Assembly: GCF_013760955.1 (NCBI RefSeq) | Contig: NZ_JACDUL010000002.1 | Location: 318,719-382,718 of the forward strand | Source of the DNA: Methanococcus maripaludis | GTDB lineage: Archaea > AGJL01 > Methanococci > Methanococcales > Methanococcaceae | DNA: 64,000 nucleotides | Direction of reading: 5' to 3' | Shown: positions 1-64,000 of the stretch, one piece after another | How the letters are laid out: each line of letters starts with the position of its first letter | Numbering within the stretch: the first letter of the stretch is position 1 | The notes under the pieces: generated by a model | Told to the model about the DNA's origin: nothing | The model's database searches: none | What the model saw: the letters and a program-made list of their open reading frames with translations, nothing else | Made by a program: the position numbers and the translations under genes

Positions 1-179
1 TCTTCTGCAATCACTTTTGGAGCTTTTTTCAGGTCTTTTGCCAATCTAAATGAAATATTTGTTGAGTAATCTCCCATGTTTATTGCAGGCGGTTCGTCAA
101 GTCTTATATCCATCTCATTTCCGGTTAATTCCTCTACCTTGTCTTTTAAGGTCGTTATTATCAAATTTTCAACGTCCAT
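1..179 (-). CDS. argS: Arginyl-tRNA synthetase, N-terminal part
   Basis: The reverse strand reads an ATG at 179 and continues off the left edge, giving about 59 residues. The start [15 protein letters not shown] and the later GDYSTN...[15 protein letters not shown] block match the N-terminal Add-1 region of archaeal ArgRS, where G-D-[YF]-[SA]-[TS]-N and the LAK...P...IA pattern are characteristic (family knowledge). The enzyme charges tRNA-Arg in the cytoplasm. The catalytic domain lies outside the window. The stretch ahead of the start (GGCGAGGC on the reverse strand) is a plausible ribosome site. It is transcribed away from the accessory island on its right. Confidence 0.85.
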
Positions 180-560
180 AATCTGCCTCGCCTTGTGTTT
201 CTATTTTAAGTTCTTAAGTCTTATATCATGCAATAACATATATTCATGGCTTTTAAATATATATAATTAAACACGAAAAAGATGTACTGTTCATTTAGAT
301 AATATAAACTTAATCATGGGGCAAACCCGGTTAGATGTAACACCCGTACAATAGAGATAAATGACCAGATTTAAAGGTTCAAATTCCCCGATTTGATTAA
401 AACGGATGGAAAACGCTTATTTAATTTAAGGCTATTTTTAGAAATAAAGCAATATCTGACGATTAATTGTATAAAAACAGGTTATTTTTAATATATTTAA
501 AATGGGCTTCTTTTGGAAACCCTTATTTTTTTTCACATAAAGGTCGCCTATCTATTAATA

Positions 561-1158
561 TCCCTGACGGGAGGGTGTTCCAAGTGGCTCGCCTCACACC
601 TTTTTCTAGGTGTGGGCTTTCCACACAATTTGGGAGAATGACCACAGAACACCTAAGTCTGAGGTATAGCGGATTTATGAATGGCTTCGCCATTTATTCA
701 TTTAAGAATGCGTTAAAGTAATCGATTAAAAATGATTCGATTGCTCTCGCAGGTCGCGACCTGCTCAGGAGTTTCTCGAACTTTCGAAGATTGATTTTAT
801 TTTTTAATTTGTTCGCAAGTTCTCCGAAACCCCGCGCAATCTGGGAACTGTTCAGAGGTCAAGCCATAGCTTATACACCCCTTCGGGTGTATGTCGCCAT
901 ATGGCGAATTTTGTGCTTAGGGCGGATTGATTTTATCGCCCTTCGGGCTAATGCTACGGTAATACGGTTTAGACTGCCCTTTGACCATCTAAACCGATTT
1001 TCCGCCTTTATCGGGTTTTGCCCTTCGGGTTCCCTCGCTAGACTCGGCAAAACCTCGTAAAGCGAAAAATCTTAATGGTTTAGCTGGAGCCAAAGGTCGG
1101 AGAGAATACTAATCCCTACGGGGTTTAATTTGTATATTGGATTTTATTCCCTTCGGGG
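561..1158. repeat. Dense array of GC-rich hairpins in a gene-free zone
   Basis: The gene-free stretch 180-1576 contains, between 561 and 1158, at least ten inverted repeats of unusual quality. They are 595-601/608-614; 680-685/689-694; the 16-bp palindrome GCAGGTCGCGACCTGC at 749-764; 873-880/885-892 (8 bp, loop CTTC); the 14-bp palindrome TCGCCATATGGCGA at 894-907; 919-924/937-942 overlapping GCCC-TTC-GGGC at 938-948; 965-973/988-996 (9 bp); 1014-1022/1046-1054 (9 bp) enclosing CCCTTCGGG; and CCC-TAC/TTC-GGG units near 1114 and 1149. The block is much richer in G+C than its surroundings. Reading frames here are interrupted by the palindromes and resemble nothing. From 180 to 560 I see nothing clear. 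From 1160 to 1576 there are only two weak inverted repeats (1374-1380/1415-1421 and 1483-1487/1493-1497). A replication origin or structured RNA is possible. Confidence 0.7.
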
Positions 1159-1576
1159 TTTTAGTAACGGGTTTTAGGTTTTGGGAGTCTTTTGGATTTT
1201 AATTTTTTGAGTTCATTGTGCCAGGTCTTGAAGAATTGTTTTGAGTTAAAAAATATTAAAGTTAGAAAATGTTTGTTAAATTGAGTAAAAAGAATAAAAA
1301 AAGTAGATAACAATGAAATAAAGAATAAATATTAAGTTGAAACAATTTAAAAAGTAAAAAATATTTTTGTGAGTACGGAGAAAACAAATCAAAAAGGTGT
1401 ATGAATCATATGAACTCCGTAGTTAAATGATTAAACATATCCAGTTTCCAAAACCAAAGCAAACCTAAACAATCCCAAAGTTGGGGAACATATCCCCGAA
1501 TAATAGTTTAATTTGAGAATATAAAAAAAGTTGTAAATCTTGAAATCTTTAAAAGTTAAAAGTTAAAAATAGATTG

Positions 1577-1972
1577 TTAAAATTCATTACAGTAAAGTAC
1601 ATAATATTCTTCAACGTCTTTTGAATAGCCTATCAAATTTCCTTTCTTTATTTCATCCATTATTTGGTCTTCTTTTATAACATATCCAGCAATAAATCTA
1701 TCAAGTTTTAGATATCCGTCCTTTAAAACTTTTGATTCTTCATAATTCAGTTCTGAAATGTGGATTTTTTGAAATTCATTAAATATTATCCTGTTATCGT
1801 CTGCGATATCAATACATAATTTTCTATAAATTATATCTTCATCGTCTGGTTTTTCCAAAGTTTCCCTAAATTCCCGCATTGCGATAAATCCGGTTTCAAG
1901 ACCATTTAATATTAGTTTTAAATGGTTTTTTTCAAGATAATCGTGATTTGAACATATATTAACTGCTTGCAT
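1577..1972 (-). CDS. Small island protein, paralogue of its neighbour
   Basis: 131 residues, function not recognised. It starts at an ATG preceded by GAGGGGAT. The C-terminal third (QIMDEIKKGNLIGYSK near residues 103-118) closely resembles the same part of the upstream gene (QIIEELKKGNVVEYSK), and the remainder aligns loosely, so the two are tandem paralogues. No membrane segment or catalytic motif is visible; the protein is acidic and probably soluble. It lies 13 bp after the upstream gene and is likely co-transcribed. It is bounded on its 3' side by the long gene-free hairpin zone. Confidence 0.6.
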   Translation of the reverse strand: MQAVNICSNHDYLEKNHLKLILNGLETGFIAMREFRETLEKPDDEDIIYRKLCIDIADDNRIIFNEFQKIHISELNYEESKVLKDGYLKLDRFIAGYVIKEDQIMDEIKKGNLIGYSKDVEEYYVLYCNEF

Positions 1973-1985
1973 TTAAATCCCCTCG

Positions 1986-2375
1986 TTAATAATTTTCAGC
2001 AGGTATCGAATAAAAAAAGTTTCTTTCCTTGCTGTATTCGACAACATTTCCTTTTTTTAATTCTTCGATAATTTGTGATTCATCTATTGCTTTTGCATCT
2101 AAAATTTGAAGAACTACTAAAGAATCATCTTTTAAAATATTTGTTGAAGTTGCTTGCAGGTCTCCGAGTTTAATTTTTTGTTTTCGTACAACATAAACAA
2201 AATCTTCTTCTTCGGAAAATACACTGTTGTCCTGATAGATTTTTGGAAATGGTTTAAAAGTTCCAACATTTTCAAAATCTTTTATCGCACACATGAATAG
2301 ATTTGATATTGCAATAATTGATTCCGGAATTCCAATTCTTTCATATTCTGCGTCTATTCCACTTTCTGCCATCAT
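1986..2375 (-). CDS. Small island protein, paralogue of its neighbour
   Basis: About 129 residues from the ATG at 2375. The frame opens at a GTG at 2384, but that GTG lies inside the ribosome site GAGGTG, so one of the two following ATGs is the likelier start. The function is not recognised. The last 45 residues match the downstream gene (pattern Q-I-I/M-x-E-x-KKGN-hydrophobic-x-YSK), marking a tandem duplication. The middle holds an acidic SEEEDF and basic KQKIK segment; no membrane segment is seen. It is first of a two-gene unit reading away from the repeat-rich stretch 2400-2838, which must hold its promoter. Confidence 0.6.
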   Translation of the reverse strand: MMAESGIDAEYERIGIPESIIAISNLFMCAIKDFENVGTFKPFPKIYQDNSVFSEEEDFVYVVRKQKIKLGDLQATSTNILKDDSLVVLQILDAKAIDESQIIEELKKGNVVEYSKERNFFYSIPAENY

Positions 2376-2487
2376 TTTTAACACCTCTTTATGCCATCTG
2401 GAATTTTAAAAAGTTTTTAACGGTTTTTAAATTTTTTTTGTTATTTTAGAGTAAGGAACATTTTTAAAAGGTTTTGAAAGTTTTAAA

Positions 2488-2797
2488 GTAATATTAATCA
2501 CCTTTTAATAAATTAATCGAAATCGGTAAATAGTACAAATTTTAAAAATTATATTGCCTCATTTCAATGAGGCGTTAGTCCGGAATACGTTGTTTTGTGG
2601 AAAAAGCCTGATTCGAATAGCTTAAAACGGGGAAATATAATTGCCTTTGAAATATTGTTTTTTTCTTTTTTGATCCCTCAATATCAACTTGATAATTTTT
2701 CCTAATGTATTGATCACTTTATTTTAATCGAAACGATCAAATACTGCAATTTTCAAAAATATTTCTGCTTTAAGGTAATCTTAAAGTTTGGAAGAGA
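2488..2797. repeat. Two imperfect ~95-bp direct repeats, each ending in a hairpin
   Basis: Copy 1 is 2488-2585 and copy 2 is 2702-2797. They share TAAT-ATT-ATCAC, then TTAATCGAAA, then AAATA-T-CAA-TTT and AAAAAT blocks in the same order. Each then runs into a perfect hairpin of different sequence: GCCTCATT/AATGAGGC at 2556-2573 in copy 1 and CTTTAAG/CTTAAAG at 2768-2786 in copy 2. GGAA follows both hairpins (2582-2585 and 2790-2793). The spacer holds a TATCAA-C-TTGATA palindrome at 2682-2694. The region separates the end of the Rep operon from the promoter side of the two paralogous small genes. Nothing protein-coding is evident in 2400-2838. Confidence 0.6.
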
Positions 2798-2838
2798 TAT
2801 CACTTGAAAATTTAAGGACGTTCATCACCGCCTTAATT

Positions 2839-3144
2839 TCAATTTTTCCAATTTCTAACCGTATAATCAATATCTACAAAGTTTTCAGATACGATATAGA
2901 ACCTGTATTTACCTTTGGCTGTTTTTCTGATTTTTAAACACATTACATTTAGTTTTTGGGTTTTTAATCCGAGTGAAAACGTTAAATCGTTATTTTCTAG
3001 TTCTTCGTCGAAATTTTTTAAATCCATAGATTTTAGAAATTCTTCGGCTCTTTTTTTGGCTTCGTCGATTAGTTCTTTTTTAACTGTTTTGAGTTCTGAA
3101 TGGGGCATTATCATGTATTGCATATTATTTGGAATTGCGATCAT
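2839..3144 (-). CDS. Hypothetical protein ending the Rep-like operon
   Basis: About 101 residues from ATG at 3144. The upstream in-frame GTG at 3153 sits in the ribosome-site stretch CGTGATATTC, so I prefer the ATG. The function is not recognised. The N-terminal half is a likely helix (ELKTVKKELIDEAKKRAEEF), and the C-terminal half looks beta-rich (YRFYIVSENFVDIDYTV). It follows the Rep-like gene by about a dozen bases, on the same strand, and is presumably the last gene of the operon. No cysteine motif or membrane segment is present. Confidence 0.6.
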   Translation of the reverse strand: MIAIPNNMQYMIMPHSELKTVKKELIDEAKKRAEEFLKSMDLKNFDEELENNDLTFSLGLKTQKLNVMCLKIRKTAKGKYRFYIVSENFVDIDYTVRNWKN

Positions 3145-3155
3145 GAATATCACGT

Positions 3156-4370
3156 TTAAAAAAACCTCTTGGAATTACAACACGGGCAGGTGTATGACCC
3201 GTCATCACTATCAAAATACATGAGCCATCCACAATTGCAAACAAAATATTTTCCAAGAACTGATTTTAAGAAATTAATCATATCGGTTTTTACGTAAACA
3301 CCCCTTTTGTCCCCTTTTTCAATTAATCCACGTTTTAAAAGTTTATTTCTTAATCCCTGATTGTCTTTATCAAAAGTCATTTCTCCAATATTGCCATAAA
3401 TTAAGAATTTCAGATAATCCTTTTCAAGATTAAAAGCTAGGGCAAATTGAGTTAGTAAATCCTCGTGGTTTAGTTTGAAAGGGGTTATTTTATCTAAACT
3501 CAATCCATAGAGTTTTAAAACATCATGAATTGCACATAAAATGTGTTGTTCTAACATTTCAGGAGTTGAAAGTTTTAGGTAATCACTTGCAAAATTTTTA
3601 TGCAGCGTTATTTCCATTCTGCAAATTCCCGGAGCTTTTTGATAGAACTTCAATTGAGATTTTATTTTTTTAGAATTTTTGTTAAAGTACATAGTTCTTG
3701 TTAAATCGGAATGTTTGACTACTGATTTACATTTTGCAACATCTGAAAGCCATTCATACTCCATGACATCCCTATGAAGATATTCGCAAGGAATTTCTAT
3801 TGATTTTGGTGTAACGTCAATTTTTGTTAATTCGTAGTTAAACAGCTTTTTAATTAATTTTTGGTATTCTCTTCTAATTTCAAGGCATGATATATAGTAG
3901 AGATGTGCAAAATCTTTTAAAAGTTGTTTATTGTCCGTGTAATCGACAGGTAGAAAGTTTGTATCGTGAAAACCATAGTTTGGTTTTTTGATATTTTGCT
4001 TTTTCCGGTAGTATTTGAGCATATTAACGTAAACTATTGCCATGTGTGGCTCTCTCATGGATATCTGCATCCATGCAATATTTTCGCCCTCAAAATTTTC
4101 TAAGGGAAATTGTAAACCCGAAGTATGACCCCGTTTGTCTTCTGTCCTACATTTAAAGTGTTCCCATTTTTGATAAACGTCTTTTCTGTAAGTTTCTGAA
4201 CCTTTTGGAATGGAATTATTTCTTTTCCATTCATCGATTTGTTTGTGTATCTCGTCAGAATATACTGTAAACGTACATCTATCAAGTGTTATTCTCGGGT
4301 CATTTAGTGTTGGATATTTCGGGTTTACGTTTTCATGAATTTTGGGTCTTAATTCGGCTAATGCTTCCAT
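3156..4370 (-). CDS. Plasmid/phage Rep-like protein with C-terminal zinc ribbon
   Basis: About 404 residues from the ATG at 4370. The frame extends to a TTG at 4394, but the site GGAGAAGGT ahead of the ATG and the TAAA-ATG junction with the preceding gene favour 4370. The block LKFYQKAPGICRMEITL near residues 243-259 fits the K-x-Y-x-K...R-x-E signature of replication initiators of the filamentous-phage gene II / phage CRI type (family knowledge, matched by eye). No HUH motif is apparent. The end carries CxC...CxxC (CNCGWLMYF and CPCCNSKRFF), a probable zinc ribbon. It is the largest gene of the minus-strand operon. The replication role is inference; a different DNA-binding protein remains possible. 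Confidence 0.5.
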   Translation of the reverse strand: MEALAELRPKIHENVNPKYPTLNDPRITLDRCTFTVYSDEIHKQIDEWKRNNSIPKGSETYRKDVYQKWEHFKCRTEDKRGHTSGLQFPLENFEGENIAWMQISMREPHMAIVYVNMLKYYRKKQNIKKPNYGFHDTNFLPVDYTDNKQLLKDFAHLYYISCLEIRREYQKLIKKLFNYELTKIDVTPKSIEIPCEYLHRDVMEYEWLSDVAKCKSVVKHSDLTRTMYFNKNSKKIKSQLKFYQKAPGICRMEITLHKNFASDYLKLSTPEMLEQHILCAIHDVLKLYGLSLDKITPFKLNHEDLLTQFALAFNLEKDYLKFLIYGNIGEMTFDKDNQGLRNKLLKRGLIEKGDKRGVYVKTDMINFLKSVLGKYFVCNCGWLMYFDSDDGSYTCPCCNSKRFF

Positions 4371-4371
4371 T

Positions 4372-4812
4372 TTAAAGACCTTCTCCGAAAACAATTTCTT
4401 TTACTAAATCTTCGTTTAGATTCATGACTTTTGCATTTTCTAAAATCTGAGTTTTACTCATTCCCCCATTTTTGAGGAGTTTTAAGTTTTCTATGTTTTC
4501 AATATCTGCGTAATAGTCTACAAGTTGTTTTACTTCTTCATTTTCTTGATATTCGTTTATTATTGTTTTTATATCAAGATATGAGAACTGTAAAAAGCCG
4601 TAGTTTTTTGTACCGCCTGAAATATTAATCCTGCCTTTTGCTTTCAAAGATTTGATATAATCTTTATCGGGATATCCTTTTGAATTTTTGATAATATTTC
4701 CCTTAGCGTCCTTTTTGTCTATGGCTTCAGTTCCGGGAAAAAGTTTCACTGACCCGTGAGGGAGCTGAATTTCTATAACTTCTGGAATCTGTTCTAGGTT
4801 CGGGGCTTCCAT
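4372..4812 (-). CDS. Hypothetical protein of the Rep-like operon
   Basis: 146 residues from an ATG preceded by AAGGTGTTAGGAT. The product is not recognised. It has a charged middle (KKDAKGNIIKNSKGYPDKDY) and a C-terminal helical part with MSKTQILENAKVMNLNEDLV, which could be a small helix-turn-helix-like or protein-contact segment. Its first 86 bases overlap the end of the preceding gene in another frame. Its stop is one base from the ATG of the Rep-like gene, so translation is probably coupled. A role in copy control or replication is a guess from position only. Confidence 0.55.
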   Translation of the reverse strand: MEAPNLEQIPEVIEIQLPHGSVKLFPGTEAIDKKDAKGNIIKNSKGYPDKDYIKSLKAKGRINISGGTKNYGFLQFSYLDIKTIINEYQENEEVKQLVDYYADIENIENLKLLKNGGMSKTQILENAKVMNLNEDLVKEIVFGEGL

Positions 4813-5077
4813 ATCCTAACACCTTGATTTCTGTTTTCAATAATGTTTTTTTAACCTCGATTGTGTCATCTCTTGAAAGATTGAGGTGTATATCGAAGTA
4901 GAAATAGTATTTATCTTTTTTTTCGTCTTCTGCAATGGCTTTGTTCATCTCAACAGTCATGATTTTTTTAATCTGATAATTCATGTCTTGAATTTCTTTT
5001 GAAACTGGAGCAGTTATCGGAGTTGAGAGAATTTTTAATTTTTTTGGAAATATTGTGGCTTTGAATGTTTGATACAT
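4727..5077 (-). CDS. Hypothetical protein of the Rep-like operon
   Basis: 116 residues; its ATG touches the TAA of the preceding small gene (TAAATG), with the weak site CCGTGAT ahead. The product is not recognised. The body reads as alternating strands (KYYFYFDIHLNLSRDDTIEV). The last 30 residues are basic, serine/arginine-rich and low in complexity, and lie wholly within the 86-bp overlap with the next gene, so the tail may be unconstrained. Co-transcription with the genes on both sides is near certain from the spacing. Confidence 0.5.
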   Translation of the reverse strand: MYQTFKATIFPKKLKILSTPITAPVSKEIQDMNYQIKKIMTVEMNKAIAEDEKKDKYYFYFDIHLNLSRDDTIEVKKTLLKTEIKVLGYGSPEPRTDSRSYRNSAPSRVSETFSRN

Positions 5078-5233
5078 TTAATCACGGTTTTTTACCTCCG
5101 AATCTTTGAGGATTGTTAAAATGTATTCTTTTCCCAAATATTCTCTAGGACATGGCGCTCTTGCTGAATTTCCGTGTTCTTTAATTCTTCCGGTGAATGT
5201 TGTGCTTTTTACTCCATTTGATTTGATGTTCAT
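5078..5233 (-). CDS. DUF2080-like small protein
   Basis: 51 residues from an ATG with a textbook ribosome site (AAAGGAGGT). The core KEHGNSARAPCPREYLGKEY fits the pattern of the DUF2080 family, short archaeal proteins often found with transposons and other mobile DNA: G-N-S-A, a P-[KR]-x-[YW]-[LI]-G-K turn, then beta strands. It resembles AbrB/SpoVT-type swapped-hairpin DNA-binding folds (inference). It is the first gene of the Rep-like operon, so a role as operon repressor or partition/copy-control factor is possible. The next gene starts immediately at its stop codon. Confidence 0.65.
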   Translation of the reverse strand: MNIKSNGVKSTTFTGRIKEHGNSARAPCPREYLGKEYILTILKDSEVKNRD

Positions 5234-5271
5234 GTGGGTTTACCTCCTTTTTATAAGTCAATACCCTAAAA

Positions 5272-5387
5272 GATATTGATTGTATTTTAACAACTTATTG
5301 TATAATTAAACGAGTATTTAAATGTTGTTGTTTTTTAACAATCGATATCATAAAAACAATTTAAAATAGATATAGATGGATATCCAT
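5272..5387. promoter_or_regulatory. Divergent promoter with operator-like inverted repeats
   Basis: The 182-bp gap between the minus-strand Rep-like operon and the plus-strand winged-helix gene holds two symmetrical sites. One is a 12-bp inverted repeat with one mismatch (GATATTGATTGT at 5272-5283, ACAATCGATATC at 5338-5349) bracketing AACAAC/GTTGTT. The other is the perfect 12-bp palindrome ATGGATATCCAT at 5376-5387, 28 bp ahead of the winged-helix start. Placement suggests that the regulator controls itself and the operon; that is inference. Confidence 0.55.
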
Positions 5388-5415
5388 ATTATTACAAAAA
5401 AGTGAACTGATTGTC

Positions 5416-5970
5416 ATGTTACGACTGATTGCAAAAAAGCATGTAAAAGAAATATTAAGATTATTAGAATCAAACGATGAAATGTATTTTAGTGAAATTA
5501 AAAAAGCTTTAGAACTTAATCCAAGAAATTTAACAGATTTATTAAACGAATTATACGAAAGTAAGTTAATTAATAAAAGAATAGATGAAGATAATGTTAA
5601 ACTTTCAAAAGTTTATTATAGAATTACATATGAGGGTAAACTTATTTTAGATGTCTATGAGATGCTTGAAGACTTAGAAGGAAAAACTAATTTTGTTGCT
5701 TTAATAAAATATCAGAACGAAAAACTCTTTGAAAAAATTCAAAAATTTGAAGAAGGAGATATTATTTCTGCCAGAGCTACAATAGGGCCCAATTCGGCAA
5801 TTTTAGATTTCAGATTAGTAGAAAAAGATGGGGAAAAGACACTGGAGGTAAGCGACTTCTCTAAGGGACTCGCAGAAGAACTTTTTGTATATGGTAATGA
5901 TAGGATTATAACAGTTTATGAAATTTTAAAAAAGATAGGAACAGTTGAAAACCTTTACCCTACCAAATAA
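5416..5970 (+). CDS. Winged-helix transcriptional regulator of the island
   Basis: 184 residues, start ATG with GTGA ten bases ahead. Residues 10-75 form a winged helix-turn-helix (KEILRLLESNDEMYFSEIKKALELNPRNLTDLLNEL then a wing with YYRITYEGK), like HxlR/ArsR-type archaeal regulators. The rest is a longer alpha/beta domain (IISARATIGPNSAILDFRLVEKDG) that I do not recognise and that may sense a ligand or partner. It is divergent from the Rep-like operon, with palindromes between them, so it is probably the repressor governing plasmid functions. No membrane segment or zinc motif is present. Confidence 0.75.
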   Translation: MLRLIAKKHVKEILRLLESNDEMYFSEIKKALELNPRNLTDLLNELYESKLINKRIDEDNVKLSKVYYRITYEGKLILDVYEMLEDLEGKTNFVALIKYQNEKLFEKIQKFEEGDIISARATIGPNSAILDFRLVEKDGEKTLEVSDFSKGLAEELFVYGNDRIITVYEILKKIGTVENLYPTK

Positions 5971-6068
5971 CGATATTTTTCTATTTTTCGGATTTAAAAG
6001 CGGTTGATTTGTTATTTAAGATTGATTTATGTTTATTAAGTGGGGAAAAATAAATTAATGGTGGGAAA

Positions 6069-7727
6069 ATGGGGATTAAAAAGTATTTAATTAATATTTG
6101 GAACAAATTTAATGAATTAAATAAAATTACTCAATATTATACAAAATATGCATTTTTTATCTGTGCTATTTTTTCTGTGGTTTTTACAGTATTTACATTG
6201 AAAGTTATTAACTGGAATGCAAATCCTTCTGATTTTGCTACTATGCTTTTGTACTTATTCAGTACGTCAGCACAAAGTCAAGCTGCTTTTGGAGGAATTA
6301 TTATTTCTGTAACGTTAGTAGGATTGCAACTCATATCTGAAAAATATAATACAAAACTTACAACTATTTTTTTAGGGAGTAAAACATTTTGGTTAGTAAT
6401 TATGGCATACATTTTTTCAATATTATTTGATATTGCCGTAAGTACCATAATTCCGGTGAATTCCAATGTTATTGAGCCTATTTTTTGGATTTTAAATAAA
6501 TTCCATTTAATATTTGTAGGATTTTTTCTTTTATATTTTAATTTTATGATGGTTCCATTCTATCTGGGATTTATTATACAATGTTCAAAACCTCGTGTAC
6601 TGATTAGCTATTTATGTAGCGGGCTAACTCATGAAAAAATAAACGAAAAATTGAAAAAAGAAGAATATATTTTTGACCCGTTCGAACAATTATTTAAAAA
6701 AATAATGCATGAAGAGTCGCCAAATAATTTTGATTTTCTTTTCGAGTATTTTTTTAATGGATGGTACTACGTGGCAGAAAAAAATATATATTGCGATAAA
6801 ACCATCGATAAAAAATATTATTTTAAATTTAATTATGAATTCTTTATTTTATGTCTTTCGCTTGCAAATTATGCCGTTAAAACTAAAAATGGGGAATATT
6901 TAGAGCATATTTTTAGATGTATTTATAAAATGTTCGAAAGAATGAATAAAAGAATTACGTGGAATTTTGAAGAAAGTAATTATATGGGAGATTTTATTGA
7001 CGACACCGTATCGAAAATTGAGAATTTAAGTAAAAATAATGGTTTTGAATCCGAAAGAGAAAGTTTACAGTGTATATTGCTAAATATTTATAAAATTGGG
7101 CTTAATGCAATAAATATTGGACAAGTTAAAAATATTAATTGTAATATGGACTATTGTGCGCATGTACTTTTTGACATATATGAATCAGAACATATTACGT
7201 TTAGAAACCTCCTCAATAACTTAATTGTCGAATTAATAGAACTAATTCCAAAAAGTAACGAAAATAGGAGTATTAAATATATATTACAAAGTATTTCTGA
7301 GAAAGTTGACTCAAAATTAAAAAGTATGTACTCCAAAAACACAATGGGTGGCAAAATATGGTTATATCGAGGTACTTTTATTCAAACTTTTGAGTTTTAC
7401 CTAATAATTGCACTATTACAAAATTATGACGATTCTGTCGAAGAATATATTGACGAGTTTATACTGCCATTGGACAAGTTTTTAAAACCTTACGGACCAG
7501 TTTGGCAGTTGAAAAAGTTAGAAAACAGTAAAAAATTCATATATCTGGGGTGGATAGAACCACTAGTTTCTATTGATGAATATTATGATAATTTTGAAAA
7601 AATAAAAGAGTATATTACTAAAAAAATAAGAGAAAAAAGAATTGAAGATATAGAAAATTGGAAATCCAAAGCCAACAAATTAGACACTTTATTTATAATA
7701 GACACCGAAGGAAATTTTAAAGAATAA
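6069..7727 (+). CDS. Four-TM membrane protein with large soluble domain (DUF2254-like N-terminus)
   Basis: 552 residues, start ATG behind GGTGGGAAA. Four hydrophobic helices are visible at about 27-49, 70-90, 105-128 and 142-170. The remaining 380 residues are helical, charged and presumably cytoplasmic. The second-helix region (SAQSQAAFGGIIISVTLVGLQ) recalls the DUF2254-type membrane family, seen by eye only. No nuclease, ATPase or transporter motif is evident in the soluble part. It stands alone in the accessory island as a single-gene transcription unit. Long membrane-anchored proteins in such islands are often defence effectors, but nothing here shows that function. Confidence 0.65.
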   Translation: MGIKKYLINIWNKFNELNKITQYYTKYAFFICAIFSVVFTVFTLKVINWNANPSDFATMLLYLFSTSAQSQAAFGGIIISVTLVGLQLISEKYNTKLTTIFLGSKTFWLVIMAYIFSILFDIAVSTIIPVNSNVIEPIFWILNKFHLIFVGFFLLYFNFMMVPFYLGFIIQCSKPRVLISYLCSGLTHEKINEKLKKEEYIFDPFEQLFKKIMHEESPNNFDFLFEYFFNGWYYVAEKNIYCDKTIDKKYYFKFNYEFFILCLSLANYAVKTKNGEYLEHIFRCIYKMFERMNKRITWNFEESNYMGDFIDDTVSKIENLSKNNGFESERESLQCILLNIYKIGLNAINIGQVKNINCNMDYCAHVLFDIYESEHITFRNLLNNLIVELIELIPKSNENRSIKYILQSISEKVDSKLKSMYSKNTMGGKIWLYRGTFIQTFEFYLIIALLQNYDDSVEEYIDEFILPLDKFLKPYGPVWQLKKLENSKKFIYLGWIEPLVSIDEYYDNFEKIKEYITKKIREKRIEDIENWKSKANKLDTLFIIDTEGNFKE

Positions 7728-7969
7728 CTCTTTTTTTAATTTTAATATGATTTTTCCAAAAATTTATCTTTTTTATTGGGTCTGTATCTTGATTTGATAC
7801 ATGTTTTAAAATTTTACTTTAAAATGAGTTCTAATTTCTGATTTAAATTGTGAAATTTTAAAAATATAGTTAAAATATTGATTATATTTCAATTATGGGT
7901 TTAGACCTTGACAATACCCCTTTAAAATCTTGATACCCCCATTATTTGATTAAATCGCAAATAAGATAT

Positions 7970-8248
7970 ATGGTATCAAAAATATATCTTGAAAATTTAA
8001 AAGTTGGGACAAAGATTAAAATGAATATTGAAACTAGAATAAGAAAATATTTTAAAAAAGACATTTCACACATGCTGTTTAGTGTTCTTTCAGTAATGCT
8101 TTTAACATTTATTGTTTTAAATGTATTTCAATTAGTTATAGTTCGAAATCCGTTTTTAAATGAACTATTGCATAATCTTGATATTTTAACAGGCTTTTTC
8201 ATGGTCGTGTCAGCAATTGGAATTGTCGTTATGGAGATTATTTTTTAA
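7970..8248 (+). CDS. Small two-TM protein, doubtful
   Basis: The frame is open from a TTG at 7946. ATGs occur at 7970 and 8021, none with a good ribosome site, so the start is uncertain (92 or 75 residues). Two hydrophobic helices (MLFSVLSVMLLTFIVLNVFQLVIV and a C-terminal one ending VVMEIIF) follow a basic leader (RIRKYFKKD). The stop codon falls inside the 47-bp repeat described at 8244-8290. It could be a real small membrane protein, or a remnant trimmed by a recombination event at that repeat. From 7728 to 7945 I see only AT-rich sequence with a GTATC/GATAC hairpin. Confidence 0.35.
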   Translation: MVSKIYLENLKVGTKIKMNIETRIRKYFKKDISHMLFSVLSVMLLTFIVLNVFQLVIVRNPFLNELLHNLDILTGFFMVVSAIGIVVMEIIF

Positions 8249-8290
8249 AAAAATAAAGTTTAGAAATTAATTTCCATTACTCTTTGATAC
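8244..8290. repeat. Copy 1 of 47-bp repeat (integrase 3' end), candidate att site
   Basis: This 47-bp stretch matches 10491-10537 with at most three differences: 13 identical bases (TTTAAAAAAATAA), three variable, then 31 identical. The second copy covers the last ten codons of the integrase gene, its stop and 16 bases beyond. Within the identical part lies a perfect 12-bp palindrome GAAATTAATTTC (8263-8274). Identity beyond the coding end, with drop-off farther into the gene, argues for a recombination site rather than mere gene remnant. Confidence 0.7.
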
Positions 8291-8320
8291 CATCTTTAAA
8301 GAGCCTGTTTATTTATGCTA
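8260..8320 (-). pseudogene. Decayed C-terminus of a tyrosine integrase
   Basis: Read on the minus strand this stretch gives N-K-Q-A-L-stop-R-W-Y-Q-R-V-M-E-I-N-F-stop. The intact integrase ends NKEALQREYQRVMEINF. Upstream of this the similarity vanishes, so only about the last 17 codons survive and they contain an in-frame stop. It is either a remnant of an older integrase or the by-product of integration at the gene's 3' end. Confidence 0.7.
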
Positions 8321-8411
8321 AAAATAATAATTAAAAATTCTTAGCAAAAGCAAACGTCATTTAATCCCGTTAAAATAGTTATTATGTATTTTTTTAAAGT
8401 ATTATGCCTTT

Positions 8412-8460
8412 TGTGGGCCCACATTCACAAATTAGTCATTTTTATAAGTTGGTTGTGAAT
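8412..8460. repeat. Palindrome TGTGGGCCCACA with adjoining hairpin
   Basis: A perfect 12-bp palindrome TGTGGGCCCACA occupies 8412-8423. It is followed directly by an 8-bp inverted repeat ATTCACAA (8423-8430) / TTGTGAAT (8453-8460). It opens the structured gene-free stretch 8249-9740. Confidence 0.6.
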
Positions 8461-8520
8461 TTAAAGACCTAAATTCATCTCAATTACATAATGTATTTAT
8501 AAAATATGATTTTATCTAGT

Positions 8521-8622
8521 AATGGTTCTGTTTTAGTTCTTACGTTGTAGCACCTGAAACTTATGGTGTTGTCCTCGATAGAGTTAAATCCCCAATCATT
8601 ACTAAAACAGGACCACTTTTTT
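8521..8622 (+). ncRNA. Possible structured small RNA with terminator-like end
   Basis: A 14-bp outer stem (8524-8537 with 8601-8614, one G-U pair) encloses two smaller hairpins. The first is about 8 bp around CACC/GGTG (8547-8554/8565-8572), the second CTC-GATA-GAG (8574-8583). Together they form a compact three-way junction. A run of six T follows (8617-8622), as in transcript ends. The single-stranded GTTAAATCCCC (8583-8593) recurs at 9168. The strand is assigned from the T run. It could instead be a DNA secondary structure used in replication. Confidence 0.45.
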
Positions 8623-8765
8623 ATTTATAAATAATCGGGATTTTAGTTATTATTCTTTTATTTAAATTTTAAAATGGATTTTGATCGAAATTTGATCCAG
8701 AATAATTAAAAACATACACAAAAAATATTTATAGATCAAAATTCATGTTTAATGGGCCCCCTACT

Positions 8766-8952
8766 TGGTGTCAATACGAAATAAATTATTATCTTGAAAA
8801 TATCCGAATTCTTATGAATTTATTGGGGGCCGGATATTTTTCACTTGTAAATTGTTATGGCTTTTTTCATATTTCAATTAGTAAAATTTATATACTTAAA
8901 AAATCTTTTAGCTACAATGTCCCAGGTAACTAGTTAAATCGTATTGACACCA
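8766..8952. mobile_element. MITE-like element with 14-bp terminal inverted repeats
   Basis: The perfect inverted repeat TGGTGTCAATACGA (8766-8779) / TCGTATTGACACCA (8939-8952) bounds 187 bp with no convincing gene. If the ends are taken as GGTGTC...GACACC, ACTT sits directly on each side (8763-8766, 8952-8955), a possible 4-bp target duplication. Inside is a second, 12-bp inverted repeat (TGAAAATATCCG at 8795-8806, CGGATATTTTTCA at 8831-8843). The size and layout fit a non-autonomous transposable element. A 62-codon reading frame within it shows no protein-like features. Confidence 0.5.
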
Positions 8953-9156
8953 CTTTGAAATTTTTTACCTTTTTGGCCTCAAGATAGAATTTAAGGTGAA
9001 TTGGGACACTCACCTCTAATTTCAAGAAAATTGATTTTTTTTAATAAATAATGATTTTAAATTTAAAAAACAGATTTTAAAAAAGTTTTTTTCAAAAAGG
9101 AATAAAAAATATCGCTAGTATTTATTACTGCATTTATATTTATTCCGTTAATCCTA

Positions 9157-9217
9157 TCCTCGAGTTAGTTAAAATCCCCATAATAACTAACTAAGTTGGA
9201 ACCGAAGTTCCATTTTT
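9157..9217 (+). other. Tandem hairpins, second one terminator-like
   Basis: GTTAGTTA/TAACTAAC (9164-9171/9184-9191) presents AAATCCCC in its 12-base loop. Next comes GGAAC-CGAA-GTTCC (9198-9211), followed by ATTTTT. The lead-in TCCTCGA and the GTTAAAATCCCC stretch repeat the motif order of the structure at 8572-8593. A further perfect 8-bp hairpin ATTAATTT/AAATTAAT lies at 9303-9322. No convincing gene is seen in 9218-9740. Confidence 0.5.
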
Positions 9218-9740
9218 GATCTATTATTCACGTAATATTAATAGTTTACGATCAAACGGCCATAAAACTTTATTATTTGGGGGTATAACATAATTAAAGG
9301 GTATTAATTTATTTAAATTAATATTGTGGGGATATTATGAAGGTTATTTGATAAATCTTTATAGAATATCACTAAAATTAAATCAAAAATAACATATAGT
9401 ATATTAAAAATAAGATACGTCGTGGCATGACCACAATATTCACATGTCTGAATTAAGTTAAAATATGCTATGTTGCTTAATTCTATAAATTCCTCTCCGA
9501 TAAACTCTACGTCCAAAAGAGTTTAAACTTAGAAAATTAACCCGAAAAGTTTTTTTCTTTTTTAAATTTTTAATCCCAAGTATAACCATTAAATAGTCAT
9601 TAAATACATAATTTTAACACGTCAGTAAAATGACATTTATTGTAGCTATTTTTAATATCTTTAAAAGAATTTTAAGCAGTGATTAAACTTTTATCTTGAA
9701 AATGAGTTTTAATTTTTTGATTTGAAAAAAGTAAAAAAGT

Positions 9741-10142
9741 TTAAGCAATCGCACTTGTTGCCTGAATATTAAATGATTCGTTTGAAAGCCCATATTCATT
9801 AAGAGCTTTTGCGTTTATTGACTTTTCAAATGGTTTATTTCTTTTTAAAACTTCTAAAATTATGTTTATTTTAACGGTTTCTTTGTAAACTTCTATAAGT
9901 CCGCTTGTTCCAATAATGTTGCTTAAATCAAATTTAGTTACTCCAAATATTTCAGAAGCATCAATTATTTCTACACCAGTTATTATTTTTTCCCCTGTTT
10001 TAGTTACACCCATATCTAAATAGATATTATCTACTTCGATTGTGTGATCGTATTCGGCTTCAATGTTTTTTCTTTTGATATACATTGCATCAGCGAGAGG
10101 ATCATAATTTAAAGTTACATCTTTACCTTCAAATTTACTCAT
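9741..10142 (-). CDS. DUF2283 protein, antitoxin-like
   Basis: 133 residues, ATG with GAGGAC ahead. The DUF2283 signature is clear: LNYDPLADAMYIK near residue 11 and later a ...TGVEIIDASEIFG segment (family pattern YDPEADALYI ... GIEIL-AS). Downstream of the domain is about 50 residues of unrecognised helical tail. It overlaps the end of the DUF4258 gene by 8 bases. DUF2283 genes commonly sit next to DUF4258 genes and the pair is regarded as toxin-antitoxin-like; which partner neutralises which is not shown by the sequence. The position beside an integrase fits a stability module. Confidence 0.75.
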   Translation of the reverse strand: MSKFEGKDVTLNYDPLADAMYIKRKNIEAEYDHTIEVDNIYLDMGVTKTGEKIITGVEIIDASEIFGVTKFDLSNIIGTSGLIEVYKETVKINIILEVLKRNKPFEKSINAKALNEYGLSNESFNIQATSAIA

Positions 10143-10431
10143 GTTTTGTCCTCCGTTTAGAATCTTGGGGAATTGGTGAAATAAAGTAGAATTTATTGAA
10201 TCTGTATGCTATAACGAGAATAATGTCTTTTTTTGAATCATATTCATAATATAATTTAAATGTATCAGAATTTTGATTAATTATTCCTTTACACTTTTTA
10301 GTTTTGATTATATTATAAAGTTCATCAAATTTAAAATTTCTTTCTTTCAACCTATGAACAAAGTGTTCAGTTAGTTCATAATTGGTTTTGGAAAGTGTTT
10401 TTATAATTTCTAAAAATTCTTCAATTTCCAT
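10135..10431 (-). CDS. DUF4258 protein, toxin-like
   Basis: 98 residues, ATG behind TTTGTGAAA. The pattern LTEHFVHRLKERNFKFDELYNII and the following beta strands (FKLYYEYDSKKDIILVIAYRF) fit DUF4258, a small fold related to RelE/HigB-like toxins (H-x(3)-R-x(3)-R signature, family knowledge). It is first in a two-gene unit with the DUF2283 gene, overlapping by 8 bases, the usual arrangement for such pairs. The target, if any, cannot be read from the sequence. It is transcribed in the same direction as the integrase upstream. Confidence 0.75.
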   Translation of the reverse strand: MEIEEFLEIIKTLSKTNYELTEHFVHRLKERNFKFDELYNIIKTKKCKGIINQNSDTFKLYYEYDSKKDIILVIAYRFNKFYFISPIPQDSKRRTKHE

Positions 10432-10490
10432 ATTTTCACAAATGAGTAGTGATTATTTATCATTTAGGTTATTAAAAACAGTTTTTTCAG

Positions 10491-10537
10491 TTTAAAAAAA
10501 TAAGAATTAGAAATTAATTTCCATTACTCTTTGATAC
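10491..10537. repeat. Copy 2 of 47-bp repeat (integrase 3' end)
   Basis: This is the partner of the copy at 8244-8290. It contains the integrase stop codon, its last ten codons and 16 downstream bases, with the 12-bp palindrome GAAATTAATTTC at 10510-10521. The interval between the copies is 2.2 kb and carries the toxin-antitoxin-like pair and the structured gene-free zone. Confidence 0.7.
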
Positions 10538-11355
10538 TCTCTTTGCAGAGCTTCTTTGTTTTTGTGCAGATATATCGAAGTTGTGGATAAATCTTCATGA
10601 CCCAAAATTAAAGAGAGTGATTTTAAGTCAATTCCACGTTCTAACATGCTTGTAGCAAATGTATGTCTTAGAATGTGGGGCGTTATCCTAATATGTATGT
10701 TTGGAGCTACTTCGTTAATGTATTCTTTATATAATGTTAGACTTCTCTGTGAAAAATGTCCCCTGTAAACTCCAAGAAATAAATTATCACATTTTGGATC
10801 TCGATAACTTCTTTCCTTGATATATTCCCTTAAGTGAAATGCCAAATCCCTATCAAAAAATACATATCTATCTTTTTTACCTTTTCCAGAACCGATAAAT
10901 GCAATTTTTGAATCCAAATCTACATCTTGAACTTTGAGGTTTACAAGTTCAGATATTCGAACTCCGGTTTTAAGGATAAACATAGTAATTACATAGTAGT
11001 CGTATCTTTTGATATTTGATAAAAGATAGTTTGCTTGGGAAGTAGTTAAATAATTTCTTTCCTTTTTTTCACGTCTGAGGGTCTTTAAAAACTTTTTAAC
11101 TGGATTGTCCAGTAAATATTTTTCTTCAATTCCCCAGTCATAAAATCGGCTTACTGTTCCAAGTACTGACATTTTACTATTTTTAGTTGCTTTGTGATTT
11201 GTATAAAATAAAATGACATCATTTACCATGACATCTCGCCATCTTTTATTGGCATACTTTTGGAAAGTTCTTAATCCATATTTATACGAGTTTATTGTGG
11301 ATTTAGAAAGTCCTGTACAAAATTCTAAGTATCTTTTAGAGATTTCATCTTGCAT
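10507..11355 (-). CDS. Tyrosine recombinase/integrase
   Basis: 282 residues, ATG with ACAGGTG ahead. The N-terminal SAM-like core-binding domain (residues 1-85: STINSYKYGLRTFQKYA) is followed by the catalytic domain. The catalytic residues are recognisable: Arg in TGVRISEL, a beta-hairpin Lys in GKGKKDR, H-x-x-R in TPHILRHTFATS, His in LGHEDL, and the nucleophile Tyr in TTSIYLH. It is full length and apparently intact, of the XerC/D-like archaeal type. It presumably integrates and excises the island. It lies 15 bases after a small DNA-binding-like gene. Its last 31 bases are repeated at 8260-8290, which suggests the attachment site overlaps the gene's end. Confidence 0.9.
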   Translation of the reverse strand: MQDEISKRYLEFCTGLSKSTINSYKYGLRTFQKYANKRWRDVMVNDVILFYTNHKATKNSKMSVLGTVSRFYDWGIEEKYLLDNPVKKFLKTLRREKKERNYLTTSQANYLLSNIKRYDYYVITMFILKTGVRISELVNLKVQDVDLDSKIAFIGSGKGKKDRYVFFDRDLAFHLREYIKERSYRDPKCDNLFLGVYRGHFSQRSLTLYKEYINEVAPNIHIRITPHILRHTFATSMLERGIDLKSLSLILGHEDLSTTSIYLHKNKEALQREYQRVMEINF

Positions 11356-11370
11356 TTTAAAACACCTGTT

Positions 11371-11901
11371 TTAAAGTTCTTGAAACTCTACACTTGCGAA
11401 TCTGCCACTTGGATTTTCAAAAGCTATAAATTTATCTCCCCTTCTTTCGATGTAGTCATTAAATAACGGGTCTTGTATGACCACTTCTCTAAACATGTTG
11501 ACCAATCTTGGATTATCAGTGATTCCCATTTTTTCTACTAATTCCGCAAATGTTAAAGTTTGAGGGTACACATTTCCGATGATTTCAAATGCTTTATCGA
11601 TTAATTCTCTCTTTTCTTTTCCTGTTGAGTTCTCACGTAATTCTCTTGATATATGGTGTACCGATTTGAGTAATTTGTCTTGTGTTGCGTTGTTTTTCAA
11701 TTCTAGGGTGTTTAAAATGTTTAATATATGGTCTAACTTATCAGTTATGTTTGGATTTTTTTCTTTCTCGTAGTTTTTGAGAGTAAATACTATTGAAAAC
11801 CTTATAAAGTCGCTAAAACTATTAAAACCTAGTTCTTTAGATTCTTTTTTGTAAAGTTTTAGTTTTTCTTCGTCATGGAAGTAAACTTCTGTTCTAGGCA
11901 A
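11371..11901 (-). CDS. Ribbon-helix-helix-like partner of the integrase
   Basis: About 176 residues from a TTG at 11901 with GGTGG just ahead; an upstream in-frame TTG at 11916 lacks a good site. The N-terminal 45 residues (RTEVYFHDEEKLKLYKKESKELGFNSFSDFIRFSIVF) look like a ribbon-helix-helix unit: a short strand, then two helices with the typical GFNSFSDFIRF turn. A charged helical middle (possible coiled coil) and a C-terminal domain follow. Its position directly before the integrase suggests a repressor or excision factor, which is inference. The stretch 11917-12057 has an ATGGTAA/TTACCAT inverted repeat that may be its operator. Confidence 0.6.
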   Translation of the reverse strand: MPRTEVYFHDEEKLKLYKKESKELGFNSFSDFIRFSIVFTLKNYEKEKNPNITDKLDHILNILNTLELKNNATQDKLLKSVHHISRELRENSTGKEKRELIDKAFEIIGNVYPQTLTFAELVEKMGITDNPRLVNMFREVVIQDPLFNDYIERRGDKFIAFENPSGRFASVEFQEL

Positions 11902-12057
11902 CTTACCACCTGCCAAATATTTTAATAAGTACAGTATATATAGTATGGTAAACGTCGAAATCTACGTTATATTACCATGATAAGACTTATGGAATTTAGA
12001 TAATCATTATTCTTTGAAAAACATTAAAATCATTTGGAAAATTTGGAAGAGATACGT

Positions 12058-14100
12058 ATGAAAACAGAGATGACGAACGTTGATATCAGTGCCGCAGTAT
12101 CCGAACTTCAAAAAGTAATCAACGGAAAATTAGACAAGGCTTTTTTAGTAAATAACCAGGATGGAAAGGAATTAATTTTAAAAGTACACATTCCTGAAAT
12201 TGGTTCAAGAGAAATCGCAATAGGCCTTGGAAAGTATAAATACATAACAACTACGGAATACGAGAGAGAAAAACCAAGAAACCCCCCTTCATTTGTAATG
12301 TTACTTAGGAAACACTTGAAAAACATTAAAATAACGAGTGTTGCCCAGCATAACTTTGACAGAATTGTAATTTTTAATTTTGAATGGAACGAATTAAAAT
12401 ATAAACTGATTATCGAGTTATTCGGGGATGGAAATGCAATACTCCTCGATAGTGAAGATAAAATCATTTTGCCATTAAAAATTGAAAGGTGGAGCACAAG
12501 AAAGATTGTTCCAAAAGAAATTTACAAGTTCCCGCCTCAAAAGGACCTCGATCCAAAAAATTTAGAGTACTCGCTTGCTAAAGAATTATTTATCGAAGAA
12601 TTCCATAAGGAAGAAAACAAAGATACAGAAGTTGTAAGAATAATTTCAAGAATTTTTGGGCTTGCGGGAGTTTATTCAGAAGAAATTTGTTTAATTTCAG
12701 AAATAGATAAAAATTTGAAAAATCCGAAAAACGAAGAAATTAAAAAACTTTTCGAAGGCTCAAAATCATTTTTTAAGAGAGCATTTAATGAAATAAAACC
12801 AAAATCAGTACTTAAAAATGGGGAATTCATAGATATCGACCCAATTGATTTAAAAATGCATGAAAATTTAAAAGAAAATGAAATTAAACATTATGAAAGT
12901 TTTTTAACTGCACTTGATGAATATTTCTCAAGATTTATAATGAAAAAAGAGATTAAGCAGGCTGAATCAAAACTACAAAAACTCGTGAAAAAACAGGAGC
13001 GTATATTAAAAAGCCAGCTTGAAACTAAAGAAAAATACGAAAAACAATCCATTTTAAACCATAAACGTGGAGATTTGATTTACGCAAATTACTCACTAGT
13101 AGATGAAATTGTAAGCACAATTAAGCTTGCAAGAGAAAAAATGGACTGGAATGGAATTAAAAATGTAATTAAAGAAAATAAAACTCATCCAGTTTTAAGT
13201 AAAATAATAAACGTGAATGAAAAAAATGCAGAATTAACACTAAATCTATCTGCTGACTATGGAAATGGACTTATTGAAGATACAGTACCTGTAGATTTAA
13301 GAAAAAATGCTTTTGAAAATGCAGACATAGTTTACCAAAAATCAAAGAAATTTAAAAATAAAGTTCACGGTGTAATTGAAGCTTTAAAAATTTCTGAGAA
13401 AAAACTTGCTGAATTGAAAGAAAAAGAAAAACTTGATTCAGAAGTACTGAAAGAAAAAGAAGAAAATATTAAGAAAAAGGAAAGAAAAGTCCTTAAATGG
13501 TATGAAAAATTAAAATGGACGGTTATTGGCGGATATTTAATTGTTGCAGGAAAAGATGCGACTACAAACGAGATGTTGATAAAAAGATATGTTGAAAAAA
13601 ACGATATAGTATTCCACACACTCATGGAAGGAGCCCCATTTACAATTATTAGAACAGAAGGCTCTGAAGAAATACCTGATGAAAATATCCTGTTTGAAGT
13701 TGCAAAATTTGCAGCATCACACTCAAGAGCTTGGAAACTTGGAATTGGAAGTGCAGATGTCTACTGGGTTAGGCCAGACCAGATTTCAAAAACCGCAGAA
13801 AGTGGGGAATTCTTAAAAAAAGGAGCTTTTGTAATTAGGGGAAAAAGAAACTTCATAAGAAGTGCTGCACTTGAACTTGGAATCGGTATGTTAGAGTACG
13901 ATGGAAAATTAAGAATAACCACCGCCCCTGAAAGTGTTACAAAAGAAACCTTTAAAAAATGGCTTTTGTTAAAACCGGGTAAATTAAAAAAGAGCGATCT
14001 TGTAAAAGAGCTTTTAAAAGAATTTGGTGAATTCGAAGTAGATGATGAAGATATTTTAAGGGCACTTCCTCCAGGAGAGAGCGAAATAAAACTAAAATAA
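12058..14100 (+). CDS. rqcH: Ribosome quality control protein RqcH/NEMF
   Basis: About 680 residues from the ATG at 12058 (MKTEMTNVDISA). The open frame reaches a TTG at 12034, but M-K-x-E-M-[ST]-[NS]-x-D begins archaeal members. It has an N-terminal NFACT-N domain with IFNFEWNELKYKLIIELFGDGNAIL, a long coiled coil (residues 290-490, KKQERILKSQLETKEKY), and then the NFACT-R domain with WYEKLKWTVIGGYLIVAGKDATTNE and HTLMEGAPFTII. The family binds split large ribosomal subunits carrying stalled peptidyl-tRNA and, in bacteria and eukaryotes, directs untemplated tailing. It is a core gene marking the right edge of the island. Confidence 0.88.
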   Translation: MKTEMTNVDISAAVSELQKVINGKLDKAFLVNNQDGKELILKVHIPEIGSREIAIGLGKYKYITTTEYEREKPRNPPSFVMLLRKHLKNIKITSVAQHNFDRIVIFNFEWNELKYKLIIELFGDGNAILLDSEDKIILPLKIERWSTRKIVPKEIYKFPPQKDLDPKNLEYSLAKELFIEEFHKEENKDTEVVRIISRIFGLAGVYSEEICLISEIDKNLKNPKNEEIKKLFEGSKSFFKRAFNEIKPKSVLKNGEFIDIDPIDLKMHENLKENEIKHYESFLTALDEYFSRFIMKKEIKQAESKLQKLVKKQERILKSQLETKEKYEKQSILNHKRGDLIYANYSLVDEIVSTIKLAREKMDWNGIKNVIKENKTHPVLSKIINVNEKNAELTLNLSADYGNGLIEDTVPVDLRKNAFENADIVYQKSKKFKNKVHGVIEALKISEKKLAELKEKEKLDSEVLKEKEENIKKKERKVLKWYEKLKWTVIGGYLIVAGKDATTNEMLIKRYVEKNDIVFHTLMEGAPFTIIRTEGSEEIPDENILFEVAKFAASHSRAWKLGIGSADVYWVRPDQISKTAESGEFLKKGAFVIRGKRNFIRSAALELGIGMLEYDGKLRITTAPESVTKETFKKWLLLKPGKLKKSDLVKELLKEFGEFEVDDEDILRALPPGESEIKLK

Positions 14101-14188
14101 TTTTTAATTTTTAAAATTCAAATCATAAGGCATATTAATTCTGAATTAAAAATAAAAAGTTAAATAAAAATTATAGAAGTTGGTTTTC

Positions 14189-14548
14189 ATGAAAAATACA
14201 ATTCAGAGAAGTTTTGAAATAAAAGATTACAGAATTCCAAAAACAGAGTTTGGAGATTTCTGGATGACTTTTGAAACTCGAGAAAAGTTAAAGACAAAAA
14301 TTACATATGTTCCAGAAAATGGAGAAAAATTCACTGCCTTAGAAGTTAAGTCAGTTATAGAAGAAATTATTTCAAAAAGTAAATATTTCAAAGAAAATCT
14401 TCCAGAAAATATCAAAGTTGAAGTTTTGTTCAAAAATCTAAGCAATGACTACTACAACCCTACTGAAAATGAAATTCCAGATTTTGAATTTAAAGATATG
14501 GATGAAATTAGTGTTTTATTTTATTTTATAGTCGATTACTACATCTAA
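14189..14548 (+). CDS. Hypothetical protein
   Basis: 119 residues from ATG at 14189. The TTG at 14180 also opens the frame, but the GAAGTTGG preceding it serves the ATG equally well. The product is not recognised. It is acidic, with a helix region ALEVKSVIEEIISKSKYF and a hydrophobic C-terminus ISVLFYFIVDYYI. It lies 88 bp after rqcH and ends 3 bp from the end of the convergent binding-protein gene. Confidence 0.6.
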   Translation: MKNTIQRSFEIKDYRIPKTEFGDFWMTFETREKLKTKITYVPENGEKFTALEVKSVIEEIISKSKYFKENLPENIKVEVLFKNLSNDYYNPTENEIPDFEFKDMDEISVLFYFIVDYYI

Positions 14549-14551
14549 ATT

Positions 14552-15298
14552 TTATTCATTTAATAACCATTTATTTTTTAGATTATCGTAAGTTCCATCT
14601 TCTTCCAATTCAGTTATTGCATTATTAATATCGCTTAATAATTCAGTGTTTTCTTTATTTACTGCAATTGAGATATTTTCGCCAAATGGGCATTCAAAAA
14701 TGCTTGTTAAATTGTTATTTTCAGGATAAAGTACGTATTCAAAGTATATTTCATCAACAATCATTACATTGATTTTTTCTTGATCGAATGCCCGTTCCAG
14801 TTCGGTAGTTGTTCTATATTTATATAATATAAATTCATGGTTTTCCTTAAGTCTCATTGCACATCCATCTTGAACAGTTCCTTTTATAACTCCGACAGTG
14901 CAGTTGTCTACTGTTTCAATTCCAGTATTTTTATCAACAACTTGGATACTCGTTGTATTTATATAGGATTTTGAAAATACTACGAGTTCTTCTCGTTCAG
15001 GAGTTACTGTGATTAAAGATATTGCACAATCCACCCGATTTGTTTCTACAGCATGTAAAAGATTTGCAAATTCATAAATTCGAAATTCCGGTTCCATATT
15101 CATTTTTTCTGCAATTCCAGTGATATATTCGATTTCAAATCCACTGTGAATTCCTGCATCCATGTAGTTTATTGGGTAGCATTCAGGAGTTATTCCAACC
15201 ACCAGTGTTTCTTTTTCCGCATTTTCGGAATTTGAAATGCATCCTGAAATTAAAATCATAAAAGCCGTTAAAATTAGGAGGATTTTAAATTTTAACAT
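14552..15298 (-). CDS. Family 3 extracellular solute-binding lipoprotein
   Basis: 248 residues. A signal peptide (KFKILLILTAFMILISGC) ends in a lipobox with Cys20 for lipid attachment. The rest is a PBP type 2 fold of the amino-acid/opine-binding family: LVVGITPECYPINYMDAGIHSGFEIE, CAISLITVTPEREELVVFS, and the hinge region IMIVDEIYF. It should bind a polar solute outside the cell and pass it to an ABC permease, but no permease or ATPase gene is adjacent. It may serve a transporter encoded elsewhere or act as a sensor. The 168-bp gap to the next gene shows no clear structure. Confidence 0.8.
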   Translation of the reverse strand: MLKFKILLILTAFMILISGCISNSENAEKETLVVGITPECYPINYMDAGIHSGFEIEYITGIAEKMNMEPEFRIYEFANLLHAVETNRVDCAISLITVTPEREELVVFSKSYINTTSIQVVDKNTGIETVDNCTVGVIKGTVQDGCAMRLKENHEFILYKYRTTTELERAFDQEKINVMIVDEIYFEYVLYPENNNLTSIFECPFGENISIAVNKENTELLSDINNAITELEEDGTYDNLKNKWLLNE

Positions 15299-15466
15299 AA
15301 TTTACCTCGAATTACATTTTAGATTTGTAAAATTAAATCAGTAAATCTAATATATATGTTTTAAGGTTATTTTGTTCCAGTAAAAGCGTAAATTTATAAA
15401 AAAACAGTTAAAAGAACTGAAAATACAGTTTTCTAAAAAAAATAAGTGTATTTAATAATTATTTAG

Positions 15467-16063
15467 TTATTTTATACCCATTAACTTTCTAAGAACCATT
15501 GATGTTCCCATTGAACATAATATATACCATCCAAGCCATCCGAGTATAGTGTCTGAAACTACACCAAAACCGCCGTGGTAGAATATTCCGCCGATCCAGT
15601 GCCAGATTCCAATAAATATGATTTTTGAAATGATCACTGGGAGTTGAACTATAGCTCCATCCCATGCTGGCATCATTGTGTGATAAATTCCACCAAAGTC
15701 ATATACGTGTCTTAAATAAGCAAATATGATGATAATTGGAACCCATGTGTAAATCATAGGTTTAAAACTCATTTTCATCATTTCCATTTGCATGGTCATC
15801 ATTTTTTGCTGTTCTTTTTGGAGTTCAGCCATTAATTCAGGATCTTTTGATGCTTTTTTCGCTTTTACCTGGAATTCCTGAAGTTCGTTTTTCAGTTCTG
15901 CCATCCTGTCCTGATTTACCAAGACTTTGGTCGCCAAATTAATAATAAACGATACTAAAAAAGCAGTTACGAATATAAAAATTGCAGGATCCATTGTTTG
16001 TACCATCGGTAAAAAAATCGCATCCAGTGCATTGTAAAATGCGGAATAAATAGATTCAAACAT
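15467..16063 (-). CDS. DUF106 membrane protein, archaeal YidC/EMC3-like insertase
   Basis: 198 residues. TM1 is at about 26-46, followed by a cytoplasmic coiled-coil region ([26 protein letters not shown] then a Met-rich [19 protein letters not shown]), and two to three further TM segments. This is the layout of DUF106 proteins, the archaeal Oxa1/YidC/Get1/EMC3 superfamily members that insert membrane proteins (M. jannaschii MJ0480 type). The methionine-rich stretch is typical. It lies 64 bp downstream of adkA, as in many euryarchaea where the pair follows secY. It is probably co-transcribed with adkA. Confidence 0.85.
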
Positions 16064-16127
16064 GTTTTTTCCCCTTTATCATAATATAAAATATTAAAAC
16101 AATTAAAAAAGTTAAAATATATATAGA

Positions 16128-16718
<591 letters not shown>

Positions 16719-16781
16719 TTACTGTTAAAATGAATAAAAATAAAAACACTTGAGTTATGCGCCCTATTTACTATCTAAATC

Positions 16782-16796
16782 TAAATATATATATGT
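16782..16796 (-). promoter_or_regulatory. TATA box of adkA
   Basis: The reverse strand carries an ACATATATATATTTA stretch followed about 75 bases later by the adkA ATG. Archaeal TATA boxes sit about 25 bases before transcription start, so a leader of about 50 bases is implied. Confidence 0.5.
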
Positions 16797-16823
16797 TATC
16801 CAAAATTAAAAAAAATAAAAAAG

Positions 16824-18749
16824 TTAGTGTTGTTTTAAAACTTCCAATTCTTTTGATGCATCTACAAAATTAACTCTTTTTACTGCAAATTCTAATTCAT
16901 CGTTTCTAAATGAAGGTGTTCCATAGAATAAAACATCTTTTCCAAGCACATTTGAAAGTGCATCTAAATTCATTTCTTTTAATTTATTTTTTGAAAGTTC
17001 TGTTACTTTTTCAACGTTATTTCCATATAATCTGCAGTTAATAACACCAGTTCCATCGTCAATTGTTAAATTTGAAACTAAAAGTTCGTTTGGCGCAACT
17101 TCTCCACAAACTTCACACATGTATTTGTTATCGACTAAATTCAATCTTTTTCTGCAGTTTGGACATAAACTAAGAATTACATCCTGTTTTCTGTAGTCTA
17201 CAACAGTTCCACTAATTTCGGTGGAAATACCATCTTCAAGCTCTGCAATGTAATTTCTTGGAGATTTTATTGAAATTCCTTCGGGATTTACCTCGATTCT
17301 TCCAAATCTTCCTGTTGATAAATCCATGTATTCGCCACTTTCTTTAGCATACCCATGTATTAATTTTACAACGTCGCCTTCAGAAATTTCGATTTCTGCA
17401 TCACTGTCCCAAAGAGCCATCCTGATGCTTCCAGTACTGTCTTCCAACACGATATTTCTAACTTTTCCAGTTCCACCATTGCTTCTCGAAAATTCATTTA
17501 CGGGATAAGCATTTGTAACCATTCCAATAACCGTTACATCAGCATTATCAGAACTTCCGCTTAAAATATCCCCTATAGCAGTTATTTTCTCAACTATTTT
17601 TTCGCTTGCAGTTTCATCTTTTTTAAGGTCTGACATGTAGTTGTAAGTTAAATCTGCTCTTTTTTCGCCAGTATTGTCTGTGTAAGTTCTTAATTTACAG
17701 TTTGAAACGTTTAAATAATCTCCTTCTTTTAAATCGTTAAGAATATTTCTGTTTGCGCCCCAGAATGCAATTTTTACCATTCCAGTTCCATCGTTTAAGT
17801 ACATATCCTGAACTTCTGCAGTTCTATCGCTAAATTGAACTTCTCTTGAGCCGGAGATGTTCGCAACATTTCCAGAGATTGTTACATATTCTCCATCAAA
17901 ATCAGCAAGTTCAGAAATATTCATTTTTTCAACAGGTTTTTCTTCCTTAGCAGATTCTTCAACTATTCCAATATTGTCAACAGAAATTTCAAGTCCTGAA
18001 TACCCCTGTTTTACATATCCACTTACTTCTGCAATATCTCCTTTTTTAACTTCAAAATCTGCAAGTTCATTCCAGAGTGTTCCCCTTATACTTCCAGTAT
18101 CGTCTTTTAAAATCAATGATTTTAGCTGGCCTTTTGTTCCATCTTTTCTGCTAAATTCTTTTTTAGGGTATGCAGCAACAACTTCTGCATTAATAGTTCC
18201 AGATAAATTAGGCATTAATTCTGAAATTTTGTAATTCTCTTTTAAAATGGGGTATCTCGATTCATCGTATTTTTTAAGTTTGTCAATTGAAAGTTCTGAG
18301 CCGCTGTTTAATTCAACCTTGTCGTTCCACTTTCTACTAAATGCATTTTCAATTTTTACAACGTCGCCTTTTTTTAATCCTTCAATTAGATCAGTTTTGT
18401 CGTTCCAAAGCGTAAGTCGTGTAATTCCAGTATTATCTCCAATGGTAATTGATGCAAGTTTTCCAGTTGAACCATCTTTTCGATTAAAATCTTTAGCAGG
18501 CGAAATTTCAATAATTTTTCCGGTGACTTCAACATTTTTTTGCCCGTCAGCAATATCACTTATTGTAAAATCGTATTCCTCTTCATCACCATATGTTATT
18601 TCTATCCCGAGTTCCTGTGCAACTAGCATTACTGCACTTTCCTCACCAAGAAGTCCAGAATTCTCTTCAATTTTTTCTTTTACTTTTTTTTCTAGTTCTT
18701 CCTGACTGATTTTTGATAATATTTTTTGTTTTAATTTGTCGATATTCAT
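16824..18749 (-). CDS. rpa: Replication protein A, large multi-OB single-strand DNA-binding protein
   Basis: 641 residues. Several OB folds are visible as repeats of a common block: (E)FSRKDGTKGQLKSLILKDDTGSIRGTLW near 195-225, with related copies near 88, 310 and 410 (each ending G-x-[IV]-[RK]-[ML]-[AT]-[LF]-W). A zinc finger with CPNCRKRLNLVDNKYMCEVC lies at about 537-556, followed by a last OB fold. Length and layout equal the M. jannaschii-type single-polypeptide RPA. It coats single-stranded DNA in replication, repair and recombination. It stands alone, divergent from the HEAT-repeat gene. Confidence 0.93.
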   Translation of the reverse strand: MNIDKLKQKILSKISQEELEKKVKEKIEENSGLLGEESAVMLVAQELGIEITYGDEEEYDFTISDIADGQKNVEVTGKIIEISPAKDFNRKDGSTGKLASITIGDNTGITRLTLWNDKTDLIEGLKKGDVVKIENAFSRKWNDKVELNSGSELSIDKLKKYDESRYPILKENYKISELMPNLSGTINAEVVAAYPKKEFSRKDGTKGQLKSLILKDDTGSIRGTLWNELADFEVKKGDIAEVSGYVKQGYSGLEISVDNIGIVEESAKEEKPVEKMNISELADFDGEYVTISGNVANISGSREVQFSDRTAEVQDMYLNDGTGMVKIAFWGANRNILNDLKEGDYLNVSNCKLRTYTDNTGEKRADLTYNYMSDLKKDETASEKIVEKITAIGDILSGSSDNADVTVIGMVTNAYPVNEFSRSNGGTGKVRNIVLEDSTGSIRMALWDSDAEIEISEGDVVKLIHGYAKESGEYMDLSTGRFGRIEVNPEGISIKSPRNYIAELEDGISTEISGTVVDYRKQDVILSLCPNCRKRLNLVDNKYMCEVCGEVAPNELLVSNLTIDDGTGVINCRLYGNNVEKVTELSKNKLKEMNLDALSNVLGKDVLFYGTPSFRNDELEFAVKRVNFVDASKELEVLKQH

Positions 18750-18902
18750 AAACTACACCGGTGAATTTTTTAGAGTTGCCTAAACCTTACCTACATAAAA
18801 GCTATAATAATGTTGAACATCCATTTTTATATTTGTTTGTATATACTATATGACAAAAGTACTCAGAATATATAGTTAACGATTTAGAATACTTGGGAAA
18901 TC

Positions 18903-21833
18903 ATGAACATTAAAAGAATTGTATCTGACCTTAAAAAAGAAAGCTGGTATACAAAGTTAGATGCTGTAAACAGGTTAGGAAACATTACTTACGAAACACA
19001 GGATGATGCAGATTACGTAATTAAAAATCTACTTATTGAATTAGAATCTCCAAAAACTGTGATGCAAGCACGAACTCTTTGGGCCACAAACAACATTATA
19101 AAAGAGTATCCTCAATTGGCGTACAAAATAGTACCTCACCTATTAAGACTTTCGAATTGCGAAAACAATGCAATTAAAGAAATTTCAAATGAACTATTAA
19201 ATAAACCATTAATTAAGTATGCAATTGCAAGATACAGCACATTGCTTTCAAAAAGTATACATTCGGAAGATTACTACGAAAAGTTAAGCGCCATCGTAAA
19301 TATATGGAAAATGGCCCCTGTTAATCCCGAATTAATCGACAATTTACTCCCTGAACTTATTGAATCGATTACAGATAAAAACCATTTAAAATTAGGAATA
19401 TTTTCATGGATATTAATGGAATCTGAAGATAATGAAACGATTGATGAAATTGTGGATTTAATAAATAAAGTTTACCTGCATCTTGATTTAAATGCACAAT
19501 ACCCCCCAAGCTATATTAAAAAATTGATAAACAGCTCCGATCATGTCATGAAATTTGTGGCGCTATCTTTAATCGAAAAAAACCCTGAAAATGTAAATAA
19601 CGAAGTAATGGAAGATTTATTGAAATTATTTACATCTCCAAATACGGATAGATACGTAAAAGCTAAAATGTTTTACACAATAGGCATGCTTTCACAAACT
19701 AAACCCTATTTAAAAACTATACTTATACACGAAGTAAATAAAATAATTAACAACGAAAAAGACTGGCTTTTAATATTTACTGCATTGGTAGGATTTTACA
19801 CCATTGGAGAAAAAATAACAAATTCGGATCTTTTAAATCATTCCAATTCACTAATTCGTGGAATTGCAATTCAATTAATAGATTCTAGGGCTTCTGAACA
19901 GATTCTATCCTGCTTCAATGACAACCACGTTACAACATACCTTTCGATTATCGATAGACTTATAATGCCCGATATTTCAAACGATGTAAAATTGAAATTC
20001 TTAAACGAACTCAGTAATCCGGATAATTATCCGTATGTAACAGAACATATTGATGAAAATTCTGCTGCGCGACTAAGAAACAGTGTTGGCGAAATCGTAC
20101 ATTCGTGGAATTCTGAGCATTGGATTTCTAAAATTAACCTGATGAATGACCTTGGAAATTTGGCCAAAAACAATTCCGAATATGTTGACAGTTCAATTGA
20201 ACTTATAATAAAATCCATGGAAGACAATTATGGGATGGTTCGTGCACAAGGACTCTGGATTGTTAGGGCCATACTTTACAATAGTGAAGACCCATTTCAT
20301 ATTTTAGAAGCGTTGGACGGCCATTTGGAACCACTATTAAAAATAAACGATCCAAATATCTTTGTAAGGTTAAATTACGTGTTACTACTTAGAAGTTTCT
20401 CCGAATTTTTAAAGGGAATTGAAGGTTGTGAGGATAAACTTTCGGAACTTGCGGGTTATCTAATGTACATTTCATTGAACGACCCTACAAAAATTGTTTC
20501 CGAAGTTGCGAAATTAATATTAAAATACGATTTCGATACAGAACTGGATAAAAAGGATATTACATTGGATAATTTTAAAGATTACTTGGAAATATTCCCT
20601 TATTCATCAGTTGGAATCATAAAATACCTTTTAAAACAAAATCAACATGATGAAAAAGTTGTTTCGATGCTTGTTGACATTTGCAGGACGCATTACACTT
20701 TCGGTTGTGACATATTCTGTATTCTTTATGGAATAGATATTGACGTATCGTCCGAAGAACTTTATGGAAAATTAAACGATTATTTAATATATAGCTCAGA
20801 AGAAAGTCAAAATTCGATGAAACTGCTTATAAAAATGCATTTAACTGAAAATAACTGGAAAGTTAGAATGCTTGGAATATCAATACTTGACAAAATATCC
20901 GTATTAAATCTCCAGTTTGTTGACAATTTCATAACAGATCTTATCCATATTTCATTATTTGATAAAATATTTGAAATAAGGGAACGTGCTGGAATACTGC
21001 TTGAAAAAATCAATTATGGAAGTCCGAAAATTGATATGAAGATTTCGATAAATTATTTCTTCAAAAGTAACGAAGAACTGCTTGAAATCATAAAAAATGG
21101 TGATCCTGGAATCGACGAAGCATTCTATACACTTAGCGTCAGAGACAAAGAAATAGATAATATCGAAAAATTAATGACTGTAGTTTCGAAATTTAAAAAT
21201 GACGAACATTGGTATAGAAGGGCATACGCTTACAAAATACTTGAAAATCTCCTTAAAAATCCAAGAGCTGACCACTATCACTACGAAATTATAAATTGGT
21301 GCCTTGAGTGCGCTGAAGACAAAAATCCAATGATCTCAAAAATATCAAAAGATATTTTAGAAAAACTTGGGCGTACAGTACAGCCATCAACCCAAACAAA
21401 TGCGTACGATAGAATAAGGCGTATTGAAAACCTCCTTGAAAGTGGAGACTGGACTATAAAAGTAGAAGCACTCCAATCAGTTCGAGATTTTATCAATGAA
21501 GGTCATTACGGATATTTAGATATTGTAATGGAAAAGTTAGATGATCCGCACTGGAAGGTTAAAAATGCGGCTTTAGGAATTTTAGCAGATATTGATCCTG
21601 AACTAATAAAACCTGCGATTCCAAAAATTATCGGCCTTTTAAATGACGGAGACGAATCGGTTATTTTAAAAACTCTCCTTACATTGAAAAAATTCGGTCA
21701 AAAGGATCCCAAAATACTTGAAAAAGTCATGCCTACACTTGAAAAATTAGAAAATTACGGTACATGGAGCATAAAAGAAGAAATAATGAGATTAAAATTA
21801 TCATACTATAACAAATTAAGACAAAAACACTAA
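18903..21833 (+). CDS. Large HEAT-repeat protein
   Basis: 976 residues, no signal peptide or membrane segment. It consists of helix pairs of HEAT type throughout. Clear units include [18 protein letters not shown] at the N-terminus, [15 protein letters not shown] near 400, [15 protein letters not shown] near 650, and a well-formed C-terminal pair [18 protein letters not shown] and [21 protein letters not shown] solenoids are scaffolds for protein binding; no catalytic domain accompanies this one. Which partner it holds is unknown. It sits divergently from rpa and 26 bp before tmk, which may be co-transcribed. Confidence 0.75.
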
Positions 21834-21859
21834 TTAATCTCTTTTTTATTGGTAATAAC

Positions 21860-22459
21860 ATGAACAAATTTATCGTTTTTGAAGGTATCGATGGCTGTGG
21901 AAAAACCACTCAGGCGAAACTCATTGCTGAAAAATTAAATGCGAAATTTACCTTTGAACCAACAGATGGAAAAATTGGAAAGTCGATCCGCGAAATATTA
22001 TCTGGTTCAAAATGCCAAAAAGAAACACTTGCACTCCTTTTTGCCGCAGATCGGGTTGAACACGTTTCAAAAATTGAAGAAGATTTAAAAAAATCCCACG
22101 TGGTTTCTGACAGATATGTTTATTCTTCAATCGTTTACCAAATGTCTCAGGGAATTCCAAAAGACTTCATTTATACAATCAATGATTATGCAAAAACTCC
22201 GGACCTTGTAGTTTTGCTCGATGTTGATTTAAATGAAGCTTTGAAAAGAATGGAATCCCGGGAAAAAGAAATATTTGAAAAAATAGAAATTCAGAAAAAA
22301 ATAAAAGAAGGATACTACAGCCTCATAAATTCAGAAAATGAAAAATTCATGCCAAAATATGGATTTATTATTATTGACACAACTTCAAAATCGATAACCC
22401 AAGTTTTTGATGAAATTTTAAACGCGATTATCGATAAAATTCCAGATATAATTCAATAA
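21860..22459 (+). CDS. tmk: Thymidylate kinase
   Basis: 199 residues with the P-loop [17 protein letters not shown] (residues 6-22), the [11 protein letters not shown] block around 83 (the D-R-[YF]-x-x-S motif of TMP kinases) and the lid region [16 protein letters not shown]. It phosphorylates dTMP to dTDP. The ATG follows a GGTAAT site, 26 bp after the HEAT-repeat gene, so the two may share a transcript. Full length and intact. Confidence 0.93.
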
Positions 22460-22532
22460 ACTATATATTGTTCTTTTCAAATACATTATTTGTTATATTT
22501 CTACAGAATAATCTAATCTTTAAGGGTGCGTT

Positions 22533-22946
22533 ATGGAATTAGGTTATATAACAATTATAATCGGTATGGGATTAATACTTCTCGAAGCATTTCTTCCAGG
22601 ACTCAATTTTCCAGTGGCGGGTGTTGCCGTACTGATCTATGGTATATTCTTACTTTATGCGCCACAATGGGCGCTTCCTTCAGCAATACTTGCAGGATTG
22701 ATCACTGCATACATTATGAAAAGATTTGTTTACAGAACCGGTTTGGATGTAAAAATCGGTGCTGAAAACTTAATCGGTGAACACGGGGACCTCGTTGACG
22801 AAATTGGTGAAAATAATTACGGTCACGTCATAATACATGGGGAGAGATGGCAGGCAAAATCTGAAATACCAATAAAAAAAGGTTCAAAAGTAGTTGTTAC
22901 AGGAATTGAAGGAGTATCTTTACTCATTGAAGAATTATCCGAATAA
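22533..22946 (+). CDS. NfeD-like membrane protein
   Basis: 137 residues. Two or three hydrophobic helices (ITIIIGMGLILLEAFLPGL and GVAVLIYGIFLLYAP, then a third) are followed by a soluble OB-like C-terminal domain (GENNYGHVIIHGERWQAKSEIPIKKGSKVVVTGIEG). The G-x-V-x(2)-x-G-x-x-W-x-A-x-S pattern is the NfeD signature. NfeD proteins pair with stomatin-type proteins in membrane microdomains, and here the stomatin gene follows 49 bp downstream. This is the short form without the ClpP-like protease domain. Confidence 0.88.
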   Translation: MELGYITIIIGMGLILLEAFLPGLNFPVAGVAVLIYGIFLLYAPQWALPSAILAGLITAYIMKRFVYRTGLDVKIGAENLIGEHGDLVDEIGENNYGHVIIHGERWQAKSEIPIKKGSKVVVTGIEGVSLLIEELSE

Positions 22947-22995
22947 ACACAAAAATTAAAAATGATTTTTACTTAATACATTTGGAGGGAAATTT

Positions 22996-23802
22996 ATGTC
23001 TTTTTGGCTTAATTTGTTATTTGGTATATTCATACTGGTTTTAATCATAAAATCAGTTATTATTGTAAACCAGTTTGAATTAGGGCTGGTATTCAGGCTT
23101 GGAAAAGTTAGGGGAAGATTAAATCCAGGAGTTAACTTCATAATTCCATTTATCGATGTACCGATAAAGGTCGATGTGAGAACCAAAGTAATCGATGTTC
23201 CACCACAAGAAATGATTACAAGAGATAACGCAGGAGTTAGAATCGATGCAGTTATCTACTACAGGGTAATGGATGTAAACAGGGCAATTTTAGAAGTTCA
23301 AAACTTCCAGTACGCAATTATAAACCTTGCACAGACTTCATTGAGAGCAATAATTGGTAGCCTTGAACTCGATGATGCGCTGAATAAAAGAGAATACATC
23401 AACTCACAGCTTTTAGAAACGCTCGATAGGGATACTGATGCATGGGGTGTAAAAGTTGAAAAGGTTGAATTAAGAGAAATTGAACCGCCAACTGACATTA
23501 AAAATGCAATGACCCAACAGATGAAAGCTGAAAGGTTAAAAAGAGCAGCTATTTTAGAAGCAGAAGGAGAAAAACAGAGTAAAATCTTAAAAGCTCAAGG
23601 TAGTGCAGAAAGTATGAAAATTGAAGCAGAAGGTCAGGCAAAAGCAATCCAGATTGTTGCAGAATCTGCTCAGACATACTTTAAAAATGAAGCCCAACTC
23701 TATAAGGCTCTTGATGTGACAACAAACACATTAAAAGATAACACCAAATTTGTAATTTCCGAAAACATTATGGATATTGCAAAAAAATTCATTAAACAAT
23801 AA
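22996..23802 (+). CDS. Stomatin/prohibitin-type SPFH protein
   Basis: 268 residues. A single N-terminal membrane helix ([20 protein letters not shown]) precedes an SPFH domain: [48 protein letters not shown] and [10 protein letters not shown] long coiled-coil tail with [20 protein letters not shown] follows. The family forms oligomeric scaffolds on membranes and binds NfeD partners and proteases. The start is ATG after TTGGAGGG. It forms a two-gene unit with the upstream NfeD-like gene. Confidence 0.92.
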
Positions 23803-23881
23803 TTCCTATTTTTTTAAATATTTCAAATCCATATTCTTTTTTAATTTTTATAAAAATTTAAAATTTTAACGTGGAAAAATT

Positions 23882-24361
23882 ATGAATATAACAATTATTT
23901 CGGTTGGAAAAATAAAAGAAAAATATTTGAGCGATGCAATTAATGAATACTCGAAAAGAATTTCAAGGTATTCAAAAATCGATATTATTGAAGTTGCCGA
24001 TGAAAAAACCCCTGAAAATCCAAGCGAAGTTGAAAAATCAAAAATACTTGAAAAGGAAGCTGAAAGAATCTTAAAATATTTGAAAAAAGACTCATTTTTA
24101 ATAACTCTTGAAATTTTGGGAAAAGAACTAACTTCTGAGAGTCTTGCAAAAAAAATAAACGACCTTTCAATTTCTGGAAAAAGTGATATAACATTTATTA
24201 TCGGCGGATCGTTAGGATTATCTAAAAATATCTCTGAAATTTCAGATTTTAAACTATCTTTTTCAAAAATGACGTTTCCTCACCAGTTAATGAGAGTAAT
24301 TCTTTTAGAACAAGTATACCGAAGTTTTAGAATCATTAATGGTGAACCATACCACAAATAA
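23882..24361 (+). CDS. rlmH: 23S rRNA (pseudouridine-N3) methyltransferase RlmH
   Basis: 159 residues, the normal SPOUT-type RlmH length. The family marks are ITIISVGKIKEKYLSDAI...YSKRI at the start, FIIGGSLGLS (SAM-binding knot) near 107 and FPHQLMRVILLEQVYRSFRI...YHK at the end. It methylates the pseudouridine of helix 69 in the large-subunit rRNA. A single gene; the stop is followed at once by an 8-bp inverted repeat (ATACCTTT 24361-24368, AAAGGTAT 24385-24392) that may end the transcript. Confidence 0.93.
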   Translation: MNITIISVGKIKEKYLSDAINEYSKRISRYSKIDIIEVADEKTPENPSEVEKSKILEKEAERILKYLKKDSFLITLEILGKELTSESLAKKINDLSISGKSDITFIIGGSLGLSKNISEISDFKLSFSKMTFPHQLMRVILLEQVYRSFRIINGEPYHK

Positions 24362-24560
24362 TACCTTTTTTCAAAATCATTTCGAAAGGTATATCAATTA
24401 TATTAAATATTCAAATAATAAGATTTTTTGTATTAAAATCTTTAAAAAACCAAAATGGCATAAATAACCTTGATATATTTATGGTGACTGCTTTAAAATA
24501 TTGCACGTAGTGATTTTAAACAGTAAAATTAATCGCTAATTAAAAATCTCGGAAGTAATA

Positions 24561-24573
24561 AAATATATATATG
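24561..24573 (+). promoter_or_regulatory. TATA box of the ATP synthase operon
   Basis: AAATATATATATG lies about 50 bases before ahaH, with a purine-rich stretch (GGAAGTAAT) just upstream that could serve as the TFB-recognition element. No other promoter-like box is clearer in the 256-bp gap between rlmH and ahaH. Confidence 0.5.
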
Positions 24574-24617
24574 TATTCTACGGGATATACTAATTATTCT
24601 TCAAAGGAGGTTATTCT

Positions 24618-24926
24618 GTGAGTGCTATAGATACCATTAGGGAAATAAAGCATGCAGAAAATAATGCTGTGAATGCGATAGAAGAAGCTAAGAAAAAAGC
24701 AGCAGAAATAAAGCTTGCTGCAATAGAAGAAGGTAAAACTATTATTTCTGACGCTGAAACTACTGCAGAAGCATCTGCGAAAGAATTAGTTTCTAAATAC
24801 GAAAAAGAAGCTAAAGAAAAAGCCGATGAAATAATGGCTAAAGAAGGCAAAGCAATTGCTGAAATGGCAAACATTGCTAAAGTCAAAATATTAAACATCA
24901 AATTGGAAGATGTAATAGAATTCTAA
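24618..24926 (+). CDS. ahaH: A-type ATP synthase subunit H
   Basis: 102 residues starting with GTG behind the very strong site AAAGGAGGT. The protein is nearly all coiled coil rich in Ala, Glu and Lys (EAKKKAAEIKLAAIEEGKTI, ETTAEASAKELVSKYEKEAKEKADEI). Subunit H pairs with E to make the peripheral stalk connecting the catalytic head to subunit I. It is the first gene of the nine-gene operon, 24 bp before the ahaI reading frame. Confidence 0.88.
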   Translation: MSAIDTIREIKHAENNAVNAIEEAKKKAAEIKLAAIEEGKTIISDAETTAEASAKELVSKYEKEAKEKADEIMAKEGKAIAEMANIAKVKILNIKLEDVIEF

Positions 24927-24959
24927 TTTCCCGTTGTCAAAACTTGAAAGGTGGTTTTA

Positions 24960-27020
24960 TTGAGACCCGCAAGAATGAACAAAATTAGAGCGGTCATCTT
25001 GGATGAAAAAGTGGATCCTGTCATTAGACAACTCCATGAAAGCGGGCTAGTGGAGTTATACGACTTATCTACGAAACTCGAAGACCCTGAATGGAATGCG
25101 CTTATGACGCCAGCTCCATCAGCCGAGTATGGTAGAAATGTTGCCTCATTGACAATTAAAGTAAGTAGAATATTAGACTTATTTTCAAACGTCAGTGTAG
25201 GAGAAAAAGCAGGTCTTTCAGGCGTACTTAACCCAAAAGTACCCGCAAAGAAGAAACTTTCATTTTCATCATCTGAAGAAATTATCTCCAATGTAGAAAA
25301 CGTTCTCGAGAGCGTTGAAGGAGAAATCTCAGAACCCGCTAGTAAGCTGGCCGAACTTGAAAATAGAAAAACTATTCTTGAAATGTTAAAAGACAGTGTT
25401 AAATATTTATCTGGTTTTGATCTTGATTTGAAATTCCTCGGGGAAGGATCTTACACATATATTGTTTCTGGACTTGTTTCACAAGAAAATATGTCTGAAT
25501 TAGAATCTTCATTAGAAGAAGCTACAGAAGGATACGTTGAAATTGTAAAAGGAAATCCAGTAAATAAAAGCGAAAAGGAACAAAAAATTCCAGTAATTGT
25601 CGCTACATTGAAACAATGTGCAGATGTTGTTAGCGCAGAACTTAGAAAGTCTGGTTTTGAAAGACTTGACATCGCTAATGTTGAAGGAACTCCATCAGAG
25701 ATTTTCAATGATACTGAAAAAGAACTTTTAGGTATCGAAAACGAAACAAAAGCTATTTTAGAAAAATTGAACGCACTTTCCAAAAAATGGACTGAAGAAG
25801 TCTTAGTTTTGCATGAAGTTCTTGAAATTGAAAAAGAAAGAGCTGAAGCATACTCAATGACTGGTAAAACCGAAAGGACGCACCTCATTGAAGCTTGGAC
25901 TCCTAAGAAACATGTTAAAAAGGTTCAGGAAATCATCGAAAGCGCTTCAGAAGGATACGCAGTTGTTGAAGTTTCAGAACCTGATGAACCAGTTGAAAAA
26001 ATACCAGTTATGCTCGACAATGCAAAAGCTGTAAAACCATTCGAAATGCTTACAGAAATGTACGCACCGCCAAAATACAACGAAATCGACCCTACAATGA
26101 TGATAATGCCTGGATTTTTAATATTCTACGGTATTATGCTTACTGATGCGGTTTATGGTTTATTGTTAACCTTGGCTGGTCTTGTACTCTGGAAAAGAAT
26201 GGGTAAAGTGAGCAATGGTGCATACAACTTGGGATATATATTAACACTCTCAGGTCTTTCAACAGTATTCTTTGGAATATTAACAGGTGGCTACCTTGGT
26301 GACTTTATGTACCAGTTCCTTGGAATGGACATCTACACTACAGGATTTGCGCTTGTAAACCCGCTTGGTGAAAGCACATACATCAGTGCAGCAAAACCAT
26401 TACTCAGTCTTGGTGGAATTGATGTAAACAATGGACCTATGGCAATCTTGTTATTCTCAATTGTAGCAGGTATTATTCACCTATTCATTGGATTAACAGT
26501 TGGTCTTAAGGAATCATTGTCAAAAGGATCAGTTTTAGATGCATTCTTGAATCAAGGTATGTGGATATTATTGATACTTGCAATAGTTGCTACAGTAGTA
26601 ACCGGAAACATGATGATTGCAGGCGGTGCAGTAATCGCAGTAATCGCATTATGTATGATTAAAGGATTCATGAATGGTGGCATTCTCGATGCTTTACTCG
26701 GTGCAATGGATATTACAGGATTTTTAGGTAACGTTCTCTCTTACGCAAGGCTTTTAGCTTTATGTTTAGCTACAGGTGGTCTTGCAATGGCTGTAAACAT
26801 TATGGCTAAATTATTGGGAGATGCAGTTCCAGTAATCGGTATTTTAATTGCAATAGTAATGCTCGTATTTGGTCACGCATTCAACTTTGTTATGAATGGT
26901 CTTGGTTCATTCATCCACTCATTGAGGCTACATTACGTAGAGTTCTTTGGCCAATACTATGAAGGTGGAGGAAAGAGATTCTCCCCATTCAAAGCTAAAA
27001 GAGAATACACTTCAAATTAA
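24960..27020 (+). CDS. ahaI: A-type ATP synthase subunit I (a-subunit homologue)
   Basis: About 686 residues. The frame opens at a GTG at 24951 within the ribosome site GGTGGT, so the TTG at 24960 (start xRPARMNKIRAV) is the likelier start; ATG at 24975 is an alternative. The N-terminal half is a soluble coiled-coil stalk-binding part, the C-terminal half has about seven membrane helices. The essential Arg of the a-subunit lies in FIHSLRLHYVEFF near residue 660. The protein forms the half channels conducting the coupling ion against the K ring. Confidence 0.95.
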   Translation: MRPARMNKIRAVILDEKVDPVIRQLHESGLVELYDLSTKLEDPEWNALMTPAPSAEYGRNVASLTIKVSRILDLFSNVSVGEKAGLSGVLNPKVPAKKKLSFSSSEEIISNVENVLESVEGEISEPASKLAELENRKTILEMLKDSVKYLSGFDLDLKFLGEGSYTYIVSGLVSQENMSELESSLEEATEGYVEIVKGNPVNKSEKEQKIPVIVATLKQCADVVSAELRKSGFERLDIANVEGTPSEIFNDTEKELLGIENETKAILEKLNALSKKWTEEVLVLHEVLEIEKERAEAYSMTGKTERTHLIEAWTPKKHVKKVQEIIESASEGYAVVEVSEPDEPVEKIPVMLDNAKAVKPFEMLTEMYAPPKYNEIDPTMMIMPGFLIFYGIMLTDAVYGLLLTLAGLVLWKRMGKVSNGAYNLGYILTLSGLSTVFFGILTGGYLGDFMYQFLGMDIYTTGFALVNPLGESTYISAAKPLLSLGGIDVNNGPMAILLFSIVAGIIHLFIGLTVGLKESLSKGSVLDAFLNQGMWILLILAIVATVVTGNMMIAGGAVIAVIALCMIKGFMNGGILDALLGAMDITGFLGNVLSYARLLALCLATGGLAMAVNIMAKLLGDAVPVIGILIAIVMLVFGHAFNFVMNGLGSFIHSLRLHYVEFFGQYYEGGGKRFSPFKAKREYTSN

Positions 27021-27073
27021 TTAAAAAAATGAAAAATAATCTAATATGAATGATTCGAAACGAGGTGCTTATG

Positions 27074-27742
27074 ATGGTATTTGAAAACCCATTATTACTC
27101 GGAGCTATAGGTGCTGGTTTAGCAGTAGGTATCGCTGGTCTCGGTTCAGGTATCGGTGCTGGTATCACAGGTGCTAGCGGTGCTGGTGTCGTTGCAGAAG
27201 ACCCAAACAAATTCGGTACTGCAATTGTTTTCCAGGCATTACCACAAACCCAAGGTCTCTATGGTTTCCTTGTCGCAATCTTAATCTTATTCGTATTCAA
27301 AAGCGCTCCTGAATGGGCAATGCTCGCTGCAGGTATCGGTACAGGTTTAGCTGGTTTATCAGCAATCGGTCAAGGTATCGCTTCAGCTGCTGGTTTAGGT
27401 GCTGTTGCTGAAGATGATGGAATTTTCGGTAAAGCAATGGTTTTCTCCGTTCTTCCAGAAACTCAGGCAATTTACGGTTTATTAGTTGCAATCCTTCTTT
27501 TAGTTGGAGTATTTGCAAGCCCAGGAGTTACAACAATTGCTGCACTCGGTGCTGGTTTAGCTGTTGGTTTCGCTGGTCTTTCAGGTATCGGTCAAGGTAT
27601 CACAGCTGCAGGTGCAATTGGAGCTACAGCTAGAGATCCTGATGCAATGGGTAAAGGTTTAGTTTTAGCAGTTATGCCGGAAACTTTCGCTATCTTCGGT
27701 TTATTGATAGCAATCTTGATCATGCTCGGTATCATGTTTTAA
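27074..27742 (+). CDS. ahaK: A-type ATP synthase subunit K (triple-hairpin rotor subunit)
   Basis: About 222 residues; ATG at 27074 follows GAGGTGCTT (the frame opens earlier at 27050). Three successive two-helix hairpins, each with a glycine-rich first helix (GAGLAVGIAGLGSGIG, GIGTGLAGLSAIGQGI, GAGLAVGFAGLSGIGQGI), make a triplicated c-type subunit, as known in M. jannaschii. The second helices read L-P-Q-T-Q in hairpin 1, L-P-E-T-Q in hairpin 2 and M-P-E-T in hairpin 3, so only two of three hairpins keep the ion-binding glutamate. That lowers ions per turn relative to helices in the ring. The C-terminus ends right at the last helix. Confidence 0.95.
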   Translation: MVFENPLLLGAIGAGLAVGIAGLGSGIGAGITGASGAGVVAEDPNKFGTAIVFQALPQTQGLYGFLVAILILFVFKSAPEWAMLAAGIGTGLAGLSAIGQGIASAAGLGAVAEDDGIFGKAMVFSVLPETQAIYGLLVAILLLVGVFASPGVTTIAALGAGLAVGFAGLSGIGQGITAAGAIGATARDPDAMGKGLVLAVMPETFAIFGLLIAILIMLGIMF

Positions 27743-27802
27743 TTAAAATAAACGAAACTCAGGGTTTCTAAATACTTTAAATCCAATTCCGAAGGTGTTA
27801 CG

Positions 27803-28414
27803 ATGGGAGCGGAAAAGATAACATCCAAAATCGTAGAAGATGCAAATAAAAATGCCGAAAAAATTTTGGCTGAAGCTCTTAATGAAAAAGAAGCAATATT
27901 AACTGAAGCTAAGGAAGAAGCTTCAAAAAAAGAGCAAGCAATAGCTAAAAAAGGAGAAAAAGATGCTGAAATGACTAAAAACAGAATTTTAGCTGAAGCA
28001 AGACTCTCCGCAAAGAAAAAATTGCTTGAAGAAAGAGAAAAAACTATCCAGTTGACTCTCGAAAAATTAGAGGAAGATTTAGTAAAATTACCTCAAAAAG
28101 AAGAATACAAAGACATTTTGTTGAAATTGATAATTTCCGGAGTTTACTCAGTAGGCGGCGGCGAATTAGAATTGTTACTCAACAAAAAAGACTTTGAAGT
28201 AATCGATGACTCAACACTTTGGGCTCTCGAAAAAGAAATGGAAGATAGACTCAAAAAAGTCACAGTATTGAAAAAAGGCGAAGCTAAATCTATTATTGGC
28301 GGTTGTATCATAAAAACTGCTGATAAAACAAAAGTATCTGACAACAGCCTCGAAGCAACATTTGAAAGGAATTTAGATTCAGTCAGAGCTAAAATCGCTG
28401 AAATGTTGTTCTAA
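27803..28414 (+). CDS. ahaE: A-type ATP synthase subunit E
   Basis: 203 residues, ATG after GAAGGTGTTAC. An N-terminal coiled coil (residues 1-95, rich in Glu/Lys/Ala) is followed by a globular C-terminal domain with [17 protein letters not shown] and [24 protein letters not shown], the conserved head-binding part. It forms the peripheral stalk with subunit H. The conserved G-G-x-[IV]-[IV] and D-N-[ST]-[LF] blocks support the call. Confidence 0.93.
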
Positions 28415-28424
28415 GGTGATTTAG

Positions 28425-29600
28425 ATGGTAGATGCTTTAACACAGTTAATGGAATCAGCAGGAATGCCTACTGATGTATTCATGACTTTATTTGTACTTG
28501 CAGGAATCGCTATATTCTTGGTTATTATGATCTTCCTGATAAGATACTTGTCAGAAACTGCTCCATTTGCTTACGTTAATGCAAGAGTAAGAAGTATGGA
28601 GTCTAGATTATTAAAAGACCACAAAATAAATGAATTAATCGAATCTGCAGGAACTACTGAGTTAATTGGATTCTTGGAAGATACCGACTACGGGCCATAC
28701 TTATCCGAAGTTATGGGGCAAAGTGAAGACCCAGTCGTTGTTGAAAAGGCATTGGATATTCATTTAGCACACGTTTACCAAACACTTGCAAATATCTCTC
28801 CAGATGGAGCAAGAAAAATATTAAAATTGCTTGAAAAGAAATTTGATGTTAAAAACATTAAAACACTTCTCAGAGCAAAATATGTTGGTTTGGATGCTGA
28901 AGAAACTTTCAAATTATTGATCCCACTTGGAACAATTCCTGAAAGCAAATTAAGAGAATTAAGTGAAACTAAAGCAATTGAAGAAATTGTAAGTGCTTTA
29001 GAAGGAACTGGTTATTCAAGCGTACTTTCAGAAGGATTAACACAATACGAGCAAAATGGCAAATTAACTACCCTTGAGATGTCACTCGATAAATTAATCC
29101 TTGAAAACCTCTGGAAAAACGTGAGTGTTGATGGTACCGAAAAAGACTTGTTCAAAGAATTTATCGGAACAATGATCGACATTGAAAACTTGAAAATCAT
29201 CCTTAAAGGAAAAGCTGATGGATTATCATCCGAAGCTATATCCAACTATACAACAAGCAAAGGATACGAACTTGCTTCTTGGAAGTTAAAAGAGCTCGCT
29301 GATGTAGAATCAATCGAAGGAGTTATCAGTTCACTTGAAGGCACAAAATATGCCCCAATGATGGCTGAAAACCTCGAAGAATTTGAAAAAACTAAATCAG
29401 TTTATGTATTTGAAAAAGCTCTTGACAGTTACTTGGTTAAAATGGGTAAAAAATTATCACTCAGACAGCCATTTGGAATAGGCCCGATAATTGGACTCAT
29501 TACCTCGAAAGAACTTGAGATAAGAAATTTGAAAATTATCATTAAAGGTAAAATCGAAGGCCTGTCTGCAAGTGAAATCAGGGAGATACTGGTATCCTAA
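28425..29600 (+). CDS. ahaC: A-type ATP synthase subunit C
   Basis: 391 residues, ATG with AAGGTGATTTAG ahead, 10 bp after ahaE. An N-terminal hydrophobic helix (MTLFVLAGIAIFLVIMIFLI) precedes the all-helical V-ATPase d/AC39 fold: YVNARVRSMESRL, NIKTLLRAKYVGLDAEE and NLKIIIKGKIEGLSASEI. The subunit links the central stalk (D, F) to the K ring. The N-terminal membrane helix is also seen in other Methanococcales proteins (recollection), and it may anchor the subunit. Confidence 0.93.
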   Translation: MVDALTQLMESAGMPTDVFMTLFVLAGIAIFLVIMIFLIRYLSETAPFAYVNARVRSMESRLLKDHKINELIESAGTTELIGFLEDTDYGPYLSEVMGQSEDPVVVEKALDIHLAHVYQTLANISPDGARKILKLLEKKFDVKNIKTLLRAKYVGLDAEETFKLLIPLGTIPESKLRELSETKAIEEIVSALEGTGYSSVLSEGLTQYEQNGKLTTLEMSLDKLILENLWKNVSVDGTEKDLFKEFIGTMIDIENLKIILKGKADGLSSEAISNYTTSKGYELASWKLKELADVESIEGVISSLEGTKYAPMMAENLEEFEKTKSVYVFEKALDSYLVKMGKKLSLRQPFGIGPIIGLITSKELEIRNLKIIIKGKIEGLSASEIREILVS

Positions 29601-29621
29601 AAACGATTGTAAAGTGATATT

Positions 29622-29921
29622 ATGAGAATCGGTGTAGTTGGAGATCCTGATGTAGTAGTTGGGTTCAGACTTGCTGGACTTACAGATGTCTACGAAGTTA
29701 AATCCCCTGAACAAGCTGCAAAGGCAATAGAAGAATTAAACAGCAACTCCGAAATAGGATTAATTATTACCACTGAGAGAATCGGTGAAGAAATAAGAGA
29801 TACTATTTCAGGTGTAAAAAAAGTTGTTGTAGAAGTACCTGACAAAAACGGTCCTATTGTCAGAGAAAATGATCCTGTGAAAGTATTAGTAAGAAACGCT
29901 GTTGGTGTTGACATTAAGTAA
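29622..29921 (+). CDS. ahaF: A-type ATP synthase subunit F
   Basis: 99 residues, ATG behind AAAGTGATATT. MRIGVVGDPDVVVGFRLAGL at the start and IGLIITTERIGEEIRDTI in the middle are diagnostic of the CheY-like subunit F/NtpG family. It sits on the central stalk with subunit D. Full length, 21 bp after ahaC and 15 bp before ahaA. Confidence 0.95.
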   Translation: MRIGVVGDPDVVVGFRLAGLTDVYEVKSPEQAAKAIEELNSNSEIGLIITTERIGEEIRDTISGVKKVVVEVPDKNGPIVRENDPVKVLVRNAVGVDIK

Positions 29922-29936
29922 TTCTGAGGTGAAAAT

Positions 29937-31697
29937 ATGGTCGTCGGTAAAATTATCAAAATATCCGGTCCGGTTGTTGTTGCCGAAGGCATGAAAGGTT
30001 CCCAGATGTTTGAAGTGGTTAAAGTAGGAAACGAAGGTTTAACCGGGGAAATCATTCAGTTAACTGAGGACGAAGCAATCATTCAGGTTTATGAAGAAAC
30101 CGCTGGTATCAAACCAGGAGAAGGAGTTACAGGAACTGGTGCTCCATTATCCGTAGAGCTCGGCCCTGGTATGTTAAAAGCAATGTACGATGGTATTCAA
30201 AGACCTTTAAACGAAATCGAAAATGCTACAGATTCAATTTACATCCCAAGAGGAGTAAGCGTTCCATCAATCTCAAGAGTAATTAAATGGGACTTTGAAC
30301 CTACTGCAGCAGTTGGAGATGAAGTTATAACTGGGGACGTTATCGGTACAGTTCAAGAAACTGCATCAATCGTTCACAAAATCATGATTCCTTTCGGAGT
30401 TAGCGGTAAAATCAAAGAAATTAAATCAGGCAGCTTCACTGTTGAAGAAACAGTTGCAGTTGTTGAAACCGCTGATGGCGAAAAAGAAATACAAATGATG
30501 CAAAAATGGCCTGTAAGAAAGCCAAGACCATCAAAAGGAAAACAAGCTCCAGTAATTCCATTAATTACTGGCCAAAGAGTTGAAGATACATTCTTCGGAC
30601 TTGCAAAAGGAGGTGCTTCAGCAATTCCAGGTCCATTCGGAAGTGGAAAAACTGTTACACAACACCAGCTTGCTAAATGGTCTGACGTGGATGTTGTGGT
30701 ATACATCGGTTGTGGAGAAAGAGGTAACGAGATGACAGAAGTTATCGAAGAGTTCCCACACTTGGATGATATCAAAACAGGAAACAAATTAATGGACAGG
30801 ACCGTATTAATTGCAAACACATCAAACATGCCGGTAGCTGCTAGGGAAGCTTCAGTATACACCGGAATTACAATTGCAGAATACTTCAGAGACCAAGGAC
30901 TCGGTGTTCTCTTAACTGCTGACTCAACATCAAGATGGGCAGAAGCAATGAGAGAGATCTCAGGTAGACTCGAAGAAATGCCTGGGGAAGAAGGATACCC
31001 TGCATACCTTTCATCAAAACTTGCTCAGTTCTACGAAAGAGCAGGAAGAGTTGAATGTTTAGGTTCAGAAAACAAACAAGGATTCGTATGTATTGTAGGT
31101 GCAGTATCACCACCAGGTGGTGACTTCTCAGAACCAGTTACATCAAACACATTAAGAATTGTTAAGGTGTTCTGGGCATTGGATGCAAACCTTGCAAGAA
31201 GAAGACACTTCCCTGCAATCAACTGGTTAACAAGTTACTCACTCTATATTGACGACATCGCTGGCTGGTGGCAACAAAACACCGCAGCAGACTGGAGATC
31301 ATTAAGAGATGAAGCAATGAGCTTACTCCAAAAAGAAGCTGAGCTCCAAGAAATTGTTCAACTTGTTGGTCCAGATGCACTTCCAGACAGAGAAAGAGTT
31401 ATCTTAGAAATTGCAAGAATGTTAAGAGAAGACTTCTTACAGCAAGATGCATACCACGAAGTAGACAGCTACTGTTCACCAATAAAACAGTACCACATGT
31501 TGAAAATCATCATGACGTTCTACAAGAAAGGTTTAGATGCAGTTGCTAAAGGTGCTGACCCAGCAGGTATTTCAGCTGTTACTGTAAAAGGAGACATTGC
31601 AAGAATGAAATACTTAGTTGAAGAAGAATTTGTAAACACGAAAGTACCTGAAATCATTAACAAAATGGAATCCGAATTAGGTGCTTTAATCAAATAA
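29937..31697 (+). CDS. ahaA: A-type ATP synthase catalytic subunit A
   Basis: 586 residues, ATG with GAGGTGAAAAT ahead. The Walker A loop [11 protein letters not shown] is at about 231-241, with the catalytic [10 protein letters not shown] (Glu) at about 261 and a Walker B-like [17 protein letters not shown] segment near 325. The extra non-homologous region typical of A subunits (residues 110-200) is present. It binds and hydrolyses or synthesises ATP in the A3B3 head. There is no intein, although this is a known intein site in archaea. Confidence 0.97.
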
Positions 31698-31731
31698 CCT
31701 AATTTAATTTTAAACTGTAAGGAGGGTTATC

Positions 31732-33120
<1,389 letters not shown>

Positions 33121-33151
33121 TTCAGAAGCTGAATTATTCCCATTTTATTAA

Positions 33152-33811
<660 letters not shown>

Positions 33812-33832
33812 TTCAACATCGCTGGTGGTTTT

Positions 33833-34198
33833 ATGTTCAGAATTACTGGAAAAATTAAGGAAATTGAAGAAAAAATTGAAAGCAAAAAACAGGGCGAAAC
33901 CAAACTAGAAATAGTTGGTCAGAAAGTCCCAGTTTTTGCAGCAGAAACTGTTGAAATTAAAGCAGGCGAAATTAAACCGATAAACATTTCGAAAATTTGC
34001 TTGCCTAAAAAAACAGTTTTGATGCCTTCTGCATACATTCAGCACAAATTAGGTAACATGGTATCCTTAGGAGAAGAAACCCCTGTTCCTTTCGAACATG
34101 AAAGATGTCTCGAATACGCAATCTTTGTTGCAGTAAAAGAAGGAACTATTAAAGAAGGAGAACTCATTGGAACCATTGTAGTACTTCATGCTGAATAA
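33833..34198 (+). CDS. DUF22 family protein
   Basis: 121 residues, ATG after GGTGGTTTT. The C-terminal half with PVPFEHERCLEYAIFVAVKEGTIKEGELIGTIVVL fits DUF22, a small beta-rich family found in methanogens; no reaction is assigned to it. The N-terminal part is charged (KIKEIEEKIESKKQ). It follows ahaD by 21 bp, so it is likely transcribed with the ATP synthase, but nothing shows that it is a subunit. Confidence 0.7.
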   Translation: MFRITGKIKEIEEKIESKKQGETKLEIVGQKVPVFAAETVEIKAGEIKPINISKICLPKKTVLMPSAYIQHKLGNMVSLGEETPVPFEHERCLEYAIFVAVKEGTIKEGELIGTIVVLHAE

Positions 34199-34254
34199 TT
34201 AAATACCATCAATACTAACTTTTTTTAACTTTTCAATAAAATTTACGTGAAACA

Positions 34255-34644
34255 ATGGATAAAGAAATTTATAAATTTCTGCACAATTTAAAATCCAATT
34301 TTAAAAGAAAAACCTTAAACGAACTTTTAAAAGAAGATAAACCATATTTAATAGTAAACGGACAAAGACATAGAATTAAGAAAAAGGAACTCGAGTTCAT
34401 AAAAGAAAGTATATCTGGAGATATAAGACTTCCAATAATATTGGAAGTTGATTCAAGTTATGACTCTGGAACTGTAAAAATAGAAGGAATTGAAGAAGTA
34501 AAATTGATATCAAAAATTTTAGGAAAAAAGGTCAGTCTTTTTAGTGAAGAAAATATTCTTTATATCTACAAACCTGAATTAAGGGAAGTTAGAAGAAAAT
34601 TACCGACAACGACACAGTACTTATTTAGAATAGGCCTTAACTAG
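34255..34644 (+). CDS. UPF0216/DUF61 family protein
   Basis: 129 residues. The segments RKTLNELLKEDKPYLIVNGQ, HRIKKKELEFIKESI and RLPIILEVD match the DUF61 pattern (short archaeal proteins, function unknown). The start is ATG behind ACGTGAAAC. It lies between the ATP synthase tail and two small membrane-protein genes, all on the same strand. Probably cytoplasmic, with no membrane helix. Confidence 0.75.
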   Translation: MDKEIYKFLHNLKSNFKRKTLNELLKEDKPYLIVNGQRHRIKKKELEFIKESISGDIRLPIILEVDSSYDSGTVKIEGIEEVKLISKILGKKVSLFSEENILYIYKPELREVRRKLPTTTQYLFRIGLN

Positions 34645-34651
34645 TGATAAT

Positions 34652-34828
34652 ATGCTAAAAAAGAAAAAATATTATGGAAGAGACCCATTAAAGAAGCTTA
34701 TGAATGATCCGGAAAAAAGCGAAAAAATTTATAAGATACTCTTCCTAGTAAATATATGGGTTTGGTTCTCAATGTTTATTGGTGCAGTTATCTTTGTAAT
34801 ATGGGCCTACAAATTCCTATCAGCGTAA
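34652..34828 (+). CDS. Small single-TM protein
   Basis: 58 residues from ATG at 34652, preceded by AGTGATAAT, directly after the DUF61 gene. A strongly basic start (MLKKKKYYGRDPLKKLMN) is followed by one membrane helix (ILFLVNIWVWFSMFIGAVIF). The next gene, an Ehb-type subunit, begins 13 bp downstream after GGTGG. Its place suggests a membrane-complex accessory of the same unit, but the family is not recognised. Confidence 0.6.
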   Translation: MLKKKKYYGRDPLKKLMNDPEKSEKIYKILFLVNIWVWFSMFIGAVIFVIWAYKFLSA

Positions 34829-34841
34829 TTCAGGTGGTTTT

Positions 34842-35111
34842 ATGAACGAATATGTATTATACTTCACCATGATTTCATTAGTGTTTGGTGCGTTTTCTGC
34901 GTTAAAATTAGCATTTAGAAAAGAAACTTCAAACGTACTTATTGGAGAAGGCCTAATGGCTGTAATAATTGCTACGTTTTTAGTAATATTGGCAGAAATA
35001 TACTCGATTGCATATGTAGAAACCGTAGCACTATTACTCTTGGTATGCGGCCCAATTGGAACAATTGCATTTTCAAAATTTATGAAAAAAGGAAATCCTG
35101 CAGATTTATAA
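34842..35111 (+). CDS. ehbB: Energy-converting hydrogenase B small membrane subunit (MrpF-like)
   Basis: 89 residues with three membrane helices (YVLYFTMISLVFGAFSALKL, GLMAVIIATFLVILAEIYSI, VETVALLLLVCGPIGTIAF). Length and helix pattern fit MrpF/MnhF-type subunits, and in M. maripaludis single ehb genes are known to lie outside the main ehb cluster, one near the ATP synthase. I assign it as EhbB from this combination. Ehb drives ferredoxin reduction for carbon assimilation using ion gradients. The symbol is less certain than the class. Confidence 0.55.
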   Translation: MNEYVLYFTMISLVFGAFSALKLAFRKETSNVLIGEGLMAVIIATFLVILAEIYSIAYVETVALLLLVCGPIGTIAFSKFMKKGNPADL

Positions 35112-35144
35112 CCAAATAAAAAAGAATTTATTTTTAAGTTTAAT

Positions 35145-35792
35145 TTATTTTTTGAGCCAGTTTATACTGTTGCTTATTCCATCTTTGAATGAATCAGTGC
35201 TGCTTTTTTTAGGCTCTGAATTTTTCTGAACTTCAGTATTTTCTTCAGGCCCACTTTCTGAAGCTGAAATACTGTGTTCTCTTTCTCGTTTTTTCTGTTC
35301 TAATTTTTCTTTATCAAGCTCAAAGTCCTCTTCTACTCGAATTACATGGTCAGCAATATTTTGAATTGCAGTACTGAATCCTGGTTCAGCACCAACAACG
35401 ATGATCTGTTTTCCACGTTCTTTGGCTTTTCTGATTGCAGGTAAAAAATCCGCATCCCTTGTCATGTAAACAAGTGTATCTAGATTTTTATTGAATATCA
35501 ATTCGGTTCCGTCAACTGCCATCTCAACATCAACGTCTCCTGCAGAGATTCTTGGCTCAAATCCCTGATTTGCAATGGCTTCAATTAATTTATCTGATGC
35601 GTATTGGTTTAAATAAACTCTACCAACAACAATATCGCCAAACTGCTCTAACGCATCCCTTACTTTATCCAGATCAACATTGAATTCTTTTCTTAACATG
35701 TTTGGTCCATCAATAAGTAAAGCCATCTTATTAGTCCCTTTTTTGCTGGTTTTTACGTAAAATTTCTTTAAATTGCCCAGTTTTTTCCACAT
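35145..35792 (-). CDS. NYN-domain protein (TIGR00288-type)
   Basis: 215 residues. The PIN-like NYN core shows MALLIDGPNMLRKEF, GRVYLNQYASDKLIEAI and TLVYMTRDADFLPAIRKAKERGKQIIVVG, with acidic residues (D in LIDG, D in RDADF) placed as in metal-dependent ribonucleases of this fold. The last 60 residues are a Ser/Glu/Lys-rich tail, probably disordered. A role in RNA processing is inferred from the family. It is convergent with the upstream operon and lies downstream of surE by 72 bp. Confidence 0.85.
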   Translation of the reverse strand: MWKKLGNLKKFYVKTSKKGTNKMALLIDGPNMLRKEFNVDLDKVRDALEQFGDIVVGRVYLNQYASDKLIEAIANQGFEPRISAGDVDVEMAVDGTELIFNKNLDTLVYMTRDADFLPAIRKAKERGKQIIVVGAEPGFSTAIQNIADHVIRVEEDFELDKEKLEQKKREREHSISASESGPEENTEVQKNSEPKKSSTDSFKDGISNSINWLKK

Positions 35793-35864
35793 CTATCTCA
35801 CGACCAAAAATTAACAAAATTAAAAATTAAGTAAATAACTTATTCGCATCTAAACTATTTAAAT

Positions 35865-36659
35865 CTAGAACTTTTTAGCATATTTTTCTTTAAATTCATC
35901 TAGATTTTTAGCAGTATTATCCAAAGTAAGTGGGGTTACTGATACATTTCGTTTATTTCGAACTGCATATACATCAGTACCATCTTCTTCATCCATTACA
36001 GGATATCCATCGAGCCAGTAATAACTCCTACTTCTTGGATCGATTCTTTCTTCAACATGCATTGAATACATACGTTTAGCAAGTTTTGTAATTTCTACAG
36101 GCGTATTTTCTGTAGCATTATCTGGAACATTTATATTTACCACATCACAGGGAAATTCATCGCCTAAAAACTTTTTAAATACATTTTTGACAATTCTGGC
36201 AGTAGTCAAAAATTCAATCGGGCTTTCGCCTTCTTTAAATTTTAAATGATCCATTGTAACCTGAAGCGAACATGCAAGTGCCTTTGCACCATGATGTGCA
36301 CCCTCAAATGCAGCACCAAGTGTTCCTGAAGTTGTAATTTCGGTTCCAAGATTTTCACCGATATTTATTCCAGAAATTACGTAATCGGGAACTTTCTTTA
36401 AAACCTGATGTATTCCTAAAACAACACAGTCGGTTGGAGTTCCCGATACTGCGTAGCCTTCAGAACAGTCGGCAAGTTTTGTTTTAGTAATCCTGAGTGG
36501 CTCAAACAAACTTATTGCTCTTCCGATACCACTCTGCTGATTAGTGGGTGCTACAACAGTAACATTTGCATCGAATTCTTCACCTATTACATTTTTAAGT
36601 GCTAAAAGACCATTTGAATAAATCCCATCATCATTTACAAGCAATATTTCCATCGTCAT
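35865..36659 (-). CDS. surE: 5'/3'-nucleotidase SurE
   Basis: 264 residues. MEILLVNDDGIYSNGL carries the metal-binding NDD(G), followed by VVAPTNQQSGIGRAIS and VISGINIGENLGTEITTSGTLGAAFEG, all SurE signatures. It removes phosphate from nucleoside 5'- and 3'-monophosphates. The start is ATG at 36659 with GGTGAT ahead; a second ATG two codons on is equally possible. Confidence 0.94.
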   Translation of the reverse strand: MTMEILLVNDDGIYSNGLLALKNVIGEEFDANVTVVAPTNQQSGIGRAISLFEPLRITKTKLADCSEGYAVSGTPTDCVVLGIHQVLKKVPDYVISGINIGENLGTEITTSGTLGAAFEGAHHGAKALACSLQVTMDHLKFKEGESPIEFLTTARIVKNVFKKFLGDEFPCDVVNINVPDNATENTPVEITKLAKRMYSMHVEERIDPRSRSYYWLDGYPVMDEEDGTDVYAVRNKRNVSVTPLTLDNTAKNLDEFKEKYAKKF

Positions 36660-36694
36660 AAAAAATCACCATTATATTGATATTATTGTCTCAC

Positions 36695-36705
36695 AAATAT
36701 TTATA
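36695..36705 (+). promoter_or_regulatory. TATA-like box in the surE/regulator gap
   Basis: AAATATTTATA lies about 25-30 bases before a purine-rich, structured segment with a strong ribosome site (36747-36751), and would place transcription start near 36730. It could also serve the downstream regulator gene. Confidence 0.4.
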
Positions 36706-36729
36706 CAACTGCATATCAGGACTAAATAA

Positions 36730-36870
36730 TCAATCAATTGAGTTTTGGAGGCCCATATGCTCACAAAAAACATATATACCATTATTACATGTTTATTCTT
36801 TGTGCATTTAGCACGCCTATCTATAATTTGTGGGTTAAAAGGTGTATGTATTCATACCCCTTTTATTTTA
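36730..36870 (+). ncRNA. Candidate small transcript ending in a hairpin and T run
   Basis: Within the 430-bp gap between surE and the regulator gene, a TATA-like box at 36695 is followed by a short segment ending in a 12-bp stem with one mismatch (36837-36848/36853-36864, loop TATT) and then T-rich sequence. GTGC-ATTTA-GCAC near 36802-36814 gives a second small hairpin. The size would be about 140 nt. It contains a 40-codon frame with a good ribosome site, so it may instead be a mini-mRNA. The remaining 36880-37089 shows only an AT-rich promoter-like region. Confidence 0.4.
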
Positions 36871-36879
36871 TTTAATTAA
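36757..36879 (+). CDS. Possible 40-residue hydrophobic peptide
   Basis: ATG at 36757 has GGAGG five bases ahead, and the frame runs 40 codons to TAA. The peptide is hydrophobic with three or four Cys (TIITCLFFVHLARLSIICG). Its last codons form the hairpin that appears to end the transcript, so it could be a leader peptide or a spurious frame in a small RNA. Confidence 0.35.
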   Translation: MLTKNIYTIITCLFFVHLARLSIICGLKGVCIHTPFILFN

Positions 36880-37089
36880 ATGTTAAATATTCGACTTTTT
36901 TGAATTCAGTACATCTAATTTAAAACTAAGGTTTTCATATATTACTATATTAAATTATACTATTTTTAAAATTGTGTTTTCGGATTCAAAATTAAAGTTA
37001 ATTTTTTAAGATTAACGTAAAAAGTATATATACTAGCCGATTTCATATTATTATTAAAGTTAATTTGATAAGTGAGTTTTGGTGGATTT

Positions 37090-37899
37090 ATGAAAAAAAG
37101 AAATATTACCGAATTTCAAATACTTTCAGAAGTTGTTAGGAGACAGCCGCATATAAAACAGAAAGAAATTGCAGACATATTGGGCATAACTGTTCAAGGG
37201 GTTTCAGAACATATGCGAAATCTCATAAAAGACGAACACATCAGAAATAAGGGAAGAGGGGAATATTTAATAACTGAGAAAGGAATGGCTTTCCTAAAAA
37301 CATGGATTTCTGATTTTAAAAATTATTTAAACGATGTAAATCAAAATTTATACCGTTATAAAGACGTATGGCCAGCAATTGCTTCTGAAAATATAGCTCC
37401 GGGAGACACTGTTGGAGTATATATGAAAAAGGGAGTAATTTATGTTTCAAAAAATATCGAATCCGACGCAACTGCAAAGGTATTTTTAGGAGGAAATTCT
37501 GGAGACGACGTTGCGATACATGAAATTCATGGGCATATCGAAGTTCATAACGGAAAAGTTATCGTGTTAAAAATTCCTTCTGAAGTTATGGGCGGATCTA
37601 GAAATGTCGACTATGAAATTGTAAGAAATACACTTGAAGAACATCCTGATGCAGTAATTGCAACTGCAGGAACTGTTGGAACGGTTATAGTAAATAAACT
37701 TGAAATTCATCCAGATATTAGATTTGCAGTATCTGAAGGAATCGTTTCTGCATGCAATAGGGGTTGCGATGTTATTGCGATAATTACGGGTAAAATGGCG
37801 GAAAAAATAATAAAAACGATTGATAAAAATAAAATAAGCTACACTCTTTTAAATGCATCAAAAATGACTGATTCAGATGAAAATCCCATGTTTTTATAA
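37090..37899 (+). CDS. Archaeal winged-helix regulator (COG1497-like)
   Basis: About 269 residues from ATG at 37090 with GGTGG ahead (the frame opens at a GTG at 37072 that overlaps the site). N-terminal winged helix: LSEVVRRQPHIKQKEIADILGITVQGVSEHMRNLI, then the wing RGEYLITEKG. The large C-terminal part, with PGDTVGVYMKKGVIYVSKN and VIATAGTVGTVIVNKLEIHPDIRFAVSEG, resembles the sensory half of the euryarchaeal family I remember as COG1497. The ligand is unknown. Transcribed alone, downstream of the putative small transcript. Confidence 0.75.
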   Translation: MKKRNITEFQILSEVVRRQPHIKQKEIADILGITVQGVSEHMRNLIKDEHIRNKGRGEYLITEKGMAFLKTWISDFKNYLNDVNQNLYRYKDVWPAIASENIAPGDTVGVYMKKGVIYVSKNIESDATAKVFLGGNSGDDVAIHEIHGHIEVHNGKVIVLKIPSEVMGGSRNVDYEIVRNTLEEHPDAVIATAGTVGTVIVNKLEIHPDIRFAVSEGIVSACNRGCDVIAIITGKMAEKIIKTIDKNKISYTLLNASKMTDSDENPMFL

Positions 37900-37931
37900 A
37901 TTTTTATAATTTTTAAAAAAAGAAAAAGAGT

Positions 37932-38813
37932 TTAGTATCCTAATTTTTGGAGTAATGGTTCTGGAGAAATGAAATTTACATCTAAAGCTACATCTTTTGG
38001 TTCCATTCCCATTGCAAGACCTAAAAGTTGTGATAAGTGTACAACAGGGAATCCGTATTCTTTACCTAATTTTTCTTTGATTTCGATTTGTCCCCGGTCG
38101 AATTGTAACTGGCAGAATGGACATACGTTAACTGTAGCATCAGCGCCTACTGCCAACATGTTTTCGATTTTTTCCTGAGTCATACTTAATGCAAGGTCCA
38201 ATTCTTTAGCCCTTACACCACCACCTGCACCACAGCACATCATTTTGTCTTTGTATGCTACTGATTTAGCACCTGTTGCTTCAACGAGTTCGTCAAGCAT
38301 TGTTGGGTTTTCAGCACCACCAAGTCCTTTTGCTGAGGTTGGTTTTAAAAAGTGGCATCCGTAGTGAACTCCGATGTTTACACTTAATGGTTTTACAACA
38401 TTTTCTCTGATTTTGTCTACACCGAGGTCGTTGTAGATTAATTCAGCGAAGTGTCTTACTTTAACAGTTCCTTTGTACTCTTTTCCAACTTCTTTGAGCT
38501 GTTCGTTTACCATTGCTAAAGCTTCTTTGTTTTCGTGTAACATGTGTGCAGCTTCGTATAATGAACCGTAGCATCCATTACATACTGTAACAATGTCTGT
38601 TCCCATTTCTTCAGCAATTACTAAGTTTCTTGCAGCTAATGTTAACCAGGTCTTTTGGTCGAATGAACCAAATACCCCCGGAGCTGGACAGCAGGATGCA
38701 CCAGGCATGTCAACTAATTCCACACCTAATTTTTCCATTACTGTTCTTGTAGCTGATTCAACACCAGCGTACCTGTTTGGCATGATACATCCAAGGAAAA
38801 ACGCGTATTTCAT
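37932..38813 (-). CDS. hdrB: Heterodisulfide reductase subunit B
   Basis: About 293 residues from ATG at 38813 ([15 protein letters not shown]), with GGTGATATTG ahead; the frame opens four codons earlier. Two CCG cysteine clusters are intact: ASCCPAPG...CNGCYGS and [10 protein letters not shown]...CPFCQLQ. HdrB holds the two non-cubane [4Fe-4S] clusters where CoM-S-S-CoB is reduced in the electron-bifurcating Hdr complex. hdrC lies directly upstream; hdrA is not in the window. M. maripaludis has two hdrBC sets, and I cannot say from the sequence alone which physiological role this copy has. Confidence 0.92.
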
Positions 38814-38847
38814 CAATATCACCATCTTAAATTATGAAATTCGTAAA

Positions 38848-39402
38848 TTATTGTTTTAAACCCATTGTTTTCCAGTCAAATCCGATTAATTCATCGAATT
38901 TTAAGTTTTTAGCAATTGTTCTGATTTCATCCATGTCTTTTTGGCTGAATTGTGCAATTGGTGCTTTTTCAGCGAGACCGATTGATTTTCTTAATTTTGC
39001 TGTATCTTCGTTTGCAGGTACTGCGTGACCAGCTTTTAAAACATATACTGCTGTCATTTTGTGGGGGGTTGCCATGTTTCCTTTTTTAGCTGCTAAGTTT
39101 CTGATTGTTTTAATAATCTCAGTTACTTTAACATCTCTTGGGCATCGTTCATAGCAAGTGTAGCAGGTTGTACATTTCCAGATATCGTCACTGTCTAAAA
39201 CACTGTCTATACCGAGTAATGCCTGTCTTATTACTTTTCTTGTTCTGTATGCAGTTCTTCTACCACTTGGGCAGCTTCCTGTACAGGTACCGCACTGGTA
39301 GCATGATTTTAATGAAGCTACTTCTTTTTCTCCAGGAACCGGAGTTCCAGCTTCAATGATTTCGTTCACAAAACCTTTGTTCAACTCTTCAGCTTTCATC
39401 AT
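38848..39402 (-). CDS. hdrC: Heterodisulfide reductase subunit C
   Basis: About 184 residues. GTG at 39411 overlaps the ribosome site GAGGTG, so one of the two ATGs at 39402/39399 is preferred. Two [4Fe-4S] motifs are present: CYQCGTCTGSCPSG and CTTCYTCYERCPRD. HdrC carries electrons from HdrA to HdrB. It is the first gene of the hdrC-hdrB unit, 34 bp before hdrB. A TATA-rich stretch around 39430-39445 is its likely promoter. Confidence 0.92.
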   Translation of the reverse strand: MMKAEELNKGFVNEIIEAGTPVPGEKEVASLKSCYQCGTCTGSCPSGRRTAYRTRKVIRQALLGIDSVLDSDDIWKCTTCYTCYERCPRDVKVTEIIKTIRNLAAKKGNMATPHKMTAVYVLKAGHAVPANEDTAKLRKSIGLAEKAPIAQFSQKDMDEIRTIAKNLKFDELIGFDWKTMGLKQ

Positions 39403-39464
39403 CCTTAACACCTCTAGGATACTTTGGTTTATATATAATATATTTATTGGTAATCGATATCATA

Positions 39465-39484
39465 TATTATACTCTAGTATAATA
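39465..39484. promoter_or_regulatory. Palindrome in the divergent hdrC / YggU-YcaO promoter region
   Basis: A perfect 8-bp inverted repeat TATTATAC-TCTA-GTATAATA lies between the divergent genes. The upstream sequence also holds ATCGATAT. It could be an operator, or simply two back-to-back AT-rich promoter boxes. Confidence 0.4.
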
Positions 39485-39533
39485 CATTAGTATTTTTAAT
39501 AGGAATTCGAATATTATTTAAGACGGTGGTATT

Positions 39534-39839
39534 TTGATTGAGGAAATAGTCAAAGAATCAGAAAAAGGAATTTTAATTGATATCGAAGTTACTACAAACG
39601 CTAAAAAAAATGAAATTGGAAAAATTAACGAATGGCGTAAAAGAATAGAAATAAGAATTAGAGAACAACCAATCGAGGGCAAGGCAAACAAGGCAATTGT
39701 AAAATTTTTGAAGGGAATCTTTAAAAGTGAAATATTTATAAATTCTGGAACAACGTCATCACAAAAAACAGTACTTATACCAGATAAAACAAAAGAAGAT
39801 GTTGTAAAAATTTTAAAAAAGGAAATTAAATCAATTTAA
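39534..39839 (+). CDS. YggU/DUF167 family protein
   Basis: 101 residues starting with TTG after GGTGGTAT. The family marks are VTTNAKKNEIGKINEWRKRIEIRI and PIEGKANKAIVKFLKGIF, as in UPF0235/YggU. The fold is small alpha/beta; no reaction is established. It is followed 23 bp later by the YcaO gene and is probably co-transcribed. Confidence 0.85.
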   Translation: MIEEIVKESEKGILIDIEVTTNAKKNEIGKINEWRKRIEIRIREQPIEGKANKAIVKFLKGIFKSEIFINSGTTSSQKTVLIPDKTKEDVVKILKKEIKSI

Positions 39840-39862
39840 TCTTATCAAATTAAAGTGATAGT

Positions 39863-41065
39863 ATGGAAAATGACATTAACTATACTCTTGCAGCTTATAG
39901 AATCTGCACCCCTGAAGAAACTTTTGAAAAAATAGAACCGATAATAAAGGAAATCGGTGTTACAAGAACTGCGAGAATTGATGGACTTGATAGAATTGGA
40001 ATTCCTGTTTTTTCATCGATTAGACCTTCTGCAAAAGAGGGTGCAATCAGCGTATATGCTGGAAAAGGTGCTACTGAAATTCAAGCAAAAGTTTCATCCA
40101 CGATGGAAGCAATTGAGAGGTATTCTGCGGAATTTGACGAAAAATCAAAACTCGAAATTACAAAAGCACCAGAAAACCCCGTAAACTTGGATGATTTAAT
40201 TTTACCGGATGGAAAAAGTGCAGAATATATAGATACTGATGGAATTGAATGGGTATATGGGAAAGATATTATCAGCGGAAAAACCTTTGAAGTTCCAATA
40301 AACAGTGCTGTTCACCCGCATGACGGAAAAAAATTATTTAGAAGTAATACCAATGGTCTTGCATCTGGAAACTCTGAAGAAGAAGCAGTTTTTCACGGAA
40401 TGCTTGAGGTAATCGAAAGGGATGCATGGAGTATCTCAGAACTTTCAAAAAACACGTATAAAAAGTTAAATGTTGAAAATGCGAAAAATCCATTAATTTT
40501 TGAACTCCTTGAAAAATTTAAAAAAGCGAAAGTAAACATCATCTTAAAAGATTTGACAAGCGAAGTTGGAATTCCAACAATTGCGGCAATTTCAGACGAT
40601 GATGTGTTAAAAGACCCTGCACTTTTATGTATGGGCGTTGGATGCCATTTACACCCGGAAATTGCAGTTTTGAGAGCATTAACCGAAGTTGCACAGAGCA
40701 GAGCAACACAAATCCACGGGGCACGGGAAGATACAAATCGGGGAGATGTCGTAAGAAGAATAAGTTATGACAGGCTGAAAAGAGCACATAAAAAGTGGTA
40801 TAGTTTTAAAAATGAGATAAACATTGAAGATATGCCGAATGAAGCAAAATTAAATCTTAAAAAAGACATTGAAACAGTTAAAAGTACACTAAAACAGCAC
40901 GGTTTTGATAAAATCATAACTGTTAAATTAAATAAAACTGAAATCGATGTTTCAAGAGTTATTATTCCGAAAATGGAAATGTACAGCGTTGATAGAGATA
41001 GAATTTCACTCTGGATTAAAGATAGGATTAGAAGAAACCTTGAAAGTAATTTAAATTTAATTTAA
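39863..41065 (+). CDS. ycaO: YcaO protein of methanogenesis (marker 1, McrA thioamidation)
   Basis: 400 residues. The YcaO ATP-binding pattern is visible: KVSSTMEAIERYSAEF near 73-90, HGMLEVIERDAW near 178, and LRALTEVAQSRATQIHGAR near 272. The N-terminal CTPEETFEKIEPIIKEIGVTR and PVFSSIRPSAKEGAISVYAGKG are those of methanogenesis marker protein 1, known to form the thioglycine of methyl-coenzyme M reductase with TfuA. No tfuA gene is adjacent. ATG follows AAAGTGATAGT. Confidence 0.9.
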   Translation: MENDINYTLAAYRICTPEETFEKIEPIIKEIGVTRTARIDGLDRIGIPVFSSIRPSAKEGAISVYAGKGATEIQAKVSSTMEAIERYSAEFDEKSKLEITKAPENPVNLDDLILPDGKSAEYIDTDGIEWVYGKDIISGKTFEVPINSAVHPHDGKKLFRSNTNGLASGNSEEEAVFHGMLEVIERDAWSISELSKNTYKKLNVENAKNPLIFELLEKFKKAKVNIILKDLTSEVGIPTIAAISDDDVLKDPALLCMGVGCHLHPEIAVLRALTEVAQSRATQIHGAREDTNRGDVVRRISYDRLKRAHKKWYSFKNEINIEDMPNEAKLNLKKDIETVKSTLKQHGFDKIITVKLNKTEIDVSRVIIPKMEMYSVDRDRISLWIKDRIRRNLESNLNLI

Positions 41066-41099
41066 CCATTTTTACCAATTTTTGAAATTTGGGGAAATT

Positions 41100-42068
41100 A
41101 TGAGAAATTTCAAAAAACCGGATGTTTTGATTAGTAAATGCATCGAACACGGGCGATGTAGATACGATGGGCAAATGATTTCAAGCGATTTTGTTAAAAG
41201 TACTAAAAAATATTTTAACTACGTTTCAGTATGCCCTGAAGTTGAAATAGGACTTTCAATTCCAAGAAATTCATTAAAAATTGTTTTTGAAAATGGAAAA
41301 TTTGAATTCATTCAAAATATTACGAATAATAAGTATACTTCAAAAATTACGCAATTTTCGTCTGATTTTTTAGATTCTATTGAAAATATAGATGGTGCAA
41401 TATTAAAACATAAATCTCCATCCTGTGGAATAAAAAACGTTAAAGTTTATACTACAAAAGGAAACCCGACAATCCAAAAAACAGAGGGTTTTTTTGCAAG
41501 AGAAGTTTTAAATCGATATCCACATATTACAATTGAAGAAGATTCACGTCTTAGAAATAAAAGAATAAAGGACCATTTTTTAACCAAATTGTATACCCTA
41601 AAAGATTTTAAGGAAGTTAAAGAGTCAGAATCTATAAAAGAACTGGTGGAGTTCCATACAAACAATAAATTCTTATTTATGGCATACAATCAAAAACAAA
41701 ACGACTTCCTTGGAAATACTGTTGGAAATCATAACAAAAATTTTGATAAAATTATAAAAATTTACGAAAAACATCTTGAATTACTATTAAAACGGCCTTC
41801 ATCGATTGGATCAAATATTAATGTTCTCATGCATATTTTTGGATACTTATCCAATAAACTTTCAAAAGATGAAAAAGCGCTGTTCATCGATTCACTTCAA
41901 AGATACCATAATGAACTGGACTGTCTTTGTGTACCAATAATTCTTTTAAAATCATGGGTTATTAGATTTAATGTTGATTATTTAAAAAAACAGACATATT
42001 TCGAACCGTTCCCTAGTGAACTTGCAGATAATTCTGAAATTTTTAAAAGAGACTACTGGAAAGGTTAA
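41100..42068 (+). CDS. DUF523/DUF1722 fusion protein
   Basis: About 322 residues; ATG at 41100 (MRNFKKPDVLISKC) with GGGGAAATT ahead; the frame opens six codons earlier. The N-terminal DUF523 part shows LISKCIEHGRCRYDG and HKSPSCGIKNVKVY, with conserved Cys residues. The C-terminal DUF1722 (YbgA-like) part shows LVEFHTNNKFLFMAYNQKQ and a helical end. Function not established. It follows the YcaO gene by about 35 bp on the same strand, with a tRNA gene after it on the other. Confidence 0.85.
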   Translation: MRNFKKPDVLISKCIEHGRCRYDGQMISSDFVKSTKKYFNYVSVCPEVEIGLSIPRNSLKIVFENGKFEFIQNITNNKYTSKITQFSSDFLDSIENIDGAILKHKSPSCGIKNVKVYTTKGNPTIQKTEGFFAREVLNRYPHITIEEDSRLRNKRIKDHFLTKLYTLKDFKEVKESESIKELVEFHTNNKFLFMAYNQKQNDFLGNTVGNHNKNFDKIIKIYEKHLELLLKRPSSIGSNINVLMHIFGYLSNKLSKDEKALFIDSLQRYHNELDCLCVPIILLKSWVIRFNVDYLKKQTYFEPFPSELADNSEIFKRDYWKG

Positions 42069-42089
42069 ACCATTTTAAAATAAACTAGG

Positions 42090-42163
42090 TGGACTGAGCG
42101 GGATTTGAACCCGCGGCTTCCGCATAGCCAATGCGGCACTCTCCCAGTCTGAGCTATCAGCCC
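42090..42163 (-). tRNA. tRNA-Ala (anticodon GGC)
   Basis: A complete 74-base cloverleaf on the minus strand. The acceptor GGGCTGA pairs with TCAGTCC and has the G3-U70 pair that identifies tRNA-Ala. The D stem is GCTC/GAGT, the anticodon arm CCGCA-TTGGCTA-TGCGG with GGC, and the T arm GCGGG-TTCAAAT-CCCGC. The discriminator base is A. The genome continues CCT, so CCA is not fully encoded. No intron. Confidence 0.97.
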
Positions 42164-42293
42164 AATCCAGCTTAATTTTTGACTGTTTTTAGTATATAAA
42201 TATTCCTATTCGAAATCCTTTTAAAAAATTATAAAACTTTCAAAAAAAATAAATTTATACTGTCTTTTTGAAAAATAATTCAAAGGTAGTTTT

Positions 42294-43745
42294 ATGGAAA
42301 ATTTAGAGAATTATTTTGACGTTGTTATCATTGGAGCAGGTCCTGCAGGCCTTTTTGCAGCGTACGAATTATCGAAATATAATGCATTAAAGATTTTAGT
42401 AATTGATAAGGGAAAAGATGTTTTAGATAGATATTGTGCTGCAGATAAACTTAAAAAATGCATAAAATGCGAACCGTGTCAAATTTTGCATGGTGTTGGC
42501 GGTGCAGGCGGATTAAGTGATGGAACACTGAATTTAAGGCCGGATATTGGCGGAAATTTATTTGAAATAACCAATAATGAAAATTATGCATGGCAACTTA
42601 TTTTTGAAGTCGATAAAATCTTTTTAGATCATGGTGGCCCTAAAAAGCTTTCGAAAGGATCTTCTGAAAATATAAAATCCCTTCAAAGGTGTTCTGCACA
42701 AAATGGAGTTAGATTTATCCCAATTATTCAAAGACATATCGGTTCAGACCATACAAAACAGCTGATTAATAATATCAAAAATACCCTTCAAAATCGAGGG
42801 ATTTCTTTTTTATTAAATACTGAAGTTTTGGAATTTAAAAAAAATAAAGTATTTGTAAATAATTCTGGAAAAGAAGAACAGATTGAAACCAAATACATAA
42901 TCGTTGCTCCAGGAAGGGGGAATGCAGGCTGGTTTTTAAAAATTTCTGAAAAAATCGGTTTAAAAGCAAATCACGGGCCAATCGATGTTGGAGTAAGGGT
43001 CGAAGTTCCAGCAATAATCATGGAATCGATTACCGAAATAAATCACGACCCCAAATTTCATATTTACACGAATACATATGATGATTTTGTAAGAACGTTC
43101 TGTACAAACCCGTACGGCTTTGTAGTTGAAGAAAATTATGGAGATACAATTGGAGTAAATGGACACTCGATGGTTGACAAAAAAAGTGAAAACACGAACT
43201 TTTCATTTTTAACCAGAATCGAACTTACCGAGCCAGTTGAAAACACAACAAGTTATGGAAAAAGTATCGCAGAACTTACAACAACCCTCGGTGGTGGAAA
43301 ACCAATTTTACAGCGATTGGGTGACTTAAAACGTGGAAGGCGCAGCACCTGGGGGAGACTTGAAAAAAGCAGTTTTGATCCTACATTGAAACAGATTACT
43401 CCCGGAGACATCGCAATGGCACTACCGCACCGAATTGTTACAAATATAATCGAAGGACTTGAAAAACTCGATAAAGTAATTCCCGGAGTTTCTGATGACC
43501 ATACATTATTATATGCGCCGGAAATTAAGTACTATGCAATGAAAACAAAAGTAAATAGTGATTTGGAAACTAGTGTTTCCGATATTTTTGCTGCTGGAGA
43601 TGGTGCAGGCCTTTCGAGAGATATTACGAATGCCTGTGCAACAGGAATACTTGCAGCTCGCGGAATTCTTAAAAAAGAAGGATTTAAAGATATATTTAAA
43701 GACGAATCCACCAATTGGCAGGAAAAAATAGAAACTATGGAATAA
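42294..43745 (+). CDS. FAD-dependent dehydrogenase (COG2509-type)
   Basis: 483 residues. The N-terminal dinucleotide-binding motif is DVVIIGAGPAGLFAAYELS (residues 9-27), there is a Cys pair KKCIKCEPCQ near 55, and the C-terminal FAD-contact is ISDIFAAGDGAGLSRDITNACATG near 433. The overall pattern, with GVGGAGGLSDGTLNL, fits the COG2509 group of uncharacterised flavoproteins. The substrate is unknown; the cysteines may be redox-active or bind a metal. ATG after AAGGTAGTT. cysS begins 10 bp after its stop. Confidence 0.85.
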   Translation: MENLENYFDVVIIGAGPAGLFAAYELSKYNALKILVIDKGKDVLDRYCAADKLKKCIKCEPCQILHGVGGAGGLSDGTLNLRPDIGGNLFEITNNENYAWQLIFEVDKIFLDHGGPKKLSKGSSENIKSLQRCSAQNGVRFIPIIQRHIGSDHTKQLINNIKNTLQNRGISFLLNTEVLEFKKNKVFVNNSGKEEQIETKYIIVAPGRGNAGWFLKISEKIGLKANHGPIDVGVRVEVPAIIMESITEINHDPKFHIYTNTYDDFVRTFCTNPYGFVVEENYGDTIGVNGHSMVDKKSENTNFSFLTRIELTEPVENTTSYGKSIAELTTTLGGGKPILQRLGDLKRGRRSTWGRLEKSSFDPTLKQITPGDIAMALPHRIVTNIIEGLEKLDKVIPGVSDDHTLLYAPEIKYYAMKTKVNSDLETSVSDIFAAGDGAGLSRDITNACATGILAARGILKKEGFKDIFKDESTNWQEKIETME

Positions 43746-43755
43746 TGGGATGATT

Positions 43756-45186
43756 ATGCTAAAAGTTTACAACACACTAACAAGAAAAGAAGAAGAATTC
43801 AAACCACTAAATGAAAATGAGGTAAAAATGTACGTTTGTGGTCCAACGGTCTACGATCATACCCATTTGGGGCATGGGCGAACATATGTTTCATTTGATA
43901 TCATTCGAAGGTACCTCGAACATATCGGATATACAGTAAATCTCGTCATAAATTTTACAGATATTGATGATAAAATTATCAAAAGATCACAGGAAAAAGG
44001 AAAAAATCCAAAAGAACTTTCAGAAACTTTTGTAAATGTATTTTTAAACGATATGGCAACATTAAAAGTAAAACCTGCAGATATCTACCCAAAAGTTACT
44101 GAACACATCCCTGAAATCATAGCTTTTATTGAAAAATTGATTGAAAAAGGTTTTGCATACAAAACTGAAAATGGCGTTTATTTCGAAGTTAAAAAATTCG
44201 AAAATTATGGAAAATTAAGCAATATTAATTTGGAAGATTTGATTTCGGGGGCTAGAATCGAACCTTCGGACGAAAAGAAAAACCCTGAAGACTTTGCACT
44301 CTGGAAAACTGCAAAACCGGGAGAACCTAAATGGGAAAGTCCATTTGGAGAAGGGAGGCCAGGATGGCATATTGAATGTTCTGCAATGAGTTCAAAATAT
44401 CTTGGAGAACAGTTTGACATACACGGCGGCGGACGGGATTTATCGTTCCCACACCACGAAAATGAAATTGCACAGAGTGTTGCATATTCTGGAAAAGATT
44501 GGGTTAACTACTGGTTGCATACCGGATTTGTAATGGTTAATGGAGAAAAAATGAGCAAATCATTAGGAAACTTTATAACTATCGAGGATATTTCAAAAGA
44601 GTACGATCCCGAAATTTTAAGGTTTTTCTTTATTCAAAGGCACTATAGAAGCCCAATTGATTATACTGCTGAATCGATGAGTCATGTTAAAAATAATCTT
44701 GAAAAAATATACAATGTGATTGAAAACATAAGAATTTCGCTTGAAAAATCTGAAAAGTCTGGAATATGGAACGAAAATGAATTTTTACTCTACGATATTT
44801 TAAAAAATTCGAAACATAATTTTTATGAAGCAATGAATTCAGATTTTAACACTGTTGAAGCATTAAAATCAGTATTTGAAGTTTCTAATGGAGTTAATAA
44901 ATATTTAAGTTTGGTAAAAACCCCAAGTGAAGGTTTACTTCTGAAAGCATTCGATTTCTTTAAAATTGTTGGGGAAATATTTGGATTATTTGAAAATTAC
45001 TTTAAAGAATCCTCAGAATCAAATGATGAAGGATTTGTTAAATTTTTAATTGAACTGCGGTCAGATTTAAGGTTGCAAAAAAATTACGAAATGTCTGATA
45101 AAATAAGGGATGGATTAAAGGAATTGGGCTACCAAATCGAGGATAATCCAAAAGAAGGTACAGTATTTAAAAAAATAAACATTTAA
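43756..45186 (+). CDS. cysS: Cysteinyl-tRNA synthetase
   Basis: About 476 residues; ATG at 43756 with GGATGATT ahead (a further in-frame ATG lies two codons upstream). Class I motifs are intact: HIGH-like HTHLGHGRTYVSFD near 36 and KMSKS-like GEKMSKSLGNF near 269. The zinc-binding Cys is in MYVCGPTVYD, with more ligands in WHIECSAMS and HHENEIAQS. It charges tRNA-Cys directly. Some Methanococcales lack it and use SepRS/SepCysS, so the presence of an intact cysS is informative. It shares a strand and close spacing with the FAD gene upstream. Confidence 0.96.
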   Translation: MLKVYNTLTRKEEEFKPLNENEVKMYVCGPTVYDHTHLGHGRTYVSFDIIRRYLEHIGYTVNLVINFTDIDDKIIKRSQEKGKNPKELSETFVNVFLNDMATLKVKPADIYPKVTEHIPEIIAFIEKLIEKGFAYKTENGVYFEVKKFENYGKLSNINLEDLISGARIEPSDEKKNPEDFALWKTAKPGEPKWESPFGEGRPGWHIECSAMSSKYLGEQFDIHGGGRDLSFPHHENEIAQSVAYSGKDWVNYWLHTGFVMVNGEKMSKSLGNFITIEDISKEYDPEILRFFFIQRHYRSPIDYTAESMSHVKNNLEKIYNVIENIRISLEKSEKSGIWNENEFLLYDILKNSKHNFYEAMNSDFNTVEALKSVFEVSNGVNKYLSLVKTPSEGLLLKAFDFFKIVGEIFGLFENYFKESSESNDEGFVKFLIELRSDLRLQKNYEMSDKIRDGLKELGYQIEDNPKEGTVFKKINI

Positions 45187-45232
45187 TATTATAATCCTTA
45201 TTTTGAATTTTAATTAATTTTGAGTGGTATTT

Positions 45233-45841
45233 TTGCAAGAACATTTCTATAAAACTCTTAAATCTTTTTCAAAAGTTGAACTGGTTTTTAAAGGCTCTCT
45301 CTTTATCGGATATGGAAAACCAGTAAAAAGCGAAATTGAAGCAAAAGAGTTTATAAATGAAATTAAATCCATTCACAGCGATGCAACACATAACGTTTCT
45401 GCATATCGCATAGATACTGAATATAACTTTGCAATGAAATACGATGATGATGGTGAACCGCAAGGGAGTGCCGGAAAACCAATCTACAAAGTTATAGAAC
45501 TAAAAAATCTTCAAAATACAGTTATTGTTATTACAAGATATTTTGGAGGAGTTAAATTGGGATACGGTGGACTTGTGAACGCATACAGCGATACTGCAAC
45601 CGAAGTTGTAAATTCAAGCGGAATTTTGGAGGTTTTCGAAAAAGTTCATGTTTTAGCCGAATTTGACTACTCGGAAATACAGAAAGTTAAACAAATTATT
45701 GAAAATTTCGGAAAAATTGTCGATGAAAACTATTTTGATGTTGTAAAATTTAAAATAGAAGTTAAAAAAGGACTTGAAGATGAATTAATTAAAAAGCTGG
45801 TCAATTTAACAAAAAATAAAATAAAAATTGGTAATTTATAA
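45233..45841 (+). CDS. YigZ/IMPACT family protein
   Basis: About 202 residues from a TTG at 45233 behind GAGTGGTATT (the frame opens at a GTG in that site). The UPF0029 core YDDDGEPQGSAGKPIYKVI and VITRYFGGVKLGYGGLVNAYS are diagnostic. A C-terminal DUF1949-like domain follows. The family is linked to translation control in eukaryotes; its archaeal role is unknown. It lies 46 bp after cysS and 33 bp before a secreted protease gene. Confidence 0.88.
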   Translation: MQEHFYKTLKSFSKVELVFKGSLFIGYGKPVKSEIEAKEFINEIKSIHSDATHNVSAYRIDTEYNFAMKYDDDGEPQGSAGKPIYKVIELKNLQNTVIVITRYFGGVKLGYGGLVNAYSDTATEVVNSSGILEVFEKVHVLAEFDYSEIQKVKQIIENFGKIVDENYFDVVKFKIEVKKGLEDELIKKLVNLTKNKIKIGNL

Positions 45842-45874
45842 TTGATTTGACATAATTTTAGTCAGGGGATTTTT

Positions 45875-47719
45875 ATGAAAAAACTTATCACAATTTTCAC
45901 AATTTTAATGTCGATAATTCCGGCATTTGCATTTGATTTGGAAAATAGCACGGAATTTGAAAGTTACGTTAGTATCACAGCTCCTGCAGTTTCGATAACT
46001 GATGAAGGCTATGTTGGAGCAGCTGTTGATATCGACGTAAAAGTTTCTACTGGTGAAGGCCATGCGTATATGGACACTTTACCACTTACGGACATTGATA
46101 TGCAAGGGTCAGCTAGAATTGCATCAAAAGTGGCATTTGACACCTGTGGAAAAGATAGTGATGATTACGATGTTTATTATATCATCAGATCAGACGTTCC
46201 AACAGTAGGTGGGCCTTCTGCAGGTGCAGTTTTAACTGTTGCAACGATTGCTGCAATAAATAACTGGACATTGAATAAAAACGTCATGATGACTGGGATG
46301 ATAGGTCCAGATGGAACAATCGGACCTGTTGGAGGAATACTTGAAAAAATTGAGGTTGGTGCTGAAAAAAACGTCGATTATTTCCTTATTCCCTATGGAC
46401 AGCGACATCAAATCGATGAAAACAACGAATCAATTGATAGTATCGAATACGGTAAAACTCTCGGAATTAACGTTGTTGAAGTAAGCAATATTTACGATGC
46501 AGTCTACTACTTTACAAATTATGAAATTGAAACAGATTACGAAAAAAACCCGATGATTGATAGCAAATATAATCAAATTATGGGAGAATTATCCAAAATT
46601 ACATTAGAAAACGCTAAAAAAAGCCTTGAAGATGTTCAAAATTTAGATCTGTCAATATTAAATTCTTCTGAAAAACAGGAATTTGAAGAAGGCATTCAAA
46701 CCGCATCAAATTTAGTCTACCTTGGAAACGAACTGCATTCAAGCAGTAATTATTATGCGGGAACGTCGAGAAGCTTTAATGCATTGGTAATATTTGAAAC
46801 ACTGCAGTCAAAATATTTATACAGAAATAACGAATCTGTTAAAAATTACCTTTCAGAAGTAAATGAAAGCATAACTGAAAAAAAGAACTATGTATCAGAT
46901 GCAACTTTAACAAAAAACAATGTTGAATACGTATTTTCATCAAAAAGTAGAATATATGAAGCTTCTGAATTAATGGATGAAGCATTTTATCAATTTGATA
47001 AAGGAAATTTAACTTCCGCACTGGAATATGCAGCATATGCAAAGTTGAGGGCTGAAACTGGAATTTGGTGGCTTGAACTCTCGCCTGAAGAAGAAAATCC
47101 TGAAGAAATTGATGAAAAAGACTTAAAATATCTTGCAAGAGAATACCTCGATAATTCGGAAATCGTTGTTGTATATACTTCGACAGTTCTTTCAGAAGAA
47201 CTCGTAGCTTATCCATTACTACAGATTGAAGATTCGATCGATCTTTACAATGAAAAAGAGTACCTTCTTTCGATGTCAAAAAGTATCGATGCATATGTTT
47301 ATTCAACAACCATTCTTGATTATACCACAGATGTAGATTATTTATCGGATTTAGCTGAAAAAAAGATAAATAAAGCTGAAAACTGCGTTTTAAATACGGA
47401 AAACAATTCAGAATATATCCCGGTTTCTGCGCTGAGTTATTTCGAATATGCGGAAAATCTGGATGATAAATATTCAAAAATTCTTTATTTCAAATATTCA
47501 ATAGCCTACGCCCAGATGAATATGGACATACTAAAAGAATTTGATAGTGATGCTTTTAAATATGAAGAAAAAAGCTCAGATTACGAAATTTCGGGAAATT
47601 CAAATAATTCAGACTTGTTTGGGCAGGATTACAAAATTTACTTTATAAATATCACTTATCTAATCACAGGTCTGCTTTCAGGCATTTTAATAGGAGTTTG
47701 GTATCGTAAAAATAATTAA
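45875..47719 (+). CDS. Secreted or membrane-anchored Lon-type (S16) protease
   Basis: 614 residues. An N-terminal signal peptide (MKKLITIFTILMSIIPAFAF) is followed by a Lon protease domain without an ATPase part. The catalytic Ser lies in VGGPSAGAVLTVATIAA near 110 and the Lys in GPVGGILEKIEVGAEKN near 158. After that come about 380 residues of helical repeats with acidic composition and a C-terminal membrane helix (YLITGLLSGILIGVWY) with a basic end. It probably works outside the cytoplasmic membrane. It resembles archaeal COG1750 proteins. The substrate is unknown. Confidence 0.88.
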   Translation: MKKLITIFTILMSIIPAFAFDLENSTEFESYVSITAPAVSITDEGYVGAAVDIDVKVSTGEGHAYMDTLPLTDIDMQGSARIASKVAFDTCGKDSDDYDVYYIIRSDVPTVGGPSAGAVLTVATIAAINNWTLNKNVMMTGMIGPDGTIGPVGGILEKIEVGAEKNVDYFLIPYGQRHQIDENNESIDSIEYGKTLGINVVEVSNIYDAVYYFTNYEIETDYEKNPMIDSKYNQIMGELSKITLENAKKSLEDVQNLDLSILNSSEKQEFEEGIQTASNLVYLGNELHSSSNYYAGTSRSFNALVIFETLQSKYLYRNNESVKNYLSEVNESITEKKNYVSDATLTKNNVEYVFSSKSRIYEASELMDEAFYQFDKGNLTSALEYAAYAKLRAETGIWWLELSPEEENPEEIDEKDLKYLAREYLDNSEIVVVYTSTVLSEELVAYPLLQIEDSIDLYNEKEYLLSMSKSIDAYVYSTTILDYTTDVDYLSDLAEKKINKAENCVLNTENNSEYIPVSALSYFEYAENLDDKYSKILYFKYSIAYAQMNMDILKEFDSDAFKYEEKSSDYEISGNSNNSDLFGQDYKIYFINITYLITGLLSGILIGVWYRKNN

Positions 47720-47787
47720 ATAGTTCCTTAGCATATTATCTTTAAAATTACATTATTTGAATATTCTACTTAGTTAATGGTGATGAT

Positions 47788-49332
47788 ATGGAATCTTATT
47801 TACACAGCAACGAAATTATTAAAAACTCCCTGAAATCTATGAAACTGCCAAAAAAGGTGCGGGTATTCGATACTACGCTACGTGATGGGGAGCAGACTCC
47901 AGGAGTTTCTCTAACACCAGATCAAAAACTAGATATCGCTACAAAATTAAGCGAAATTGGTGTTGATGCAATAGAAGCAGGTTTTCCGGTTTCTTCCGAA
48001 GGCGAACAGGAATCCATTAAAAAAATTACATCCATGGGGCTCAATGCAGAAATCTGCGGACTTGCAAGAGCTGTTAAAAAGGATATTGATATTGCAATTG
48101 ACTGTGGTGTTGACAGCATTCATACATTTATTGCAACTTCCCCACTACATAGGGAATACAAATTAAAAATGAGTAAAGAAAAGATTATCGATATTGCAAT
48201 TGAATCTATCGAATACATTAAAGAACACGGCATAATTGTAGAATTTTCTGCAGAGGATGCGACAAGAACCGAACTCGATTATTTAAAAGAAGTTTACAAA
48301 AAAGCGGTTGAAGCAGGAGCAGACAGGATAAACGTTCCAGATACTGTTGGAGTTATGGTTCCACATTCAATGACTTACCTGATTTCAGAACTAAAAAAAG
48401 ACATAAAAGTTCCTTTATCAGTACACTGCCACAATGACTTTGGAATTGCGGTTTCAAATTCAGTTGCTGCAGTTGAAGCTGGTGCTGAACAGGTTCACTG
48501 TACCGTAAATGGACTTGGTGAAAGGGCAGGAAATGCATCATTAGAAGAAACCGTGATGACATTAAACATGGTTTATGGAATAGAAACTAATGTAGATACA
48601 AAAATGCTCACAAAACTCTCAAGAATCGTTTCAAACTATACTGGAATCAAAACGCAACCAAATAAAGCAATTGTTGGGGAAAATTCATTTGCTCACGAAA
48701 GTGGAATTCATGCACATGGTGTTTTAGCACATGCACTAACTTATGAGCCAATTGATCCTGCAATTGTTGGAAACAAACGTAGAATTGTTCTTGGAAAGCA
48801 TAGTGGCGCTCATGCGATAAAATCAAAACTTTCGGAAATTGGTGTTGAAATTGGGGATGCCCTTTCAAAAGAACAGTTTTGTGAAATAGTTGAAAGAGTA
48901 AAAGCAATTGGTGACAAAGGAAAACTAGTAACCGATGCAGATGTAATGGCAATTACTGAAGATATTACTCAAAGAACCATAAAATCTGAAAGAATCGTTG
49001 ATTTAGAACAGTTTGCAGTAATGACTGGAAATAACGTACTTCCAACTGCAAGCGTTGCATTAAAAGTAAGGGATAAGATCTATAAAACATCTGAACTTGG
49101 AGTAGGTCCTGTTGATGCAGCATTAAAAGCAATTCAGGCGGCAGTTGGTGAAAATATTCGATTAAATGAATACAATATTAGTGCAATTTCTGGAGGAACT
49201 GACGCTATCGCAGAAGTTACAGTTAGACTTGAAAATCATGAAAAAGAAGTTATTGCAAAAGCCACTGGCGATGACGTTGTCAAAGCATCAGTAGAAGCAG
49301 TTATTGATGGAATAAACAAACTTATGAGTTAA
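47788..49332 (+). CDS. leuA: 2-Isopropylmalate synthase (LeuA family)
   Basis: 514 residues with the full domain order: the HMGL-like TIM barrel ([24 protein letters not shown] near 24-48, [19 protein letters not shown] with metal-binding His near 213), the linker with [17 protein letters not shown], and the C-terminal LeuA regulatory domain ([21 protein letters not shown]). Paralogues in methanogens make citramalate (CimA) or homocitrate (AksA). I favour leuA because the length and the N-terminal extension resemble the LeuA of M. jannaschii, but a citramalate synthase cannot be excluded by eye. ATG after TGGTGATGAT. Confidence 0.8.
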
Positions 49333-49365
49333 TTCCATCTTTTTTATTTTTTTAAAAAAATTAAG

Positions 49366-49446
49366 TTAGTGTAAAAAAAACAGCGGGATTGTAGAACATA
49401 CCATTGCCAATCCAATAAATAATGCTACCATTTTTCTATTTTCCAC
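49366..49446 (-). CDS. Possible 26-residue membrane peptide
   Basis: A GTG at 49446, behind a purine-rich site (GGAGAGGGA), opens 26 codons to TAA: five polar or charged residues, then one hydrophobic helix (MVALFIGLAMVCSTIPLFFL). The start overlaps the last codons of the CYTH gene in another frame, so translation could be coupled. Short but well formed; could be a chance frame. Confidence 0.35.
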   Translation of the reverse strand: MENRKMVALFIGLAMVCSTIPLFFLH

Positions 49447-49999
49447 AGTTCCCTCTCCGCAATTCTAAATAAGATCTCTTTTCTAATTTATCAGTACTGA
49501 TATTTAAACTTTTCAGTAAATTTAGAAGTTCTTCAAGAGCTTGTTCTCGTTTTGAATCGTCATCCACAACTTTTTCAATTTCAAGGTAGTTCCCAACAAA
49601 ATCTACATTATCAAATGAAACTTCGATGTCATCTTTTCTGTAAATTTCTCTTACTTTCCTAACAGGATCTACAGGTTTAAACCCGAGTTTTTCAAAAATT
49701 TTGTACATTGAATCCATTTCTAAGATTTCTACTTCGATTTCTTCTCTTGTTTTTGAAATGGTATCTAATTTTTTTCCCTTGTATGTAACGTATACCGTTC
49801 CTTTGTTTGAATCTAGATTTAAAGATTTTCTTATCCGTAAGGCTTCATCAGTTATTTGAAAATCGCGATCTATCCCATTAAAATATGTATCAATCTGTTC
49901 TTTTGTTTCGTTTTTTTCAAAACCCATACTGTTTAGTTTTTCGAGTATTTTTTTGGAATCTTCGTCATTTAAACTAACCTTTATCTCTACTTCGATCAT
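49436..49999 (-). CDS. CYTH-domain protein, class IV adenylate cyclase/ThTPase-like
   Basis: 187 residues. The CYTH start MIEVEIKVSLND has the ExExK motif (residues 3-7: E-V-E-I-K). EALRIRKS, VYVTYKGKKLD and VSFDNVDFVGNYLEIEKVVDD supply the other charged tunnel residues. Members are CyaB-type cyclases or triphosphate hydrolases; which activity applies cannot be told. It overlaps the upstream ACT-regulator gene by 4 bases (ATGA), so the two are translated together. Confidence 0.88.
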   Translation of the reverse strand: MIEVEIKVSLNDEDSKKILEKLNSMGFEKNETKEQIDTYFNGIDRDFQITDEALRIRKSLNLDSNKGTVYVTYKGKKLDTISKTREEIEVEILEMDSMYKIFEKLGFKPVDPVRKVREIYRKDDIEVSFDNVDFVGNYLEIEKVVDDDSKREQALEELLNLLKSLNISTDKLEKRSYLELRRGNCGK

Positions 50000-50430
50000 A
50001 AAAGCACCACTTTATCAGTTATCTCTTTTAAGTTATCTTTTAAATCGTTGAATTCAAGATTTTCTATAACTAACCAAACCCTTACCTTGTTTCCTTCTTT
50101 TTCAAGCGTGGTTGATAAAATATTTCCATTTATCTCAGAAATTTTCGAAGAAATACTTGCCAAAAGCCCTATTTTGTCTTCAGCAACTACCTGGACTTTA
50201 ATAGTAATTAAATTTATATTTTTTTTCTTTAAAACGTATCTTCCTTCGTTTGTTAAAAAAACACCGCCAGTTTTTCCCTTTTTCGTTTCGATAAATCCAA
50301 GATCCCTTAAAACCCGGATGTATCTATCAATATTTTTCGGGTGTGTTTCAAGTTCAGCTGCAATTTCCCGAGTTGTGCTGTACTTTTCAAGTAACGTAAG
50401 TATTTTTTCAGTGAGCCCGTCGATCTTCAT
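49996..50430 (-). CDS. Helix-turn-helix/ACT-domain regulator
   Basis: 144 residues. The N-terminal winged helix (ILTLLEKYSTTREIAAELETHPKNIDRYIRVLRDLGFIETK) is followed by an ACT-like domain (ITIKVQVVAEDKIGLLASISSKISEINGNIL) of the type that binds amino acids or similar ligands. It could be a small transcription regulator. Partnered with the CYTH enzyme by a 4-base overlap; a shared small-molecule link is speculation. Confidence 0.8.
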   Translation of the reverse strand: MKIDGLTEKILTLLEKYSTTREIAAELETHPKNIDRYIRVLRDLGFIETKKGKTGGVFLTNEGRYVLKKKNINLITIKVQVVAEDKIGLLASISSKISEINGNILSTTLEKEGNKVRVWLVIENLEFNDLKDNLKEITDKVVLL

Positions 50431-50528
50431 TATTTTTCACAACTTAAAATCAAATAACTTAAATAAAATTACAAAACAATATACGAATATTCTTTTTCTT
50501 AATAGTATCTATTCAAAAGGCGATAATT

Positions 50529-50990
50529 GTGCTTACACATGTTGATGAAAATGGCGTAAAAATGGTCGATGTTTCTAAAAAAAAGGATGTCGAACGAATA
50601 TGCACTGCGGTTGGATTTATAAAACTTAAAAAATCAACTATTGAAAAAATTACCAAACAAGACGTTATTAAAGGCGATGTTTTAACAACTGCACAAGTTG
50701 CTGGAGTTATGGCGGTTAAAAATACTTCAAATATTATTCCAATGTGCCATCCGCTTCCAATTGAATCTATAAAAGTTAATTTTGAGATTTTTGAAGATAA
50801 AATCAAAGCAGAAGCGAGAGTAAAAGCAACATACAAAACAGGAATTGAGATGGAAAGTTTAACCGGAGTTTCTGTTGCACTTTTAACGATTTGGGACATG
50901 GTAAAAGCAATTGAAAAGGATGAATTTGGACAATACCCAGATACTCAAATTTACGGAATAGAAGTTACCGAAAAAATTAAAAAAGAGTAA
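50529..50990 (+). CDS. moaC: Molybdenum cofactor biosynthesis protein C (cyclic pyranopterin monophosphate synthase)
   Basis: 153 residues from GTG (site GGCGATAATT). The family marks are [30 protein letters not shown] (the MCHP motif) and [23 protein letters not shown]. MoaC converts the MoaA product to cPMP in molybdopterin synthesis, needed for formate dehydrogenase and formylmethanofuran dehydrogenase. A single gene, convergent with tfrB downstream. Confidence 0.95.
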
Positions 50991-51008
50991 AATATTTTTA
51001 ATTAAATT

Positions 51009-52493
51009 TTAAATCACTTTATCAAGCAGCGAAACTATATTCATTACCGGAATATCTTTTTTTAGCCCATGTTCTTCGAGATACTTCTTTAAACTGTCTC
51101 TTATGTGGTATTCACAAAACGGACATACCGTAATTAAATAATCTGCGTCAGTTACGTAGATCATATTTGCCTTTCTTTTTCCAATTGCTTCTGCAACTTC
51201 CGGTTTTCCAGACCTTACTCCACCACCTGCACCGCAACACTGGTCAGGAATATCCATTTCTACGAATTTTAATTTTGGAATGCTTTCCAGTATTTTACGA
51301 GGTTCAAGATATACTTTCTGACCCCGTCTAAGGTGGCATGGATCGTGGTATGTTACTGTAATATCCAGTGGTTTGTAATCAATCAGTCCAACCTTAACTA
51401 AAACTTCCGTGATATCCATTACTTTGAATTCTTTTTCTTTGTAATCGTTCTTTAAAGTGCTTCCGCAACCTGCACACAAAGTAACTATAGAATCAACATT
51501 TAATTTATTAAAAATTTCAAGATTTTGTTTTTTTAGATTGTCTGAAATATCTGTTTGACCTGTTCGAATAAATGGTGAACCGCAGCATACCTGATTTTTA
51601 GGAATGATGACCGAAACACCATGTGCATTTAATACCCGTATTGCACTTTTTCCGATTTCCTGCAATCTAAAATCAACAAGACATCCCGTAAAAAACGCAA
51701 CTCTCATTTTTTCATTTTCTACAATGTATTCATCTGCAACTTCTTCTAAAAATGAAGTTTTTTCTTTTGGAACTGACCTGTTTTGTGAAAGTACGTTTTT
51801 CCTAACTTCAAGGTGGCTATCTAAATTATATCCTTTGTTAAATGTTTTTTCTCGCAATTTTTCAACTGCATTGTGCACGATATCAATCTCTTTTGGACAG
51901 ACTTCAACACATCTTCCGCAAGTTGTACAGTTGTAGATATTTTCATCAAATGCTTCCTTTTCCCTATCCAGTTCATCTTTTGGATCGAATGCAAATCTTG
52001 CAAGCTGCCTCATTAAAGTTGGTCCGGGGTAATCTGAATATTTTCTCGCCGGACACATTGCAACACAGCTTAAACAGCCAATACAACCCCTAATTTTTTT
52101 CACGTCTTTTAAATCATCAGGATACAGCTTTAACTCGTCCAATTCATCCTCAGTTATTTTATCATTCTTTTTTTGAATGTAGTTTCTAAGTGTTGCAATT
52201 TTTTTATAGTAAGGTTCTCGATCAACCACGAGGTCTGAAATTACGTCAAAACCTTCAAGCGGCTCGATAATCATATTATCTTCGACTTTGGTTTTGCATG
52301 CAAGCTTTGATTTTTTATTTATCATGACTGCACAGCTTCCGCACTGGCCTGCCCTGCATGACGACCGAAACTGAATGTTTTCGCCGTAAGTTTTGTTGAT
52401 ATATTCTAGAGCATCTAAAACTGTGAGTCCCACTGGAACTTCAAATTTTTTAAATCCTTCTGTCTTTTTTACAGTTATCGTAAATGTCTTCAC
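51009..52493 (-). CDS. tfrB: CoM/CoB-dependent fumarate reductase subunit B
   Basis: About 494 residues; GTG at 52493 is preferred over GTG at 52502, which overlaps the CGTGATATCC site. The domain order is a plant-type [2Fe-2S] ferredoxin (CRAGQCGSCAVMINK), two [4Fe-4S] motifs (CIGCLSCVAMCPAR, CTTCGRCVEVCPKE), and two CCG clusters (VCCGSPF...CAGCGST; QCCGAGGG...CPFCEYH). This SdhB-plus-HdrB fusion is specific to thiol:fumarate reductase, which oxidises CoM-SH plus CoB-SH with fumarate. The tfrA gene is not in the window. Confidence 0.93.
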   Translation of the reverse strand: MKTFTITVKKTEGFKKFEVPVGLTVLDALEYINKTYGENIQFRSSCRAGQCGSCAVMINKKSKLACKTKVEDNMIIEPLEGFDVISDLVVDREPYYKKIATLRNYIQKKNDKITEDELDELKLYPDDLKDVKKIRGCIGCLSCVAMCPARKYSDYPGPTLMRQLARFAFDPKDELDREKEAFDENIYNCTTCGRCVEVCPKEIDIVHNAVEKLREKTFNKGYNLDSHLEVRKNVLSQNRSVPKEKTSFLEEVADEYIVENEKMRVAFFTGCLVDFRLQEIGKSAIRVLNAHGVSVIIPKNQVCCGSPFIRTGQTDISDNLKKQNLEIFNKLNVDSIVTLCAGCGSTLKNDYKEKEFKVMDITEVLVKVGLIDYKPLDITVTYHDPCHLRRGQKVYLEPRKILESIPKLKFVEMDIPDQCCGAGGGVRSGKPEVAEAIGKRKANMIYVTDADYLITVCPFCEYHIRDSLKKYLEEHGLKKDIPVMNIVSLLDKVI

Positions 52494-52632
52494 GGATATC
52501 ACGCATGAATTTTGAAATAAAAATTAAATTGGAAAAATCAATTATCGTATTTAAAAATTATATGAAAATGATATATAAAGAATTGTTAAAGTATAAATTT
52601 TTTAAATTCGGTTTAAAAATAAAGAAGAAAAT

Positions 52633-53589
52633 TTAAAAGAATCCAGTAAGTCCTAAAACAAATACTACATATATTCCTATCAAAATTAAACCATCTTTTT
52701 TCGTAATTTCTGAAAGATACTCTGTTTTAGATTTTAAATTTAGCATTGATTTTATTTTTTCCTTACTCATCAAAACCAGTAGCAAAAAGACCATTAAAAT
52801 ATTAACTGAAAGCTCAAATTTAACTGCTGGAATTTCGTGAATCATTGCAGCTATTGCAAGTGCTCCAAACATGTTTGCAATGTTACTTCCAATTACATTT
52901 CCAATGACAATTCCGCCAAGTTTCTGTCTTGCTGCGGCAAAAGAAACTGCAAGTTCAGGTAAGGACGTTCCAAATGCAACGATTGTAAATCCAATGATTT
53001 TTTCGGAGATTCCAAAAGCAGTTGCAAGACCTTTTGCACCATCGACAAAAAAACTACTCCCCAAAATTACAAATGCAAGCCCGAGTACTAGGTAAAATAT
53101 TGCCCTGCCAAACGTCACACTTTTTTCATGTTCTTCTTCGTCCATTTCACCAGATTTTATTGTGTATATCACGTAAAGTACAAGTAAAATCAGCAAAATT
53201 GCTCCATCGAAAAATGAGAATCCGTTGTATCCAAGTATTGTAAAAATTATCGTGTAAATTATATACAGGTATCCGTTTTTAAGAACTGACCTGTTTTTAA
53301 TAAATACTGAAGAAATAATCAAGCTTAAACCAAGTACGAGCCCGATATTTGCAATACAACTTCCAAGAGCATTTCCAACTGCCAGATCAACTGATCCTGT
53401 GGATGCTGCATATGCGCTTGTAACAATTTCAGGTAAGGACGTTCCAAATGCAACAATTGTAGCTCCGATTACAAAACTTGAGATGTTAAACTGTTTTGCA
53501 ACTCTTGAAGCACCTAACACAAACCAATCGCTACCATAAGATAGCATGAACAAACCAACTGCTAAAAAAAAGACCGATTCGATTAGCAT
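52633..53589 (-). CDS. CaCA-family cation/Ca2+ exchanger
   Basis: 318 residues, about ten membrane helices. The two alpha repeats are clear: VAFGTSLPEIVTSAYA with GNALGSCIANIGLVLG in the first half, and VAFGTSLPELAVSFAA with GNVIGSNIANMFGALA in the second. These G-[TS]-S-x-P-E motifs bind the cation in YrbG/NCX-type exchangers. It probably swaps Ca2+ for Na+ or H+ across the membrane. It lies 44 bp downstream of sppA, same strand. Confidence 0.9.
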   Translation of the reverse strand: MLIESVFFLAVGLFMLSYGSDWFVLGASRVAKQFNISSFVIGATIVAFGTSLPEIVTSAYAASTGSVDLAVGNALGSCIANIGLVLGLSLIISSVFIKNRSVLKNGYLYIIYTIIFTILGYNGFSFFDGAILLILLVLYVIYTIKSGEMDEEEHEKSVTFGRAIFYLVLGLAFVILGSSFFVDGAKGLATAFGISEKIIGFTIVAFGTSLPELAVSFAAARQKLGGIVIGNVIGSNIANMFGALAIAAMIHEIPAVKFELSVNILMVFLLLVLMSKEKIKSMLNLKSKTEYLSEITKKDGLILIGIYVVFVLGLTGFF

Positions 53590-53633
53590 ATTTTTTCACC
53601 ATAAAAAAGAAAACGTGTTTCAAGTATTTTATT

Positions 53634-54557
53634 TTAGTAATAAATTTGATAGGATTTAAAACTTTCTTCCATATTAGATTGAGAAAGTCCCCTTCCAAGA
53701 CCATACCCAAAACTACACAGTGCATCATTAAATGTCATTCCAAATATTCCAACAGAAGAACTTCCCCCATACACGTAAACTTCAGGATTTGTTATATTTG
53801 CCATTTTTGATGCGATATCAATAGCGTCCCCTTCTGTTCCAGTCATATCAACTAATCCAACCTTTTCAGCCTGAATACCACTGTATATCTTTCCATCGGC
53901 AACTTCCAAAGTTTCATTTATCGTCATGTTTCTATTTTCAGCAACCCACGATACGAATTCATAGTAACTTTCATCTACAATTGATTCGATCATTTTCTGT
54001 TCTTCTTCTGTCATGGGCCTTGTTGGAGACATTATGTCTTTATAAGTACCACTTTTAATCGTTGTTACGTTTATACCGAGTTTTTCCATCAATCCATAGT
54101 AATGTAAAATTTCCATTCTAACCCCAATATTTCCAACGAGTGCTTGTTTTTCTGCCAAGATGTAATCTGTTGAAGATGCGGCCTGGTATGCTGCTGAAGT
54201 TCCCATTGTTTCAATGTATGCAACAACAACTTTTTCTTCAGATGCTTCTTTTATTTTTCTTGAAAGTTTTTCACTTGCAATAACTTCCCCGCCAGGAGAA
54301 TTGATTTTGATAATTATCGCCTTTATATTTGAATCTTTTTCTGCATCGTCAATCCATTCGATGTAATCGTTAACGCTTGGTTCAAATTCGCTAAAAAGGC
54401 CTGTTTCTGAAGTTTGTGAAGTTATTGTACCATCAATATTTATTAATGCGATATTCTTAGAACTGATTCCATCTCCAGGAAGTAATAAAATAAAACCCAC
54501 TAAAAATAGAATGATTACTAAAAAAACGGCCCCTGAATAATAATATATCTTTTTCAA
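53634..54557 (-). CDS. sppA: Signal peptide peptidase SppA
   Basis: 307 residues. An N-terminal membrane anchor (YYYSGAVFLVIILFLVGFILLL) is followed by the S49 domain: AIIIKINSPGGEVIASEKLSRKI, the nucleophile Ser in MGTSAAYQAASSTDYILAE, and GNIGVRMEI. TIKSGTYKDIMSPTRPMTEEE is where the catalytic Lys of archaeal SppA lies. It degrades signal peptides in the membrane plane. The start is ATG after GGAGGGG. Confidence 0.92.
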   Translation of the reverse strand: MKKIYYYSGAVFLVIILFLVGFILLLPGDGISSKNIALINIDGTITSQTSETGLFSEFEPSVNDYIEWIDDAEKDSNIKAIIIKINSPGGEVIASEKLSRKIKEASEEKVVVAYIETMGTSAAYQAASSTDYILAEKQALVGNIGVRMEILHYYGLMEKLGINVTTIKSGTYKDIMSPTRPMTEEEQKMIESIVDESYYEFVSWVAENRNMTINETLEVADGKIYSGIQAEKVGLVDMTGTEGDAIDIASKMANITNPEVYVYGGSSSVGIFGMTFNDALCSFGYGLGRGLSQSNMEESFKSYQIYY

Positions 54558-54587
54558 GATTACCCCTCCAAAAAATTAAAATAAATT

Positions 54588-55205
54588 TTATAATATCCTG
54601 TAACTTCCAGGATTTGGTTCGTAAATTTCCCCATCTTCTTTTAATTCAGACAGGACATTGTCCAGTTCAACATCTTCGAGTCCCAAATTATCGATTAAAT
54701 CTTCATATGAAATCCCATCATTTTCCCTTATTACATCCAATACCTTATCTTTAATATCCAAATCCCCATAAAGATCTTCTAAAGCTTCACTCTCAACTGA
54801 AAGTTCACCGGACATGTCATCCCGATTATATGTTATTGTTTCTTCATCTTTTACGTATTTTCTTGTTTTTTCAATTTCCAAATTTCTAAGTTCGACCCAA
54901 TTATCTTTTTCATTATTTTTTTTGCCGTAAATTTCGAGCGCAACGTATCTTTCACCGTTGTATTCCCCGATTCTTCCAATAATATCCAATAGATCATTTT
55001 CTTCAACGTCTAATGATTTGTTTTCAAAATCTTTTACGGAAATTCCATCGAGGTTAAATGAAACAATGTTTGATTTGTCAACATTAGTGACATTCCCAAG
55101 TAACCTAACCCTGTGAATTCTTTTTCCATCTAAAATAAGTGATTTTTCAAAAATTTCGTTTTCAACGAACTCTTGTGGGTGTATTTTGTATGCTACGTAT
55201 CTCAT
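54588..55205 (-). CDS. RPA-associated OB-fold protein (COG3390-like)
   Basis: About 205 residues from ATG at 55205 with GGTGAGAATT ahead (the frame opens at 55229). Residues 10-110 form an OB fold (RIHRVRLLGNVTNVDKSNIVSFNLDGI), and the C-terminus is a winged helix (KVLDVIRENDGISYEDLIDNLGLEDVELDNVLSELKEDGEIY). This RPA32-like layout matches COG3390-type proteins that partner archaeal RPA. It is separated by 30 bp from sppA. The partner would be the large RPA encoded at 16824-18749. Confidence 0.72.
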   Translation of the reverse strand: MRYVAYKIHPQEFVENEIFEKSLILDGKRIHRVRLLGNVTNVDKSNIVSFNLDGISVKDFENKSLDVEENDLLDIIGRIGEYNGERYVALEIYGKKNNEKDNWVELRNLEIEKTRKYVKDEETITYNRDDMSGELSVESEALEDLYGDLDIKDKVLDVIRENDGISYEDLIDNLGLEDVELDNVLSELKEDGEIYEPNPGSYRIL

Positions 55206-55299
55206 CACAATTCTCACCAAGCCTAACAAATATAACTATAAGTTTACAATTTAAAAAAATATAAGCTTAACTAAAAAAATAATTATCAAAATTTATAAA

Positions 55300-55716
55300 T
55301 TATTCTTTTTCGTTTTCCAATTCTTCGTCTTCGTTTATAATAATTCCGTTTCTCGTTCTTGGAGCAATGTCTTTAATCAACTTAAGGATGTCTTCACCGT
55401 CTTCGGAAACGAATTCAATGTGAATTCCACCGTGAACATCCTTATCAAAATTTAAAATTCCTGAATAGGCCGCCTGTTTATTTATATGAAATTTCGTTGC
55501 ATTTCCAACAATATTTCTTTCAAGAACGTTTCTTGCAGCATCTAAAATCGCCTGACTTCTAAGGAGTTCCTTAAATCTTGAAATATCTTTTGAAACTCCA
55601 GAATAAATATTTTCAGAAATTTCCATTTCTGCATCTTTAAAAATATTAGTTACTGCTGTTAAAACCTTGTTTTCGTCTTCGGTAGGTTTTACTTTTGTTT
55701 TTATCTTGATTATCAT
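55300..55716 (-). CDS. UPF0201 family protein
   Basis: 138 residues from ATG at 55716 (GGGATGATAATT ahead; an earlier in-frame ATG lies at 55725). IKIKTKVKPTEDENKVLTAVTNIF, RSQAILDAARNVLERNI and FHINKQAAYSGILNF are typical of UPF0201 (COG1325), an RNA-binding-like archaeal family of unknown role. It lies directly after the aminotransferase gene (5-14 bp) and is presumably co-transcribed. Confidence 0.85.
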   Translation of the reverse strand: MIIKIKTKVKPTEDENKVLTAVTNIFKDAEMEISENIYSGVSKDISRFKELLRSQAILDAARNVLERNIVGNATKFHINKQAAYSGILNFDKDVHGGIHIEFVSEDGEDILKLIKDIAPRTRNGIIINEDEELENEKE

Positions 55717-55730
55717 AATTATCATCCCAA

Positions 55731-56858
55731 TTAAAGAAGAACGTTTTTCATAATTTCTAATGCTCTTTTGATATCTTCATATTTTGTAGCATATGAAAAT
55801 CTAACACTGTTTTCCCCATTTACACCAAAGGCGGATCCAGGAACACATAAAATTCCGTTTTGAATGAGTTTTGTGGCTACATCCATTCCATTTCCATATT
55901 CACTAACGTCAGGGAAAATATAAAATGCGCCTTCTGGTTTTTGAACGTTAAATATCTCTTTCATTCCAGAATATATTAAATCTCGCCTTTTTTCAAATTC
56001 CAATACCATTTCTGACACACAATTTTGATTTCCAGTAAGTGCTTCAACTGCACCAAACTGTGCAAAGGAAGTAGCACATGCAAAACCGTACTGGTGGATT
56101 TTCATCATGTTTTCAAGGATCTGGTATTTATTATCAAAATTTTCATTTACTGCCAAGTACCCGACTCTCCAGCCAGTCATTGAGTAAGCTTTTGAAAATC
56201 CATTGATTAAAATACAGTTATCAGTAAATTCCATTGCAGAATAATGTTTTTTTCCGTAAATTATCTTTTCGTATATTTCATCAGAAATTACACAGATATT
56301 TTTTTCATCTGCAATTTCACATATTCCTTTAATCTCTTCTTTCGTCATCACGCTTCCTGTCGGGTTTGATGGCGAATTTAATACAATACATTTTGTTTTT
56401 TCAGAAACACTGTTTTTTACAGATTCCAAATCAATTCTGAATTTATCATCCAAATCTATTGGAACCATTTTTCCTTCACAAAGTTCAGTTAGCCCTTTGT
56501 ATGACACAAATCCGGGATCAGGGATTAAAACTTCTTCGCCCTTGTTTACAAGCGTGAATAATGAAAGCATCAAAGCTTCAGAAGCCCCACAAGTTGTAAC
56601 AATATTTTTTTGTGAAACATCTAAATTATTATCTTTTTTCAACTTTTCAGAAATTGCAGAAGTTAATTCAGGGATTCCTGCATTTGGAACGTAGTGCGTT
56701 TTTCCAGCATCAAGGGCCATTTTAGCAGCTTCTACAATATGATTTGGAGTATCAAAATCAGGTTCTCCAATACCCAAATTTATCGAGTTTTCTGTTGCCA
56801 TGTTGAATATTTTACGAATTTCTGACTGTTCTGTTCTCAAACACCGTTCTGCAATCAC
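55731..56858 (-). CDS. Class I/II PLP-dependent aminotransferase
   Basis: 375 residues from GTG with GGTGATTTT ahead. Fold type I motifs: ITTCGASEALMLSLF, VLNSPSNPTGSVMT (Asn), ISDEIYEKI (Asp), and the PLP lysine in NGFSKAYSMTGWRVGYL near 224. It is of the AspC/AlaAT-like group common in methanogens. The amino-acid substrate cannot be fixed by eye. It is divergent from the ehb genes. Confidence 0.9.
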   Translation of the reverse strand: MIAERCLRTEQSEIRKIFNMATENSINLGIGEPDFDTPNHIVEAAKMALDAGKTHYVPNAGIPELTSAISEKLKKDNNLDVSQKNIVTTCGASEALMLSLFTLVNKGEEVLIPDPGFVSYKGLTELCEGKMVPIDLDDKFRIDLESVKNSVSEKTKCIVLNSPSNPTGSVMTKEEIKGICEIADEKNICVISDEIYEKIIYGKKHYSAMEFTDNCILINGFSKAYSMTGWRVGYLAVNENFDNKYQILENMMKIHQYGFACATSFAQFGAVEALTGNQNCVSEMVLEFEKRRDLIYSGMKEIFNVQKPEGAFYIFPDVSEYGNGMDVATKLIQNGILCVPGSAFGVNGENSVRFSYATKYEDIKRALEIMKNVLL

Positions 56859-56896
56859 AAAATCACCTTAGATAATTATATATAATCAAGAATTAT

Positions 56897-56910
56897 AATG
56901 ATTAATCATT
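56897..56910. promoter_or_regulatory. 14-bp palindrome between divergent aminotransferase and ehb genes
   Basis: AATGATTAATCATT is perfectly symmetrical and sits 39 bp ahead of the aminotransferase start, within AT-rich promoter sequence. Downstream, near 56990-57006, GGTAATT-ATA-AATTGCC forms a 7-bp stem. It is a possible operator; AT-rich chance palindromes are frequent in this genome. Confidence 0.35.
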
Positions 56911-57047
56911 ATTATTACTGTTATTGATATTATATATGTAATGTATCCGGTTTACTCGTTTAAATTATTGGTGAATCCAGATTAAATGGTAATTATAAAT
57001 TGCCCCTATCCATACCTTAAAAAATCTTTGATATAATTGGTGAATTC

Positions 57048-57302
57048 ATGTTTGACGATATTGTACTAATAATCGCGTCTATTGGGATATTGTTAGCATC
57101 ATTTAGACTATGGGTTGAAAAAGACCGCGAAAAAATGGTTTATGCAAGGCTCCACATCACAGGGGTTATCGATATTGCATGTATCGTGATATTACTTGTA
57201 TTTAAACAGTATCTGCTCGCATTAACATATCTTGTGTTAGTTCCATTCTCAGCACATGCAATAGCAAATGCAGACTTCTTCGATGAACTAAAAAAGCAGT
57301 AA
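57048..57302 (+). CDS. ehbC: Energy-converting hydrogenase B small membrane subunit (MrpG-like)
   Basis: 84 residues, two to three membrane helices (IVLIIASIGILLASFRLWV; IDIACIVILLVFKQYLLALTY). The segment MVYARLHITGVIDIACI matches the MnhG/MrpG pattern of RLHA...G. The next gene is the DUF4040/MbhD-like subunit, 9 bp on, as in ehb sets; M. maripaludis keeps such a pair away from its main ehb cluster (recollection). ATG after GGTGAATTC. Confidence 0.6.
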   Translation: MFDDIVLIIASIGILLASFRLWVEKDREKMVYARLHITGVIDIACIVILLVFKQYLLALTYLVLVPFSAHAIANADFFDELKKQ

Positions 57303-57311
57303 GGTGTAAAA

Positions 57312-57554
57312 ATGAGTATTTATATTGATTTTTTAATAATGGCACTCGTTTTAATGTCATACATCGGTGCTTTAATTCAAAAAGACTTAATTAAATGTGT
57401 TGTTTTAACTGGGCTTGGCGGACTTGGACTTGCATACCTATTCAGCTCATTACTTGCCCCAGATGTTGCATTAACAGAAGCAATTTTGGGTGGCGCAGTT
57501 TTACCTGCATTTTTTGCATTTACAGTTAGAAGAACACAGAGACTTGATGAATAA
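57312..57554 (+). CDS. ehbD: Energy-converting hydrogenase B small membrane subunit (DUF4040/MbhD-like)
   Basis: 80 residues with three membrane helices. VVLTGLGGLGLAYLFSSLLAPDVALTEAILGGAVLPAFF is the DUF4040 signature (A-P-D-V-A-x-T-E-A), shared with MbhD and the MrpB-linked domains. Together with the preceding MrpG-like gene it forms a two-gene unit for the ion-translocating part of Ehb. ATG after AAGGTGTAAAA. Confidence 0.7.
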   Translation: MSIYIDFLIMALVLMSYIGALIQKDLIKCVVLTGLGGLGLAYLFSSLLAPDVALTEAILGGAVLPAFFAFTVRRTQRLDE

Positions 57555-57620
57555 CTTAAAAAAAGTAATTAAAACTTTAAAATTTTTTAAAATATTTTAA
57601 AAAAAGAAAATGCTATTTTA

Positions 57621-58091
57621 TTATTTTTTATGATATATTCCACTGTAAGTTCCATTTCCATCCTTAACTTCGGAAAATACAATCTGTGCAATTTTTGCAT
57701 ATTTGTACATCGTTACAGGATTCATTACATGCATTAAATAACTTGCATAACCTTCGTATCCTGGATCGTGTACTGCAGTATAAAGTGTTACACCCATTCT
57801 AAGTAGCGTACTTCTAGGATATGCAAAACCAGCCATATTTTCTGGAATATTCATTTTTTCTTTAATTTTTACAATATAACTTCCGCATTCGAGGTCTATT
57901 TTTTCGTCTTTTTCCGAATCAAAGATTAAAACATGCTCTGGAAGAACCCGTTTTTCATTTGAAAAATCAATTGCTCCATTTCCTTCAATTTTATAAATTT
58001 TATCGAGTTTTAAATCAACACCGCACTGCTGGAGCTGGCCTTCTTTTAAATCAGATAAAAAATCTTTTGTGATATTTGGTCCAATTATCAT
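57621..58091 (-). CDS. dut: dUTP diphosphatase (dCTP deaminase-like fold)
   Basis: 156 residues. QQCGVDLKLDKIYKI, AGFAYPRSTLLRMGVTLYTAVHDPGYEGYASY and YAKIAQIVFSEV are the trimeric dUTPase/Dcd motifs; the DxGYxG-like block is D-P-G-Y-E-G-Y. Length equals the archaeal monofunctional dUTPase of the MJ1102 type rather than the ~204-residue bifunctional Dcd-Dut. It prevents uracil incorporation in DNA. The stop of glmU lies at the other side, one base from its start. Confidence 0.85.
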   Translation of the reverse strand: MIIGPNITKDFLSDLKEGQLQQCGVDLKLDKIYKIEGNGAIDFSNEKRVLPEHVLIFDSEKDEKIDLECGSYIVKIKEKMNIPENMAGFAYPRSTLLRMGVTLYTAVHDPGYEGYASYLMHVMNPVTMYKYAKIAQIVFSEVKDGNGTYSGIYHKK

Positions 58092-58092
58092 G

Positions 58093-59328
58093 TTAATTCC
58101 TCTTTTTAGTAATTACAAGCTCGTCTTTTTTATAAACGAAACTATTCTGTTCAATATCATTATCAATCAGGCAATTTGCACCGATTAAAGAATTACTGCC
58201 AATTTTAACACCTGGCATGAATGACACTTGAATTCCAGTTTTTACATTGTCACCAATTATTGCGCCAAGTTTTCTAACACTTTTTACAGGTTTTCCTTTG
58301 ATATTTACCATGACAGGTTTATCATCAAATCTCAAATTTGCAGTTATCGTGTTACAGCCAAAATTACAGTTCGCACCAATTATACTATCTCCAACGTAAG
58401 ATAGATGCGGGATTTTCGTATTTTCAAGGATAATACTTCCCTTAATTTCTGAAGAGTTTCCAACAAAGGTGTTTTCCATTAAAACAGTATTTGGACGGAT
58501 ATATGCTAAAGGTCCGACAATTGAACCTGATTTTATAATTACTGGCCCTTCGATTACAGAATTTGGTTTTATTACTGCCCCTTCTTCAATTATAACATTT
58601 CCAGTAATTGATACATTGTTTTCAATTTTTCCAGAAACTTTTGAAATTATTTTATTTAAAAAGCGGTTGTTTGCACTTAAAACATCCCATGGATGACCAA
58701 TATCATTCCAGTAACCATTTAATTCAATTCCGTGAAGTTTTCCATTCTCAATTAGCTTTTTCAGAGCGTCAGTTAATTCAATCTCTCCGCGTTCAGATGG
58801 AACAAGATTTTCTAAAATATCAAATACATTATTTTGAAGTTTGTAAATTCCCGCATTGATAAGATTTGAGGGTAATTCTTCTTTTTTTGGTTTTTCAAGC
58901 AAATTTATTATTTTATTGTCGTATCCAAGTTCAACTACACCAAAATTTTCGGGATGGCCTACTTTTGATAACGCTACTGCATTTTCATAAACTAAAATTT
59001 CATCAATTGAATCTTCAAAGATAATGTCCCCATTTAAAACTAAAAAATCGTCTTTTATAAAATTTTTAGCAGTTAAAACCGCATGACCCGTTCCAAGCTG
59101 TTTTTCCTGCAAAATATATTCAATTTTTGGATTTTCTTTAAAATATTCAATTATTTTTTCTTTTTCAAAACCCACAACAAGATATATTTTTTCAACGTAG
59201 TTTTCGATTTTTTCAATAATATGTTCCAATATGGGTTTTCCAGCAATTGGAATCATTGGTTTTGGACGTGATTCTGTTATTGGATATAATCTGGTTCCTT
59301 TTCCCGCACATAATATTATTGCATCCAT
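58093..59328 (-). CDS. glmU: Bifunctional UDP-GlcNAc pyrophosphorylase/GlcN-1-P acetyltransferase
   Basis: 411 residues. The N-terminal nucleotidyltransferase has CAGKGTRLYPITESRPKPMIPIAGKPILEH and LNGDIIFED; the C-terminal left-handed beta helix has hexapeptide repeats (ISGNVIIEEGAVIKPNSVI-type) from about 240 onward. In M. maripaludis this enzyme follows GlmM in making UDP-GlcNAc for N-glycans and coenzyme B-related sugars. glmM is directly upstream (9 bp). ATG after GGGGGTTACT. Confidence 0.92.
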   Translation of the reverse strand: MDAIILCAGKGTRLYPITESRPKPMIPIAGKPILEHIIEKIENYVEKIYLVVGFEKEKIIEYFKENPKIEYILQEKQLGTGHAVLTAKNFIKDDFLVLNGDIIFEDSIDEILVYENAVALSKVGHPENFGVVELGYDNKIINLLEKPKKEELPSNLINAGIYKLQNNVFDILENLVPSERGEIELTDALKKLIENGKLHGIELNGYWNDIGHPWDVLSANNRFLNKIISKVSGKIENNVSITGNVIIEEGAVIKPNSVIEGPVIIKSGSIVGPLAYIRPNTVLMENTFVGNSSEIKGSIILENTKIPHLSYVGDSIIGANCNFGCNTITANLRFDDKPVMVNIKGKPVKSVRKLGAIIGDNVKTGIQVSFMPGVKIGSNSLIGANCLIDNDIEQNSFVYKKDELVITKKRN

Positions 59329-59337
59329 AGTAACCCC

Positions 59338-60681
59338 CTAATTTTCAGAAATTCCTGTTTTTACCATCGAAATTCCATTTTCCATTAATTTTTCTGCAAA
59401 ATCTTCGTCTTTTGCTTCAACTCTAACCCTAACGTAGCTTTCAGTTCCTGAAGGCCTAATTAACATCCATCCTTTTTCAAACGAAAATCTAACTCCATCA
59501 AGAGTCTCAGGTTCCTTTTCAAATATTTTTTTGCCTTCTTTTGAGATATAATCCATTACTTTTTGTTTTAAATTATCCGGACAGGCTATTTTTTCACGCA
59601 TGTTGTAATATGACGGCACTTCATCGATAATATCACACAATTTTTTACCGTAAAATTCCATCATTTCTAAAACCCGAAGTCCTGAAAGAATACCATCAGG
59701 CGTTAAATGAATATCTCGATGTATCCAGGTTCCAGAAGGTTCCCCTCCAAAAATAGCACCTGTTTTTTCAAGTTCTTCAGCTACTGCAACATCTCCAATC
59801 TTGGTTCTTATTACTTTAGCTCCAAATTCATCCAAATATTCATCAATTGCCATGGAAGCGTCAACTGTGGTTACAATTTTGTCTGCACCTGTTTTTTGAA
59901 CAACATATTTACAAAATGCCGCTAAAAGCTTGTCAAAGTCAGTAACTCTTCCAAGTTCGTCAATTGCGATCATTCGATCAGCATCACCGTCGTGTGCAAT
60001 CCCAATATAATTTCTACCGTTTGAATTTAATCCTTTTATAATATCAACAGTTTCTTTCAGATTTGTTTCGTTTGGTTCAGGCATTCTCCCAACAAATCTT
60101 CCATCGCAATGTGAATTTACAGAAATTACCTTGCAACCTGCCTCAGTAAATATATTTGGAGAAACAACACATCCTGCTGCATTTGCACAGTCAACGACAA
60201 CATTAAAATTCGTTTTTATATCTACATTTTGTAAAATATACTCAGAATACTTTTTAACTGCGGTTTTGTCTTCACTAGCACAGCCAATATTATCCCAAGT
60301 ACCTTCATTAAAATCGTCATTTGCAATTATTTTTTCAAGTTTTTCTTCCTGTTTTGGATCAAATGCAGTTCCGTTTTTATTAAATAACTTGATACCATTG
60401 TATTCCGGAGGATTGTGCGATGCTGTGATCATTATTCCTAAATCATAGTCTCTTGCAGAGTAACCTAAAACCGGAGTTGGAACCATGCCAATTGTAGTTA
60501 CATCACAGCCCCCATTAAGAAGTCCTGCTGTGATTGCACTTTCAATTAAGTTTCCAGTAGTTCTCGTATCTCTTCCGATTACTGCCTTTTTAAAATTCTT
60601 TGAAATTGCAAAACCAACCTTGTATGCAATTAAAGGATCTAAATTTTTCATTCTAATCCCGGAAGTCCCAAAAAGTTTCAA
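59338..60681 (-). CDS. glmM: Phosphoglucosamine mutase
   Basis: 447 residues from TTG with GGTGAAATC ahead. Active-site Ser in MITASHNPPEYNGIKLFN near 93, metal-binding HDGDADRMIAIDE near 230, sugar-binding GGEPSGTWIH near 318 and the C-terminal RPSGTESYVRVRVEA. It interconverts glucosamine-6-P and -1-P, feeding GlmU which follows in the same unit. The archaeal group can act on other hexose phosphates. Confidence 0.92.
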   Translation of the reverse strand: MKLFGTSGIRMKNLDPLIAYKVGFAISKNFKKAVIGRDTRTTGNLIESAITAGLLNGGCDVTTIGMVPTPVLGYSARDYDLGIMITASHNPPEYNGIKLFNKNGTAFDPKQEEKLEKIIANDDFNEGTWDNIGCASEDKTAVKKYSEYILQNVDIKTNFNVVVDCANAAGCVVSPNIFTEAGCKVISVNSHCDGRFVGRMPEPNETNLKETVDIIKGLNSNGRNYIGIAHDGDADRMIAIDELGRVTDFDKLLAAFCKYVVQKTGADKIVTTVDASMAIDEYLDEFGAKVIRTKIGDVAVAEELEKTGAIFGGEPSGTWIHRDIHLTPDGILSGLRVLEMMEFYGKKLCDIIDEVPSYYNMREKIACPDNLKQKVMDYISKEGKKIFEKEPETLDGVRFSFEKGWMLIRPSGTESYVRVRVEAKDEDFAEKLMENGISMVKTGISEN

Positions 60682-60772
60682 GATTTCACCAAGCCAATTG
60701 TGCCTAAACTAATACTTTATATCCTTTTAATTAATCATACATATAAAGGATTTGATTTTTACGGGGGTTTAT

Positions 60773-61726
60773 ATGTTATCGGATTTGATTTTAGAGATTG
60801 AAAATGAAAATAATAACGAAGAAATTTTAAATTTTTTAAATATACTTGATAGTATTTATAAAAATAAAGAACCCGTATTTGATAACGCAACCCTCAAAAC
60901 CTTAGGGATTGAAAAAATTGAAAATGATTTTGCAAGTTATGGCAAAAATTACCCATTATTTAAAATGCTTTATTATTTTAACGAAATTCCGCTCTTTAAT
61001 TCTGAAAAAGAATCGATTTTATTTATAAGAAATAATAATTTAAACCCTTCAAAAACTTATTTTGAACTTGATAATTTTGAAAAAGAAAGATTAAAAGAAT
61101 TAATTTTAAATCTTGGTGAAAATAAAGTTGCAGATGGGTATAAACCATTTGTAAAAGATTTACTTTTTGGAAATACATATTATTTTTCGAAATATAATAT
61201 TGAATTAAAAGAATATGTTTCAAATTTAAACTCAATATATAAAATTAAAGAATACGATATTGTTAAAAATTGCATTTTGAAAAAAGAGCTACCTCCAAAA
61301 AATTTAATTTTGAAACATAAACAAGATCTTTCAAAATCGATTGATTTGTTCAATAAAAAATTAAATAACACAGAATTTAGAAAATTTTCAATAGATTTTG
61401 AGGGAAAAAGCTTTGATTGCAAGTATATCTATTTAAAACAGTCTTTATGGGATAAAATTAAGGGCTGGTTTTTTGGTGAAATTAATGGAATTCACTACCC
61501 TGCACTCGTAAATATCGCGTACAATAATCCAAAAATTGATTATTTAAAACCGTTTTTTATTTTGAATGATAATGAAGACGAAATAAATGTTGTTGCAAGA
61601 GTTCCAAAACTTTTATATTTAAAATATGGCCTAACATTAAACCACATTAAATTAAATGGAAAACATACGTACTTTGGAAAATGGAACATTAGAAATTTTA
61701 AAAAATTTTTGGACGTGGGACTATGA
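60773..61726 (+). CDS. Hypothetical protein in the GDP-mannose operon
   Basis: About 317 residues from ATG at 60773 with GGGGGTTTAT ahead (an in-frame TTG lies at 60752). Not recognised. Acidic, helical N-terminus (LILEIENENNNEEILNFLNIL), no membrane segments, and a more beta-rich C-terminal third (GWFFGEINGIHYPALVNIAY ... RVPKLLYLKYGLTLNHIKL). It overlaps manC by 4 bases, so translation is coupled, which points to surface-sugar metabolism, but no glycosyltransferase or nucleotidyltransferase motif is visible. It is divergent from glmM. Confidence 0.7.
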   Translation: MLSDLILEIENENNNEEILNFLNILDSIYKNKEPVFDNATLKTLGIEKIENDFASYGKNYPLFKMLYYFNEIPLFNSEKESILFIRNNNLNPSKTYFELDNFEKERLKELILNLGENKVADGYKPFVKDLLFGNTYYFSKYNIELKEYVSNLNSIYKIKEYDIVKNCILKKELPPKNLILKHKQDLSKSIDLFNKKLNNTEFRKFSIDFEGKSFDCKYIYLKQSLWDKIKGWFFGEINGIHYPALVNIAYNNPKIDYLKPFFILNDNEDEINVVARVPKLLYLKYGLTLNHIKLNGKHTYFGKWNIRNFKKFLDVGL

Positions 61727-63099
61727 AATCCATAATTTTAGCAGGGGGAAGTGGAACAAGACTCTGGCCACTTAGTAGGGAATATTTCCCAAAACAATTT
61801 ATAAAATTTAAAAAATTGAACAAATCATTGTTTCAAAAAACGTTTGAAAGAAGCCTAAATCTTGCAGATGGAAATCTTGAAGATATTTGTATTGTAACAA
61901 ATGAAAAGTATAAATTTTTAATTTTAGGACAGATTGAAGAATTAGGCTTAAACTTTCCTGAAAAAAACATTTTAATCGAACCTGTTGCTAAAAATACACT
62001 TCCTGCAATATACTACGGCATTAAACATTTTAAAAAATCAGGCGAATTCAATATTGCTGTTTTTCCTTCAGATCATTTAATAGAAAATGAAGAGTTATTA
62101 CTTGAAACATTTTTAAATTCTGAAGAACTTGCGAAAAAATACCTGTTAACTTTTGGAATAACCCCAAATAAACCACATACGGGATATGGATACATAAAAC
62201 CGGGAAAAAAACTTGAAAACGGAAATTTAGTTGAAGAATTTAAAGAAAAACCTGATTTGAAAACTGCCGAAGAATATATTAACAAATGTTATCTTTGGAA
62301 CAGCGGCATGTTTTTATTAAATTCAGATATTTTTGAAAATGAACTTAAAATCCACGCTCCTGAGATTTATGAAGCATTTGAAACTGAAAACGTTGAAAAA
62401 ACCTTTGAAAGTGTTCCAAACATATCAATAGATTATGGAATAATGGAAAAATCAAAAAATGTGGCAGTTGTTCCGATAAATATTACTTGGAATGACCTTG
62501 GAAGCTTTGATGCATTTTACGACGAATTTGAAACTGATGAAAATAAAAACATAACCCCTGTTGAAAATATCTGCATAAATTCAAGCGGAAATTTAGTAAA
62601 TACATCCGATAAAAAAATAGTTTCACTAATTGGTATCGATGATGCAATAATTGTAGATACGAGAGATTCGTTATTGATCTGTAAAAAAGGCCAGTCTGAA
62701 AAAGTAAAAGATATTGTAAACATTTTAAAATCTAAAAAAGATGAAAGAGCAGAACTCCATAAAAAAGTTTACCGTTCATGGGGAATTTATGAAATTTTAG
62801 AAGATTCAGAAATCTATAAAATTAAAAAAATTACTGTTCTTCCTGGAAAAAAATTAAGCTACCAGCTCCACCACCACAGGAGCGAACACTGGGTTATTGT
62901 AAAAGGAATGGCGAAAGTTACTGTTGAAGGTGAAGAATACTTTGTAAGAAATGGGGAAAGTACATTTGTAAAATCAGGTTTAAAGCACAGATTAGAAAAC
63001 CCTGGGAAACTCCCTCTTGAAATGATAGAAATACAAATTGGAGAATATTTTAAAGAAGACGATATTATAAGGTTTGATGATGACTGGGGAAGAAAATAA
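61723..63099 (+). CDS. manC: Mannose-1-phosphate guanylyltransferase/mannose-6-phosphate isomerase
   Basis: 458 residues. LAGGSGTRLWPLSREYFPKQF at the start is the GTP:mannose-1-P motif, FPSDHLI near 110 binds the nucleotide, and the C-terminal cupin with YQLHHHRSEHWVIVKGMAKVTVEGEEYFV supplies isomerase activity. It makes GDP-mannose for glycans. Fused type II PMI of usual length. Its last 23 bases overlap the next gene's start. Confidence 0.93.
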   Translation: MKSIILAGGSGTRLWPLSREYFPKQFIKFKKLNKSLFQKTFERSLNLADGNLEDICIVTNEKYKFLILGQIEELGLNFPEKNILIEPVAKNTLPAIYYGIKHFKKSGEFNIAVFPSDHLIENEELLLETFLNSEELAKKYLLTFGITPNKPHTGYGYIKPGKKLENGNLVEEFKEKPDLKTAEEYINKCYLWNSGMFLLNSDIFENELKIHAPEIYEAFETENVEKTFESVPNISIDYGIMEKSKNVAVVPINITWNDLGSFDAFYDEFETDENKNITPVENICINSSGNLVNTSDKKIVSLIGIDDAIIVDTRDSLLICKKGQSEKVKDIVNILKSKKDERAELHKKVYRSWGIYEILEDSEIYKIKKITVLPGKKLSYQLHHHRSEHWVIVKGMAKVTVEGEEYFVRNGESTFVKSGLKHRLENPGKLPLEMIEIQIGEYFKEDDIIRFDDDWGRK

Positions 63100-63913
63100 T
63101 CCAACAGTTTCTGTTATAATGCCAAATTATAACAATGAAAAATATTTGCCTGAAGCAATTGAATCAATCTTAAATCAAACTTATGAAAATTTTGAATTTA
63201 TCATAATTGATGATTTTTCAACAGACACCTCTTGGAATATAATTCAAAATTACGCTAAAAAAGATAATAGAATTAAAGCATTTAGAAACGAACAGAATTT
63301 AAAAATTGTAAAAACAAGAAATAAAGGTTTTGAATTAATGTCTCCAAATTCAAAATATATTGCAATTTTTGATAGTGACGATATATCCCTACCAGAAAGA
63401 CTAGAAAAACAGGTTATGTTCTTGGAAAAAAACTTGGATTACGGGTTGATTGGAAGCCATACTTTGATAATTGATGAAAGTTCCGCCATAATAGGATCTA
63501 GAAAATATGAAACAGATTTTAAAAAAATAATTAAAAATATGGTTAAAAAAAATCAAATCGCTCAGCCTTCTGCAATGATCGGAAAATCTGTTTTAAATGA
63601 AGTTGGACATTATAACGAAAAATATACTCGATGTCAGGATTATGAATTGTGGTTTAGAATTGCTAAAGTTTTTAAAATTGGAAATTTAGATGAATTTTTA
63701 ATAAAATATCGTGTAAGTAAAACTCAAGGAAAAACGACCAACTTAAAAGAAACTTTGAAATTTACATTGGATATTCAGAAAAAATGGCTTTTTGATAAAA
63801 AATTTTTTAGTATCTTTGGAGTTATATATTACTTTTTAGAGCATTTGATGTATTTTTTACCCACAAATGTTGTTTTAAAATTGTTTAAGGTTTTAAATTA
63901 TGAAAAAGCTTAA
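63077..63913 (+). CDS. Family 2 glycosyltransferase
   Basis: About 278 residues from ATG at 63077 (another ATG follows at once; the site is AAGG). VSVIMPNYNNEKYLPEAIESILNQTYENFEFIIIDDFSTDTSW and IAIFDSDDISLPERLEKQV are GT-A signatures, with the DSD metal motif near 95. QDYELWFRIAK is the acceptor-side ED-like motif. It transfers a sugar of unknown type, perhaps for N-glycan or surface polysaccharide. Its start lies within the end of manC, so the genes are coupled. Confidence 0.92.
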   Translation: MMTGEENNPTVSVIMPNYNNEKYLPEAIESILNQTYENFEFIIIDDFSTDTSWNIIQNYAKKDNRIKAFRNEQNLKIVKTRNKGFELMSPNSKYIAIFDSDDISLPERLEKQVMFLEKNLDYGLIGSHTLIIDESSAIIGSRKYETDFKKIIKNMVKKNQIAQPSAMIGKSVLNEVGHYNEKYTRCQDYELWFRIAKVFKIGNLDEFLIKYRVSKTQGKTTNLKETLKFTLDIQKKWLFDKKFFSIFGVIYYFLEHLMYFLPTNVVLKLFKVLNYEKA

Positions 63914-64000
63914 ATTATGTGTTTTAATTACCACAATGAATGAAAATATTAAACGAGTTAAGGAAGAATTACTGCCACAATTAAAAAATTGTGAAGTTGT
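63900..64000 (+). CDS. Start of a further gene, cut off by the window
   Basis: ATG at 63900 overlaps the end of the glycosyltransferase gene by 14 bases. The 33 codons visible read MKKLKLCVLITTMNENIKRV and on, which resembles the beginning of a glycosyltransferase (hydrophobic strand, then T-T-M-N-E in place of T-Y-N-x), but too little is present to decide. It belongs to the same operon by position. Confidence 0.6.
   Translation, partial: MKKLKLCVLITTMNENIKRVKEELLPQLKNCEV

Follow-up and report, generated by a model that had tools for sequence, protein, structure and literature searches.

The intergenic region of the filamentous phages f1 and M13 carries, on the sense strand, a hairpin array with the packaging signal and both origins, beside an AT-rich flank. 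Rolling-circle plasmids of the pT181 and pC194 groups have a nick hairpin with an adjacent stem, and a strand-specific folded region from which the lagging strand is started. RepSNJ2 is a Rep_trans-like initiator with a TATA-binding protein (TBP) fold and a hairpin origin downstream (PMC13107129, NAR 2026). Outside Halobacteria, no convincing conserved downstream origin element is described for Rep-Arvir (PMC13107129). The Reps in a survey of the pT26-2 family were MCM, MCM-like or T26-22p, and no origin consensus was found (PMC6972569).

The locus considered here lies in a window of 64,000 nucleotides (G000:C2:318719-382718) from a 1.76-Mb genome of Methanococcus maripaludis. The initial annotation had drawn attention to a gene-free block at 561-1158 crowded with hairpins, and had offered three identities for it: a replication origin, a structured long RNA, or spreading small palindromic elements like the GC clusters of mitochondrial genomes.

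Composition and folding of the block

The block is GC-rich within AT-rich DNA, as annotated, with 45.5% GC in 561-1158 against 32.3% across the window. Folding of both strands gave z-scores of about -6 to -7 with either parameter set, namely -7.0 (plus) and -6.0 (minus) with RNA parameters and -7.2 (minus) and -6.5 (plus) with DNA parameters; in each case 0/20 shuffles per strand were as stable. Palindromes of 14-16 bp are present at 749-764 (GCAGGTCGCGACCTGC) and 894-907 (TCGCCATATGGCGA). The roughly ten near-perfect hairpins of the annotation came down to six that are strictly perfect (stem of at least 5 bp, loop of 3-8), and about ten are reached only when stems with longer loops or imperfect pairing, such as CGGTTTAGA...TCTAAACCG, are counted too. 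A hairpin density above chance was borne out against shuffles for stems of at least 6 bp (four, against a shuffle mean of 0.85; 4/300 shuffles reach four), but six perfect hairpins are also reached by some other windows of the same AT-rich sequence, so that the hairpin count alone is a weak to modest statistic. It is folding energy and covariation, not hairpin number, that carry the case for the block.

Two plus-strand ORFs of 84 and 89 aa overlap the block. Homologous copies differ from one another by many indels, and these ORFs are therefore unlikely to be genes. A decayed protein gene was rejected as its identity. The conserved feature extends over about 401-1170, beyond the block first reported.

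Location within an integrated element

The block was found inside an 11.7-kb integrated element (E0), with a candidate attachment site lying 249 bp away. The features of the region and of the element are as follows:

293-303, no strand: candidate attL core ATTTAGATAAT, an 11-bp direct repeat at both island ends
401-551, minus: AT-rich origin flank with a conserved block GGAAAACGCTTATTT (about 409-423) and a 7-bp stem (504-522), from an alignment of seven copies (A5)
552-572, minus: candidate double-strand (nick) origin, TCCC(GTCA)GGGA then TATTAATAG; motif confined to Rep-bearing elements
573-958, minus: hairpin array common to six alignable copies, with covariation and minus-strand DNA-type loops
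959-1170, minus: hairpin-array extension, matching L006 (blastn/MAFFT) and by eye also E9
3156-4394, minus: putative replication initiator (Rep), 412 aa with a C-terminal zinc ribbon, from weak profile matches and an AlphaFold2 model
5416-5970, plus: winged-helix regulator of the element (Pfam TFIIE_alpha/MarR above cut-off; homologues in E1-E5)
10507-11355, minus: tyrosine integrase (PF00589, E 1.8e-36; homologues in E1, E3, E4 and E5)
11371-11916, minus: small protein beside the integrase, kept in related elements (blastp), RHH-like by eye, with no Pfam match
11994-12004, no strand: candidate attR core ATTTAGATAAT, a direct repeat; site empty or differently filled in relatives

Segment 401-551 is a possible Rep-binding region, and 573-958 is proposed to be a single-strand origin and/or a packaging/transfer signal. 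Within the latter, 739-744 with 836-841 and 771-781 with 819-830 form a long-range composite helix.

Six copies of the region, that of E0 and those of E1-E5, sit at the edges of integrated elements and point inward, opposite to the main genes. Homologous Reps were found in all six, and related integrases in E0, E1, E3, E4 and E5. Direct repeats fitting attachment sites measure 19 bp in E3, 17 bp in E5, 11 bp in E0 and 10 bp in E1, those of E0 and E1 appearing weak taken alone. The repeat end and the beginning of the origin motif are 249 bp apart in E0 and E1, 248 bp in E3 and 247 bp in E5. At the matching host locus of genome G003, argS runs to the next host gene with no insert; in G004 the region is absent from that locus and other DNA lies in between. 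Lying inside the att repeats at near-constant spacing, and absent from the host locus in relatives, the region is part of the element.

Two small adjacent minus-strand ORFs at 9741-10431 resemble by eye a DUF2283/DUF4258 pair, which is toxin-antitoxin-like. Downstream of the element, host DNA at 24618-34198 holds genes that by eye resemble an A-type ATP synthase operon.

Copies of the region and covariation

Beyond the window, blastn detected five copies at 68-75% identity, of which three belong to G001, one to G004 and one to the genome of the window itself; the other genomes searched yielded none. Thus six copies from three genomes can be aligned; three more are recognisable by motif and hairpins only. 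All nine lie within elements that share a replication protein, and none was found outside such elements. Alignment shows the six to be copies of a single region of about 400 bp; in the window copy and L006 the similarity continues for about 200 bp more.

The structure common to both strands, read over the six copies, comprises 55 pairs with 95% of cells paired. Covariation across relatives, which the initial annotation had suggested looking for, is present: 19/55 pairs have changed on both sides among these few, related sequences, and 0/500 shuffles reach such values. The signal was lost when partners were slid by one to three columns.

Exact-pattern scans of the genome and of viral contigs found nothing, and blastn of the block against phages and plasmids gave no match, in collections from which close records may be missing. 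In pURB500 (L023), neither an alignable copy nor DNA-type mini-hairpins of the scanned kind turned up. Rfam gave no match to the block at gathering or permissive thresholds.

Candidate origin motif

At the edge of the array lies the motif GCCCGTCAGGGC+TAATAATAG, which on the Rep-sense strand reads GCCCGTCAGGGC then TAATAATAGTTA. Allowing up to three mismatches, 36 Methanococcales genomes contained seven matches, all in Rep-bearing elements, and the reversed control motif gave none in the same genomes. The match in G006 is new; it lies about 27 kb from the Rep of that genome and was found after the Rep had marked the element. Additional forms of the motif occur in G004 (four mismatches) and, more divergent, in E9.

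Rep homologues are encoded by 11 elements, the five beyond E0-E5 being in G006, G002, G013, G001 and G003. The region is present in 9/11 of these elements and its orientation relative to Rep is the same in all nine, as is the GNNA class of the nick-hairpin loop (9/9). The distance from origin to rep is 2.6-27 kb, unlike that of classic plasmids. No clear origin-region candidate was seen in E10. Element E7 (G002, L056 about 11220-11235) is nearly identical to E6 (G006, L055) around this site but is short of 317 bp, which include the whole region, between 9-bp GTTGTGCGT repeats; this is a natural deletion, and E7 is possibly a dead element. Judged by sequence, a conserved hairpin/nick motif that co-occurs with its apparent cognate Rep has the character expected of a rolling-circle origin.

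A shorter origin region occurs at L045:12440-12690, in a genome from a different genus within the family, where a nick-like motif and DNA-type loops are accompanied by little array. In E2, an ArdC-type anti-restriction gene (PF08401, PF18818; L009:10058-12040) adjoins the hairpin block, and its homologue in E3 (L010:10255-12321) is 75% identical. By analogy with leading regions, one may speculate that this gene is expressed from folded single-stranded DNA.

Replication protein

Two profiles matched the Rep of the window below their curated cut-offs, rep_II_X (TIGR01629) with E 2e-5 and Phage_CRI with E 0.0023; at the sequence level its similarity to known initiators is weak. The AlphaFold2 model has a pLDDT of 82.8 and a pTM of 0.76. 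When the model was compared with the PDB by Foldseek, RepDE (4cwe/4cwc) came top (E 6.9e-6), followed by TATA-binding proteins, and inovirus Reps were among the matches to viral structures. The predicted fold is thus TBP-like as in RepDE, the mark of a Rep_trans-type initiator; TM-scores are low (0.25-0.37 overall, 0.25-0.36 for RepDE), and for that reason the likeness to RepDE is taken as a resemblance of fold class. D38, E200/E204, Y251 and E261 are invariant and stand in the same order; they are candidates for the catalytic Tyr and acidic residues of a Rep_trans-type initiator.

The Rep-Arvir profile PF25227 (DUF7845) had no match in seven genomes at E<=10, with a positive Haloferax volcanii control; since it does not match, membership of Rep-Arvir is not claimed. 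Searches with Rep found nothing in plasmids and phages (tblastn) or in viral contigs, collections that may lack close records.

Loop classes

Loops of the forms cGNAg, cGNNAg and cGNABg are reportedly extra stable in DNA, as described by Hirao, Yoshizawa and Nakano. In seven copies, such loops cap 22/66 hairpins on the minus (Rep-sense) strand and 0/66 on the plus strand, these 66 not being independent as they fall into about seven hairpin families. The background in 913 other hairpins is 0.3% per strand. Within one hairpin the loop varies between GTTA, GACA, GCA and GAA without leaving the class, a rule that also holds for unrelated hairpins in G013 and E9. The minus-strand loops GTCA, GACA and GTTA are outside the RNA GNRA class. 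Mispairs in the shared helices (10 G-T against 4 A-C) lean to the plus strand, a difference that is not significant. The one-sided DNA-type loops, together with the edge motif, argue for a folded DNA strand rather than RNA; with all signals weighed, a single-stranded DNA form of the minus strand is favoured. Loop classes also offer a way to distinguish a folded DNA strand from RNA by sequence alone.

Alternative explanations

The main rival is that the plus strand of the element is transcribed here into a large structured non-coding RNA, comparable to GOLLD and ROOL, which phages carry. Such an RNA would account for the strong covariation, the RNA fold z of -7, the multiple copies on virus-like elements and the slight plus-strand excess of G-U over A-C (10 against 4). 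Against it, Rfam is empty of any described family that fits, promoter-like conservation upstream was not seen by eye in alignment A5, and the structure is continuous with a motif that resembles an origin. The plus-strand UUC, UGC and UNNC loops, moreover, are not stable in RNA, whereas those of the minus strand obey DNA rules. The long-RNA option ranks second behind the origin, and we regard it as unlikely. Less probable again is that the region acts only in packaging or export, in the manner of hairpin A of filamentous phages, with the true origin elsewhere. It adjoins a secretion/virion module in most elements, but its co-occurrence is with Rep and not with that module, and the edge motif resembles a nick site. 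E0 is small and without the module, and still has both region and Rep, which argues for a role in replication.

Two further explanations are very hard to sustain. Spreading palindromes like the mitochondrial GC clusters were suggested by GC-rich palindromes in an AT-rich genome, and what E6 has and E7 lacks is precisely the region, flanked by 9-bp GTTGTGCGT repeats. This option was rejected nonetheless: the copies are whole and alignable over about 400-600 bp, end to end, with one per element; those other than E6 are without such flanking repeats, none being shared; and the motif is absent elsewhere in the 36 genomes. A host RNA or locus used as an integration target would place the region close to an element edge, where it always is, but the idea is contradicted by its position inside the att repeats and by relatives whose corresponding host locus is without it.

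Proposed function

The explanation preferred here, with a probability of about 0.68, is that the block contains the origin from which an integrated, virus- or plasmid-like element replicates as a rolling circle. It is favoured over the other identities in the initial annotation by the integrated element, the rolling-circle-type Rep, the hairpin with an AT-rich nick-like motif and the DNA-type loops on one strand; the element context, the co-occurrence with Rep, the confinement of the motif to elements, the covariation and the one-sidedness of the loops are direct observations. The best reading of the sequence would be a double-strand origin joined to a large hairpin array for lagging-strand initiation or packaging.

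On this origin model, the integrase would excise the element as a circle, and Rep would bind the AT-rich flank at 401-551 and nick the minus strand at the hairpin and TAATAATAG motif (552-572). The Rep-sense strand would presumably be displaced, and the array of 400-600 nt would fold in it, capped by extra-stable DNA loops. Synthesis of the complementary strand may then begin at the folded array (single-strand origin), and/or the array may mark the strand for packaging or export. A wider proposal, advanced tentatively at somewhat below even odds, is that these elements form a new archaeal rolling-circle group with its own Rep family, in which a domain of 400-600 nt is under selection for its folding as single-stranded DNA. 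Its loops would be kept in the DNA-specific cGNAg/cGNNAg classes, and it would act at once as nick origin, as lagging-strand origin and as the mark for packaging or export.

Comparison with known systems

The pT26-2 family (PMC6972569) shares with these elements a T26-6p protein in E2, with homologues in E1 and E3, as well as the host order and an integrase. A Pfam search of E2 located the T26-6p domains PF22265, PF20984 and PF22092 at L009:14940-16970 (minus), which tie E2 to that family. E0 has none of the T26-6p module and for that reason is not filed under pT26-2. Unlike the family as surveyed, the elements have a Rep of another kind and a shared origin region.

Rep-Arvir of the SNJ2 betapleolipovirus resembles the present system in its conserved hairpin origin with a neighbouring inverted repeat near the element end, and RepSNJ2 and the window Rep have the same Foldseek matches (RepDE 4cwc, A0A345MNV4 and TBPs) (PMC13107129). 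The window Rep differs in the lack of PF25227, and its origin lies 2.6-27 kb from rep with a hairpin array of 400-600 nt. As earlier surveys found no conserved origin (PMC6972569; PMC13107129 outside Halobacteria), the region itself appears to be new, its principle being known.

Because the region, for which there is covariation evidence, is found in nine related elements of Methanococcales, rolling-circle replication of the group is directly testable, and these archaeal elements gain a conserved, testable candidate origin in a genetically tractable methanogen. The layout of candidate nick hairpin, adjacent stem and apparently strand-specific fold resembles that of the pT181 and pC194 origins, from which the present ones differ in their archaeal host and in belonging to integrated elements. 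The nearest analogy is the f1/M13 intergenic region, a likeness claimed for the layout only, the array here being larger.

What the first reader, a model, noticed from the sequence alone, without database searches (positions are those of the whole stretch)
2488..2797. Imperfect direct repeats that keep a hairpin while changing its sequence
Two ~95-bp copies are related along their length, and each ends in a perfect stem at the same place, yet the stems differ in sequence (GCCTCATT/AATGAGGC against CTTTAAG/CTTAAAG). Retaining pairing while changing bases suggests selection on structure, as in a functional RNA or origin element. Their position between the Rep operon and the neighbouring genes fits either.
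Basis: seen in the sequence. Interest (0 to 1): 0.68.

Follow-up and report, generated by a model that had tools for sequence, protein, structure and literature searches.

The report
Tandem small-RNA genes in Methanococcus
The two look-alike stretches are most likely two back-to-back small RNA genes, members of an undescribed family scattered through Methanococcus genomes in which the RNA's opening hairpin is kept while its letters change.

Summary
In detail: two same-strand copies (43-nt core, 30 of 43 identical, spacing 211) each run into a perfect stem at the same offset. They are probably not origin repeats. A profile built from 32 related units (genomes G000, G001, G004), without the window's two, ranks these two places first and second in both strands of the window. 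With four units found later, 38 were scored. Read on the window's + strand, units show a TATA-like box about 27 nt before a 5' hairpin, then a variable body, often a second hairpin, and mostly a U-tract: the layout of a short archaeal RNA gene. 32 of 38 carry the 5' stem, in 22 sequences; non-Watson-Crick pairs are G·U 25 times, A·C never, so the pairing is selected in RNA made from the + strand. Arms fit their own partner better than others' (0 of 100,000 permutations). Only 10 of 38 units lie within 5 kb of a Rep match. No Rfam match. Predicted RNAs here: about 2556-2671 and 2767-2847. Caveats: these two are divergent members with weak TATA boxes and no G-run at the family's place; transcription and targets are untested. 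A separate hairpin-rich stretch (667-947) is the better origin candidate.

The parts
2513..2555 (+). promoter-like core of unit B; TATA-like box about 2525-2532 (weak)
   Evidence: Repeat core; top hit of the profile built without the window units. Against: the best TATA-matrix score of this unit, 3.5 bits, lies elsewhere (index 59), so the box itself scores lower still, below the background 95th percentile of 6.6.
2556..2573 (+). 5' stem-loop of predicted RNA B
   Evidence: Sequence; stem-loop better than shuffles, z -2.22
2556..2671 (+). predicted small RNA B; U-tract about 2658-2671
   Evidence: Start from TATA-to-stem spacing, end from the U-tract: inferred. Whole-RNA fold no better than shuffles, z -0.24.
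2724..2766 (+). promoter-like core of unit A; TATA-like box about 2736-2743 (weak)
   Evidence: Repeat core; second hit of the profile built without the window units; matrix score 4.5 bits at the family's usual place, below the background 95th percentile of 6.6.
2767..2787 (+). 5' stem-loop of predicted RNA A
   Evidence: Stem 2768-2786 in sequence; stem-loop better than shuffles, z -2.40
2767..2847 (+). predicted small RNA A with a second hairpin 2804-2842 and a five-T tract 2843-2847, tail-to-tail with the Rep operon's last ORF (ends 2839)
   Evidence: Fold z -1.96 on the + strand, but -2.83 on the - strand; ends inferred.

Best explanation
The region holds two tandem small-RNA genes on the + strand, divergent members of an undescribed Methanococcus family. 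Each unit is its own transcription unit: a TBP/TFB-type promoter, with a TATA-like box about 27 nt before the start, fires an RNA of roughly 80-120 nt that opens with a stem-loop, carries a variable body often with a second hairpin, and mostly ends at a U-tract. Shown by computation: family membership, kept and covarying 5' stems, RNA polarity from G·U pairs, a usual TATA-to-stem spacing, enrichment of U-tracts. Inferred: that the two window units are transcribed, where they start and stop, that the 5' stem shields the RNA from 5' decay, and that the body acts in trans on other RNAs. On this view the shared sequence is kept because it is promoter, and the stem changes letters freely because only its pairing matters.
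For: Profile without the window units ranks them first and second in the window. TATA-like best 12-mer at indices 35-38 in 24 of 34 units, 19 of 34 above the background 95th percentile, with a matrix trained on 16 of 30 tRNA upstreams of the same genome. Stem in 28 of 34 units with G·U 22, A·C 0; 25 of 34 at or below p 0.05 against shuffles; with four later units 32 of 38, 22 distinct stems, G·U 25 and A·C 0 (14 and 0 over distinct stems). Arms fit own partners, 0 of 100,000 permutations. All four later units have the stem at the expected place. A run of six or more T at 75-140 nt in 26 of 38 units against 14.7% of random 65-nt pieces of the window, and a G-run at 23-36 nt in 23 of 38 against 1.3%. 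In class R1, 95.2% of cells pair against 26.6-56.0% for slid partners.
Against: No expression data. Both window units have TATA scores below the background 95th percentile, neither has the G-run at 23-36 nt (unit B has one at 78), class model R1 finds them only at chance level, RNA B folds no better than shuffles and RNA A folds slightly better on the minus strand. Two of 38 units have broken stems. Shuffling 3' letters in R1 lowers pairing only from 95.2% to 93.4%. The search that gathered the family was seeded with the window units, and constancy of spacing partly reflects common descent.
Confidence: 0.7

Rival explanations
1. Origin element: hairpin-bearing repeats that the neighbouring Rep binds or nicks as DNA.
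For: Place beside a Rep operon; 4 of 11 Rep loci fetched carry units, and the 10 units within 5 kb of a Rep match lie on the strand opposite to Rep.
Against: 28 of 38 units are more than 5 kb from any Rep match. Stem sequence differs freely and the wobble pairs are of RNA type. Another noncoding stretch, 667-947, is what Rep-bearing regions share.
Confidence: 0.08
2. Cis-acting 5' leaders: promoter plus leader hairpin of downstream mRNAs rather than free RNAs.
For: Three family units lead straight into a 96-aa WYL-like ORF.
Against: In the window no + strand ORF of at least 50 aa starts close behind either stem; the nearest, 2915-3223, lies antisense to minus-strand ORFs. A run of T follows at 75-140 nt in 26 of 38 units.
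Confidence: 0.1
3. Terminators or 3' structures of the minus-strand Rep operon, read on the minus strand.
For: The hairpin 2804-2842 lies at the Rep operon's end and folds well on the minus strand (z -2.83).
Against: Wobble pairs across the family point to the other strand (G·U 25, A·C 0), units occur in many contexts, and it leaves the promoter-like core and unit B unexplained.
Confidence: 0.05
4. Relics: once-active family members, now decaying in this island.
For: Weak TATA scores and no G-run at the usual place; class model R1 does not see them.
Against: Both stems are perfect, which decay would soon spoil.
Confidence: 0.15

Closest known systems
Small regulatory RNA genes of archaea as a class (intergenic sRNAs of Haloferax and Methanosarcina; recalled)
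   Same: Own promoter, short structured noncoding body, U-rich end
   Different: No match to a described family; one promoter-plus-stem module in about 40 copies, often in tandem, with free choice of stem letters
Putative origins of archaeal integrated plasmids, such as the pT26-2 family (PMC6972569, passages seen)
   Same: Noncoding, repeat-bearing, beside a replication gene
   Different: Most units far from any Rep match; RNA-type wobble; that paper reports no conserved consensus among its putative origins, whereas these units share one. Membership of this island in that plasmid family was not tested
pURB500 plasmid of M. maripaludis C5 (its ORF-less regions recalled)
   Same: Methanococcus mobile element with noncoding regions
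   Different: No unit found in it

Membership tests
The Methanococcus promoter-plus-stem RNA family described here | Recognised by a profile built without the window units | tested here: met
   Ranks 1 and 2 in the window
The Methanococcus promoter-plus-stem RNA family described here | 5' stem at the fixed place | tested here: met
   Both perfect; p 0.005 each against shuffles
The Methanococcus promoter-plus-stem RNA family described here | TATA-like box about 27 nt before the stem | tested here: inconclusive
   Box-like letters in place, scores below the background 95th percentile
The Methanococcus promoter-plus-stem RNA family described here | G-run 23-36 nt after the anchor (23 of 38 units) | tested here: not met
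   Absent in both window units; a common, not universal, feature
The Methanococcus promoter-plus-stem RNA family described here | Transcription as a short RNA | not testable with these tools
   No expression data on hand
Any Rfam 15 family | Gathering-score match | tested here: not met
   Window: one tRNA only; 13 loci, nearly all with family units: one tRNA only; window 2380-2860 at E up to 5: three weak matches, all far below their gathering scores
Rep-linked replication origin | Found with Rep | tested here: not met
   10 of 38 units within 5 kb of a Rep match; 7 of 11 Rep loci fetched without a unit
Rep-linked replication origin | Supports replication | not testable with these tools
   Needs a replicon test

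The most novel reading that the evidence does not exclude
Methanococcus carries a portable RNA regulon: tandem small RNAs and the mRNA of a small WYL-domain protein are fired from one shared promoter type, whose palindrome-like block between TATA box and start is that protein's operator. The G-run and the 5' stem form a common effector module of the RNAs, and mobile islands such as this one have captured copies to tap the host circuit.
Probability: 0.12. Interest if true: 0.8.

Novelty: new variant of a known kind. Interest (0 to 1): 0.55.

Why it matters
Rfam has no match and six paper searches listed nothing like it. The case also shows how the kind of odd pair (G·U against A·C) can tell which strand is transcribed without expression data.

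Tried and rejected
Origin or iteron reading: set aside for the reasons given under rivals. pURB500: no unit found (record fetched, scanned). Rep homologues in the plasmid, genome contigs and viral collections: none found, so the comparison rests on unnamed G genomes. DNA of 2400-2840 against plasmids and relatives: short AT-rich pieces, which I read mostly as noise. Exact-pattern scans of genome contigs and viral contigs: 0 matches; both patterns were narrow, so this says little. A 20-letter pattern of the core with up to 3 mismatches was no more frequent in the window than in shuffles (2 matches; 19 of 100 shuffles had at least 2): single sites are not significant by pattern alone.

Pairing between RNAs of one locus (a C-rich class against G-rich classes, and the window's two): z below -2 in 1 of 12 pairs, not supported. 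Whole-RNA folding of the window units: weak. Class model R1 on window 1-6000: chance level.

Circularity and dropped rows. The 34-unit set came from a profile whose ten seeds included both window units; removes them from the model, not from the history of the search. Model R2 (31 units, the three WYL-leader units left out) also includes the window's two and some stem columns, so the four later units are not fully independent. It gave matches at E up to 0.01 in 18 of 40 genomes; the 40 matches below 1e-4 all lie in G000, G001, G003 and G004. I inspected two of the weaker hits (G002, G005: no stem) and read the rest as noise without inspecting them. Of the 40, two near-identical extra copies (G000:C2:1729 and 1931) were not scored, leaving 38; a CM hit at G001:C1:1727235 was not scored either. 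One search used 27 of 38 units (8 of class R3 and 3 WYL leaders left out), collapsed to 14 distinct arms; window unit B scored only 0.5 there because its arm as cut needs a 2-nt loop. Two partial Rep matches (G019, G021) were not fetched.

Full report
WHAT IS THERE. The two stems are as described. They follow a shared core: 2513-2549 and 2724-2760 at 76% without gaps. Over 43 nt, 30 are identical, against 13.9 (sd 3.1) for random AT-rich pairs of the window, none reaching 30. The neighbouring ORFs are on the minus strand: a Rep-like operon whose last ORF ends at 2839, and two small ORFs from 2384 down. The Rep has a weak PF05144 match below Pfam's cut-off and matches in 9 of 61 genomes, own genome included. 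G001 has a chromosome of 1,780,761 bases, which I recall as that of M. maripaludis C5; not verified.

A FAMILY. A profile of the two window units and one unit beside the Rep of L037 found further copies in L039 and L040, three each, 137-216 nt apart. DNA from L040 found matches in 4 of 41 genomes. Scanning the fetched stretches at E 0.01 gave 34 units in G000, G001 and G004; the loci laid out are mostly intergenic places without a Rep. A class of 14 (R1) has its own covariance model, which matches G000, G001 and G004, plus one weak hit (E 0.0033) in G019, of 46 genomes. A sequence model of promoter plus stem gave 40 matches below E 1e-4 in four genomes: the 34, two near-identical extra copies, and four new ones, two of them in G003.

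READ ON THE + STRAND. The 10 units within 5 kb of a Rep match lie on the strand opposite to it. On that strand units show a TATA-like box, a conserved block with consensus near GCNATTTTCAAAAATTATATTG, then the stem. A matrix trained on 16 of 30 tRNA upstreams of the same genome puts the best 12-mer at indices 35-38 in 24 of 34 units, and 19 of 34 beat the background 95th percentile. TATA centre to stem is about 27 nt, close to what I recall for archaeal promoters. A run of six or more T lies at 75-140 nt in 26 of 38 units, against 14.7% of random 65-nt pieces of the window; a run of four or more G starts at 23-36 nt in 23 of 38, against 1.3%. In R1 a second hairpin with a G-rich loop precedes the T-run.

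STRUCTURE IS SELECTED, AND IT IS RNA. With a score that treats G·U and A·C alike, 28 of 34 units have a good 5' stem, with 22 G·U and 0 A·C; 25 of 34 reach p 0.05 against shuffles. With the four later units it is 32 of 38, 25 against 0, and 14 against 0 over 22 distinct stems. On the other strand every G·U would be an A·C mismatch, so the pairing belongs to RNA made from the + strand. Left arms fit their own right arms (mean 5.32 over 14 distinct arms) better than others' (3.38); 0 of 100,000 permutations reach the observed sum. In R1, 95.2% of cells pair against 26.6-56.0% in slid versions; against shuffled 3' letters the gain is small (93.4%; 1 of 500 shuffles as high), and 4 pairs change on both sides against 0.8. 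All four later units have the stem where expected; two weak hits inspected in G002 and G005 do not.

THE WINDOW UNITS. Without them, the family profile still ranks them first and second in both strands of the window. Predicted RNAs are 2556-2671 and 2767-2847. Against this: weak TATA scores, no G-run at the usual place, no recognition by model R1, RNA B folds like shuffles, and RNA A folds slightly better on the other strand. They are best called divergent members whose expression is open.

MECHANISM. Most likely each unit is transcribed alone. The 5' stem would protect the RNA and the body, free to change, would act on other RNAs; both points are inference. Three units lead straight into a 96-aa ORF; the one scanned is WYL-like (E 0.00036, just under Pfam's cut-off). 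So the same promoter type also drives an mRNA, which makes a shared regulator plausible. Pairing between RNAs of one locus was tested and not supported (1 of 12 pairs).

WHY NOT AN ORIGIN. Units are absent at E 0.01 from the fetched stretches of 7 of 11 Rep loci, and 28 of 38 units lie more than 5 kb from any Rep match. By contrast, window 667-947 is 74-75% identical to stretches in G001 (two), G004 and another place of G000 (there from 731), and window 853-1161 is 68% identical to one more in G001, in 3 of 21 genomes; each lies about 3-18 kb from a Rep match. That stretch is the better origin candidate, untested.

PRIOR KNOWLEDGE. No Rfam match at gathering scores, and only weak chance-like ones below. 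Six paper searches listed nothing on such a family; I saw their listings. I saw passages of PMC6972569 and PMC8716108; in PMC10450193 only reference-list passages matched. PMC8716108 mentions term-seq of noncoding RNAs in M. maripaludis S2, whose supplementary lists I could not open, so members of this family may already be listed there as transcripts. The library lacks most subscription papers, so absence from print is not established.

Noticed in passing
window 540-1160, core 667-947: Hairpin-rich noncoding stretch, 68-75% identical to five other places in G000, G001 and G004, each about 3-18 kb from a Rep match; candidate origin of the Rep elements.
   Followed up: partly
window 2455-2496: 42 nt, 86% identical to DNA just behind the Rep gene of another element (G001:C1:216171-216212), before the two small minus-strand ORFs; perhaps a shared promoter or protein site.
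   Followed up: no
window 8244-8317 and 10491-10564: 74-nt direct repeat, 85% identical; one copy covers the 3' end of the integrase gene (10507-11355, minus strand): a possible attachment-site pair or integrase relic.
   Followed up: no
L087 7485-7775, L088 3858-4148, L079 6677-6967: Small WYL-like ORF directly behind a family promoter, followed by a 97-101-aa ORF of no known family, in three places.
   Followed up: partly
L040 (G001:C1:910682 unit) and L076 (G000:C6:1350 unit): Class R3 RNAs with a CCCCCC hairpin loop beside class R1/R2 RNAs with G-run loops; duplex energies did not support pairing.
   Followed up: yes

Follow-up and report, generated by a model that had tools for sequence, protein, structure and literature searches.

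The repeat found at the 3' end of an integrase gene in Methanococcus maripaludis is read here, with a probability of about 0.55, as a recombination scar within one integrated element, generated when related elements fused via their integrase tails. Its two copies are located in the 64,000-nucleotide stretch of DNA that was analysed (the window). Copy 2 (10491-10564, minus strand) comprises the tail of the intact integrase gene plus 16 bp of downstream DNA, and copy 1 (8244-8317, minus strand) is an orphan integrase tail of ~20 codons, probably a relic left by recombining related elements or modules.

A first-pass annotation of this DNA had reported 47-bp repeats at 8244-8290 and 10491-10537, and comparison of the two sites confirmed them: only 3 of the 47 positions differ, all at 8257-8259. 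The similarity extends without gaps over the 74 bp of copies 1 and 2 (63/74 identical; the second-best 74-bp offset within the window gives 40/74). Over the final 31 bp of the integrase gene the two copies do not differ at all (31/31); this is the longest exact stretch shared by any pair of sites in the window (k=24 scan). Upstream of this run, within the gene, the match is 19/27, and the adjoining codons of copy 1 are, as had been described, decayed and interrupted. Translation of the minus strand gives NKQAL*RWYQRVMEINF* for copy 1 and NKEALQREYQRVMEINF* for the intact gene; copy 1 thus matches the gene end with one in-frame stop and is therefore an integrase tail carrying a stop, i.e. a pseudogene remnant.

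The identity was also said to continue past the gene. Downstream of it 13 of 16 bases do match, but these 13 bases form a pure A/T run overlapping the stop codon of a 100-aa open reading frame that copy 1 abuts (ORF100; 7946-8248, plus strand, convergent with copy 1; a small hydrophobic protein with homologues in G000:C3, G001 and G004), and the left edge of the repeat is consequently soft. The 12-bp palindrome put forward as a possible core, GAAATTAATTTC, is present, but it is coding (E-I-N-F) and was common to none of the paralogous integrase ends. A search of the whole genome with the 28-bp core (≤3 mismatches) detected no site beyond the two copies.

All 11 mismatches lie outside the 31-bp run (clustering p ~0.016), and divergence steps from 0/31 to 8/27 at a single point, a pattern that a chimeric junction would produce. 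A perfect 31-bp match next to sequence with 30% divergence could also represent a real strand-exchange core. Alternatively, repair or homologous recombination may have copied the ORF100/integrase junction during insertion, with no second integrase involved, and copy 1 may then have drifted. Such a plain duplication would agree with the limits of the duplicated stretch (the ORF100 stop codon and a point inside the integrase gene) and with the rearranged remnants that the locus between argS and the NFACT gene carries in other genomes too; even drift, however, explains the contrast between 0/31 and 8/27 poorly, and we regard this origin as rather unlikely.

We read the surrounding DNA as a single integrated plasmid- or virus-like element of ~11.7 kb (about 303-12004), with argS on its left and the NFACT gene (12034-14100) on its right. 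The homology shared with the chromosomes of G001 and G004 ends at position 303 of the window and resumes in or near ORF181, while in G003 the argS-side and NFACT-side flanks lie ~140 bp apart. At the homology breakpoint there is an 11-bp direct repeat, ATTTAGATAAT (293-303 and 11994-12004), a short and weak candidate att site from which the putative limits of the element (293-12004) are taken.

The order of genes is the same as in relatives of the element: ORF181 and integrase, variable cargo, HTH gene, II/X-like Rep gene and a GC-rich hairpin end, the backbone ORF181-int-cargo-HTH-p4372-Rep being common to several elements. The tyrosine recombinase (integrase; 10507-11355, minus strand, 282 aa) is an intact open frame with a full PF00589 match (E=1.8e-36), so that the gene is whole in the integrated state; it scored 201.8 bits against the archaeal XerA equivalog, below the cut-off of 220. 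ORF181 (11371-11916, minus strand) lies directly upstream of it; at nine related loci a homologue likewise precedes the integrase. The winged-helix regulator of the backbone (5416-5970, plus strand; PF02002 and PF01047) is conserved in position. The replication protein (3156-4394, minus strand) shows a weak match to the II/X phage/plasmid family (TIGR01629, 23.6 bits, below the cut-off of 29) and is 49% identical to its counterpart in L076. Matches of 74-75% to the GC-rich multi-hairpin far end (667-947) were seen once each in G000 and G004 and twice in G001, and one of these four lies downstream in the L076 element; this end is possibly the replication origin for the II/X-like Rep. Searches of a plasmid collection yielded neither a DNA match nor a Rep match, and scans of genome contigs and IMG/VR detected distant integrases only.

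Because of the shared backbone and the shared hairpin far end, the 2.2 kb between the copies is placed inside this element, and we read it as occupying the cargo zone between the integrase and the winged-helix gene. Judged by the distribution of its sequences, it is made up of two independent, unrelated parts, a non-coding array and a DUF4258/DUF2283 gene pair. The array of conserved elements (8311-9650; blocks A 8383-8640, C 8765-8956, B 9075-9260 and D 9353-9641) has matches of about 68-85% elsewhere in G000, G001 and G004. Its blocks occur without the pair on contig C3 of the same genome, where an ORF100-like gene adjoins block A, at the argS-NFACT site of G001, where the array adjoins a decayed integrase, and at 702 kb in G004, beside an ORF181 remnant. 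The ORF100/array neighbourhood may predate the repeat and the fusion. Folding of blocks A and C gives long closing hairpins, and block B retains the motif GTTAAAATCCCCATAATAAC; none of the blocks matched Rfam at gathering score. Structured non-coding sequences of the A/B/C type share the motifs GTTAAAATCCCCATAATAAC and AGTTAAATCGTATTGACA, and some of them adjoin small hydrophobic ORFs (G000, G001, G004); relatives outside the window are located at L062 13846-14414 and 2467-2649, L063 8290-8928 and L061 11303-12571.

The DUF4258/DUF2283 pair is a mobile two-gene module (9725-10498, minus strand; genes 10135-10431 and 9741-10142, overlapping by 8 bp) and is a predicted toxin-antitoxin-like pair, although both Pfam scores were below gathering (20.4 versus 25 and 19.9 versus 23 bits, respectively). 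Two G003 loci carry the module at 88% identity and a third carries part of it at 80%, with homology stopping at the module edges; the two genes appear to have been transferred together at two loci and in part at the third, and neither the array nor the repeat lies alongside. The three G003 copies are found in differing contexts (L066 7210-7993, L067 7249-7989 and L073 6047-6534, the third with deletions). A literature search found no paper naming both DUF4258 and DUF2283. Since the array and the pair occur separately elsewhere, their distribution is not that of one cassette.

The attachment site was located in a relative of the element at 729.9 kb in G001 (17.2 kb; integrase 54% identical to that of the window). 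This relative is bounded by the 17-bp sequence ACTGTCATCATACAACG, present ~210 bp upstream of ORF181 and again 17.2 kb further, and its flanks, once joined, align without interruption to the window's genome (95%) and to G004 (87%). Both genomes carry the empty site, which is intact in the former. Together, the 17-bp sites and the empty site place the crossover of the relative on the ORF181 side, opposite the repeat discussed here. In G002, G005 and G006, elements with more distant integrases (40-42% identical) carry that target sequence immediately upstream of ORF181. By homology, the window's own integrase would be expected to attach at the ORF181 end. In the elements L076-L083, no convincing direct repeat was found within the DNA covered. 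In four genomes the attachment target of this integrase family lies at the 3' end of the conserved sequence TGGTAGC..TGTCAGATAGTGCTGAT..TCATC..TCAGCGGGGGTAACTGTCATCATACA (L171 about 1775-1870, i.e. G000:C2 near 246.7 kb; L173, L174, L180 and L181), which had no match in Rfam. Our guess is that it is possibly an H/ACA-like small RNA, as it ends in ACA; if it is an RNA gene, it would constitute a non-tRNA integration target.

These data bear directly on the earlier proposal that the 2.2 kb is a cassette moved by the integrase, which would act at its own 3' end and leave the segment between attL and attR with a core of 31-47 bp. A perfect 31-bp core with diverging arms, placed next to the integrase gene, and the presence of orphan tails at two further loci are what such a system might produce. 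However, none of the relatives searched contained the 2.2 kb as a unit, no repeated tail was detected near the related integrase genes examined (the single repeat there, in L077, belongs to a dispersed intergenic type), the core has no further copy in the genome, and the att site mapped in the relative lies on the other, ORF181 side of the integrase gene. With its interval split into two separately distributed modules, the cassette is unlikely, and we give it little credence. The view of the repeat as a recombination site survives in part: recombination through integrase tails fits the data, but integrase-mediated attachment, as mapped in the relative, takes place at the other end of the gene. 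An integrase cutting elsewhere had been named as evidence against the proposal; recombination upstream of ORF181 was indeed found for the G001 relative, and for the window's integrase it is presumed by homology. That the integrase also recombines at its own 3' tail, besides the site upstream of ORF181, seems very doubtful; if it did, related elements would swap or capture cargo there and orphan tails would be the footprints.

The other suggestion of the first-pass annotation, that two elements are joined here, fits the data and is the better of its two alternatives. In the fusion that we favour, copy 2 would be the functional integrase's own tail, and copy 1 would be an orphan tail joined to the end of ORF100, derived from a related integrase or duplicated from the window's own. 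Two related elements, either stacked at the argS-NFACT site or recombining at a matching ORF100/integrase-tail junction, would have fused; most of the second integrase would then have been lost, with copy 1 as the remainder, and the interval would have come to hold two modules of separate origin, the array and the gene pair. In the simplest version, the partners recombining through matching tails would be two related elements or one element and a cargo block. We infer both the fusion and the order of fusion and loss, and the crossover may have been homologous or made by an integrase. In favour of the fusion, orphan tails of about 20-25 codons recur at two G001 loci, where two 1.3-kb regions each contain one, intact and about 22 codons long. 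Against it, the pre-fusion step was seen in no sequenced strain, and the att site of the window's integrase rests on the 11-bp repeat. The two G001 regions are 95% identical (L086 5531-6823 and L087 5162-6459); they are the two copies of a duplicated region and amount to a single event.

A further possibility is that copy 1 lies at the edge of another element, now degraded, that used an integrase tail as its chromosomal target. In favour of this, the orphan tails of both independent cases begin near the codon for the catalytic tyrosine, but there are two such cases only, and neither a second end nor another element could be delimited; we consider this origin highly improbable.

Other loci contain internal fragments of integrase or ORF181, and such sites are therefore graveyards of related elements. 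The G004 locus, where ORF100 and remnants of ORF181 are near neighbours and the 2.2 kb is missing, resembles the single-copy strain that the first-pass annotation had suggested looking for, but the similarity of its ORF100 flank to the repeat is not significant (p ~0.2) and it was not counted as such.

SSV-type (type I) integrases carry attP inside the integrase gene, and integration splits the gene into N and C parts. The window shares with them an orphan integrase fragment lying apart from the main gene. Here, however, the main gene is intact and both copies are C-terminal tails, so this is no N/C split of the SSV type. Integron cassette capture likewise places a passenger segment next to a tyrosine recombinase gene, but in the present case the site does not recur and the integrase scores far below integron integrase cut-offs; the repeated sites that define an integron-like system are lacking, the core occurring only twice in the genome and no repeated tail being seen near the related integrase genes examined. 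The element conforms to the type II (intact integrase) mode, with a target of another kind. Elements of the pT26-2 family in Methanococcales encode a type II (non-split) integrase and target tRNA-Ser/Leu genes (PMC6972569). Like them, the present element has an integrase that is intact once integrated and a Rep gene with variable cargo; their direct repeats near the integrase end may have a counterpart in the 11-bp candidate here, as in the 17-bp repeat of the G001 relative. Unlike theirs, the targets here are intergenic or are the 3' end of a conserved sequence other than a tRNA.

What appeared to be a new cassette thus falls within a family of integrated, Rep-bearing elements of Methanococcus, and the attachment point of one relative is now located. 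The orphan tails are a warning that a repeat at an integrase end alone does not equal an attachment site. The interest of the locus lies mostly in side observations: the cargo (toxin-antitoxin-like pairs, unclassified structured non-coding blocks and one CRISPR-Cas locus) makes the family worth cataloguing. The CRISPR-Cas locus is carried by the 17.2-kb G001 element (L074 14100 to L075 11296; G001:C1:729099-746296). Pfam matches identified Cas5, Cas7, TM1802, Cas1, Cas2 and Cas4 (cas genes at L075 2029-7527), and an array with the repeat CTAAAAGAATAACTTGCAAAATAACAAGCATTGAAAC lies at about L075 7880-9908; an entire CRISPR-Cas system is contained within an integrase-bounded element.

A shared core, AAAGAGTAATT, seen near several integrase ends was dropped, since TTTAAAAAGAGTAATTT is a dispersed intergenic repeat of Methanococcus genomes. 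This repeat, centred around TCAAATTTAAAAAGAGTAATTTAAAATTTAAGATAAGAATGGTTATTAAAATTTAAA, is present in L077 (~4194-4258 and 8029-8120), in L071 (~11995-12060) and in many places in G001, which alone contains seven exact copies of its 17-bp core.
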